Positions 1 to 38,687 of a DNA stretch of 38,687 nt are shown piece by piece. Under the pieces are notes generated by a model. It was not told where the DNA came from, searched no databases, and was given only the letters and a program-made list of their open reading frames with translations. Every line of letters begins with the position of its first letter. Positions within the stretch are counted from its first letter, which is position 1. The DNA is from Eubacteriales bacterium. Lineage in GTDB: Bacteria; Bacillota; Clostridia; Christensenellales; Aristaeellaceae. Both the position numbers and the translations under genes were made by a program. The stretch covers positions 1-38,687 of the forward strand of contig JAJFVI010000329.1 in the NCBI GenBank assembly GCA_021371895.1, read 5' to 3'.

Positions 1-658
1 GATAGCGCTCTTTGGACCATTCAAGGCCCTCCTCGGATAAGGCTTCGATGTGCCCGGCGAGCCTTTCGGCATCCAGCCCCTCCAGCGTCTGCTGATCGCC
101 CACGTAGAGGATGTTACGGTGACCAAGCGATAACAGGTAGCGAGTCAGCCGATACATTCCTTCCTGATCTCCCAAGCCAATGTTGTTGTACTGTTCGCCC
201 CGCTCGAAATAGCTGTCGATGAAAACAATTGGCTTGCGGGTCACCTGCATCAGTTCCCGGCATTTGGGGGCCTGTAACCCCATAATGATCAACCCCATGG
301 CGTTCCATGTCTGCGCAACGCGGTGAATCTCTTCCGCACTCTGGGCGGCGCAGAGCAACATAAAAAAACCACGCGTGCGAATCTCGTTTTCCAGCGCACC
401 CAGCATTTCACTCACGAAAGGGTCCTGCAAGGCAAGCTTTTCTTCACGGTTGGGATAGTTGGTAATTACACCTACGATCTGGCTGTCGCCCTTGGCGAGC
501 ATCCGCGCACCCATGTTGGGAATGTACTGGTACTTATTCAACTGTTCGCGTATCCGCTGCGCTGTTTCCGGGGACATCTTTTCCAGATGGCCGTGAATCA
601 GGTTGGATACCGTGGCTGTGGATACGCCCATCGAATCAGCAATTTGTTTAATCGTCAT
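1..658 (-). CDS. LacI-family transcriptional regulator (3' part cut by window edge)
   Basis: The first 219 codons are present; the C-terminus lies beyond the window start. The N-terminus reads MTIKQIADSMGVSTATVSNL, a textbook LacI-type helix-turn-helix with hinge helix up to about residue 55, followed by a periplasmic-binding-protein-like effector domain (IVGVITNYPNREEKL, GLIIMGLQAP, IVFIDSYFERGE). In this family the effector domain binds a sugar or related ligand and releases DNA. The ATG at 658 is the only sensible start because it begins the conserved HTH. The target operon is not identifiable; it may lie left of the window. An extended -10 promoter and a TTAACC/GGTTAA inverted repeat upstream suggest autoregulation (inference). 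Confidence 0.93.
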   Translation of the reverse strand, partial: MTIKQIADSMGVSTATVSNLIHGHLEKMSPETAQRIREQLNKYQYIPNMGARMLAKGDSQIVGVITNYPNREEKLALQDPFVSEMLGALENEIRTRGFFMLLCAAQSAEEIHRVAQTWNAMGLIIMGLQAPKCRELMQVTRKPIVFIDSYFERGEQYNNIGLGDQEGMYRLTRYLLSLGHRNILYVGDQQTLEGLDAERLAGHIEALSEEGLEWSKERY

Positions 659-681
659 ATACTCGCCTCTTTGTTATGCGC

Positions 682-708
682 TTAACCAGATTATAACATA
701 CAGGTTAA
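682..708 (-). promoter_or_regulatory. Extended -10 promoter inside an inverted repeat, upstream of the LacI-type gene
   Basis: On the minus strand TATAAT (690-695) is preceded by TG one base away, giving an extended -10; no good -35 is visible. The -10 sits between TTAACC (682-687) and GGTTAA (703-708), an inverted repeat with a 15-base spacer. A regulator bound there would cover the promoter, so this is a candidate autoregulatory operator (inference). Confidence 0.5.
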
Positions 709-799
709 AAGAAAAATAGTCTTTAGCGAAAGAGTTGAATCGTGCCTTGCCTGCGTGTGCGCCGATGTACTAGAGAAGCATTATAAAACGAACACACCG

Positions 800-824
800 C
801 CCGCATCCTTTCGGAGCGAGCGGG
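800..824 (-). terminator. Possible weak terminator after the 853-1296 gene
   Basis: On the minus strand a short CCCGC/GCGGG stem with a long loop is followed by TGTGTTCGTTTTA. The stem is only five base pairs, so the call is tentative. Confidence 0.3.
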
Positions 825-852
825 GCATTTATACTGGGGCGATGGGGGAAGG

Positions 853-1296
853 TCAGGTCTGCTCCTCCAGCGCCTGGCGAATCATTTCCTCGGCAAGTTC
901 GGATGCCTTGCGGCCCTGTTCCCCGGCGAGCTTTTTCAGCTTCTGCTCGGTAGCGCATTGGAGACGGATCATCATCGGCGTCAAACAACCGTTATAGGCC
1001 ACTTCCTTTTGCGCCGCGTAGAAATCGGCCTCCGACAGGTGATTTTCCGCCCAGGCGTTCGCTTCCTCATTATTGAAGGGAATGATGCGTTCACCGTAGC
1101 CCCATGTGTTTGGTGCGACGCGCTGTGCATAGCGAGAGCGCGAGCCACCCTCCCCGTATAGGAAATAGTCCCCTTCTTCCGTGATATAGAGCGTCTCGGA
1201 AAGATAACCGCGTTCGGAGCTGAAACCGCGTTGCCAGTTGCCCAACGGCTTGGCCGTTTCGGTATCGTACACTTTGTTATTCATAGTCTGTTGCAT
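853..1296 (-). CDS. Small protein of unknown function with ribbon-helix-helix-like C-terminus
   Basis: 147 residues. The start at 1296 is chosen over an in-frame ATG 19 codons upstream because AAAGGAGG lies just before it and a promoter (1321-1349) lies between the two. The first ~100 residues (KVYDTETAKPLGNW, YFLYGEGGSRSRY, WGYGERIIPF, AWAENHLSE) resemble a small uncharacterised domain common in clostridial and mobile-element proteins. I recognise it only by general look and assign no function. The last ~35 residues (MIRLQCATEQKLKKLAGEQG) have the size and pattern of a ribbon-helix-helix/CopG segment, which would suggest DNA binding or an antitoxin. No toxin partner is adjacent. It is monocistronic, with its own promoter. 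Confidence 0.72.
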   Translation of the reverse strand: MQQTMNNKVYDTETAKPLGNWQRGFSSERGYLSETLYITEEGDYFLYGEGGSRSRYAQRVAPNTWGYGERIIPFNNEEANAWAENHLSEADFYAAQKEVAYNGCLTPMMIRLQCATEQKLKKLAGEQGRKASELAEEMIRQALEEQT

Positions 1297-1320
1297 GGCG
1301 ATACCTCCTTTGCTCATTCC

Positions 1321-1349
1321 ATTATACCATAATTTACGTAGATGGTCAC
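1321..1349 (-). promoter_or_regulatory. Sigma-A type promoter for the 853-1296 gene
   Basis: On the minus strand GTGACC (1344-1349), a 17-base spacer and TATAAT (1321-1326), with TG upstream of the -10 (extended -10). It sits about 25 bases before the chosen start. Confidence 0.7.
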
Positions 1350-1448
1350 GCACCCTTTCGCAAGAGAATGATGGAACACAGTTATTGCGAAGTGTTCCCC
1401 GGATGCGGTCTATTAGGTTCGCTCCCCATTATACGGCGGTTGGTGTGC

Positions 1449-2672
1449 TCAGCGTTTCAGCAGATCGTCCAGAGCGGTCGGGCAAATGTCGCCGCAGGAA
1501 ACGCAGCCGACAATCTGGTTGCCCTTAATATAGGTGACGCACGGTGTTTCGCCTACGTTTAGGCGCTGCGCGATACCGTTGGATTTATAGACGTCCGCTT
1601 TAATGAACAGCAAATCGCAATGGCTTTGTTCGTACTTTTCCAGTATCGACAGCAGTTCGCGGTCATCCTTGGAAGTGGCGTTGTACAGGTAAACAAGGCG
1701 CGGCGCTTCGCCCATAATCTGGTTTTTAAACATTTCGCTTTCCGCAATGTATCTTTCCGCCGCGTATCCGGCAATGGCACCATCGCTCACGGCTGTGGCC
1801 ACCTGCCTTAAGAACTTGTCGCGCACGTCGCCGGCACAGAACACGCCCGGAATTTTCGTTTCCATACGCTCGTTAGTGAGCACATATCCGTCGCACGTCA
1901 TGTCAACCATGTCGCGGAAGAGCTCGGTGTTGGGCAGGTATCCGATAAAGACGAAACAAGTGTCCACAGGCACATCCACGATCTCGCCGGTCTTGGAGTT
2001 CTTCAGCGCCACCGCATGCAGATGGTCGTCACCCTTGAATTCGGCAGCGGTGGTATTCCACAGGAATTCCATTTTATCATTCTGCAGCGCTTCGCTCTTG
2101 GCGATCTCGTTACAGTCCATTACACCTTCGTCATGCAATACCGATACGATCACCTTGCTGGCGAACTTCGTTAAGAAGATGCCTTCCTCGATGGCCGCGT
2201 CTCCGCTGCCGATGACCATGACGGTTTTCCCGGTGTTGGCTGCGGCGTCGCACGTTGCGCAGAAAGAAATACCCTTGCCATACAGGTATTTCTCCTCGTT
2301 CAGCGCGCCCGTCAGGCGTGGTTTTCCGCCTGAGGCGATAATAACAACCTTGCAATGAAATTCGTTGCAGAATGTTTCTACGACCTTGTCTTCGCCTTCC
2401 AAATTTATCGCGCGTACGTCGGTCAACCTAAACTTCACGCCGAACATTTTTGCCTGTTTGTGGAACAGCTCCATTAGGCTCATGCCGGTGCTGCCTTCCG
2501 GGAAACCAGGATAATTTTTGATTTCGTTAGCGTGTGCGGTCTGACCGCCCACCAGCGCCTTTTCGATAATCTGGGTTTTCAGGCGCGCGCGACCGCAATA
2601 AATGCCGGCAGTCATGCCGGCCGCACCACCGCCTATAACCACGACGTCGCAGTGCTCAATCACCTTTTCCAT
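1449..2672 (-). CDS. Thioredoxin reductase-like flavoprotein fused to a thioredoxin-fold domain
   Basis: 407 residues, about 90 longer than a standard TrxB. Visible: FAD-binding GGGAAG (14-19), the redox pair C138-A-T-C141 in SFCATCDAA, the NADPH-binding GSGDAA (155-160), and the C-terminal FAD motif GVFCAGDVRDKFLRQVATA. These fit NAD(P)H-dependent reduction of a disulfide partner in the cytoplasm. Residues ~320-407 form a thioredoxin-like domain with the cis-proline region GETPCVTYIKG, but the usual CxxC after the first strand is missing (YNATSKDD). Instead the extreme C-terminus carries C390-V-S-C393 and C397. GGAAGAAGGAA precedes the ATG. On the same strand just upstream lie ruins of yedE and tusA-like genes, so it may be the survivor of a sulfur- or selenium-handling operon (inference). 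Confidence 0.88.
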   Translation of the reverse strand: MEKVIEHCDVVVIGGGAAGMTAGIYCGRARLKTQIIEKALVGGQTAHANEIKNYPGFPEGSTGMSLMELFHKQAKMFGVKFRLTDVRAINLEGEDKVVETFCNEFHCKVVIIASGGKPRLTGALNEEKYLYGKGISFCATCDAAANTGKTVMVIGSGDAAIEEGIFLTKFASKVIVSVLHDEGVMDCNEIAKSEALQNDKMEFLWNTTAAEFKGDDHLHAVALKNSKTGEIVDVPVDTCFVFIGYLPNTELFRDMVDMTCDGYVLTNERMETKIPGVFCAGDVRDKFLRQVATAVSDGAIAGYAAERYIAESEMFKNQIMGEAPRLVYLYNATSKDDRELLSILEKYEQSHCDLLFIKADVYKSNGIAQRLNVGETPCVTYIKGNQIVGCVSCGDICPTALDDLLKR

Positions 2673-2697
2673 GATAACCGTTCCTTCTTCCTATCGA

Positions 2698-2850
2698 TTA
2701 CATAAAGAAATTAACCGGCAGCTTGCCGCCGATGTACGCGTCAACCGGCGGGAATTACCGCAAACACCCAGCCTGACAACGAGAGGGGGCAATACCGCCA
2801 TACAGAGCGCCGATGTTACAGCCCCCGGCCAAACGCACGATAACGCATAA
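2698..2850 (-). pseudogene. Ghost of a YedE/YeeE-family transporter (C-terminus only, frameshifted)
   Basis: Three short pieces in different frames, in order on the minus strand, read RLAGGCNIGALYGGIA, then LSLSGWVFAVIPAG, then DAYIGGKLPVNFFM and a stop at 2698-2700. Together they match the look of the last ~50 residues of YedE/YeeE membrane proteins, which import thiosulfate or are linked to selenium metabolism. Everything upstream of this tail is missing. The sequence between here and the TusA-like remnant is AT-rich and shows no further protein similarity. The family call rests on motif recognition (GGCNxGALxxGIA, GxxxGxxL). Confidence 0.62.
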
Positions 2851-2949
2851 GCAAACCACCGGGCATCATTATAAAAAATAGAAAATAATACTTATCGAGG
2901 GATGATGGTTAGAAAGCACTTTGAGAACATAGTGCTTACAATAATTTAT

Positions 2950-3195
2950 TCACGCAAATGTCCTTGGTAACGGGGATTTCCATACGCCGGGCACGGGTTC
3001 CTTCATCTGTGCGGCAATATACTGCTTTGCACAATTGGCGAGCAGGGATTTGCAGGTGCAGATGTAGTCGGTAACGATCAGCGCGCATTCGCCGCGGCCG
3101 AACTGCTTGCGTATTGCATCAGCTTCATCGGTGGGAGCGGGCAGATGTCTCCCAGGCAATCCAGTCGGGTTATGAAACCAATCCTTTACTCGAAT
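2950..3195 (-). pseudogene. Frameshifted TusA-family sulfur carrier remnant
   Basis: One frame gives TRLDCLGDICPLPPMKLMQ (around 3168-3112), with the TusA active-site signature C-P-x-P and its DCLG lead-in. It then runs into a stop. A second frame takes over (AIRKQFGRGECALIVTDYI, CKSLLANCAKQYIAAQ) and ends PLPRTFA at 2950. The two halves together have the length of a TusA/YeeD-like protein (~75-80 residues). There is also a stop codon just upstream in the first frame and no start codon with a ribosome site. TusA proteins pass sulfur from cysteine desulfurases or sit beside YeeE/YedE transporters, which fits the adjacent ghost. Confidence 0.66.
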
Positions 3196-3294
3196 TGTAA
3201 CACTTGCGGCAAGGCGAAGCAAGTTTACTTTTTCGACCAGAGTACCGCCGGCTTGTACACGTTACCGTAGGAAGAAAAAGTGAGAATGATGTGT

Positions 3295-3480
3295 TTAGGC
3301 GTGATAATCCCCGGTTATCATGGACGCGTGCTGATCATTGCGGAAACGATATTCGGTCTCTTCCACGTAACGCGGGTTTACCGTAGAACGTGTTGTAATC
3401 CGACCGGTGACAATCAATGTAATTCAATTACGGGAAGCAAACGATTTTGCCTGCGCGACGGATACCGTGCCGCCTTCCGC
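3295..3480 (-). pseudogene. Unidentified coding remnant
   Basis: On the minus strand a protein-like stretch (AEGGTVSVAQAKSFASRN, then an in-frame TGA, then IVTGRITTRSTVNPRYVEET and FRNDQHASMITGDYHA, stop at 3295-3297) looks like a gene C-terminus interrupted by a stop. There is no credible start or ribosome site and I do not recognise the family. Its place between other broken genes supports the view that it is decayed. It could also be chance. Confidence 0.3.
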
Positions 3481-3583
3481 CTGTGCCTGCGAGACCGATG
3501 CCATATCGCCATTCAAGCGCTGTTGCGATGCGATAGTGTAAGGAACGCGGAGCAACCTCTTTTTGCGGGAGGATAGGCGTCCG

Positions 3584-4507
3584 TTATATTTGGATGGAAC
3601 GCAGGTATTCACCGGGCGTCAGGCGCATCAGCTGCTTAAACTGGCGTGAGAACGCCGCGGTGCTGGAATACCCCAGTTCATCCGCGATCTGGGTGACGTT
3701 CTTTTCTCCTGCGCGCAAAAGGCGTTTCGCTTCTTCAATGCGCAGCCTTCGGTAGAAATCCATTACCGTTACGCCGGTGTATCGCTTAAAACGTTCCTTA
3801 AACACCGTCGCGGAAAGACCGAAGCCCCTGCAAACATGCGAAAAGCGCAGCATGCCGTCCAGCCTGGCGCTCATCAACTCCCGAGTACGCTCAAAGCTTT
3901 CGGAAAAATCCTCTTCTTTCACACGGGGCAAGCGCGTCTGTGAGGCAGACTCTTGCTGCGCGTTTAGCAGATCAATCAGCAACTGCGTCAGATACAGCGT
4001 AATCATCTGCACGCCGCCGCGTGGGGCCATGGGCAGGGGAGTCAGGCGCTTCTGACTGGATACGTCCAACATGGGGCCAAAAACGTGCTGCCCTTCCGCA
4101 ATTAGCAGCGAAAGCAGACGTCTTTGTGAGGGAAGCAGCGTATTCTGTCTGTCGCGGAATGCGCGCATCGCCGCGCTGTTGCAGGAAAAGGAGATCACGA
4201 AGATACTCGCACCCCGGGCATAAGTGGCCCAAACGGAATGAAACTCGTTGGGCTTATGGAACAGGAGTTGCCCCTGATAAAGCTGGCGAACTTCCCGGCC
4301 CGCGCCGATTTCCGCCTCGCCCTGATCAATGTAGACCATTTCCCAGAAGTTGTGTTTTTCTCCGCTGATGATATAGCCCGACGCAAATTGGAAATAGTGG
4401 AAACTGTATAGCCGCCGATGGAAATCTCGTTTTTCGGCCGAAGAACCTGGTATTCCGACTTGGGTAACTTCCTCCTGACGCGGCGCAAACAATGCAGAAA
4501 ATCGCAA
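3584..4507 (-). CDS. AraC-family transcriptional regulator
   Basis: 307 residues as drawn. The N-terminal half is a cupin-type sensor (RRLYSFHYFQFASGYIISGE, FWEMVYIDQGEAEIG, LLFHKPNEFHSV). The C-terminal ~100 residues hold the two AraC helix-turn-helix motifs (LSATVFKERFKRYTGVTVMD; NVTQIADELGYSSTAAFSRQ) and the final TPGEYLRS. The family usually senses sugars and activates nearby catabolic genes. The start is unresolved: the only frame-consistent starts are TTG codons without a good ribosome site, and a stop lies a few codons upstream, so the 5' end may be damaged like its neighbours. It is divergent from the broken nucleotidyltransferase gene, its most likely original target. Confidence 0.82.
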   Translation of the reverse strand: MRFSALFAPRQEEVTQVGIPGSSAEKRDFHRRLYSFHYFQFASGYIISGEKHNFWEMVYIDQGEAEIGAGREVRQLYQGQLLFHKPNEFHSVWATYARGASIFVISFSCNSAAMRAFRDRQNTLLPSQRRLLSLLIAEGQHVFGPMLDVSSQKRLTPLPMAPRGGVQMITLYLTQLLIDLLNAQQESASQTRLPRVKEEDFSESFERTRELMSARLDGMLRFSHVCRGFGLSATVFKERFKRYTGVTVMDFYRRLRIEEAKRLLRAGEKNVTQIADELGYSSTAAFSRQFKQLMRLTPGEYLRSIQI

Positions 4508-4679
4508 ACGAATATAGGTTCAGGCGCATTTTGAACACTGTACCATAAGTCTGCCATGTGCGGCATGAATTGTCTATGAAAACCGTCTAATACGCACAAG
4601 AATCCGACTAATATGATAATGCAATTCTGCCGTCTATTTGATATGATAATATTATACATAAGGGGAGGAGTCCGCGAGC

Positions 4680-5563
4680 ATGATCTAGAAACCCAATCTA
4701 TTGATCATGTCAGGAGGCCTTGGCAGCCGTTACGGCGTGCGAAGCAAATCGACCCGTGGACGAGCATGGACAGATCATTATTGATTATTCTATTTACGAC
4801 GCGGTACACGTGGGCTTCAGCAAGGTGATCTGCGTGATCAAACCGGAGATGGAAGCAGCGTTTCGCGAGGTGATCGGCAATCGCATCTCACCATTCGTAA
4901 CGCTCCATTACGCTTATCAGCGGCTTGGATATTTTACCTGCAGGTTTCAGCGTACCGGAAGGCCAACAAAACCCTTGGGCACGGTGTATGCGGTGCTGTG
5001 CGCCAACTTTTGATCGAGGCACCCTTTGCTGTCATCAACGCGGATGATTTTTACGGTCGCACGACTTACGCGCAGTTGGTGCGTATCTGGCTTATCCGCA
5101 TCCGGCTACCGAGCATGTGATGGTCGGCTACGATATTGTAAACACGCTTACCGAAAGCGGGCATGTTGCGCGCGGCGTATGCAAGGTGGAAAACGGCCTG
5201 CTTGCAAACGCATGCACATCGAACCGCATCAGGGTGGGACGGCCTTCAGCGAGGATGGGGGAAACGAAACTTTCTTGCCGTACAGCACTGTGGTCAGCAT
5301 GAATTTCTGGGGCTTTTAGCCAGGCATGGTGGGTGGGATCGAGGCCGTTTCACCGGTTACATGCGGGCGAACCTGCCTACTGATCCGCTGAAGTGCGAGT
5401 ATTTCCTGCTGCTTATACCAATTCAGCTCATCAACGAGGGTAAGGCGACTGTCCGCATGAAAAATGGTACGGCGTCACCTACCGTGAGGATATGGCGCGG
5501 GTGCGCGCTGCCATCACGGAAATGAAGACAAACGGTCTATATCCTCAGGAACTATGGAGGTAA
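4680..5563 (+). pseudogene. Broken sugar-1-phosphate nucleotidyltransferase
   Basis: Pieces in three frames reconstruct a nucleotidyltransferase of about 290 residues. They run from KPNLLIMSGGLGSRYG (the G-x-G-x-R nucleotide loop) through DEHGQIIIDYSIYDAVHVGF, AFREVIGNRISPFVTLHYAY, PFAVINADDFYGRTTYAQL, EHVMVGYDIVNTLTESGHV, EPHQGGTAFSED, VVSMNFWGF and ANLPTDPLKCEYFL to YREDMARVRAAITEMKTNGL ending at the TAA 5561-5563. Lesions: TAG as codon 3 (4686-4688) and frame changes near 4730, 4752, 4930, 4980, 5085, 5215, 5320 and 5460. GGGGAGGAG sits before the ATG at 4680. The enzyme would have activated a sugar 1-phosphate with UTP or another NTP; the intact kinase next door starts six bases after its stop. 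Confidence 0.88.
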
Positions 5564-5568
5564 TCGGT

Positions 5569-6630
5569 ATGACGGACGTCCTGCGTTTCTTCCGTCTGGA
5601 AGGGCAGCCCTTTTCCTGCGAACCGTATGGTAGCGGGCATATCAACCGTACCTATCTCGTCGTTACCGACGCGCCTCACCGCTATATCCTGCAAAAGATC
5701 AATCGGCGTGTTTTTAAGGATGTACCGGCGCTGATGGAAAACATACACGCCGTAACGACCTACCTCGCACGGCAGGACCCTGACCCGCGCCATGTGCTGA
5801 CGCTGGTGTTGACGACTGAAAGCATGCCTTATCATTGCGACCAAGATGGCGAATATTGGCGCATGTATGAATTTATTACTGGCGGCATATGCCTTAACCT
5901 CGCGCGAAACGAGAACGATTTTTACCAAAGCGCGGTGGCGTTCGGGCGTTTTCAGAACATGCTTTCGGATTTCCCGGCACACACGCTGCACGATACGATC
6001 GCGCATTTTCACGATACGCCGGCGCGCTACGCAGCCCTGCATGCCGCCATGCAAGCCGACGCTGTGGGCAGACTTGCCGAGGTAGCGCCGGAAATCGCCT
6101 TCGCCCTGGAACGGGAGAAGGAAGCGGGCGGCCTGATGTGGCTATTGCAAAGCGGAGAGCTGCCCCTACGCGTGACGCATAACGATACAAAGCTCAACAA
6201 CGTGATTCTGGACGAGAAAGAAAACACGCCGCTATGCGTGATTGATCTGGATACGGTTATGCCGGGGCTGGTGGCCAACGATTTTGGCGATTCCATCCGT
6301 TTCGGAGCCTCCACCGCCGTGGAAGATGAGAAGGACTTGAGTAAGGTCAGCCTATCCCTTTCGCTGTATACGACCTATGCCAAAGGCTTTTTAAGCATAT
6401 GCGGCGAACGCCTGACCCAGCGTGAGCGGGAAACCCTGCCCTTGGGCGCGAAACTGATGACGCTGGAAAATGGCGTACGCTTTTTAACGGATTATCTGCA
6501 GGGGGATCCCTATTACGCCGTTGCCCGGCCGGAACATAATCTGGATCGCGCCCGTACGCAATTCGCACTCGTTCGGGACATGGAACAGAAGTGGGAAGCC
6601 ATGAACGCCGTTCTGGCGGTGCTGCGCTGA
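5569..6630 (+). CDS. Phosphotransferase, N-acetylhexosamine 1-kinase (NahK)-like
   Basis: 353 residues from the ATG at 5569, eight bases after TATGGAGG; an ATG at 5554 overlaps the broken upstream gene and has no ribosome site. APH/choline-kinase fold: the N-lobe includes RYILQKINRRVFKD and PALMENIHAVTTYL, the catalytic loop is THNDTKLNNVIL, and the metal-binding aspartates are in CVIDLDTVMPGLVANDFGDS. This pattern is typical of NahK-type kinases that phosphorylate N-acetylhexosamines at C1 with ATP in lacto/galacto-N-biose breakdown; the exact sugar is unproven. The kinase plus a nucleotidyltransferase would have formed a salvage route from free sugar to nucleotide sugar, but the second step is now broken here. 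Confidence 0.84.
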   Translation: MTDVLRFFRLEGQPFSCEPYGSGHINRTYLVVTDAPHRYILQKINRRVFKDVPALMENIHAVTTYLARQDPDPRHVLTLVLTTESMPYHCDQDGEYWRMYEFITGGICLNLARNENDFYQSAVAFGRFQNMLSDFPAHTLHDTIAHFHDTPARYAALHAAMQADAVGRLAEVAPEIAFALEREKEAGGLMWLLQSGELPLRVTHNDTKLNNVILDEKENTPLCVIDLDTVMPGLVANDFGDSIRFGASTAVEDEKDLSKVSLSLSLYTTYAKGFLSICGERLTQRERETLPLGAKLMTLENGVRFLTDYLQGDPYYAVARPEHNLDRARTQFALVRDMEQKWEAMNAVLAVLR

Positions 6631-6725
6631 CGCTTCGATTCCAGTTCGTGCTGTGCTCAACGAATGTTAAGCAGCACATAAGCGAATGTTGACAGCGAAT
6701 CCTTCTTGAAGTAAAACGAATTGAG

Positions 6726-6761
6726 GTGTCCTGCGCAAAGGCAGGGGCATAGAAAGGACAC
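6726..6761 (+). promoter_or_regulatory. Possible ribosome-site-sequestering hairpin pair
   Basis: GTGTCCT (6726-6732) can pair with AGGACAC (6755-6761), hiding the AAAGGA ribosome site of the next gene. A competing stem CCTGC (6730-6734)/GCAGG (6741-6745) uses part of the same bases, so the two folds exclude each other. This arrangement could give translational control; it has not been shown. Confidence 0.35.
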
Positions 6762-6764
6762 GCG

Positions 6765-7643
6765 ATGAAGATATTGCTTACCGGAGCGACAGGTTTCCTG
6801 GGTGCGCGAGCCGAACTGTTTCTGCGGCAGGAACACGATGTGTACGCCCTTCCCTCCGCGCTGATCCGCGGAGAGATGGCAGGGGAGCGTGCCGAACAGC
6901 TGTACGAAGCGATTGCCGCCTTTGCCCCGGATGTTTTGCTGCACACGGCCGCGATTTCCGATACGGCCTACGCGGAACAGCACCCGGAGGAATCCCGCCA
7001 GGCGAATGTCGTATTGCCGCAAGCGCTGGCACGTATCGCGATGAAAATGAATGCCAAGCTGATCTCCTGTTCCTCCGACCAGGTATATAACGGCTGCGCG
7101 TGCAAAGGGCCTTTTGATGAAAACGCGCGGCTCTCGCCTCAAAATGTATACGGTCGTCATAAGCTGGAAGCGGAAGACCGCGTTTCACAATTGGCGCCGG
7201 ATACGGTTTCCCTCCGCCTGTCCTGGATGTACGATTTGCCTGCCTTCAGTTTGCCGACACACCGCAACCTGCTAACCGATCTGCTTGCAGCGGCTCTCCA
7301 GCAGGTACCGCTTCGTTTGTCGCAGTCAGACCTGCGGGGCATTACCTACGTACGCCATGTGATCGCGAATTTACCGCGGGCTTTTACCCTTTCGGGCGGC
7401 GTGTACAATTTTGGCAGCGAAAGCGCGCAAAGCGTTTGGCAAATCGCGGAAGCGTGGCGCGAAGCGCTGGACCTCGACGAGGGTTTCCTACAACCCGTAG
7501 AAGGAATGCCCCGCAGCCTGTGCATGGATTGTGCCAAAATCAAAGAGGAAGGCATTCTGTTGGACGATGCCTGCGACGGCATCAAACGCTGTATCCGGGA
7601 TTACGGTTTGGATTCCCTCGGGTGGAGTGCAATAATAAATTAA
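6765..7643 (+). CDS. NAD(P)-dependent sugar reductase/epimerase, RmlD-like (SDR)
   Basis: 292 residues. An extended short-chain dehydrogenase: N-terminal dinucleotide loop GATGFLG (residues 7-13), LLHTAAISDTAYAEQHPEES, a serine-containing SCSSDQVYNG, and the catalytic Y-x-x-x-K in VYGRHKLEAE. The overall plan resembles dTDP-4-dehydrorhamnose reductase (RmlD), but no other rhamnose genes are nearby, so the substrate is unknown. AAAGGAC precedes the ATG. It follows the kinase by 134 bases and probably belongs to the same transcription unit (inference). Confidence 0.78.
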   Translation: MKILLTGATGFLGARAELFLRQEHDVYALPSALIRGEMAGERAEQLYEAIAAFAPDVLLHTAAISDTAYAEQHPEESRQANVVLPQALARIAMKMNAKLISCSSDQVYNGCACKGPFDENARLSPQNVYGRHKLEAEDRVSQLAPDTVSLRLSWMYDLPAFSLPTHRNLLTDLLAAALQQVPLRLSQSDLRGITYVRHVIANLPRAFTLSGGVYNFGSESAQSVWQIAEAWREALDLDEGFLQPVEGMPRSLCMDCAKIKEEGILLDDACDGIKRCIRDYGLDSLGWSAIIN

Positions 7644-7795
7644 CGACGCCGTATCAGCTAAGTTTTCAATACAAGTGAAGACCACTCTGCACAATCCAAA
7701 AAATCAGGCTGCTGTTATCAATATAAACAAGGACTTTTATCACTATACATAAATATCCAATGAAAAGTAATAAGAATACAAGTTAAATAAACAAT

Positions 7796-7824
7796 TTGAA
7801 AAATGTATATGGATCGTGTATAAT
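7796..7824 (+). promoter_or_regulatory. Sigma-A promoter of the sugar ABC operon
   Basis: TTGAAA (7796-7801), a 17-base spacer and a perfect TATAAT (7819-7824), 48 bases before the ATG of the binding protein. The AT-rich 7644-7795 region upstream has two copies of AATACAAGT (7668-7676, 7775-7783) that could be a regulator site but may be chance. Confidence 0.82.
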
Positions 7825-7871
7825 GTTTCCATGGAACGTCTTCCGTTTCAAAAAAGTAGGAGGGAAAAAAC

Positions 7872-9128
7872 ATGAAAAAGATCGTTGCCCTGCTTCTATC
7901 GATTCTGATTACCATCTCCTGCATCGGCTTTGCCGCCGCCGAGGGCGACATCACCTTGGATGTCATCATCTGCCAGTACGGTAACAACACCAATAACTGG
8001 TTCACCGGAACCGGAATCAACGGCAAGAACTACGTTCAGCTGTTTGAGGAGGCCAACCCCGGTATTAAGCTCAACCTCGAAGTTGTCTCCTGGAACGACG
8101 TCTATACGGTCGTCAGCACCCGCATCAGCAACGGCAATCCCCCCGATATTCTGAATATCGATACGTTTGCCGATTACGCGACCGAGGGCCTGCTGCTGCC
8201 CGTGAAGGACTATTGCCCCGATGCGCTGTACAACGACTTCTTCCCGTCCTTCATTGCGCAGTCCGTGATCGACGACACCGTTTGGGCTGTGCCGGATCTG
8301 GCTTCCGCCCGCGCGATGTACTATAACAAAGACATCTTTGACGAAGTCGGCATCGCAGTCCCCACGACCTGGGCCGAGCTTGAAGATGCCTGCCTTGCGA
8401 TCCTGGATTATTATGGCGGCGATGTGTACCCCTGGGGCATGGATATGACCACCGACGAAGGTCAGGCTGCGTTCTCCTACTATGTGTGGAACAACGGCGG
8501 CGGCTTTGTGGACGCGGATGGCAACTGGGCGCTTAACTCCGACGCCAACGTGGAAGCCGTCAACTTCGCTATCGGCCTATTCAACAAAGGTTATACCAAC
8601 CCCAGCCCCGCCACGCAGACCCGTTACGATCTGCAGGATATGTTCGGCGCCGGCAAGATGGCGATGGTCATCACCACCAACCAACTCCCGACCTACCTGA
8701 CCGAGAAGGGCTACAGCGTTAACTTCGGTACCGCCGCGTTGCCGCACAATGACGGCGCCGCGTCAGGTGCGACCGGCGTTATGGATCGCGTTATGGCTTT
8801 CCGTGACGACGCGTATGCGGATCAGGCTGCCCGTAACGCCGCGATCGGAAAAGTGCTTGAGTTCTTCTACAGCCCCGAAATGTACACCGGCTGGGTGAGC
8901 ATGGAAGGTTTCCTGCCCGCCGTATCCTCCGCCGTTTCCTACCTTGTCGCGGCTGATCCTTCCTTTGAAGCCTGGCTGAACGTGCTGGATAGCTGCCAGT
9001 TCTATCCGACGGCCAAAAGCGAGTGGATCGACGTTAAACAGGGCGTAATCGATGTGGAACAGAACGCGATGCTGGGCGGCGACGTGAAGACCCTTCTGGA
9101 CGAGCTTCAGGCCAAAGTAGCCAAGTAA
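7872..9128 (+). CDS. Extracellular sugar-binding protein of an ABC importer (family 1)
   Basis: 418 residues. A signal sequence (MKKIVALLLSILITISC, then GFAAAEG) is followed by a mature solute-binding fold: NPGIKLNLEVVSWNDVYTVV, NGNPPDILNIDTFADYATEG, ARAMYYNKDIFDEVGIAVP, and DMFGAGKMAMVITTNQ. These are hallmarks of the MalE-type family-1 binding proteins for oligosaccharides. The cysteine in TISC is a poor lipobox, while AAA-E-G looks like a type I cleavage site, so secretion and anchoring mode are uncertain. AGGAGGG precedes the start. It delivers the sugar to the two permeases encoded next; the substrate is unknown but amino-sugar genes flank the operon. Confidence 0.92.
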   Translation: MKKIVALLLSILITISCIGFAAAEGDITLDVIICQYGNNTNNWFTGTGINGKNYVQLFEEANPGIKLNLEVVSWNDVYTVVSTRISNGNPPDILNIDTFADYATEGLLLPVKDYCPDALYNDFFPSFIAQSVIDDTVWAVPDLASARAMYYNKDIFDEVGIAVPTTWAELEDACLAILDYYGGDVYPWGMDMTTDEGQAAFSYYVWNNGGGFVDADGNWALNSDANVEAVNFAIGLFNKGYTNPSPATQTRYDLQDMFGAGKMAMVITTNQLPTYLTEKGYSVNFGTAALPHNDGAASGATGVMDRVMAFRDDAYADQAARNAAIGKVLEFFYSPEMYTGWVSMEGFLPAVSSAVSYLVAADPSFEAWLNVLDSCQFYPTAKSEWIDVKQGVIDVEQNAMLGGDVKTLLDELQAKVAK

Positions 9129-9141
9129 AAAAACCGCGTGG

Positions 9142-9162
9142 GGGCCCGGTTGGTCCGGGCCC
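9142..9162 (+). promoter_or_regulatory. Intercistronic hairpin between binding protein and permease
   Basis: Perfect 8-bp stem GGGCCCGG/CCGGGCCC with loop TTGGT, no clear U-run after it. In MalE-type operons such hairpins protect the upstream mRNA or allow partial termination so that the binding protein is made in excess; that role is inferred here. Confidence 0.72.
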
Positions 9163-9191
9163 TCTCCTTTCAAAGCGAGGAGGGAATACGC

Positions 9192-10076
9192 TTGCATTCG
9201 ATGCTGGAACGAAGAAAATGGGAGCCTTATTTATGGCTGCTGCCCAGTATTCTGCTGATGACGATCTTCGTTATCTTCCCGATATTTATCGTTTTCAAGC
9301 TCTCCTTCAGCGAGATTTCCAAGGCCGGCGTCGTGGGCGACTTCATCGGCCTTGGCAATTTTAAGGCGGCCGTGACCGACAAGGCTTTCGGCACCGTAAT
9401 GACGAACACGCTGCTGTGGGTAGTTTCGGTTGTCGGCATCTCGACGTTCCTGGGCTTCATCGTCGCTATGGTGATGAATTCACCGTTTCGCGGCCGCAAA
9501 ATCGCGCGCTCCATCATCGTGTTTCCCTGGGCAACCTCACTGGTCATCCAGGCGTCCATCTGGAATTATATTATCAATTTTGAATACGGCAACTTAAACA
9601 ACGTTCTGCTTAACCTCGGTGTCATCAAAGACGCCGTCAACTGGCGCGCCTCCTACCAGATTGAGTTTATGTGGGAATGCGGCGTCGGCATCTTCGTTAC
9701 CATTCCGTTCGTGGCATTCTGCGTGCTGGCGGGTCTGCAATCCATCGATAACACCTATTACGAGGCCGCCACGGTGGATGGCGCTGGGTACTGGAAGAAA
9801 CTCACCAAGGTGACCCTGCCGCTGGTGCGCCCGGCTTTGACGGTCAGTACGGTGCTCAACATTATCTATGTGTTCAACTCTTTCCCGATCATCTACACCA
9901 TTACTAAGGGTGCGCCCGCCAATAAGACGGATACGTTGGTCACCTACCTGTATATGCTCGCCTTTTACGATCAGCAAAAAGGCCCGGCCACGGCGCTGTC
10001 CGTAATCGGATTCGTGCTTTTGTGCATCGTCGCCGGCCTGTACATGATGATCTCCATGCGGAAGGAAGAGCTGTGA
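9192..10076 (+). CDS. Sugar ABC transporter permease, MalF/UgpA type
   Basis: 294 residues from TTG at 9192, chosen because GAGGAGGG ends seven bases upstream; the GTG at 9138 lies inside the intercistronic hairpin region and the ATG at 9201 is too far from the ribosome site. Six membrane segments are visible, starting with YLWLLPSILLMTIFVIFPIF. The ATPase-contacting EAA loop reads YEAATVDGAGYWKKLTKVTL followed by PLVRPAL. It forms the inner-membrane channel with the next permease. Its stop is two bases before the next ATG. Confidence 0.92.
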   Translation: MHSMLERRKWEPYLWLLPSILLMTIFVIFPIFIVFKLSFSEISKAGVVGDFIGLGNFKAAVTDKAFGTVMTNTLLWVVSVVGISTFLGFIVAMVMNSPFRGRKIARSIIVFPWATSLVIQASIWNYIINFEYGNLNNVLLNLGVIKDAVNWRASYQIEFMWECGVGIFVTIPFVAFCVLAGLQSIDNTYYEAATVDGAGYWKKLTKVTLPLVRPALTVSTVLNIIYVFNSFPIIYTITKGAPANKTDTLVTYLYMLAFYDQQKGPATALSVIGFVLLCIVAGLYMMISMRKEEL

Positions 10077-10078
10077 CG

Positions 10079-11686
10079 ATGAAGAGCATGACGCCTGCCC
10101 ATATCCGGAAACGCAATTCATGGGCGCTGTACGGTGCCGCGGTGGCCCTCGCCGCGATCCTCGTACTGTTCTCGCTGCCGATATATCATTTCGCTACTGA
10201 CCTGTATGTTAAAAAATCCCCCAACACCTTTGTTGGGGATGAAAAATACGTTAAAACGCGCGCTGACGTCGAAGCCATCGCGGAAACGTACCAAAACCAA
10301 AAAGAGCTGGGCAACGTGACGGTTCTGGAAGACGTGACCCAGCGTGTAAATTCCAAGGGGGAAACCACGTCGCTGATCACTTTTCGTGTCAGTGCGACCG
10401 TGGATAAAAATGCGTGGGATTTCATAGCCTCCGGCTTACCCAACGGCAGGCTGCTGCTTTTTTGTGTGCTGGCTTTGGGCGCATCCGTACTGCTGCTGTT
10501 GCTGAGCTTGCCCGGTACATTCGCGCTCATTCCGCAAAAACTTTCCCGCCGCAACATGGCGATGCGGAACGCGGCGTGCGCGCTAATGTTGATCGCGCTC
10601 GTGCTGGTGCCTGTGTTTCACTTTTACACGGTCAGCGTCTTCCAACGGCAGATGATCGACGCACTTACCCGGGAACCCACGCCCCGGCTTACGTCGCTGC
10701 TTGCCGCTACGGACGCGTTACTGTACGGCGGGCAAGCCGGGGATACGGCCGGCGCGTTGGTCGCGGGGCTGACTTACCAAACGACCGCCGCGTTTTGGCT
10801 CCTGCTTCCATCGATGTTCGGGCTGCTGGTCGCGTTCATTCTGCTTTCCAGAGAATCGTTGTCGCACACGCTTACCCGCGGGCTTTTATACCTGTTCGTG
10901 ATTGCCCTTTGCGTAGTGATCCTCTACCCGTATTATGTAATGCTGATTACTGCTTTCCGCAATAATGCCGAAACGACGGACATGTATTTTACGAATATCT
11001 TTCCCACCAAGTGGATATGGAGCAATATCACCGATATTGTCAATCGCGGCGTGCCGCGCTTCCTGCTCAACTCCCTGTTGCTTTCCGGCGGCGCGACGCT
11101 GATTGCGCTAGGTTGCGGCATCCCCGCTGCGTACGCGATGGCGCGTATGAATTTCCGCGGAAAGAAAGTGTTTCTGGGTTTTGTGATCATGAGCCAGATG
11201 TTCGCGCCGATCGTTCTGCTGGTGGGTATTTCGCAGTTGATGAACGTATTAAACCTGAACGATAGCATCATCGGCCTGATGCTCATCAATGCGGCGTTCA
11301 ACCAGGCGTTCGCCATATGGCTTCTCAGGGGTACGTTCATCTCTATTTCACCCGAAATGGAACAGGCGGCGCGCATAGATGGCTGCAGCACGGGAAAAGC
11401 GCTGATCCATGTGCTTTTACCAATGGCGGCCCCCGGCATCGTGACCACCTTGATTTTCGTTTTCATCAACGCCTGGAATGAATACACCATTTCCACCGTG
11501 CTGATTTCCACACCGTTTAAGAAACCGATTACCGTCGGCATTACGCAGTTTAGCTCCTTTAACATGATCGAGTGGCAGTACCTGTTCGCTTCAGCGCTGC
11601 TGGCGACCATCCCGGTTGTGATTCTGTTTATGTTCATCGAAAAGCACCTGGTTGCTGGCCTTACTTCGGGCGGTGTGAAGGGATAG
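10079..11686 (+). CDS. Sugar ABC transporter permease, MalG type with large N-terminal extension
   Basis: 535 residues, nearly twice a standard MalG. The C-terminal ~265 residues are the normal permease, with the EAA loop EQAARIDGCSTGKALIHVLL and the tail EKHLVAGLTSGGVKG. The added N-terminal ~270 residues show a membrane segment (about 16-37), a polar outside segment of ~85 residues (TFVGDEKYVKTRADVEAIAE), membrane segments near 126-148 and 160-182, another polar loop, then a segment near 240-258. The ATG at 10079 follows GGAAGGAAG inside the end of the previous gene. No ATP-binding subunit is encoded here, so a shared MsmX-like ATPase is expected elsewhere (inference from the family). Confidence 0.9.
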   Translation: MKSMTPAHIRKRNSWALYGAAVALAAILVLFSLPIYHFATDLYVKKSPNTFVGDEKYVKTRADVEAIAETYQNQKELGNVTVLEDVTQRVNSKGETTSLITFRVSATVDKNAWDFIASGLPNGRLLLFCVLALGASVLLLLLSLPGTFALIPQKLSRRNMAMRNAACALMLIALVLVPVFHFYTVSVFQRQMIDALTREPTPRLTSLLAATDALLYGGQAGDTAGALVAGLTYQTTAAFWLLLPSMFGLLVAFILLSRESLSHTLTRGLLYLFVIALCVVILYPYYVMLITAFRNNAETTDMYFTNIFPTKWIWSNITDIVNRGVPRFLLNSLLLSGGATLIALGCGIPAAYAMARMNFRGKKVFLGFVIMSQMFAPIVLLVGISQLMNVLNLNDSIIGLMLINAAFNQAFAIWLLRGTFISISPEMEQAARIDGCSTGKALIHVLLPMAAPGIVTTLIFVFINAWNEYTISTVLISTPFKKPITVGITQFSSFNMIEWQYLFASALLATIPVVILFMFIEKHLVAGLTSGGVKG

Positions 11687-11776
11687 GGACACCGCCTGCT
11701 CGACTGACGTGAAGTCAATCATTATAGGACGCGTCGTAAGGCAATGCGAATGGGTCGTCGCGATCGGAGTTATATT

Positions 11777-11830
11777 AATACGTATTGTCTAAATATATTA
11801 TAATATTGATAATATGTGACAATACGTATT
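11777..11830 (+). promoter_or_regulatory. Twin palindromic operator sites upstream of nagB
   Basis: AATACGTATTGTC (11777-11789) and its exact inverted copy GACAATACGTATT (11818-11830). Each contains the perfect palindrome AATACGTATT, with centres 44 bases apart. The second copy overlaps the -35 of the promoter at 11829-11857, which suits a repressor. The cognate regulator is not visible; a GntR-type amino-sugar regulator would fit. Confidence 0.65.
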
Positions 11831-11857
11831 GACGTATATTGCATCGTTTGTTATACT
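11829..11857 (+). promoter_or_regulatory. Sigma-A promoter of nagB
   Basis: TTGACG (11829-11834), 17-base spacer, TATACT (11852-11857), 57 bases before the nagB start. Confidence 0.8.
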
Positions 11858-11914
11858 CAAAAGCGTCGGGAGAAGCCGGGAAGCTTACCCACGTAACGCA
11901 ATGGAGATGAGCGG

Positions 11915-12640
11915 ATGCAGATACATCGTTACGCTAACGCGCAGCAGGCAGGGCAGGCGGCGGCCATTTTAATAGGCGCGCAGTTATTACGAAAACCCGA
12001 TTCTGTGCTTGGGCTTGCGACGGGTTCCTCGCCTGTGCCGACATATCAGCAGCTGATCCGGATGTTCCGAGGCGGCGTGTTGAATTTTTCCGCTGCAATC
12101 GCCTTTAACCTGGACGAATATTGCCATCTGCCCGAGGATCATCCCTGCAGCTATCACCATTTTATGCGGGAAAAGTTTTTTCGGTACGTCAATTTCGCCG
12201 CTGGGCATACGCATATCCCCAACGGCAACGCGGAGGATCTAACGGCCGAATGCGCGCGCTACGATCAAAAGATCATCAAGGCAGGCGGAATCGACCTGCA
12301 ACTGCTGGGTATCGGCCGCAACGGCCATATCGGGTTTAACGAACCTTCCGATCAGTTTGTGTATGGCTGTCATGTGGTAAAACTCACACAAAGCACCATA
12401 CAGGCCAACCGCCGTTTCTTCGACCGTGAGGAAGATGTGCCGCGCGAGGCCGTGAGCCTTGGCGTAGGCAGCATCATGAACGCGAAAAGTGTGCTGCTCA
12501 TCGCGACTGGGTCGGACAAGGCGGAGGCCGTGCGCAAGGCGATATTGGAGGATATTGACCCGTGTACGCAGGCGAGTATCCTTCGCACGCACCCGAACGT
12601 GATCTTTTTGTTGGACGAGGCAGCCGCATCGCAGCTGTGA
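11915..12640 (+). CDS. nagB: Glucosamine-6-phosphate deaminase
   Basis: 241 residues. It converts glucosamine 6-phosphate to fructose 6-phosphate and ammonia, feeding amino sugars into glycolysis. The phosphate loop GLATGSSPVPTY, catalytic aspartate D67 in FNLDEYCHL, and H138/E143 in GIGRNGHIGFNEP align with D72, H143 and E148 of the E. coli enzyme. The length is that of the short Gram-positive type, without an allosteric tail. GGAGATGAG precedes the ATG. It has its own operator-flanked promoter and ends in a terminator shared with the convergent aldolase gene. No nagA deacetylase is in the window. Confidence 0.96.
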   Translation: MQIHRYANAQQAGQAAAILIGAQLLRKPDSVLGLATGSSPVPTYQQLIRMFRGGVLNFSAAIAFNLDEYCHLPEDHPCSYHHFMREKFFRYVNFAAGHTHIPNGNAEDLTAECARYDQKIIKAGGIDLQLLGIGRNGHIGFNEPSDQFVYGCHVVKLTQSTIQANRRFFDREEDVPREAVSLGVGSIMNAKSVLLIATGSDKAEAVRKAILEDIDPCTQASILRTHPNVIFLLDEAAASQL

Positions 12641-12661
12641 ACCGTAGCCGTATGGCCTGCA

Positions 12662-12706
12662 ACACCCCCGCATACTCGGCCGTAATCCGGCAAAGGGCGG
12701 GGGTGT
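12662..12706. terminator. Convergent terminator between nagB and fba
   Basis: ACACCCCCGC (12662-12671) pairs perfectly with GCGGGGGTGT (12697-12706); the 25-base loop has an inner CGG/CCG pairing. TTTATATTTG follows on the plus strand. The stem serves either direction. Confidence 0.72.
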
Positions 12707-12736
12707 CGGTTTATATTTGTCTTAACGAACCCCAGT

Positions 12737-13624
12737 TCAGGTGACGGAAGCTTTGTAGATTTCCGCGATGGTTTTGGCCAGGACGGCGTTGAACTCATCG
12801 TCAGTCTGCGTTGCGGACAACCCCTCCATCAGCGCGCGGGAGAAGCTGGCAATCAGCCCGTGGTTGCGCGAAAGCCGCTCGTCTGCGTCCTTGCGGTAGT
12901 AGCCGCCGGAAAGCGCCACCACGCGTACCACGCGCGGGTCAGCCATCAGATCCGCATAAAAATCATCCTGCGTGGGGATGGAAAGCTTGAGCATATACAG
13001 CCGGTCGGCCGGCAGGTGATCAAGATGCCTGTGGATTTCAGCCTTGAGCAGCGCTTCCGATTCGGCTTTATCAGGGCTGGCAATATCCACTTCCGGTTCG
13101 ATGATCGGCACCAGCCCGGCCTGCGCGATGCGCGCGGCAAACTCAAATTGCTGCGATACGATCCGGCGAATACCGGCAGGGATGGCCTGCGTGATCACGG
13201 AGCGCATTTTAGTACCAAAAATGTGATGCTCCACGGTACGCTTGAGAAGATCGTCCAAACCGTTGATCGGTTTCATCAACCGTACGCCGTCTGCGATTGG
13301 GGACAGACCCTGATCAATTTTCAGAAAAGGCACAATGCCTTTGCGTTCCCACAGGAAATCCGCCGTAGGCAGGTCTTCCACCGAGCGCTCCATGGTCTGC
13401 TCAAACAGGATCGCGCCTAAAATATGCGTGCTTGTGAACGCCGGGCTTGCGATAACGCGTGCGCGCATACGATGTACAAGGTCGAACATCTCTTTCTCGC
13501 TGGAATAAGCGTCGCTGCGGATACCGTAATATTCCAGTGCCTTGGGCGTGCTTCCGCCGCTTTGATCCATGGCGGCGATGAAACCCTTTGAGTCGCGCAT
13601 TCTTTGCAGTTGCTGCTGATTCAT
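12737..13624 (-). CDS. fda: Fructose-bisphosphate aldolase, class I
   Basis: 295 residues from the ATG at 13624, seven bases after AGAAGG; an adjacent TTG codon upstream is a worse start. It cleaves fructose 1,6-bisphosphate to the two triose phosphates by Schiff-base chemistry. Family marks: FIAAMDQSGGSTPKALEYYG at the N-terminus, FLKIDQGLSPIADGV, PIIEPEVDI, LYMLKLSIP (likely Schiff-base lysine), VVALSGGYYRKDADERL. This is the ~296-residue bacterial class I form (as in Staphylococcus). It lies downstream of the Nramp gene on the same strand with a 115-base gap. Fructose 6-phosphate from NagB would reach it after phosphofructokinase. Confidence 0.94.
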   Translation of the reverse strand: MNQQQLQRMRDSKGFIAAMDQSGGSTPKALEYYGIRSDAYSSEKEMFDLVHRMRARVIASPAFTSTHILGAILFEQTMERSVEDLPTADFLWERKGIVPFLKIDQGLSPIADGVRLMKPINGLDDLLKRTVEHHIFGTKMRSVITQAIPAGIRRIVSQQFEFAARIAQAGLVPIIEPEVDIASPDKAESEALLKAEIHRHLDHLPADRLYMLKLSIPTQDDFYADLMADPRVVRVVALSGGYYRKDADERLSRNHGLIASFSRALMEGLSATQTDDEFNAVLAKTIAEIYKASVT

Positions 13625-13739
13625 CAAAACACCTTCTTTTCGTCGGCGTGCCGTGCCGGAGTGGCGATAGAAACCAGCGCGGCGCAGGTGGGCACAGCGG
13701 TTGAGCCGTACCGGGGGAGGAATGTTTACAATAGGTATT

Positions 13740-14984
13740 CTACACGTAACTCAGCAAAAGCGCAACGTTTAGGATGGTGACGATCAACCCGATTCCCCAT
13801 AGCAGCATCTTCCCCAGCTTCGTGTTTTTATATCGTCCCATCACCTTTTCGGACGAAGTGAGGTAGATAAGTGTGAAAATCGTAAGGGGGAGCTGCACGC
13901 TTAAGAGCATCTGGGAATAGATCAGCGCGTCAAAGGGGGAAGAGATCAGGAAGATGATCAGCGTCGCGGGTATCATGGTCAGCAGCACGCCTGCCTTGGA
14001 ATGGTTGTCCGCGATGTTGTAAGGCTCGGCAAAGATGCCGGCGAAGATACTGCCGCCAGCCATGCCCGCGGTGATGCTGGAGGAGAGGCCCGCGAACAAC
14101 AGGGCTAAAGCGAACACAAGACTTGCGGCGTTGCCCAGTAAAGGTTGGAGCATCGCGTTGGCCTGCGCAAGATCCGTTACGACGGTATGGCTGGAAAAGA
14201 AGGTGGCCGCCGCCATCAGGATCATCGCGCTGTTGATGGCCCACCCAAGCCCCATGGAAAGCAGGGTATCTCCGAACTCGTATTTCAATTGACGCTTTAT
14301 AATATTTTCCTCCTGCAGGGTCCATTGCCGGCTCTGGATAATCTCGGAATGCAGAAACAGGTTGTGGGGCATCACCACTGCGCCCAGTACGCTCATAATC
14401 ACCAGCATCGAACCATTCGGGAAAGCGGGGGTCACCCAACCGGCAGCCGCGGCACCCCAGTCGTTATGGACAATGGCGATTTCAAACAGGAAGGAAAGAC
14501 CGATCAGCGATACGAAGCCGATGATGATCTTCTCGATTGTCTTGTAGGAGTTGGTAAACTGCAATATTAACACAACCCCCAGCGTCAGCAGCGATCCGAG
14601 CTTGATGGGCAGGTTGAAAAGCATGTTCAGCGCAATGGCTGCGCCCATAATCTCCGCCAGCGCCGTGGAGATGGAGGCTCCGACTGCCGTCAGCAACACG
14701 ATGTTTTTCACCCAGGGCCGCATGTACTCCGTCGCGGCCTCGGACAGGCATTTACCCGTAACGATGCCCAGATGTGCCGCGTTATGCTGCAGCGCGATCA
14801 GCATGATCGTCGACAGCGTTACCATCCATAAAAGTGTATAGCCGTATTGCGAACCCGCCGCGATGTTGGACGCCCAGTTGCCCGGATCGATAAACCCGAC
14901 CGTAACCAGCAGCCCCGGGCCTACGTATTGCAGAAAGCCGGCCGGTCGTGTGGCATGGGGTCGCTTGCCCTGAAAATGCTTCAT
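13740..14984 (-). CDS. mntH: Nramp-family divalent metal transporter
   Basis: 414 residues, about eleven membrane segments. The metal site is visible: DPGN in the first segment (GFIDPGNWASNIAAGSQYGY) and the conserved MPHN in the sixth (GAVVMPHNLFLHSEIIQSRQ). The methionine there favours Mn2+/Fe2+ import over Mg2+, since Mg-type relatives lack it. The start has only a weak GGGG upstream, but the first residues fit the family. It is divergent from the peroxiredoxin gene, with an extended -10 promoter at 15042-15050 and a palindrome nearby. Manganese uptake and peroxide defence are often co-regulated (family knowledge). Confidence 0.92.
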   Translation of the reverse strand: MKHFQGKRPHATRPAGFLQYVGPGLLVTVGFIDPGNWASNIAAGSQYGYTLLWMVTLSTIMLIALQHNAAHLGIVTGKCLSEAATEYMRPWVKNIVLLTAVGASISTALAEIMGAAIALNMLFNLPIKLGSLLTLGVVLILQFTNSYKTIEKIIIGFVSLIGLSFLFEIAIVHNDWGAAAAGWVTPAFPNGSMLVIMSVLGAVVMPHNLFLHSEIIQSRQWTLQEENIIKRQLKYEFGDTLLSMGLGWAINSAMILMAAATFFSSHTVVTDLAQANAMLQPLLGNAASLVFALALLFAGLSSSITAGMAGGSIFAGIFAEPYNIADNHSKAGVLLTMIPATLIIFLISSPFDALIYSQMLLSVQLPLTIFTLIYLTSSEKVMGRYKNTKLGKMLLWGIGLIVTILNVALLLSYV

Positions 14985-15011
14985 CTGTTTTTACCCCAAC
15001 TTCACTGCGTA

Positions 15012-15081
15012 TTGGGTGTTCGCCCTAAAATATGATATACTATTATAGCACATCCGAAACGGCAGATGATCCCGAATCATC
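15012..15081. promoter_or_regulatory. Divergent mntH/peroxiredoxin promoters with a palindrome
   Basis: Plus strand: TTGGGT (15012-15017), 18-base spacer, TATACT (15036-15041). Minus strand: extended -10 TGC-TATAAT (15042-15050). Just downstream of the plus promoter is GATGAT-CCCGA-ATCATC (15065-15081), a 6-bp perfect inverted repeat that could be an operator for a metal- or peroxide-sensing regulator. It is not an exact Fur, PerR or MntR consensus. Confidence 0.5.
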
Positions 15082-15134
15082 GACTTTCAAGACTTTTAAA
15101 CAAAACCGTAAAACTTTAGAAAGTGGGGATTTCT

Positions 15135-15599
15135 ATGTTGTCCGTCGGTCAAACCGCACCGGATTTTACCCTGAAGGATCAAGCGGGGAAGGAACATCGC
15201 CTGTCCGATTTTCAGGGGAGGAAAGTTGTACTGTACTTTTACCCGCGCGATAATACGCCGGGCTGTACCCGGGAAGCCCTGGCGTTTCAAGCCGCGCACG
15301 ACGCGCTGACAGCGTGCGGCGTGGATGTGATCGGCATCAGCAAAGACAGCGTGGACTCGCATCTGAGATTTCAGCTGAAATATGGGCTTCCCTTCGTGCT
15401 GCTGTCCGATCCGGAATTGCAGGCAATACAGGCATACGGCGTGTGGCAACCAAAGACCATGTATGGCAAAACAGCCTACGGCGTGGTACGCTCCACCTAC
15501 CTGATCGATGAAAACGGGATCGTGCAGCACGTTTACGAAAAAGTCAAGCCGGATTTGAATGCAGTGCAGATACTGCACGATCTGGACGCGGCCCAATAA
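15135..15599 (+). CDS. bcp: Peroxiredoxin, Bcp/PrxQ type
   Basis: 154 residues from ATG at 15135, after AAGTGGGG; a GTG four codons upstream is part of that ribosome site. It reduces hydrogen peroxide and organic peroxides. The AhpC/TSA fold starts [13 protein letters not shown], and the peroxidatic cysteine is C44 in [12 protein letters not shown]. The resolving cysteine found five residues later in E. coli Bcp is replaced by leucine, leaving C61 as the only other cysteine, so it is either a 1-Cys enzyme or uses an atypical partner. Electrons could come from the thioredoxin reductase system (inference). Confidence 0.93.
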
Positions 15600-15714
15600 A
15601 AGCAATCCGCGTGCCGCTGTGGATGGAAGCAAGGCAACCGACCGATGTGTCAGCCATGTCCATCCATGCTTCCCGGCGATGCTAACGCGTATAGTACAGA
15701 GGGGAGGAAGACTA

Positions 15715-16794
15715 TTGAACGATATTCTGGGTTTGGTGCTGTATCATAACACCGTGCTTCAATACTTGATCTTTCTGGCTTTGCTGCTGGTTAGCATACT
15801 CGTCGTAAACATCGCGACGAAGATGCTTGTGAAGCGCCTGAAACCCCGCGCCGAGAAATCCAAAAAACCGGTGGACGAACTGTTGGTCAATGCTGCGGAG
15901 CAATACCTTTCTCCGATTCTCACCTTTACCGCAATCATCCTCTGCCTGAAAACGCTCGCAATTTCGCAGGTCGTGCAGAATATTGTGGATGCAGCGGTAA
16001 AGATATTTTTCGCATTCGTCGGCGGATTGCTGCTTACACGCGTTTCTGTTTCTTTCCTTAACCGGTATTGGAAGCAAAAAAGGCGCGGCGCAGGCGGTAA
16101 AATGACTGTCCATTGGATGAGCGTACTTATGAAATTTTCGATCTGGACGGTCGTGGGTATCCTGTTTTTACAAAACATCGGCGTTAAGATCGACGCTTTG
16201 CTGGCAGGGCTCGGCGTTGGTGGCCTCGCAATCGCTTTTGCCGCGCAGACCGTGCTGGAGGACGTATTCTGCTTTGTGACCATCTTCTTCGATCGACCCT
16301 TTGAAATCGGGGATTTTATCATCTCGGGCGACCATATGGGCACGGTGGAGCACATTGGCGTAAGAAGCACGCGCCTACGGTCACTGGACGGGGAGCAGCT
16401 GATTCTCTCCAACAAGGATTTGACGAGTTCGCGAATCCGCAACTATAAAACGATGAAAAAGCGCCGCGTCGTTTTCCCCCTTGGCGTCACATACCAGACA
16501 GACGCGGAATTGCTGGCGGAGATTCCGGCACTCCTCCGGCAGATTATCGAAGGCGTGGGAGGCGCGGAGTTCGGAAGAGCACATTTCTTTACTTTCGGGG
16601 ATTACAGCCTTGACTACGAAGTGGTTTTCTTTGTGCTCAGCGATGATTACGACCAGTATATGGATACCAGACAGAAGATTAATTTAAAGATCAAAGAGGT
16701 ATTCGACCTGCGCGGCATCAAGTTCGCCTTTCCCACGCAAACGCTCTTCCTGGATGGCGGCGATCCCAAAGCTTCGCAGCGAGCCAAACATTGA
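15715..16794 (+). CDS. Small-conductance mechanosensitive channel, MscS family
   Basis: 359 residues from TTG at 15715, which follows AGGGGAGGAAG; the open frame extends upstream into the peroxiredoxin gene but has no other ribosome site. Membrane segments near residues 15-35, 68-88, 93-115 and 135-155 precede the pore helix LLAGLGVGGLAIAFAAQTVL. The beta domain (FDRPFEIGDFIISGDHMGTV, IGVRSTRLRSLDGEQLILSN) and cytoplasmic domain follow. The channel opens under membrane tension to release solutes in hypo-osmotic shock. It ends in a clear intrinsic terminator. Confidence 0.93.
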   Translation: MNDILGLVLYHNTVLQYLIFLALLLVSILVVNIATKMLVKRLKPRAEKSKKPVDELLVNAAEQYLSPILTFTAIILCLKTLAISQVVQNIVDAAVKIFFAFVGGLLLTRVSVSFLNRYWKQKRRGAGGKMTVHWMSVLMKFSIWTVVGILFLQNIGVKIDALLAGLGVGGLAIAFAAQTVLEDVFCFVTIFFDRPFEIGDFIISGDHMGTVEHIGVRSTRLRSLDGEQLILSNKDLTSSRIRNYKTMKKRRVVFPLGVTYQTDAELLAEIPALLRQIIEGVGGAEFGRAHFFTFGDYSLDYEVVFFVLSDDYDQYMDTRQKINLKIKEVFDLRGIKFAFPTQTLFLDGGDPKASQRAKH

Positions 16795-16803
16795 TAATCA
16801 TAA

Positions 16804-16839
16804 AGCGACCGCCGGAAATCCGGCGATCGTTAGCTTTTT
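16804..16839. terminator. Intrinsic terminator after the MscS gene
   Basis: Stem CGACCGCCGG/CCGGCGATCG with one mismatch and an AAAT loop, followed by TTAGCTTTTTG on the plus strand. It also lies just past the end of the convergent greA-lysS operon. Confidence 0.88.
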
Positions 16840-16855
16840 GGCGTTGTTTTAGGTA

Positions 16856-17539
16856 CTAAGGCTGTACCGTTGCGGCGGGTGCCGTGGTTTCACCCTGCGC
16901 AGTTGGGCTGTCCGCTTGCATATGGGTTAGCAGATAGTTAAGAAATTTGATAGAATATTCGTCGTTGCCGTTGTTGCCCAGAATGCACAGGGACGCGTCC
17001 GTTGTCAGCAGCCCGTAATCGGCCAGCTTTGGCAAATTCGCGGCTGGAATTCCCACCAGCGTGCGAGTACCCGTCTCGGCGTCTTTCACGTAACCGTTGC
17101 TCAGATCCAGCCCCGTCACATCCAGTTCTCCACTGTCGATGTAGGGCTGCAGGTCGAGCAGCGCCTCGTTGGCGGCCAGCGATGTAAAACGGTCATCCGT
17201 AAGCAGGTAGATGTCTCCCTGCGCAGCGCTTACCCATACCATTAGCTGCATATCGCCGTACGTATCGTCGAACGTGACCAAGGTAGTGGTCACTTCTTCC
17301 ATCTCCGGCATTACCTCGGCATGGATTTGATCGGCCAACGCCTGAAGTCCTTTTTCGTCCATGCCGGCAGACTGGGCGTAGAACTCAACTTTTAAGTTAT
17401 CCGGGGACTGATAGCGCGTGGTCGTATAAATGAGGTTCCAACCGGCCAACGCGATGATGATCAGCAGCAGGTACTTCCAAAGGCCGTATTGCAGGTGATT
17501 CTGAATTTTGCGCCGGGTAATAGGCATCTTTAAACGCAT
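16856..17539 (-). CDS. Membrane-anchored extracytoplasmic protein of unknown function
   Basis: 227 residues. A basic N-terminus is followed by one membrane segment (KYLLLIIIALAGWNLIYT, about residues 22-39), then ~185 outside residues and a Thr/Ala/Pro-rich tail (TAQGETTAPAATVQP). The outside part has features of solute-binding-like folds (AQSAGMDEKGLQALADQIHA, GDIYLLTDDRFTSLAANEAL, LDLQPYIDSGELDVTG), but I cannot assign a ligand or role. GGAGAG precedes the ATG. It follows lysS by 53 bases and is probably the last gene of the greA-lysS operon. Confidence 0.78.
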   Translation of the reverse strand: MRLKMPITRRKIQNHLQYGLWKYLLLIIIALAGWNLIYTTTRYQSPDNLKVEFYAQSAGMDEKGLQALADQIHAEVMPEMEEVTTTLVTFDDTYGDMQLMVWVSAAQGDIYLLTDDRFTSLAANEALLDLQPYIDSGELDVTGLDLSNGYVKDAETGTRTLVGIPAANLPKLADYGLLTTDASLCILGNNGNDEYSIKFLNYLLTHMQADSPTAQGETTAPAATVQP

Positions 17540-17592
17540 AACAATCTCTCCATATCGGTGAAACGCGTTTCGGGTCGCGGTTTCAGAAATGT

Positions 17593-19116
17593 TTATTTCT
17601 GCGGCTTCATGGTGGGGAAAAGCAACACATCGCGGATGGAAGCGTTATCGGTCAGGAGCATCACCATGCGGTCGATGCCGAAGCCCAACCCGCCGGTCGG
17701 CGGCAAACCATATTCCAGCGCGGTAACATAATCCTCGTCCACCTCTGCGTGGATACCCTCGGCCATGCGGGTGCGCACCTGTTCTTCAAAGCGCCTGCGC
17801 TGATCGATGGGGTCGTTGAGCTCGGAGAAGGCGTTGCCCATCTCGTGGCCAGCGATAAAGAACTCGAAACGTTCGGTCAGATCGGAATTTTCCGGCTTGC
17901 GCTTCGCTAAAGGGGAGATGTCCACCGGATAATCGATGATGAAGGTGGGCTGGATCAGCCTAGCTTCCACATACTCGTCAAACAGAGCGGCAAGGCAATC
18001 CCCGCGTTTCGCGTTCTTTTCGCAGGGAACATTCTTCTTGGCGAGGCAGGCGCGCGCCTCCTCGTCGGTTTTCCATTCGGAATAGTCGGCGCCGCAGGCT
18101 TCCAGCACCGCCTGCGCCATGGTGATTCGCTTCCACGGGGCTTGCAGCTCGATCATTTCCGGTTCTTCGCAAGTCACATCCATATGCAGAGGCACGCGGG
18201 TCGTTCCGCACACCTTTTGCGCCACGGTGGAGTACAACTGTTCCACCATTTCCATGACTTCCTCGTAATTCACATACGCCTGGTAGGTTTCCACGGTGGT
18301 GAACTCAGGGTTATGCGTCGCGTCCATCCCTTCGTTGCGAAACAGCCGGCCGACCTCGTACACCTTGTCAAACCCGCCAACAATCAAGCGCTTTAAATAC
18401 AGTTCCGTTTCGATGCGTAAAAACATATCCAAATCCAGCGCGTTCAGGTGGGTTTTAAACGTACGGGCGGCGGCGCCGATCTCCACGGTTTGCAATACGG
18501 GCGTATCGACTTCCAGAAAACCACGTTCGTCCAAAAAGGCACGAACGGCGCTGATGATCTGGCTGCGTTTGCGGAAAGTATCGCGCACCTCTGGATTCAC
18601 AATCATGTCCACATAGCGCTGGCGGTAACGCAAATCCGGATCCTTAAGGCCGTGAAACTTTTCCGGCAGTACCTTCAGGCTCTTGGAAAGCAGCATAATC
18701 GACTGCGTGTGTACACTGATTTCGCCCTTTTGGGTACGGAACACCGTGCCTTGTATGCCCAGAATATCGCCCAAGTCATCATCTTTGAACTGCGCGTAAG
18801 CATCTTCACCAACGTCTTCGCGGCGAACATAAAACTGTATCTGACCTTCTGCGTCCAGCAGGTGCGCAAAGCTGGCTTTGCCCATAACGCGCTTGGAGAG
18901 CATACGCCCCGCAACACGGACGGTTTGCCCCTCCAGCGTCTCAAAATTTGTCAGGATCTCATTGCTTTGATGCGTGACGGCGTAATGGGTGATGGCATAA
19001 GGGCTATTTCCGCAATCCACCATTTTTTGCAGTTTTTCACGGCGGATCCCCTCCTGCTCGCTCAGCTGTTGGGGTGTCCACTCGGTCGACTGTGTGTTTT
19101 GCGGTTCGCTGCTCAT
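17593..19116 (-). CDS. lysS: Lysyl-tRNA synthetase, class II
   Basis: 507 residues from the ATG at 19116. The ATG at 19125 overlaps the AAAGG ribosome site, so the second ATG has the right spacing. It charges tRNA-Lys with lysine. The N-terminal OB-fold anticodon domain (TVRVAGRMLSKRVMGKASFA) is followed by the class II core. Motif 2 is YEVGRLFRNEGMDATHNPEF and motif 3 is GGLGFGIDRMVMLL. The length is standard for the bacterial enzyme. It lies 48 bases behind greA in the same direction, a common pairing in Firmicutes. Confidence 0.98.
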   Translation of the reverse strand: MSSEPQNTQSTEWTPQQLSEQEGIRREKLQKMVDCGNSPYAITHYAVTHQSNEILTNFETLEGQTVRVAGRMLSKRVMGKASFAHLLDAEGQIQFYVRREDVGEDAYAQFKDDDLGDILGIQGTVFRTQKGEISVHTQSIMLLSKSLKVLPEKFHGLKDPDLRYRQRYVDMIVNPEVRDTFRKRSQIISAVRAFLDERGFLEVDTPVLQTVEIGAAARTFKTHLNALDLDMFLRIETELYLKRLIVGGFDKVYEVGRLFRNEGMDATHNPEFTTVETYQAYVNYEEVMEMVEQLYSTVAQKVCGTTRVPLHMDVTCEEPEMIELQAPWKRITMAQAVLEACGADYSEWKTDEEARACLAKKNVPCEKNAKRGDCLAALFDEYVEARLIQPTFIIDYPVDISPLAKRKPENSDLTERFEFFIAGHEMGNAFSELNDPIDQRRRFEEQVRTRMAEGIHAEVDEDYVTALEYGLPPTGGLGFGIDRMVMLLTDNASIRDVLLFPTMKPQK

Positions 19117-19164
19117 GCGCTTCATCCTTTCGCTTGTGAAAAACGCGCCTGATCGGCGCGGAAG

Positions 19165-19650
19165 TTATCGGCTGATTTCCAACACCTTCATTTTTATCAC
19201 GCCGCTCGGCGTTTCCACCGGCACGATTTGGCCAACCTTTTTGCCCAGCAGCATCGCGCCGATGGGGCTTTCGCTGCTGATTTTTAGCTCCTTGGGATTG
19301 GTCTCGTTGGCACCCACGATGGTGAAAATCTGCTCGATCTTCAACTTTTGGTTGAGCACCTTCACGGTGTTGCCCACGCCGATGGTTTCGGTGTTCACGT
19401 CTTCGTCGTCGATCACGACGCAATTGCGAAGGGTGTTCTCCATATCGACAATCTTTGCCTCTATGCGGCTTTGCTCGTTCTTCGCCTCGTCATATTCGGC
19501 GTTCTCGCTTAGGTCGCCAAAACCGCGCGCTAACGCAATCTGCTCGGCGATCTCGTTACGGCGCACGCTGATGTAATAATCCAATTCATTTTCCAGCTTT
19601 TTATAGCCTTCTCTGGTTAAAAACGTTCTCTTTTCTCTGGATTCCGCCAT
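19165..19650 (-). CDS. greA: Transcription elongation factor GreA
   Basis: 161 residues from the ATG at 19650, which follows GAAAGGGG; frame-consistent upstream ATG codons lie in the structured leader. GreA inserts a coiled coil into the RNA polymerase secondary channel and stimulates cleavage of backtracked RNA. Visible: the coiled-coil tip with acidic residues (ARGFGDLSENAEYDEAKNEQ) and the C-terminal FKBP-like domain (SSESPIGAMLLGKKVGQIV, ETPSGVIKMKVLEI). First gene of the greA-lysS operon, with a strong promoter and an unusual inverted repeat in the leader. Confidence 0.97.
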   Translation of the reverse strand: MAESREKRTFLTREGYKKLENELDYYISVRRNEIAEQIALARGFGDLSENAEYDEAKNEQSRIEAKIVDMENTLRNCVVIDDEDVNTETIGVGNTVKVLNQKLKIEQIFTIVGANETNPKELKISSESPIGAMLLGKKVGQIVPVETPSGVIKMKVLEISR

Positions 19651-19707
19651 GTTGTAACCCCTTTCTGAATGCGCGCCCGGCGATAGACGCGTTTGAGCGT
19701 ACAATAC

Positions 19708-19752
19708 GCACCGTTGCGCTCGCGACCACCGGCCGCCACAATGCAACGGTGC
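19708..19752 (-). promoter_or_regulatory. Perfect 10-bp inverted repeat in the greA leader
   Basis: GCACCGTTGC (19708-19717) and GCAACGGTGC (19743-19752) with a 25-base GC-rich loop, lying between the promoter and the start codon. There is no U-run on either side, so it is not a plain terminator. It may be a leader RNA control element, since greA leaders are structured in other bacteria (family knowledge), or a protein-binding site. Confidence 0.65.
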
Positions 19753-19769
19753 CTACAAATAACCATGCT

Positions 19770-19798
19770 ATTATATCGCATGTGTTTTGCAAAGTCAA
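19770..19798 (-). promoter_or_regulatory. Strong sigma-A promoter of the greA-lysS operon
   Basis: On the minus strand TTGACT (19793-19798), 17-base spacer, perfect TATAAT (19770-19775). The start codon lies 120 bases downstream, leaving a ~115-base leader. The 19651-19955 gap between greA and the SCIFF gene holds this promoter, its leader repeat and the SCIFF promoter; nothing else is evident. Confidence 0.9.
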
Positions 19799-19891
19799 CG
19801 ATCACGTAGAGAGTCTGTTTTGGAAAAGCGATTCAGAATGAAAAGTAGTCCCATCGTCCCCGCCGCGCCTGTCGAAAGTTTGCCGCCGGCA

Positions 19892-19920
19892 TTGTAAAGC
19901 TTTGGGCTTTGGTATATAAT
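19892..19920 (+). promoter_or_regulatory. Sigma-A promoter of the SCIFF gene
   Basis: TTGTAA (19892-19897), 17-base spacer, perfect TATAAT (19915-19920), 36 bases before the start codon. Confidence 0.85.
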
Positions 19921-19955
19921 AAGTTGTTAGCACAAACGATTTGGAGGGATTCTCA

Positions 19956-20150
19956 ATGAAACATATCCGTACGGTAGCCGAGCCCTGCCTGCGCCAGTCG
20001 CTTGTATACGGCGGCTGCGGCGAATGCCAGGCTTCCTGCCAAAGCGCCTGTAAAACCAGCTGCACCGTCGGCAACCAGAGCTGTGCCAGCAAGGAACAGC
20101 AAATTTTAGCCGGCCGCGATGGGAAAACCAACCATCCCGCCGCCAAATAA
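19956..20150 (+). CDS. SCIFF ranthipeptide precursor (six cysteines in forty-five residues) with C-terminal tail
   Basis: 64 residues from the ATG at 19956, eight bases after GGAGGG. The start MKHIRT and the core GGCGECQASCQSACKTSCTV followed by GNQSC are diagnostic of SCIFF peptides, whose cysteines are joined by thioether bonds to side-chain carbons by a radical SAM enzyme. The six core cysteines are C21, C24, C28, C32, C36 and C43. Two oddities: an extra cysteine at position 11, and a ~20-residue polar tail after C43 (KEQQILAGRDGKTNHPAAK), whereas most SCIFF peptides stop a few residues after the last cysteine. The maturase is the next gene. SCIFF products have been linked to quorum-type signalling in clostridia; the role here is unknown. 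Confidence 0.95.
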   Translation: MKHIRTVAEPCLRQSLVYGGCGECQASCQSACKTSCTVGNQSCASKEQQILAGRDGKTNHPAAK

Positions 20151-20170
20151 AGCGGTTTTACGTAAGGCAA

Positions 20171-20238
20171 AAAAGTCCCTGTTGCTCGCCGCATTGGCAA
20201 GATGATGCTTGCCATATCGACGCGCAAGAGGGACTTTT
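20171..20238 (+). terminator. Nested hairpin terminator/attenuator between SCIFF and its maturase
   Basis: AAAAGTCCCT (20171-20180) pairs with AGGGACTTTT (20229-20238), and the stem continues with TTGC/GCAA after one mismatch. Inside it sits a second hairpin TGGCAAG-ATGATG-CTTGCCA (20195-20214). The closing TTTT makes it terminator-like in both directions. Partial readthrough would give much more precursor than maturase mRNA (inference). Confidence 0.78.
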
Positions 20239-20350
20239 AACGCCGTATTAACTGTTTGCCGATTGCAATCCATTTCATTTGGGCCGTCTTCAGCCCTTAC
20301 GGATTCGGCGGCGAACCAACCGGGAAAATCATGGCAGAGGAGGCAACAGG

Positions 20351-21757
20351 ATGATCCATCTTTTCCGCGCGCTGGATACGCCGATGGCGTTAGACGTGGG
20401 CAGTGGCGCTGTACACGCGCTGGATGAAATTGCGTTCGATGCGCTTACCTACATGCAGGAACATAAAGATGCAACGGATGAGCAGATTGTGACGGAACTT
20501 AGCGCTACCCACCCCATGACTGACGTGAATGAAACGGTGGGGGAGCTTCGTTCGCTGATTGCGCAGGGTTACCTGGATACGCCGGATGATTACGGCTCCG
20601 TACCCTTGGGTGATGCGGGCGTCGTGAAGGCGATGTGCCTGCATGCCGCGCACGATTGCAACCTCCGCTGCCAGTATTGCTTTGCGGATATGGGCGCGTA
20701 CCATATGCGCAACCGTATGCTGCTGTCAGTCGATACCGGTAAAAAGGCGCTGGATTGGCTAATCGCCAAAAGCGGAAATCGGCAGAACCTTGAAGTGGAC
20801 TTTTTCGGTGGCGAACCGCTGCTCAATTTCTCCGCCATCAAGGAGATCGTCGCGTACGGCCGTGAACTGGAAAAAATGACAGGTAAGCGTTTTCGTTTTA
20901 CGACTACCACAAACGGCGTGGGCTTGAACGACGAGATTATGGACTTTCTTAACCGTGAGATGAACAATGTGGTTATTTCCATCGACGGTCGCCCCGATGT
21001 GCATGATCGTATGCGCCCCACGCCCAACGGTAAGGGGAGCTATGACCTGGTGATCGATAAGGCCAAGGAGTTCGTACGCCGCCGTAACCAGCAAAAGTAT
21101 TACATTCGCGGAACCTACACGCACTACAACCTTGATTTCGCCAACGATGTCCTTCATTTGGCGGACGAGGGCTTTCAGCAGCTTTCCATCGAGCCGGTCG
21201 TTACCGCCCCGGATAAACCCTATGCTATTGGTGAAGCGGATTTGCCGCGTATCTACGAAGAGTACGAACGCCTCGGCCGGGAATACCTTAAGCGGCGCGC
21301 GGATGGCCGCTGGTTCAGCTTTTTCCATTTCACGGTCGATTTGTCCGGTGGGCCCTGCATCAAACGCAGGCTTACAGGCTGCGGCGTTGGTAACGAGTAT
21401 GTGGCCGTCACGCCGGAAGGGGATATTTACCCCTGCCACCAGTTCGTCGGGCGCGAAGGTATGAAAATGGGCTCGGTGCTGGATGGCAGCTTTGATGCCC
21501 AAATGCAGAAACGCTTTCAGCACAACCATGTGCTCGCCAAGGAAAAATGCCGCGATTGCTGGGCGCGCTTCTATTGCAGCGGAGGGTGTGCCGCCAACGC
21601 CCATGCCTTTAACGGCGATATCGCGAAGCCCTTCGATTTGGAATGCCAGCTGGAACGCAAACGCCTGGAATGCGCGATGGCGATCTTCGCCCTGGAGCAG
21701 GAAAACAACCTTGCGGCTGTCGAAAAAGAAGCCGTAGAACCGCCTCCGTGTTTGTGA
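20351..21757 (+). CDS. SCIFF maturase, radical SAM/SPASM thioether synthase (CteB-like)
   Basis: 468 residues from the ATG at 20351, seven bases after AGAGGAGG. The N-terminal ~90 residues form a peptide-recognition domain (EIAFDALTYMQEHKDATDEQ). The radical SAM cluster motif is C103-N-L-R-C107-Q-Y-C110, followed by DFFGGEPLLNF, FTTTTNGVGLND and VVISIDGRPDVHDRMRPTPN. The C-terminal SPASM region carries cysteines for two more iron-sulfur clusters (SGGPCIKRRLTGCGVGNEY, GDIYPCHQF, EKCRDCWARFYCSGGCAANA, LEC). It uses S-adenosylmethionine to make the thioether links in the SCIFF peptide encoded upstream. Confidence 0.96.
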   Translation: MIHLFRALDTPMALDVGSGAVHALDEIAFDALTYMQEHKDATDEQIVTELSATHPMTDVNETVGELRSLIAQGYLDTPDDYGSVPLGDAGVVKAMCLHAAHDCNLRCQYCFADMGAYHMRNRMLLSVDTGKKALDWLIAKSGNRQNLEVDFFGGEPLLNFSAIKEIVAYGRELEKMTGKRFRFTTTTNGVGLNDEIMDFLNREMNNVVISIDGRPDVHDRMRPTPNGKGSYDLVIDKAKEFVRRRNQQKYYIRGTYTHYNLDFANDVLHLADEGFQQLSIEPVVTAPDKPYAIGEADLPRIYEEYERLGREYLKRRADGRWFSFFHFTVDLSGGPCIKRRLTGCGVGNEYVAVTPEGDIYPCHQFVGREGMKMGSVLDGSFDAQMQKRFQHNHVLAKEKCRDCWARFYCSGGCAANAHAFNGDIAKPFDLECQLERKRLECAMAIFALEQENNLAAVEKEAVEPPPCL

Positions 21758-21867
21758 ACACACAAGCATACTTGATTTGCAAAAAGGCTATACATTCTTC
21801 ATGGGTCGTTCACGATGCGGCCAAATGTATGTGGTAACCTAACAGCGTAGTAAGGAGGGACAAATCT

Positions 21868-23160
21868 ATGAAGAATACTACGAAGAAAACGGTCTTTGGT
21901 TCTCTCGCGGTTGCTTTAGCTTTGATGCTGGTGGTCGTAGGCGCATTTGCTTTCGTCCAGACAAACGGCGAAGCCGCCGCGGAAGCCGTAACGGTTTCCG
22001 AAAGCGCGACGGTGGTTACCAGCCCTTTCACCGATGCCGTGGCAAAAGTGAAGGACAGCGTGGTCGGTGTGAATAACTACACGACCATGTCGGGCAGTAA
22101 CTACTTTGGTTACAGCTTCGGTTTCGGCAACAACAACGGCAGCACCGACGGTACCAATGGCACCGACGGCACAACCGGCACCAACCGTGAAGTGCTGCAA
22201 AGCAGCGGCAGCGGCGTGGTCGTGGCGGCTGACTACGTGCTTACCAACTACCACGTTGTGGAGGGCGCCACATCCCTGGAAGTCACCGTGGGTGACAACA
22301 CCTTCGTCGCCACCGTCGCGGGTTATGACGATACCCTCGATTTGGCGGTACTTAAGGTGGATAAGCTCGACATCGCACCCGTGACCCTTGGCGACAGCGA
22401 TCTGTTAAGCGTTGGCGATTGGGCCATCTGCATCGGCAACCCGCTTTCCTTTACGGGCACAACGACCGTCGGTATCATCTCCGCACTCAACCGCGAAGTG
22501 ACCAGCGAAAACTACGATATGTATGGCCGCCGCGAGGACACTGCGAATAACATGATCCAGACGGATGCGGCCATCAACGCCGGTAACAGCGGCGGCGGCA
22601 TGTTCAACGTCGCCGGTGAATTGATCGGCGTGCCGAGCATGAAGTACACCGGCTCGTACTACTCCACCACTTCAGTGGAAGGCATCGGCATGGCAATACC
22701 GATCAACGCAGCGAAGTCGCTGATTAACGACGTACTTTCCGGTAAGGTATCCAGCGACAACAGCACCGCTACCGTGAACACAGGCGTCAACAGCACTGCG
22801 ACCGACAACAAACCCCGCATCGGCGTCACCGTGACCAACGCGACCAACTTCTCCAGCAGCGCAGTGGATCAGGGCATTATCCCCAACGGCGCGTTCGTGA
22901 CCAACGTGGAAAGTGGTTCTCCCGCGGATACGGCTGGCATCCAGTCCGGCGACATCATCGTGGAAGCTGACGGCACTGTGATTACCTCTACCTCGCAGTT
23001 AATTACCATTCTGCAGGCCAAGAACGTAGGCGACACCTCGGCGATCAAACTCTACCGTTCCGAAGGCATCATGGATGCGCAGAGCATCGATGCTATCAAA
23101 GACGGCCAATACATGGACGTCACGGTTACGCTGGCCATTCTGGACAACGTACAGCAGTAA
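21868..23160 (+). CDS. HtrA/DegP-like membrane-anchored serine protease with PDZ domain
   Basis: 430 residues. A membrane anchor or signal (GSLAVALALMLVVVGAFAFV, residues 11-30) is followed by a Gly/Asn/Thr-rich linker (about 85-106) and a trypsin-like domain with the triad H129 (TNYHVVEG), D158 (DDTLDLAVLKV) and S241 (AGNSGGGMFN). The usual GNSGGP is GNSGGG here. One PDZ domain occupies about residues 320-425 (GAFVTNVESGSPADTAGIQS, GDIIVEADGTVIT). It degrades or refolds damaged proteins at the outer face of the membrane. AAGGAGGG precedes the ATG; monocistronic. Confidence 0.93.
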   Translation: MKNTTKKTVFGSLAVALALMLVVVGAFAFVQTNGEAAAEAVTVSESATVVTSPFTDAVAKVKDSVVGVNNYTTMSGSNYFGYSFGFGNNNGSTDGTNGTDGTTGTNREVLQSSGSGVVVAADYVLTNYHVVEGATSLEVTVGDNTFVATVAGYDDTLDLAVLKVDKLDIAPVTLGDSDLLSVGDWAICIGNPLSFTGTTTVGIISALNREVTSENYDMYGRREDTANNMIQTDAAINAGNSGGGMFNVAGELIGVPSMKYTGSYYSTTSVEGIGMAIPINAAKSLINDVLSGKVSSDNSTATVNTGVNSTATDNKPRIGVTVTNATNFSSSAVDQGIIPNGAFVTNVESGSPADTAGIQSGDIIVEADGTVITSTSQLITILQAKNVGDTSAIKLYRSEGIMDAQSIDAIKDGQYMDVTVTLAILDNVQQ

Positions 23161-23196
23161 ACGAACGTCAACAGACCAGACATCGGAATTCAGCCT

Positions 23197-23226
23197 AAAA
23201 GGGCGCGGAGCAATCCGCGTCCTTTT
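23197..23226. terminator. Bidirectional terminator between htrA and the GH65 gene
   Basis: AAAAGGGCGCGGA-GCAA-TCCGCGTCCTTTT: 13-bp stem with one G-T pair and a tetraloop, A-run on one side and T-run on the other, so it works for both convergent genes. Confidence 0.9.
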
Positions 23227-23295
23227 CGTATTCTTATGCTTTACGCAACCGTTACAATGTATAAAGTACCCGGTGTAAGGGGCTGCTGAGCATGC

Positions 23296-25557
23296 TTAAC
23301 CGATAGGGTGCGTGATTTGGTTTTCCAGCGTATAGCGCTGATCGCAAAGCGTAAGCTCGAGCGGCTCTCCGTGAAGCAGCGTGACCGTCGCCAATTCCGG
23401 CGTGACCTCCACCTTTACCAATCGTCCGCGATAGTCGAACTGGAAAGCATAGCCTTTCCACACGTCCGGCAGGAACGGATTCAGGCGCAGACCATCGGCC
23501 GTGCGCATCCCGGCGAAACCCTGCGCGATGCAAAGCCAGCTGCCTGTCATGCTGGTAATGTGCAAACCGTCCGCGGTATCGTTGTTGATATTATCCAAAT
23601 CCAGTCTGGCGGCGCGCCGGTACATCTCCATCGCTTTTTCCTGGTAACCGAGTTCCGCCGCGAGGATGCAGTGTACGCAGGGAGAGAGGCTGCTCTCGTG
23701 TACGGTCATGGGCTCGTAAAAATCGAAATTCCGCCGTTTCGTTTCCAGATCGTAAAGATGGGAAAGCGAATAGAGCCCTTGCAGCACATCTGCCTGTTTG
23801 ATGAAGCAGGAGCGAAGAATGCGATCCCACGACCAGCACTGGTTAATAGGGCGATCTTCCGGAGCGAGCGCGGATGCGGGCATGAGTGCTTTATCCAGAT
23901 AGGTGTCCTGCTGTACAAAAATACCAAGCTTTTCATCCTGCGGATAATACATGCGTGCAACCACGTCCCGCATATGGGCGATCTCCGCATCGGTCACGTG
24001 CAGTTCCATTCGGCGCTGAGTAGGCGCGGCCTCGCAGGCGTCGCAGAAGTAATCGATGCTCCACGCGGCGATTCGGTTGGTATACCAATTGTTATTTACG
24101 TTGTTCTCGTACTCGTTGGGGCCGGTAACGCCGTGAATCATGTACTTTCCGGTACGCGGACTGAAATGCACACGGTCGGTATAGAAGCGGGCGACACCGC
24201 AAAGCACGTCCAGCCCCTGCTCATAGAGGTAAGTATTGTCCCCGGAATAGGATACGTAGTGATAAATGGCATAGGCCATGGAACCGTTGCGGTGGATCTC
24301 CTCAAAAGTGATCTCCCATTCGTTATGGCATTCCACACCCGTAAAAGTCACCATCGGGAATAACGCGCCCTTAAGACCCTGCATCCTTGCATTATGGTAA
24401 GCACCATCCAGTTGCATGTATCGGTATAAAAGCAGCTGACGCGCCACATCCTGCCCGGCGATGGCCATATAGACGGGCAGACAGAAAGCCTCGGTATCCC
24501 AGTAGGTCGCGCCGCCGTACTTTTCGCCGGTGAAGCCCTTGGGGCCGATGTTGAGCCGAGCGTCTTCGCCGGTATAGGTGCTCAACAGTTGGAAAAGGTT
24601 AAAGCGTATGCCCTGTTGGGCGCGATCATCCCCCTGTATCTGCACGTCGCAGGCATTCCAGCGGGACGCCCACAAAGCCGTATGGGCGGATTTCAGTTCT
24701 TCGTAACCCACGTCCAGCGCACGCTCGGCGGCGAACAAAGCCTTGGTCATCAGCAGGTTTTCCGTTTCATCCCGGGAGGTGAAGCAAAGCGCGAACTTGT
24801 CCACCCGTGCGGTTTCACCGGCGGATACCAGCCCGGAGTAGCTTGCTTCCACGTAACCTTCATCGCGGTGGCGGCCTGTGGCGTCCAGCGTGTCGGCCCG
24901 GCAGCTCATGGCGGCGGCTACGGCAAAGCGCGGTGTGCCGAAGGGATTCTCCTTCGTTTTGGTTAGCAGGGCTAGCGCGGCGTCGGATTCCTCTTCCTCC
25001 AGCATCTGCCAGAAGGTTTCGTTGTAATTGCTGTCCTGATTTTGCACGTTCGCGTCCAGATAGGGTTTCATTGTGATCTCCGCCTGATAATCCGGAGTGA
25101 TTTCGTAACGCACAGCCAGCAGTTCCTTCTGCGCAAAGGAAACGAAGCGTTCCACCCGCACGCGGGCGCTGCCGTGATCGGTATGTACGGTAAAGGTACG
25201 CATCACAACGCCGGTAAGCATATTCAATTCTCGGTAATAATCGCTGAAAGCACAAGTGTGCAGATCGACGGTGATCCCGTCAATCTGCACATGGAACCCC
25301 ATCAGGCGCACCGCGTTGATGGCCTTGCCGAAATATTGCGGATATCCGTTTTTCCACCAGCCGACGCGCGTCTTATCCGGAAACCAAACACCGCCGATGT
25401 AGGTGCCGATGTGGGTATCGCCGGAATAGTCCTCCTCAAAATTCCCGCGCATGCCCATATAGCCGTTTCCTGTGGAGGTCAGGCTTTCAGAAAAGCGTAC
25501 CGAATGCTGTTCAAAGCTGGTTTCAACGACTTTCCAGGGATGGATTTCAAATGCCAT
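23296..25557 (-). CDS. GH65 disaccharide phosphorylase (maltose/kojibiose/nigerose type)
   Basis: 753 residues from the ATG at 25557, seven bases after GGAGGG. GH65 enzymes split an alpha-linked glucose disaccharide with phosphate to give beta-glucose 1-phosphate and the other sugar. Visible: the N-terminal beta domain (LTSTGNGYMGMRGNFEED), KYGGATYWDTEAFCLPVYMA in the barrel, the catalytic acid in HGVTGPNEYENNVNNNWYTN (glutamate near residue 480), KQADVLQGLYSL, and the phosphate-binding DGLHITSMTGSWLCIAQGFA. The exact linkage specificity cannot be read. No beta-phosphoglucomutase or sugar transporter is adjacent. It has its own promoter, divergent from the deaminase operon. Confidence 0.93.
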   Translation of the reverse strand: MAFEIHPWKVVETSFEQHSVRFSESLTSTGNGYMGMRGNFEEDYSGDTHIGTYIGGVWFPDKTRVGWWKNGYPQYFGKAINAVRLMGFHVQIDGITVDLHTCAFSDYYRELNMLTGVVMRTFTVHTDHGSARVRVERFVSFAQKELLAVRYEITPDYQAEITMKPYLDANVQNQDSNYNETFWQMLEEEESDAALALLTKTKENPFGTPRFAVAAAMSCRADTLDATGRHRDEGYVEASYSGLVSAGETARVDKFALCFTSRDETENLLMTKALFAAERALDVGYEELKSAHTALWASRWNACDVQIQGDDRAQQGIRFNLFQLLSTYTGEDARLNIGPKGFTGEKYGGATYWDTEAFCLPVYMAIAGQDVARQLLLYRYMQLDGAYHNARMQGLKGALFPMVTFTGVECHNEWEITFEEIHRNGSMAYAIYHYVSYSGDNTYLYEQGLDVLCGVARFYTDRVHFSPRTGKYMIHGVTGPNEYENNVNNNWYTNRIAAWSIDYFCDACEAAPTQRRMELHVTDAEIAHMRDVVARMYYPQDEKLGIFVQQDTYLDKALMPASALAPEDRPINQCWSWDRILRSCFIKQADVLQGLYSLSHLYDLETKRRNFDFYEPMTVHESSLSPCVHCILAAELGYQEKAMEMYRRAARLDLDNINNDTADGLHITSMTGSWLCIAQGFAGMRTADGLRLNPFLPDVWKGYAFQFDYRGRLVKVEVTPELATVTLLHGEPLELTLCDQRYTLENQITHPIG

Positions 25558-25594
25558 GGTTATGCCCTCCAGCGTAAGTGCAATCGTTTGTTTT

Positions 25595-25623
25595 ATGGTA
25601 GGGTATTTTATTGCTCTTGTCAA
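25595..25623 (-). promoter_or_regulatory. Promoter of the GH65 gene
   Basis: On the minus strand perfect TTGACA (25618-25623), 17-base spacer, TACCAT (25595-25600), about 38 bases before the start. Confidence 0.65.
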
Positions 25624-25667
25624 GCCCAACAGATAAGTTCACACGTTGTTGCACTGGGTGCCCTTCG

Positions 25668-25696
25668 TTGCCGTTTCAAGCAAACCATGTTATAAT
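25668..25696 (+). promoter_or_regulatory. Sigma-A promoter of the deaminase-glycosyltransferase operon
   Basis: TTGCCG (25668-25673), 17-base spacer, perfect TATAAT (25691-25696), 35 bases before the ATG. Confidence 0.8.
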
Positions 25697-25730
25697 TAAG
25701 CAATTATTGAGCCGCAAGGAGGCCTGCGCC

Positions 25731-27047
25731 ATGCGCACCCGCATTACCAATATCCTGTTGACTCCCGGCGTGGAAGGGGAAAGTCATATTCCGTTTATCC
25801 CGGACGCAGAAATACAGATTGATGTAAACCGAATTGTCTACGCTGGTAAAGCCGAAGGAGCGCCCGCGTTTGCAGCGGAGGAGACGATCGACGGTGAAGC
25901 CTGCCTTTGCATGCCCGGACTGGTAAACCTCCACACGCATACGCCTATGACGTACCTGCGCAGCGCGGGCGCCGACCTTGTGCTTGCGGATTGGCTCCAT
26001 AAAGCGATCTTCCCCATGGAAAAACAATGGGACGAGCAGCTCATCCGTGCGGCGACCGACTTGGGCTGTATGGAGATGCTCCGCTTCGGCACAACTGCCT
26101 TTAACGATATGTATTTTTATACCGACGTTATGGCGCAGGTGATAGAGCACAATGGGATGCGCGCGATGCTTGGACACGGCATCGTGGATTTTGACGAAAG
26201 CTGTGCCGATATGGACGAGGGAGTAGCCATGGCGGAAAAGTGGAACCATGCGGCGGATGACCGCATCCGTTTCTCGCTCGCGCCGCATTCCGAAGGCGCC
26301 ACCACACCCAAGCTGCTTGCCAAAGTCGTGCAGACTGCCGGACTGATGGGCATCCCGGTACATATCCACGTCAGCGAGACGGACGCGGATGTCAAGGGTT
26401 GCTGGCGGCGCAGGGGCGTCACTCCGCCCGCCTATCTGGAACAACTCGGGCTGCTCGATCTGCCCGTGATCGCCGCGCATTGCGTGTGGTGCAACGACAG
26501 GGATATCGAAATTCTACGCAAGCATAAGGTCACGATTGCGCATAATCCCATCAGCAACCTGAAACTTGCCAGCGGTATAGCGCCGATCGCAAAGATGCTG
26601 AAAGCCGGGTGTAAAGTTGCCTTGGGTACTGACGGCGTAGCCAGCAACAACAACCTGAACCTCTGGGAAGAAATCAAGCTTATGCCGTTATTGCAAAAAG
26701 GCGTTACGCTGGACCCGACCGTCGTTACGCCCGCACAGACGCTCAAAACCGCCACCTTGCGGGGGGCGCGCGCTTTAGGCTACAACGATCTGGGCTTGCT
26801 CAAGCCGGGTTATCTGGCCGACCTGATACTGGTCAATTTGCATACCCCACAAATGCTCCCGGCTACCGATATGGAATCCAACCTGATTTATGCCGTACAG
26901 GGAAGCGACGTTCGTCTGACGATGGTCAACGGTCGGGTGCTGTACCGTGATGGCCAGTATACCACGCTGGACGCGGACACGCTTTTACGCAAGGCTGGCG
27001 AAGGCGCTGCGGAAATGCGACGCAGGCTGGACGCGAGCCGGGCATAG
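25731..27047 (+). CDS. mtaD: S-adenosylhomocysteine / 5'-methylthioadenosine deaminase
   Basis: 438 residues from the ATG at 25731, eight bases after AAGGAGG. Amidohydrolase of the MTA/SAH deaminase group, which turns these by-products of SAM use into their inosine forms and ammonia. The metal site is built from H68/H70 (LVNLHTHTPM), the histidine in IPVHIHVSE, the one in IAAHCVWCND and the aspartate in ALGTDGVASNNNLNLWEE; RSAGADLVLADWLH and ADVKGCW are family marks. It is the first gene of an operon with three glycosyltransferases, with a 12-base gap. The link between them may be only positional. Confidence 0.9.
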   Translation: MRTRITNILLTPGVEGESHIPFIPDAEIQIDVNRIVYAGKAEGAPAFAAEETIDGEACLCMPGLVNLHTHTPMTYLRSAGADLVLADWLHKAIFPMEKQWDEQLIRAATDLGCMEMLRFGTTAFNDMYFYTDVMAQVIEHNGMRAMLGHGIVDFDESCADMDEGVAMAEKWNHAADDRIRFSLAPHSEGATTPKLLAKVVQTAGLMGIPVHIHVSETDADVKGCWRRRGVTPPAYLEQLGLLDLPVIAAHCVWCNDRDIEILRKHKVTIAHNPISNLKLASGIAPIAKMLKAGCKVALGTDGVASNNNLNLWEEIKLMPLLQKGVTLDPTVVTPAQTLKTATLRGARALGYNDLGLLKPGYLADLILVNLHTPQMLPATDMESNLIYAVQGSDVRLTMVNGRVLYRDGQYTTLDADTLLRKAGEGAAEMRRRLDASRA

Positions 27048-27059
27048 GCGGTGCGTCAT

Positions 27060-28259
27060 ATGAGAATACTTGTGATTTGCCAGCATTATTACCCGGAAAC
27101 CTTTCTGGTCACCGAGATCTGCGAAGCATTGGTCGCGCGCGGCCACGAGGTGACCGCAGTCGTCGGGCTGCCCAACTACCCAAGCGGAATCGTGCCCAAG
27201 GAATATAAATGGTTCAAACATCGCCGTGAAGAGCGCAACGGCGTTCATGTGCGCCGCTGTCTGGAAATCGGGCGTAAAAACACCAAGCTCGGGCTTACGG
27301 TCAACTACCTGAGCTATATGCTTTCCGCCTGCTGGCGGGTGCTTTGGATGCCCAAGAATTTCGATGTCATCTACGCCTATTCTTCTTCTCCGGTGCTCAT
27401 GTCTATGCCCGCGGCCTTTCTGCGCACGATCAGCGGTAAAAAGCTGCTCATTTACGTGCTGGACATCTGGCCTGCCTGCCTTTCGGCGATGAACGTTTTG
27501 GAAGGTTCGCCGCTGTACGCTTTCATGAAGCGGGTCAGCCGCCGCATCTATGCGCGTGCGGATGTGCTGGCTTATTCCTCTAAACGTTTTCAGGCATATT
27601 TCCAACGGGTTCACAATTTAAACGTTCCCGATGATTTTTACCTGCCGCAGTTTGCCAACGGGCACTTCGACAATGTAGTTGAAAAGGAGCCCGCCGAAAG
27701 CTGGAACTTTGTATTTGCCGGCAATATCGGCAAATTGCAGGGCGTGGAAACGGTCATCCTTGCCGCCGAACTGCTAAAGCAAGAACCAGTCCACTTCCAC
27801 ATCCTGGGGAACGGTTCTAACTATGCAGCGTGTGAAGCGCTGGTAAGGGATAAACGCCTCGAAAGCGTCGTGACCCTCTACGGCCGACGTCCGCAGGAGG
27901 AAATGCCCGGCTTTTACACCATGGCAGACGCCTTGCTGGTGAGCATGCGCAACGATCCCAGCGTCAACGATACCCTGCCCGCCAAGGTGCAAAGCTACAT
28001 GGCCGCCAGTAAACCGATCCTAGGTTCCATCGCGGGCGAAACGGCGGAGATTATCAAGGACGCAGGCTGCGGGCTATGCGCCCCGCCGGACGACCCCGCG
28101 GCGTTTGCGGAGATTGTGCGTGCGTTTATCGCCCGTACGGATCAGGCACAGATGGGGGAACGCGCCAAAGCGTACTACCAGCGGCATTTTTCCAAAGAGG
28201 GTCACATGGACCATCTGGAAAAGATGCTCAAAGACCTTTGCGAGGAAAGCGACAAATGA
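27060..28259 (+). CDS. Glycosyltransferase, GT4 family (WbuB-like)
   Basis: 399 residues from ATG at 27060 (AGGCGG eight bases upstream; a GTG three codons earlier sits in that ribosome site). GT-B fold: N-terminal acceptor half MRILVICQHYYPETFLVTEI with VVGLPNYPSG, and C-terminal nucleotide-sugar half WNFVFAGNIGKLQGVETVIL, FHILGNGSN, YMAASKPILGSIAGETAEII. WbuB-type enzymes add amino-sugar residues (such as L-FucNAc) to cell-surface glycans; the sugar is unknown here. The stop overlaps the next start (ATGA), so the two are translationally coupled. Confidence 0.9.
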   Translation: MRILVICQHYYPETFLVTEICEALVARGHEVTAVVGLPNYPSGIVPKEYKWFKHRREERNGVHVRRCLEIGRKNTKLGLTVNYLSYMLSACWRVLWMPKNFDVIYAYSSSPVLMSMPAAFLRTISGKKLLIYVLDIWPACLSAMNVLEGSPLYAFMKRVSRRIYARADVLAYSSKRFQAYFQRVHNLNVPDDFYLPQFANGHFDNVVEKEPAESWNFVFAGNIGKLQGVETVILAAELLKQEPVHFHILGNGSNYAACEALVRDKRLESVVTLYGRRPQEEMPGFYTMADALLVSMRNDPSVNDTLPAKVQSYMAASKPILGSIAGETAEIIKDAGCGLCAPPDDPAAFAEIVRAFIARTDQAQMGERAKAYYQRHFSKEGHMDHLEKMLKDLCEESDK

Positions 28260-29461
28260 GGATATTCGAGCTCAACACATTTTGCGGCACCGGCAGCACC
28301 GGACGAATCGCGGCGGACATTGCCGATTTCGCCGCGCAAAAGGGCGAACAGACCATCATCGGCTTTGGTGCGGGGATGCCTGCGCCGGGAACGGAGGTGT
28401 ATGCCCTGCGTATCGGCGGCAAACTTGGCCGCAAATGGCACGGGGCGCTTCGCAAGCTTCTGGATGCGGAGGGATATGGCAGCGTACTGGCGACGCGAAA
28501 GCTGATCCGCTTTCTGAATGAGTACAAGCCGGATGTGATCCACCTGCACAATCTGCACGGGTGTTACGTAAACCATCGAATCCTGTTCCGTTACCTGGCC
28601 ACGGCGGGTATCCCTGTGGTGTGGACGCTCCACGATTGCTGGGCGTTCACCGGGCATTGCGCGTACTTTGATCTCGTCGGCTGCAAACGCTGGCAAACCG
28701 TATGCCACAACTGCCCACAAAAAGCCGCTTATCCAGTGTGCGTCGGGGTTGGCGGCAGCCAACGGAACTTCCGCCGCAAAAAGAAACTGTTTACCTCTTT
28801 AAACAACCTGACGCTTGTCACACCCTGCCAATGGCTGGCCGGACTGCTGCCTGCATCCTTCCTCAAGGGCATCTCCGTACGCGTTGTGTATAACGGGGTG
28901 GACCGAAGCACATTCAGGCCCGTATCCAGCGACCTGCGCGTGAGCTATAACATACAGGAGCGCTACATAGCGCTTGCCGTAGCCTCGGAATGGGACGAGA
29001 GAAAAGGTTTGCTATACCTGTATGCACTGGCAGGCTTGCTGGGCGCGCAATACCGCGTGGTCGTCATTGGGTTATCCAAAGCCCAATTGCACGATCTACC
29101 CCCGCAAATCCTCGGGCTGGAGCGCACCGCCGACGCTGCCGCGCTGGCACGCTGGTATTCGACTGCCGATTGCCTGGTGAACCCTACCATGGAGGATAAC
29201 ATGCCGCTGGTTAACCTGGAAGCGATGGCCTGCGGCACGCCTGTCGTCGCCTTTGCGACGGGAGGCTGTCCCGAAGTGATTGGGGATGCCTGCGGCGCGG
29301 TTGTTGCCCGTGGCGACGGTGCTGCCCTTGCTGCCGCCGTGAAGCGCATAGCCCCAAACAAGGCTGCCTTAGAAGCCGCTTGCCTTAAGCAGGCGGAACG
29401 GTTCGACAGCGTGACGAGCGCTGGAAACTATTGGGCGCTGTACCGGGAGAGCATGCGATGA
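28256..29461 (+). CDS. Glycosyltransferase, GT4 family
   Basis: 401 residues from the ATG at 28256, four bases into the end of the previous gene. The N-terminal half has MRIFELNTFCGTGSTGRIAA, DVIHLHNLHGCYVNHRILF and a cysteine-rich stretch (HDCWAFTGHCAYFDLVGCKR, VCHNCPQ). The C-terminal half has VVYNGVDRSTFRP, ADCLVNPTMEDNMPLVNLEA, MACGTPVVAFATGGCPEVIG. This layout is common in clostridial polysaccharide transferases related to WcaL/WcaC. Acceptor and sugar unknown. Also ATGA-coupled to the next gene. Confidence 0.9.
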   Translation: MRIFELNTFCGTGSTGRIAADIADFAAQKGEQTIIGFGAGMPAPGTEVYALRIGGKLGRKWHGALRKLLDAEGYGSVLATRKLIRFLNEYKPDVIHLHNLHGCYVNHRILFRYLATAGIPVVWTLHDCWAFTGHCAYFDLVGCKRWQTVCHNCPQKAAYPVCVGVGGSQRNFRRKKKLFTSLNNLTLVTPCQWLAGLLPASFLKGISVRVVYNGVDRSTFRPVSSDLRVSYNIQERYIALAVASEWDERKGLLYLYALAGLLGAQYRVVVIGLSKAQLHDLPPQILGLERTADAAALARWYSTADCLVNPTMEDNMPLVNLEAMACGTPVVAFATGGCPEVIGDACGAVVARGDGAALAAAVKRIAPNKAALEAACLKQAERFDSVTSAGNYWALYRESMR

Positions 29462-30672
29462 ACGTGCTGTTTTTAACGCTGCTATATCATCCCGACGAGG
29501 CGGAAGCCGTTTCGCGGCTCTCCCGTGATGGGCTGCAAAACCAGATCAACGCGTATCAATGGGCCTTTATCGAAGGCATCCGCCAAAACCTTACACAAGG
29601 GGAAAGTTTATCTGTGCTCAATGCCCTGCCTATCGGGGTGTTTCCCACGCGTTACCGCAAGCTGTATCTTCGTTCTACGACGTTTGCGGATGGAACGAAA
29701 CAGCTGGGTGGCTTAAACCTGCCTGTTTGCAAGCAACGCGGCCGCGCGGCGCACGCACGGCGCGAAATCGAACGCTGGGTAGCCTCATCGCCCGAAAACC
29801 GGACAGTGCTGATCTACTCCCTTTACCTGCCTTACCTGCAGGCCGCCGCAATCATAAAAAAGCGCCACCCGGACGTGAAGATAACCGTTATCGTGACCGA
29901 TTTACCCAACGAACTGGGAATCTCCTCCGGCCGAGTGGGGCTGATGAAGCGTATTGAATACACGATGGGCCGTCGGCGTACGGCGATCTGCGCAGACATG
30001 GATGGTTTCGTGCTGCTGACAGCAGCGATGGCACAGGCTCTTCCTATCCGCGGGAAACGGACAATCGTCATTGAGGGGTTAATTTCGCCGGATCCAGATT
30101 TTGAAGCGGAAACAACCCTACAGCGCCCCGCGGACAACCGCCCCGCCGTGCTGTACACCGGAACGCTGAACCGGGAACTGGGTATCGGCGAATTGCTCAA
30201 AGCCTTTGAAAGCCTTACGGAAGCGCAGTTATGGCTTTGCGGTCACGGCGATATAGAGGTTGAAATCCGCAAAGCGGAACAAATTTTTGAAAATATCCAC
30301 TATTTCGGCTTTGTGACGCACGGTGCCACGCTGGTACTGCAAAAGCAGGCAACGGTGTTAATCAATCCCCGCACATCACAAGGTGCTTTTACACGGTATT
30401 CCTTTCCGTCCAAAACGCTGGAATATATGCGTTCCGGTGTTCCGGTGGCGTGCTGTAAGCTGGAAGGCATTCCGGATGAATACGACGAATACCTTTGCTA
30501 CATTGATCCGCAAAATGCCGCGGGCATCCGCGACGTTGTACAAAAACTGCTGCAAATGCCTGAAAAAGAACGCTTAGCGATAGGAGAGCGCGCACGCGAT
30601 TTCGTGCTGACGCAAAAAAACAGCGTCGCGCAATGCGCGAAGCTGACGGCGTTTTTACGCAAGATTCGATAG
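29458..30672 (+). CDS. Glycosyltransferase-like protein, third in the surface-glycan operon
   Basis: 404 residues from the ATG at 29458. GT-B pattern: N-terminus MNVLFLTLLYHPDEAEAVSR, middle VKITVIVTDLPNELGISSGR, C-terminal donor domain PAVLYTGTLNRELGIGELLK, LWLCGHGDIEVEIRKAEQI, FTRYSFPSKTLEYMRSGVPV. These support a GT4-like transferase. No flippase, polymerase or initiating transferase is in the operon, so it probably serves a glycan made with genes elsewhere. A strong terminator follows within 30 bases. Confidence 0.87.
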   Translation: MNVLFLTLLYHPDEAEAVSRLSRDGLQNQINAYQWAFIEGIRQNLTQGESLSVLNALPIGVFPTRYRKLYLRSTTFADGTKQLGGLNLPVCKQRGRAAHARREIERWVASSPENRTVLIYSLYLPYLQAAAIIKKRHPDVKITVIVTDLPNELGISSGRVGLMKRIEYTMGRRRTAICADMDGFVLLTAAMAQALPIRGKRTIVIEGLISPDPDFEAETTLQRPADNRPAVLYTGTLNRELGIGELLKAFESLTEAQLWLCGHGDIEVEIRKAEQIFENIHYFGFVTHGATLVLQKQATVLINPRTSQGAFTRYSFPSKTLEYMRSGVPVACCKLEGIPDEYDEYLCYIDPQNAAGIRDVVQKLLQMPEKERLAIGERARDFVLTQKNSVAQCAKLTAFLRKIR

Positions 30673-30697
30673 TTGAGTTCTACCTGGACTCCATCAG

Positions 30698-30738
30698 CGC
30701 CCGGGCCGCGAGACGACTTTCTTTGCGCGGCCCGGGCG
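30698..30738. terminator. 13-bp perfect terminator between the glycan operon and psuG
   Basis: CGCCCGGGCCGCG (30698-30710) pairs perfectly with CGCGGCCCGGGCG (30726-30738), followed by TTTGCATTT. The 15-base loop is AGACGACTTTCTTTG. Serves both convergent operons. Confidence 0.9.
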
Positions 30739-30749
30739 TTTGCATTTCG

Positions 30750-31667
30750 TTATTTCAGCTTGCACAGTTCGCAGGCGATCTGTGCGCCGAGCTTGGCGTT
30801 GTTGAGCACCAGCTGAATATTCGCCGCCAGCGATTTCCCTTCCGTAAGGGTCTTGATGGCATCCAGCAGGAACGGAGTGATTTCCTTGCCCTTCACGCCG
30901 CGCTCGTTCGCCATGGCGAGGGCGCGGTTGATACAGGCGTTCATCTCGTCTTCCGGCATGGCGTATTCCGGGGGGATGGGGTTAGCGATCAGCATGCCGC
31001 CGATGAGCCCCGCGACTGCCTTGGCATGGATGGCCTTGGCGATTTCGACGGCTGTATTCAGCCGGTAGTCCACGGGGAAACCGCTGTGGCGGCAGTAAAA
31101 GGCAGGCAGTTCCTCCATTTGATAACCGATCACCGGCACGCCCTTGGTTTCCAGATATTCCAGCGTCAGCCCCAGATCGAGGATGGATTTTACACCCGCG
31201 CAAACCACAGCGACGTCTGTTCGCGCCAGTTCCTCCAGATCGGCCGAAATATCCATGGTGGTTTGCGCGCCGCGGTGTACGCCGCCTACACCGCCGGTGG
31301 CGAACACGCGGATGCCGGCCATGCGTGCGGCGATCATGGTAGTGGTGACGGTTGTCGCGCCGTCCCCTCCGCGGGACAAGAGCACGGGCAAATCCCGACG
31401 GCTGGCCTTGGGCACCGCCAGCCCCTTTTTACCAAGATATTCGATTTGCTCCGCGTCGATGCCTACGCAAAGCTTGCCCTTCAAAATCGCGATGGTCGCG
31501 GGTACAGCACCGTTCTCGCGTATCATTTTTTCCACTCGCACGGCGGTCTCCACATTTTGCGGATAAGGCATGCCGTGGGAGATAATGGTGGATTCCAGCG
31601 CCACCACCGGCCGGTTGCAGGAAACGGCTTTTTGCACTTCATCGGATACCCATAGATAAGCGTTCAT
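30750..31667 (-). CDS. psuG: Pseudouridine-5'-phosphate glycosidase
   Basis: 305 residues. It cleaves the C-C glycosidic bond of pseudouridine 5'-phosphate to uracil and ribose 5-phosphate. The family pattern is clear throughout: VVALESTIISHGMPYPQNVE, PATIAILKGKLCVGI, KASRRDLPVLLSRGGDGATT, VFATGGVGGVHRGAQTTMDI, SADLEEL, SGFPVDYRLNT. AAGGAGG lies seven bases before the ATG, 12 bases after psuK, so the two are co-transcribed. No pseudouridine transporter or nucleosidase lies nearby. Confidence 0.95.
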   Translation of the reverse strand: MNAYLWVSDEVQKAVSCNRPVVALESTIISHGMPYPQNVETAVRVEKMIRENGAVPATIAILKGKLCVGIDAEQIEYLGKKGLAVPKASRRDLPVLLSRGGDGATTVTTTMIAARMAGIRVFATGGVGGVHRGAQTTMDISADLEELARTDVAVVCAGVKSILDLGLTLEYLETKGVPVIGYQMEELPAFYCRHSGFPVDYRLNTAVEIAKAIHAKAVAGLIGGMLIANPIPPEYAMPEDEMNACINRALAMANERGVKGKEITPFLLDAIKTLTEGKSLAANIQLVLNNAKLGAQIACELCKLK

Positions 31668-31679
31668 GGAACGGCCTCC

Positions 31680-32606
31680 TTAGTGTTTCGTGTTTCGCAT
31701 CCATTGATTCAGTGCCGTGTTGGTAAGCTGCGGGGAAACCGCTTCCTCGCTTTGGCTACAAATATTGGCGGCAGTCAGCCCGTAATCCAAAATTGTCTCC
31801 AGCGAACGTTCTTGTAGAATCGCCATCATCGCCGCCGCCGTAAAGGCATCTCCGCAGCCGGTGGCGTTCAGGATTGGTGTGGGATGCGGGCACGCGAACG
31901 CGTGCCGCGAACCGTCGGAGGCGAAAGCGCCATGCTCGCCTAAGGTGACCAGAACGTAACGTACGCCGAGGGTGTGCAGCTTGCCGGCAGCGACAGCCAG
32001 ATCGCTTTCCCCGGAGATCGACATGCCCGTGAGCGTTTCCATTTCAAGGCGATTCGCTTTCAGGCCAAAGAACCTGGGAAGCACCGGCAGCAGCCGCGCG
32101 GCCTTTGGGGTGGATACCGCGTCCGCAAAAAGCGGCGGAGAGCACCGGTTGGCGATGACGGTGATTGTCTCTTCGTTCAGGTTGGCGTCCACCACTACGG
32201 CGTCCGCTGAGTTTATAGCGTCCAGCCTTTGCAAAATCACTTCCGGCGTTATGCGCGCGCATAGTGCCATATCGTTAACCGCCACAGCCATATCACCGTC
32301 CGGGCCATTGATGCACACATACACACTGCTTGCACCTCCGGGTATACGCAGGGAAAGCGTGCAGTCCAGCCCGATCTGCGCGGCGTTCGCGAGCGCACGC
32401 TCGGCGAAAGCATCCTCCCCGAAAGCCGATAGCAGGCTTACATTCTGCACAAGTCTTGCCAGGTTCTCGGCGATATTGCGGCCTACGCCACCCAACCCCG
32501 TATGGATGTGGCCGGGGTTAGAATCTCCCTGTACCAACGGGGCAGAGGAAGTCGCGCTGATATCCACGTTGCTTGCCCCAACCACAACGAAACGGCGCTG
32601 ATCCAT
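31680..32606 (-). CDS. psuK: Pseudouridine kinase (PfkB family)
   Basis: 308 residues. Phosphorylates pseudouridine to the substrate of PsuG. PfkB fold: FVVVGASNVDISATSSAPLV, GLGGVGRNIAENLARL (the sugar-binding signature), and near the C-terminus NATGCGDAFTAAAMMAIL with the catalytic aspartate. The pairing with psuG sets the substrate; alone it would be a generic sugar kinase. GGGGGC precedes the ATG. Confidence 0.93.
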   Translation of the reverse strand: MDQRRFVVVGASNVDISATSSAPLVQGDSNPGHIHTGLGGVGRNIAENLARLVQNVSLLSAFGEDAFAERALANAAQIGLDCTLSLRIPGGASSVYVCINGPDGDMAVAVNDMALCARITPEVILQRLDAINSADAVVVDANLNEETITVIANRCSPPLFADAVSTPKAARLLPVLPRFFGLKANRLEMETLTGMSISGESDLAVAAGKLHTLGVRYVLVTLGEHGAFASDGSRHAFACPHPTPILNATGCGDAFTAAAMMAILQERSLETILDYGLTAANICSQSEEAVSPQLTNTALNQWMRNTKH

Positions 32607-32647
32607 AGCTTTGCCCCCTATACGTTACGCGTGCGGATGCCGCGGAT

Positions 32648-32656
32648 ATTATAGCA
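32648..32656 (-). promoter_or_regulatory. Extended -10 promoter of psuK-psuG
   Basis: On the minus strand TGC-TATAAT (TATAAT at 32648-32653), 42 bases before the psuK start. No good -35. Confidence 0.6.
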
Positions 32657-32751
32657 TATTCTGAAAGTGAATACGATGCCTGTATCTCCGATTTCTCCTA
32701 TGAGATTCAGTGTGATGATTTTTTCTACTGTTATTCATGCAGGATGTAAAG

Positions 32752-32892
32752 CTAAAGAACGCCGCGTTTCAAGACAAAGCGGCGCGGGTGAGCCCGCGCT
32801 TGCGTAGCATTTCTATTTTCGCTTCTGATGCCGATAACGCACCCGATGATGATGGTAAAAAGCATCCAGAGGCAGTTCTCCCGCCAAGCCAA
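32752..32892 (-). CDS. Possible small membrane peptide downstream of lexA
   Basis: A 46-codon frame from TTG at 32892 with AAAGGAGG (32901-32908) eight bases upstream, 29 bases after the lexA stop. The product begins MAWRENCLWMLFTIIIGCVI, one plausible membrane segment, then a basic tail (RFVLKRGVL). The ribosome site can pair with CTCCTT just before the start (loop GCTAA), and the 3' part overlaps terminator-like hairpins, so it may be spurious. If real it would be co-expressed with lexA, like small SOS-induced membrane peptides in other bacteria (inference). Confidence 0.35.
   Translation of the reverse strand: MAWRENCLWMLFTIIIGCVIGIRSENRNATQARAHPRRFVLKRGVL
32760..32799 (-). terminator. 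Terminator hairpins after lexA
   Basis: On the minus strand GCGCGGG-CTCA-CCCGCGC (32782-32799) is followed by CGCCGC/GCGGCG (32779-32784 with 32760-32765) and then TTCTTT. The two stems overlap and exclude each other. The rest of the 32657-32750 gap shows nothing else. Confidence 0.55.
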
Positions 32893-32921
32893 GGAGTTAG
32901 CCTCCTTTAAAAAGAAACGGT

Positions 32922-33539
32922 TCAATAAACGCGATAAAGCGAAACCACTTTGCCAAGGATAGTAACTTCCGGAACGATGATCGGTTTCATGGTTGGGTTT
33001 TCAGGTTGCAGGCGGAAACCGCCGTTTTCCCGGTAAAAGCGCTTTACGGTGGCTTCGTCCTCAATCATCGCTACGACGATTTCCCCGTTAAGCGCATGCG
33101 ATTGTTTGCGTACGACCACAAAATCCCCGTCCATGATGCCGGCTTCGATCATGCTTTCTCCGCTGACGCTTAATATGTAATGCTCACCCTCGCCCAGCAT
33201 GGTTTGCGGAAGACTAACATATTCGTCTATATTTTCCGTTGCAAGTATGGGTGTGCCTGCTGTTACGCAGCCGACGATAGGAATAGATACCATATCGGAG
33301 CGCTCCGAAAGTGAAGAGGCGCGATCATACGGCAGGCTGATGGCACGCGGCTTCATGGAATCCCGCGCGATCAATCCCTTCTTTTCCAGGCGGACCAGAT
33401 GACCATGGACGGTCGAGGTGGATTTAAGCCCCGTAGCGTCGCATATTTCACGCACCGAGGGTGGGTAGCCCTTCTGGTGCGTTGTTTTCTCAATGAATTC
33501 AAGGATTCGGGCCTGACTGTCGCCCCGTGGATTGCTCAT
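32922..33539 (-). CDS. lexA: LexA SOS-response repressor
   Basis: 205 residues. Winged-helix N-terminus ([20 protein letters not shown]), then the self-cleavage domain: scissile bond A94-G95 in CVTAGTP, catalytic S129 in [11 protein letters not shown] and K166 in EATVKRFY. It represses DNA-repair genes until RecA filaments trigger its cleavage. AAAGGATG precedes the ATG. Near-consensus LexA boxes flank its own promoter, so it is probably autoregulated. Confidence 0.97.
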
Positions 33540-33556
33540 ACGCTCACATCCTTTGC

Positions 33557-33628
33557 AAACATTTGTTCTTTATTGCTTTTAGCATATCACAATTCTGCGA
33601 CGTTTGCAAGTATATCGAACGTTTGCTC
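33557..33628 (-). promoter_or_regulatory. lexA promoter with two SOS boxes
   Basis: On the minus strand TTGCAA (33604-33609), 17-base spacer, TATGCT (33581-33586). Two boxes of the Gram-positive GAAC-N4-GTTC type, each with one mismatch: GAGC-AAAC-GTTC (33617-33628, just upstream of -35) and GAAC-AAAT-GTTT (33557-33568, just after the start point). They bracket the promoter. Confidence 0.72.
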
Positions 33629-33788
33629 CCGTACGTTATGTTGTTTATCCGCACGGGGGAGAGGATGCTCCTGTGCGATTCGCGCTGCCTGTGATGATTG
33701 GATGGCCGAAGAATATGTAAGCCAAATAACCAGTCCAAAGCCAGCAGATGCAAGGTAAAAGAAGTTTTATCGGAGAAGAAAAAAACGC

Positions 33789-33857
33789 TTGACAAATGCG
33801 GAGAAGGGAGTAGAATAAAGCTAATCTATTCGCTAAAGAATACTTTAACGAATAGAT
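33789..33857 (+). promoter_or_regulatory. Strong orphan promoter with adjacent palindrome
   Basis: TTGACA (33789-33794), 16-base spacer, TAGAAT (33811-33816). About eight bases downstream lies ATCTATTCGCTAAAG-AATA-CTTTAACGAATAGAT (33824-33857), a 15-bp inverted repeat with one mismatch. It could be an operator or an RNA hairpin at the 5' end of a transcript. There is no T-run after it. Confidence 0.6.
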
Positions 33858-33869
33858 ATAGGGTAAAAG

Positions 33870-33989
33870 ATGATAAGCGTCCTCGGATATATTGCCCTTG
33901 TGCTGTTTGAATTCGAACGGTTTCCCACATTCGTTCCTAGCGCGATCCCGCTCTGCTGTGTTGCGTTGTTATTGCCGCCGCGTTATTAA
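33870..33989 (+). CDS. Possible 39-residue hydrophobic peptide
   Basis: ATG at 33870 after GGGTAAAAG (weak ribosome site), directly downstream of the promoter-palindrome element. The product starts MISVLGYIALVLFEFERFPT and ends VALLLPPRY; it is hydrophobic at both ends. I recognise no family. Its only support is position; chance is possible. Confidence 0.25.
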   Translation: MISVLGYIALVLFEFERFPTFVPSAIPLCCVALLLPPRY

Positions 33990-34297
33990 ATCGCCGTCTA
34001 GAGCGACCGCCTTTCGTTTCGATATTCTCAAATAATTAATATTCTACCGCGTCCGATACCATTCCTGCTTCATCTTCCCTGCTGATTTTCATCATTGCGC
34101 GCAAACGTTCAGCCGCCAATTTGACGAAGGCCTGAAGCCAGTTGGTACGGATGAGTAACCTCAGCATTTTTACGCCAGCCTGAACACAGCGAGTCCCCCG
34201 AAATAATGTAACGCCGTTGGTTCCCATTTTTTACACCGAAACCACACCTGTCGTTAAAATGCCATCTTCAGCATTCGTTTGAAAGGGGTGCTTCGTC
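33990..34297. other. Non-coding gap before the recombinase gene
   Basis: No convincing gene. A 63-codon minus-strand frame (34036-34227, containing LLIRTNWLQAFVKLAAERLR) looks protein-like but has no ribosome site. Upstream in the same gap a GC-rich hairpin CGCAC...GTGCG (33650-33677) is present without a T-run. No attachment-site repeats were seen around the recombinase. Confidence 0.4.
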
Positions 34298-35539
34298 ATG
34301 CCGGAAATCACCTACCGCGAATTGCTCGATCAAAAACGGGTGGAAAACATCAGACAGATGCTTAAACCCCTGCCGCGCTCCTGTGCCGATTTTATCCGCA
34401 GCCTGCTTTCCACCACCAGCACGCTGACCCGCTTAGCGTACACGATTGATTTAGGGACGTTTTTTAACTTCGCGGCCAGGGAATTGACCTGCTTCCCTTC
34501 CGAAATCGCCTCAGAATGGACGGATAAGGATCTCGCCTGCCTTGCGCCACGGGATATCGAAATCTACGCCGACTATCTTTCGCTGTACTATAAACAGACC
34601 GGCGAGAACGTGGCGGAACAGCGGATGCTGAAAAACCATACGTACGGAGTTATGCGCAAGCTTTCTTCTCTGCGTTCCTATTTTAACTACCTGTTCCGCA
34701 CCCAGCGGATACCTGCCAATATTGCGACGCTTGTACCGCTGCCTAAGAAGCATGAAAAACCCATAATGCTTTTAGAGCGGGATGAAATGCAAAAGTTGCT
34801 GGAAGCTGTGAGCTCCGGCGATCAGTTATCTTCACGACAGGCGGCGTTTCACCGGCTGACGCGTGCGCGGGATTTCGCAATTGTCATGCTCTTTTTAGGC
34901 ACGGGCATCCGCGTTAGCGAATGCGTTGGTATTGACTTGGAAGATATTGATTTTCGTTCCAACGCACTTCTGGTGACCCGCAAGGGCGGCAACCAATCCA
35001 TACTGTATTTCCCCAGCGAGGTCGCTGATACGCTGAAAGCTTATATTGCGGAACGCGAATCGGTGGAAACGTTGCCCGGACACGAGCACGCGCTGTTCCT
35101 ATCCCTGCAAAAAAAGCGCATTACGCAGCGCGCCGTGGAACAGATGGTAAAGAAATACGCCATGCTTGTTGTGCCGCTGAAACGGCGCATGAGTCCGCAT
35201 AAGCTTCGCAGTACCTACGCCACGAACCTTTATCAGGAAACGGAAGATATTTATCTGGTAGCCGAAGCGTTGGGTCACTCGGACGTCAACACCACGCGTA
35301 AGCATTATGCGAGCATGAGCGATCACAGGATGCGGCAAGCCGCCGCCAATACGCATCTGCCGAGTGTTACGGCGCAGGAAATGGTAACCACCGACCCTAT
35401 TGCGGCAAACGGCGATGCGGTACCTTCGCAGCCCCCCTTTTCCGCCACAATGGAGCCACAGCAAGCCGTCTCCATACCAGCACATACCACCGATGAGGCT
35501 GAAACTGCTCCCCATAGTGCTGAAACCGCTCCCCAATAA
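34298..35539 (+). CDS. Tyrosine recombinase, XerC/XerD-like
   Basis: 413 residues; AAAGGGG nine bases before the ATG. The N-terminal SAM-like DNA-binding domain includes STLTRLAYTIDLGTFFNFAA, and the catalytic domain carries R (GTGIRVSECV), K (VTRKGGNQS), H-x-x-R (SPHKLRSTYAT), H (ALGHSDVNTT) and the nucleophile Y (RKHYASMSDH). All catalytic residues are present. The final ~45 residues are a Pro/Thr/Ala-rich tail (TAPHSAETAPQ) not needed for catalysis. With no phage or transposon genes around it and lexA close by, it is more likely a resident chromosomal recombinase than a mobile-element integrase (inference). Confidence 0.9.
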   Translation: MPEITYRELLDQKRVENIRQMLKPLPRSCADFIRSLLSTTSTLTRLAYTIDLGTFFNFAARELTCFPSEIASEWTDKDLACLAPRDIEIYADYLSLYYKQTGENVAEQRMLKNHTYGVMRKLSSLRSYFNYLFRTQRIPANIATLVPLPKKHEKPIMLLERDEMQKLLEAVSSGDQLSSRQAAFHRLTRARDFAIVMLFLGTGIRVSECVGIDLEDIDFRSNALLVTRKGGNQSILYFPSEVADTLKAYIAERESVETLPGHEHALFLSLQKKRITQRAVEQMVKKYAMLVVPLKRRMSPHKLRSTYATNLYQETEDIYLVAEALGHSDVNTTRKHYASMSDHRMRQAAANTHLPSVTAQEMVTTDPIAANGDAVPSQPPFSATMEPQQAVSIPAHTTDEAETAPHSAETAPQ

Positions 35540-35569
35540 GGTCGAAAAGCCTTATGACAGGCTGTTTCC

Positions 35570-35618
35570 GCACGAAAAAGGCAGATATTTATACTGTTTC
35601 TTTTGTTTCTGCTCGTGC
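35570..35618. terminator. Possible terminator after the recombinase gene
   Basis: GCACGA (35570-35575) and GCAGA (35581-35585) pair with TCTGC (35608-35612) and TCGTGC (35613-35618), with a five-base bulge and a loose AT-rich loop; CTTTAT follows. Confidence 0.4.
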
Positions 35619-35728
35619 CTTTATCAGATATGGATAAAATAAGAGCAGGATTCCCCCATCGTCGATCTATAACGTTTTTGTTTTGAAAGAAAACAGAGTG
35701 CTTATCCCCGCTACACCATTTTGTAGAC

Positions 35729-36448
35729 TCAATTTTCGGCGCTTGACGCGTATATGATGTCGTCTCGCAGGCGGTAGAGCGTCGCACCCCGTTTGGAATG
35801 GCAGAAGGCATCTACAAACCAGTCGATTTCTTTGCGGGCTTCGTATTGCACCAGTCCGTAACGTTCGCCGTTTTTCTTTTGGCCTTTCATGTTGGAATCC
35901 GTCCAACAGACCGATTGGTTTTCGGGGTCGTAGTTTTCGATGAACACCAAGCTGTGCGCGCCCACGCCGTAGTAATAATCCGCGGACATCTGAAAATAGT
36001 CGCCGCGCTCCACCTGCATCATAAACTCGCGGGCGTACTGGCGGTTTTCTTCTTCACTACGTTCGTCATCGTAGCGGAAAGTGGCGGCTTCCTCGAATGG
36101 GTTGCCGTCGCTGGCGGCGACCTGCTTCCATTCCACACCGTAGGCGTAAGTGGTGCATTCTTCTTTAGGCAGATTATCCGGTATCACCAGCGGCACATCG
36201 GGGTACTCCGCCATGCGAAAATCGTCCCGGTTTTGCTTGAACAGGTATACGGTATAGTTTTTGCAAACGTAAATATCTCCGGCGTACTGTGCCCGCTGCA
36301 AGTGCCCGTCGGCCTTCGTATACAAATCCTTTGCGGTCACGATGATACGGTCGATGAAATCCGTACGCGCCGCATCGTCGGCCAGTGCGGGCGAAACAGA
36401 TAAAAATATAAGCAGTACGATCGTCAGCCAACAGGCAATTTTCTTCAT
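35729..36448 (-). CDS. Secreted protein, possible papain-like cysteine peptidase fold
   Basis: 239 residues from the ATG at 36448, after GGGAGTAGGGAA; the open frame upstream lacks a ribosome site. The signal peptide MKKIACWLTIVLLIFLSVSP ends ALADD. The mature part has VCKNYTVYLF (cysteine near the start), QVERGDYFQM, GVGAHSLVFIENYD and SVCWTDSN. This C...H...D/N order with GDYF and AHSLVF resembles NlpC/P60 or other papain-like hydrolases acting on cell-wall peptides. No family can be named with certainty and it may be a binding or inactive member. Last gene of the DUF4956-VTC operon (67-base gap). Confidence 0.68.
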   Translation of the reverse strand: MKKIACWLTIVLLIFLSVSPALADDAARTDFIDRIIVTAKDLYTKADGHLQRAQYAGDIYVCKNYTVYLFKQNRDDFRMAEYPDVPLVIPDNLPKEECTTYAYGVEWKQVAASDGNPFEEAATFRYDDERSEEENRQYAREFMMQVERGDYFQMSADYYYGVGAHSLVFIENYDPENQSVCWTDSNMKGQKKNGERYGLVQYEARKEIDWFVDAFCHSKRGATLYRLRDDIIYASSAEN

Positions 36449-36515
36449 TTCCCTACTCCCGGCGCTCTCCCCCACCTTGGCGGGTGAGTAAAAAGTATGC
36501 TTGCGCGCCGCCGAT

Positions 36516-37226
36516 TCAAATTTCAAACCCTTCGAACCGCCTGCACCAGCAATACTTGGAAATCGCGCTGTTTTGAGCGCTTTGGACGTAGGTGCACAGC
36601 AGATCGCGAAGGAAGGGCGGAAGCGAGCGGTTATACTTCACTTCCAGTATCATCTCATCATGGTCAAGGGGTGGCAGGGTCGGAATATCGGGGTTAAAAA
36701 GCTCGGTGGAATGCAATCCTGTGCGAAGATGCTTATCAAAGGTGATACGCACCTCTTCGGCGGAGTACATATAGGCTTCGCGCACGTAATCCACCAAGAC
36801 CACCGGATGAAGAAGGTTGATGGTCATCTCGCGGAATACATCCTGCAATAGACCGCTTCGGGTCTGTTCCAGCCCCGTAGGATCGGAGGCCATCAATTGT
36901 TCCGCCAGCAGGCGCGGAATCACGAGGCTGCGCTTGGAGATCAGGTTGCCGGCTTTCGACTTGCATTCCATGCGGATTAGTTTATCGGAAAAGTCATAGA
37001 TGCGGATGCGGTACTTATCGCGATCCCGCACGCCGTTGATCTTATCCAGCATTGCCGAATCGCGAAAGGTGTCAAAATACAGCGAGCGGATTGCGTACTC
37101 GTTATTTTCTGCGTCACCGTTAGGGTCGCGTTCCAGCACCTTGTCCAGCGCTGCGGAAAGCAGGTGGTACTCCAACAGCGATATGTAATACTTATACTCA
37201 TGCCTCATCGGTACGGCAATAGGCAA
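36516..37226 (-). CDS. VTC-domain protein (polyphosphate polymerase-like)
   Basis: 236 residues from TTG at 37226, eight bases after AGGAGG; the longer frame would overlap the upstream gene. Basic and acidic tunnel residues of the VTC fold are in place: MRHEYKYYIS, AIRSLYFDTFRDSAM, RDRDKYRIRIYDFSD, IRMECKSKAGNLISKRSLVI, VVLVDYVREAYMY, MILEVKYNRSLPPFL. In yeast this domain makes inorganic polyphosphate from ATP; bacterial members are mostly untested. It follows the DUF4956 gene by 31 bases and fits the recurring CotH-DUF4956-VTC grouping. Confidence 0.9.
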   Translation of the reverse strand: MPIAVPMRHEYKYYISLLEYHLLSAALDKVLERDPNGDAENNEYAIRSLYFDTFRDSAMLDKINGVRDRDKYRIRIYDFSDKLIRMECKSKAGNLISKRSLVIPRLLAEQLMASDPTGLEQTRSGLLQDVFREMTINLLHPVVLVDYVREAYMYSAEEVRITFDKHLRTGLHSTELFNPDIPTLPPLDHDEMILEVKYNRSLPPFLRDLLCTYVQSAQNSAISKYCWCRRFEGFEI

Positions 37227-37257
37227 TCGTTGCGCCTCCTTTGTTGGGTCGGGGGCC

Positions 37258-37956
37258 TTACGCGCCCACTTCGCTCTGGCAGGCCACCAGCGTCGCATCA
37301 TGCACGCCTTCGATGTCCAGCATCCGCGTTACGATCTCATGGCGCTCGTTGAGGCGAACTTCATAGGTCATTTCCGCTCCCGCACGCGTGAGTGATTTAC
37401 TGCGAAGCTTGTAGGCCTTTACCGAGCGGCGCAGTTCAGCGTTAATTGCCTGCTCGCAATATTCGTCGTAATGCACCACCAGCAGGTAGGAGTTGGGGTT
37501 TGCGAACTTAACGAAGGTCAGTACGAACATCAGCACTCCGATGGTCAGCACTACGATGATCGCGACCAGGTGCAGCCCTGCGCCCAGCAGGATGCCCATC
37601 GTAAGCGCCCAGAACATGTACGCCGTATCCATGGGGTCCTTCACGGCGGTACGGAAGCGTACGATGGACAGAGCGCCCACCATGCCCATGGACAGCGCGA
37701 TGTCGCTCTTGATGCACATGACCACGGGTGTAGTGATGAGGGTGAGCATGATCAGTGTGATGCCGAACGATGGGCTGTACAGCACGCCACGGTACGTCCT
37801 TTTATAGACGAACGCGATGATTGCGCCGACTAAAAAGCCAAGACCAAGGGCTAGAAACAGATCGCCGGGTACGATGGTTTTGAACTCGGATGACAACCCA
37901 GCTGCTGAAAGGATGCTCGTTACGCTGGCAACCTGCATTAGAGACGAAAAAATCAT
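37258..37956 (-). CDS. DUF4956 membrane protein
   Basis: 232 residues; AAGGAGG ten bases before the ATG. Three or four membrane segments (LFLALGLGFLVGAIIAFVYK; FGITLIMLTLITTPVVMCIK; around residues 115-150) flank the family signature MVGALSIVRFRTAVKDPMDT. The C-terminal ~80 residues are a soluble domain (LLVVHYDEYCEQAINAELRR, GVHDATLVACQ). The function is unknown; family members sit next to VTC-domain and CotH genes, suggesting a membrane partner for polyphosphate-related or surface-modification chemistry (inference). First gene of its operon. Confidence 0.9.
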   Translation of the reverse strand: MIFSSLMQVASVTSILSAAGLSSEFKTIVPGDLFLALGLGFLVGAIIAFVYKRTYRGVLYSPSFGITLIMLTLITTPVVMCIKSDIALSMGMVGALSIVRFRTAVKDPMDTAYMFWALTMGILLGAGLHLVAIIVVLTIGVLMFVLTFVKFANPNSYLLVVHYDEYCEQAINAELRRSVKAYKLRSKSLTRAGAEMTYEVRLNERHEIVTRMLDIEGVHDATLVACQSEVGA

Positions 37957-37988
37957 AGAAATGATGCCTCCTTGGTACAGTTGGAATT

Positions 37989-38017
37989 ATCATATCGGGC
38001 CGCGAACCCTTTGTCAA
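37989..38017 (-). promoter_or_regulatory. Sigma-A promoter of the DUF4956-VTC operon
   Basis: On the minus strand perfect TTGACA (38012-38017), 17-base spacer, TATGAT (37989-37994), 32 bases before the start and inside the short gap after the CotH gene. Confidence 0.88.
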
Positions 38018-38038
38018 GCGATGATCGGATAAACGCGT

Positions 38039-38687
38039 TCAGCCCCACTTTTTCCCCGGGGTCACAGTCGCGTCGTCCGGCAGCGCAGGTTTCTCACCAA
38101 AGTATCGAAGCATCTGCGCGTCGCTTAAGGATAAGCGTTCCTGCACCATCTCGTAAAAGTACGTCGGACGCTTTTTGAGTACGTTACGCGTGTAATCCAG
38201 CCGTGTGTGCCAGTAACGCAGCGCGCCTTCCGGTGTGGTAGGTGAATCGATGTTAATGGCTTTATCGTTTTCTTCGGCCCAGCGGTTGAAATGCATGGGC
38301 ATTTCCGGTTCCAGCTGTGCGGCCATGGCGTTATAGATTTCCAACATCTTCTCGGTGGTGAAGAACTGGTAAATCTCCCCAAGCCTGGTTAAATATTTGT
38401 CGCGCATATCGTCGTTTTCCAGCAGCTTCAGGATCAGCGTATTGTCGATCAGCTGCTGTCCGGAACCCTTTGGTTTCAGGTAGGAGGTCACGCTGTCAAA
38501 CCCGCTGCGGAACAGGCCGTAATCCGCGTCGTAGAAAACCCAGCGCCATTTGCTGCCCTCCGTTTTCAGCCGGTAGAAGCGGATGTTACCGGTGTCGGAG
38601 TTTCCAAAGAACATCTCAAAAGCCATGTAATCGAAGTAGTTATCCACGTCGATGTTATCCAGAATATATTGCTGATCCTCCGCATTG
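38039..38687 (-). CDS. CotH-family protein, C-terminal part (cut by window edge)
   Basis: The frame enters from beyond the window (NAEDQQYILDNIDVDNYFDY) and runs to a stop at 38039; about 215 residues are visible. The CotH kinase-fold core is clear: FDYMAFEMFFGNSDTGNIRF followed by YRLK, and KWRWVFYDADYGLF with its metal-binding aspartates. CotH in Bacillus is a spore-coat protein kinase; many clostridial relatives are secreted and of unknown target. The visible tail ends VTPGKKWG. The N-terminus, signal peptide and full length cannot be seen. Confidence 0.9.
   Translation of the reverse strand, partial: NAEDQQYILDNIDVDNYFDYMAFEMFFGNSDTGNIRFYRLKTEGSKWRWVFYDADYGLFRSGFDSVTSYLKPKGSGQQLIDNTLILKLLENDDMRDKYLTRLGEIYQFFTTEKMLEIYNAMAAQLEPEMPMHFNRWAEENDKAINIDSPTTPEGALRYWHTRLDYTRNVLKKRPTYFYEMVQERLSLSDAQMLRYFGEKPALPDDATVTPGKKWG

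Follow-up and report, generated by a model that had tools for sequence, protein, structure and literature searches.

The right end of the window (the whole stretch of 38,687 nucleotides analysed here, which is one entire contig of a 2.9-Mb MAG) encodes on the minus strand, in this order, CotH, the membrane protein DUF4956, a VTC-domain protein and a secreted protein hereafter called SEC (Table 1), raising the question of what the first three could do together and whether the fourth belongs with them. The closest named relatives of this MAG in GTDB are Clostridia of the Christensenellales type (Candidatus Limiplasma, Ventricola and Christensenellaceae MAGs). All four coding regions were confirmed, in agreement with a sequence-only reading of this DNA that had placed CotH, DUF4956 and VTC in a row next to a secreted protein; its three family calls also hold, each scoring above the Pfam cut-off. 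As the window is an entire contig, the CotH gene is cut by the assembly and not by a mutation. The VTC gene opens with a TTG codon (37226) located eight bases downstream of a GGAGG. The perfect-spacing promoter announced from the sequence was found between CotH and DUF4956, and two congeneric species (G058 and G014) have identical hexamers and spacing, which takes it beyond a chance match. The gap between VTC and SEC is not conserved in sequence and yielded no promoter-like site, suggesting that DUF4956, VTC and SEC are likely read as a single transcript. After SEC, the only terminator candidate is a weak site that does not exceed shuffled expectation, and neither RNA families nor tRNA were found within the window. 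A tyrosine recombinase of the XerS/XerC type (34298-35539) adjoins the operon and is syntenic in G014 and G058.

Table 1. Position of the operon features at the right end of the window.
Feature	Position	Strand	Basis and remarks
CotH, C-terminal 215 residues	38039..38686	minus	Pfam CotH, E=3e-23; rest beyond contig end
Sigma-70-type promoter TTGACA-17-TATGAT, for DUF4956-VTC-SEC	38017-37989	minus	11/12 match; kept in three species of the genus
DUF4956 membrane protein, 232 aa	37258..37956	minus	Pfam, E=1e-12
VTC-domain protein, 236 aa, TTG start	36516..37226	minus	Pfam, E=4e-33
SEC, secreted 239-aa protein, ATG at 36448	35729..36448	minus	Predicted NlpC/P60-CHAP papain-like fold, Cys62/His165/Asp184

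The sequence-only reading had stated that the three families lack a known joint function. The set is indeed an unexplained one, but a published grouping had been missed: in streptococci and clostridia, the pelDEADAFG genes have CotH, DUF4956 and a poly-P polymerase as neighbours, which were reported in 2020 as Pel accessory genes (PMC7112168). Since the same three families stand side by side there, the triad could be an accessory or a regulator of a Pel-like exopolysaccharide synthesis, in which CotH would phosphorylate a protein of the biosynthesis or of the matrix. However, PelG was not found in the window's own genome (91% complete), and the gene upstream of CotH in the full-length loci of the same genus is a CTP synthase and not a pel gene. 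We thus rejected a Pel linkage at this locus and consider the Pel-like role unlikely. The Gram-positive pel group, in which DUF4832 can also be present, further differs in that SEC takes the place next to the triad here and CotH is a 1050-aa LTD protein. A second known cluster, compared by description, is NELoc-2 of C. perfringens, which also combines VTC and CotH with membrane proteins of about 225 aa (222-226 aa), annotated as 'tubulin/FtsZ GTPase' (PMC2879425); by size and place alone, these are probably DUF4956 proteins. Unlike the window, NELoc-2 has two VTC pairs separated by a resolvase.

The VTC protein is predicted to be a soluble polyphosphate-polymerase-like enzyme of the TTM fold (Pfam PF09359, 115.5 bits for a cut-off of 23), devoid of an SPX domain and of a membrane part. 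A profile search of the PDB returned the catalytic Vtc4 as best match (1e-20), while the inactive Vtc2/Vtc3 scored 6e-10 and weaker. Using the Vtc4 numbering of PDB entry 5iiq (three-residue offset), Vtc4 K200, R264, R266, K281, E426 and K458 correspond to K12, R73, R75, K89, E195 and K224 of VTC. The last five are invariant in 39/39 VTC sequences from the bacterial family of the window and its phylum, and K12 is absent only from two of these 39, which have truncated starts. A lack of conservation of the phosphate-binding VTC residues would have refuted the sequence-only reading by its own account; the conservation seen here does not refute it. In yeast, substitution of R264, R266 or E426 inactivates Vtc4 (PMC9911596, PMC8749416). 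This enzyme works in the cytosol, and the polyphosphate that it makes passes through a channel in the membrane whose wall carries basic residues (PMC9911596). The locus therefore shares with the eukaryotic VTC complex (Vtc4/Vtc3/Vtc1) a TTM polymerase domain, all the catalytic residues and a membrane subunit as partner, but the bacterial enzyme has neither the SPX domain nor a fused membrane part, and its membrane partner is the MgtC-like DUF4956 instead of a Vtc1-type domain. The membrane polyphosphate system proposed by the sequence-only reading was a fair guess in view of these invariant residues, from which polyphosphate synthesis by VTC can be predicted. VTC scores in 288 of the 300 genomes of the family. 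In Corynebacterium glutamicum, which is a laboratory species, hits were obtained for VTC, DUF4956 and CotH alike. As PPK1 is also encoded in the genus of the window, including its own genome, VTC would not be needed to make bulk polyphosphate, and bulk storage is an unlikely role for it.

The DUF4956 protein (Pfam PF16316, 48.4 bits for a cut-off of 30.6) is predicted by its AF2 model (pLDDT 78, pTM 0.59) to consist of five membrane helices followed by a C-terminal beta-alpha-beta-beta-alpha-beta domain of the ferredoxin/ACT-like type, an architecture that it would share with the MgtC/SapB family. The best solved match in Foldseek was the C-terminal domain of MgtC (2lqj); many ferredoxin-like folds tie in VIA-align, and a sequence search of the PDB with DUF4956 gave no match. 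The sequence match to MgtC is weak (NCBIfam 9e-4; Pfam PF02308 15.2 bits, below the cut-off of 31.4). The likeness is weakened by this sub-threshold score, by how common the ferredoxin-like fold is and by the middling quality of the model, and we describe DUF4956 as resembling the MgtC family without classing it as a member. It also differs from MgtC/SapB proteins by having VTC as genetic partner and by an invariant R-F-R motif: G94, R100-F101-R102 and G121 are found in 39/39 sequences of the family and phylum.

TTM proteins include hydrolases, and proteins of the MgtC-like type regulate membrane energetics. Together with the ACT-like domain predicted in DUF4956, this would fit a VTC that is no polymerase: it would instead be a phosphohydrolase of the TTM fold, or a binding protein, which would sense polyphosphate or nucleotides and regulate DUF4956 as an MgtC-like transporter. 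The profile nevertheless fits Vtc4 best and all the Vtc4 catalytic residues are kept, which makes a hydrolase or sensor quite improbable.

DUF4956 adjoins VTC in 49/49 fetched VTC loci as well as in the window (45 distinct loci of the family), and in the phylum, where 27 of 199 sampled genomes carry DUF4956, VTC adjoins it at all 20 of the loci that were read. The third gene at these 20 loci encodes CotH in nine and Cthe_2159 in eight (one locus having both), and an LRR plus LTD protein in two; the remaining two present a divergent cell-wall-binding CWB2 protein or nothing recognised. In the family of the window, the third gene is CotH (~1050 aa) or Cthe_2159, with CotH on both sides at one locus. 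The gene beside VTC-DUF4956 thus usually encodes an exported protein, whether LTD/CotH, Cthe_2159 or LRR-LTD. Cthe_2159 and the LRR-LTD proteins are not kinases, hence the product of VTC-DUF4956 need not be the donor of a kinase. What is new here is that VTC-DUF4956 is an invariant core with exchangeable exported partners, to which are added the MgtC-like architecture, the finding that the catalytic residues are conserved across the phylum and the status of SEC as an orphan family of its own; a literature search covering few subscription journals returned no prior description of any of these four points.

Some of these loci have further features. At two of them (L209 6222-7379, L213 9995-11161) an LRR-LTD protein adjoins VTC-DUF4956 with no CotH present, LTD being the module that it has in common with the CotH partner. 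A histidine kinase and a response regulator adjoin the VTC-DUF4956 operon in several families of the phylum (L198, L211, L214), often in divergent orientation. Pfam confirmed four of these proteins, namely two histidine kinases and a kinase together with its regulator, the others being assigned from the size and order of their genes; on gene size, L200-L203, L212 and L215 have such neighbours as well.

The CotH fragment of the window scores 83.2 bits against PF08757, and a full copy from the same genus 130.6 bits. Full-length copies of the genus have 1053-1055 aa (L065 9184-12345, L066 7913-11080) and comprise a basic cytoplasmic tail, one membrane helix, three LTD modules, a CHB_HEX_C domain and the CotH domain. 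By the positive-inside rule, a basic N-terminus followed by a single membrane helix should leave the LTD and kinase domains outside the cell. A PDB sequence search with the full CotH gave no match. The GN(S/T)D (GNxD) and YDxDxG motifs are conserved among the long CotH copies that were compared; in B. subtilis CotH, the catalytic Asp is D228 (PMC7821199). The window's own genome encodes another CotH protein of 757 aa on contig C314 (L067 352-2625), the single VTC of this genome being elsewhere, and at locus L084 (7588-12400) VTC-DUF4956 stands between two different CotH genes.

Taken together, we propose that VTC and DUF4956 would form a small and widespread two-protein unit, in which VTC would act as a cytoplasmic TTM-fold polymerase making polyphosphate from ATP while docked on the MgtC-like DUF4956. 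The polyphosphate would be passed to or across the membrane, where it may serve the exported product of the neighbouring gene. In the window, this protein would be the CotH kinase with its LTD modules, anchored on the exterior by a single membrane helix, and the external position of the kinase and the presence of LTD modules suggest that the set probably acts in cell-surface phosphorylation or assembly. A polyphosphate supply to the surface would join three features of the locus: the Vtc4 residues, a fixed membrane partner bearing a pair of invariant arginines and a kinase located where ATP is missing. The source of phosphate or ATP for the spore-coat CotH of B. subtilis was named as an unanswered question by the authors of that study (PMC7821199). 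The sequence analysis itself shows the pairing, the conservation of the catalytic residues, a promoter in common, exported partners that recur and, as a prediction, the topology; synthesis, docking, translocation and use by CotH are inferred from these, and we advance the whole reading, a VTC-DUF4956 polyphosphate unit serving a surface CotH with SEC apart from it, as a tentative one to which we give slightly less than an even chance.

A bolder version would have VTC-DUF4956 export polyphosphate as a phosphate source for membrane-anchored CotH kinases in the ATP-free space beyond the membrane, with DUF4956 as a new polyphosphate channel of MgtC-like fold using its R-F-R motif. We hold this version to be a long shot, although, if true, it would give bacteria a general means of phosphorylating proteins or glycans at their surface. 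A polymerase with a constant membrane-protein partner and, in most cases, an exported one as well would offer a direct, testable answer to how a kinase functions outside the membrane. It would also carry over to bacteria, where the membrane part is unrelated, the eukaryotic VTC idea that polyphosphate is made and moved in a single step.

There remains SEC. It starts with a Sec-type signal peptide, judged by eye, and the sequence-only reading had seen in it a papain-type hydrolase, which structure prediction bears out. The AF2 model (pLDDT 86.5) has as nearest solved folds in VIA-align the CHAP and NlpC/P60 wall hydrolases, with Z of 8.6-10.3 (Ly7917 10.3, 3.5 A over 139 residues; PlyC CHAP 9.1; MepS 8.8); Foldseek alone gave no match under 0.001 and a sequence search of the PDB returned nothing. 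Cys62, His165 and Asp184 are invariant and, in the model, arranged in the papain-like way, with the Cys at a helix start and the His and Asp on later strands, in the same order as in the wall hydrolases. SEC probably acts on the cell wall. It differs from the CHAP and NlpC/P60 enzymes, with which it shares 7-16% identity in structural alignment, in having no family match (none in Pfam across 19 members, none in NCBIfam for the window copy) and in having been found in one bacterial family only: it occurs in 197 of the 300 genomes of the family, mostly at 55-77% identity, and a search of 248 genomes of the order returned it in 17, every one from that same family. A phage origin was rejected, there being no match in phages.

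SEC might be a genuine fourth member of the system, namely a wall hydrolase or a protease that is secreted to open the wall for, or to process, the surface material modified by CotH, and that is co-expressed with VTC for that reason. The order CotH-DUF4956-VTC-SEC is indeed found in all four genomes of the genus that carry the operon (G000, G014, G058, G085), with SEC as last gene and gaps of 25-67 nt. In G085, SEC is followed by a different flank, with neither Xer nor LexA, which indicates that the four genes were kept together through a rearrangement and favours some link between SEC and VTC. The VTC-SEC gap free of promoter-like sites points the same way, as does the fact that SEC adjoins PPK1, another polyphosphate polymerase, in another lineage. 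Against this, although most genomes of the family carry SEC, of 80 SEC loci read in other genomes only two, both belonging to the genus of the window, have VTC or DUF4956 within 8 kb, and VTC-DUF4956 is found elsewhere with no SEC nearby. Other genera keep their own SEC neighbours just as faithfully, such as a glycerol kinase or a phosphoglycerate-mutase-like gene, and the pairs with PPK1 are mostly convergent and so not co-transcribed. We therefore regard a partner role as rather doubtful and favour, as the probable reading, that SEC is a passenger: a separate, family-specific secreted protein of cysteine-hydrolase fold that would have joined the end of the operon in an ancestor of the genus. 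The sequence-only reading had named the absence of SEC from the cluster in related genomes as refuting it. Such an absence holds beyond the genus in the loci examined, SEC being retained in all four genomes within it, and the outside effector imagined by that reading is hence possible but not favoured.

Also in favour of the passenger reading, the neighbours of SEC belong to 97 families across 110 loci, and at 33 of these loci SEC lies close behind an upstream gene on the same strand. As none of the examined loci outside the genus has SEC near VTC or DUF4956, we rejected the idea that SEC belongs to the cluster universally. SEC is near PPK1 at L088, L089, L091, L093, L098-L101, L106, L108 and L135, nearly always in convergent orientation, L135 having both on the same strand. 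We also rejected this adjacency as proof of a polyphosphate role, given its mostly convergent orientation, its apparent restriction to one lineage (TetR-SEC-PPK1) and its rank as one among 97 neighbour families. Finally, a SEC paralogue of ~345 aa with an extra N-terminal part is encoded beside a diacylglycerol-kinase-like gene at two loci (L219 3567-4601, L220 6032-7072).
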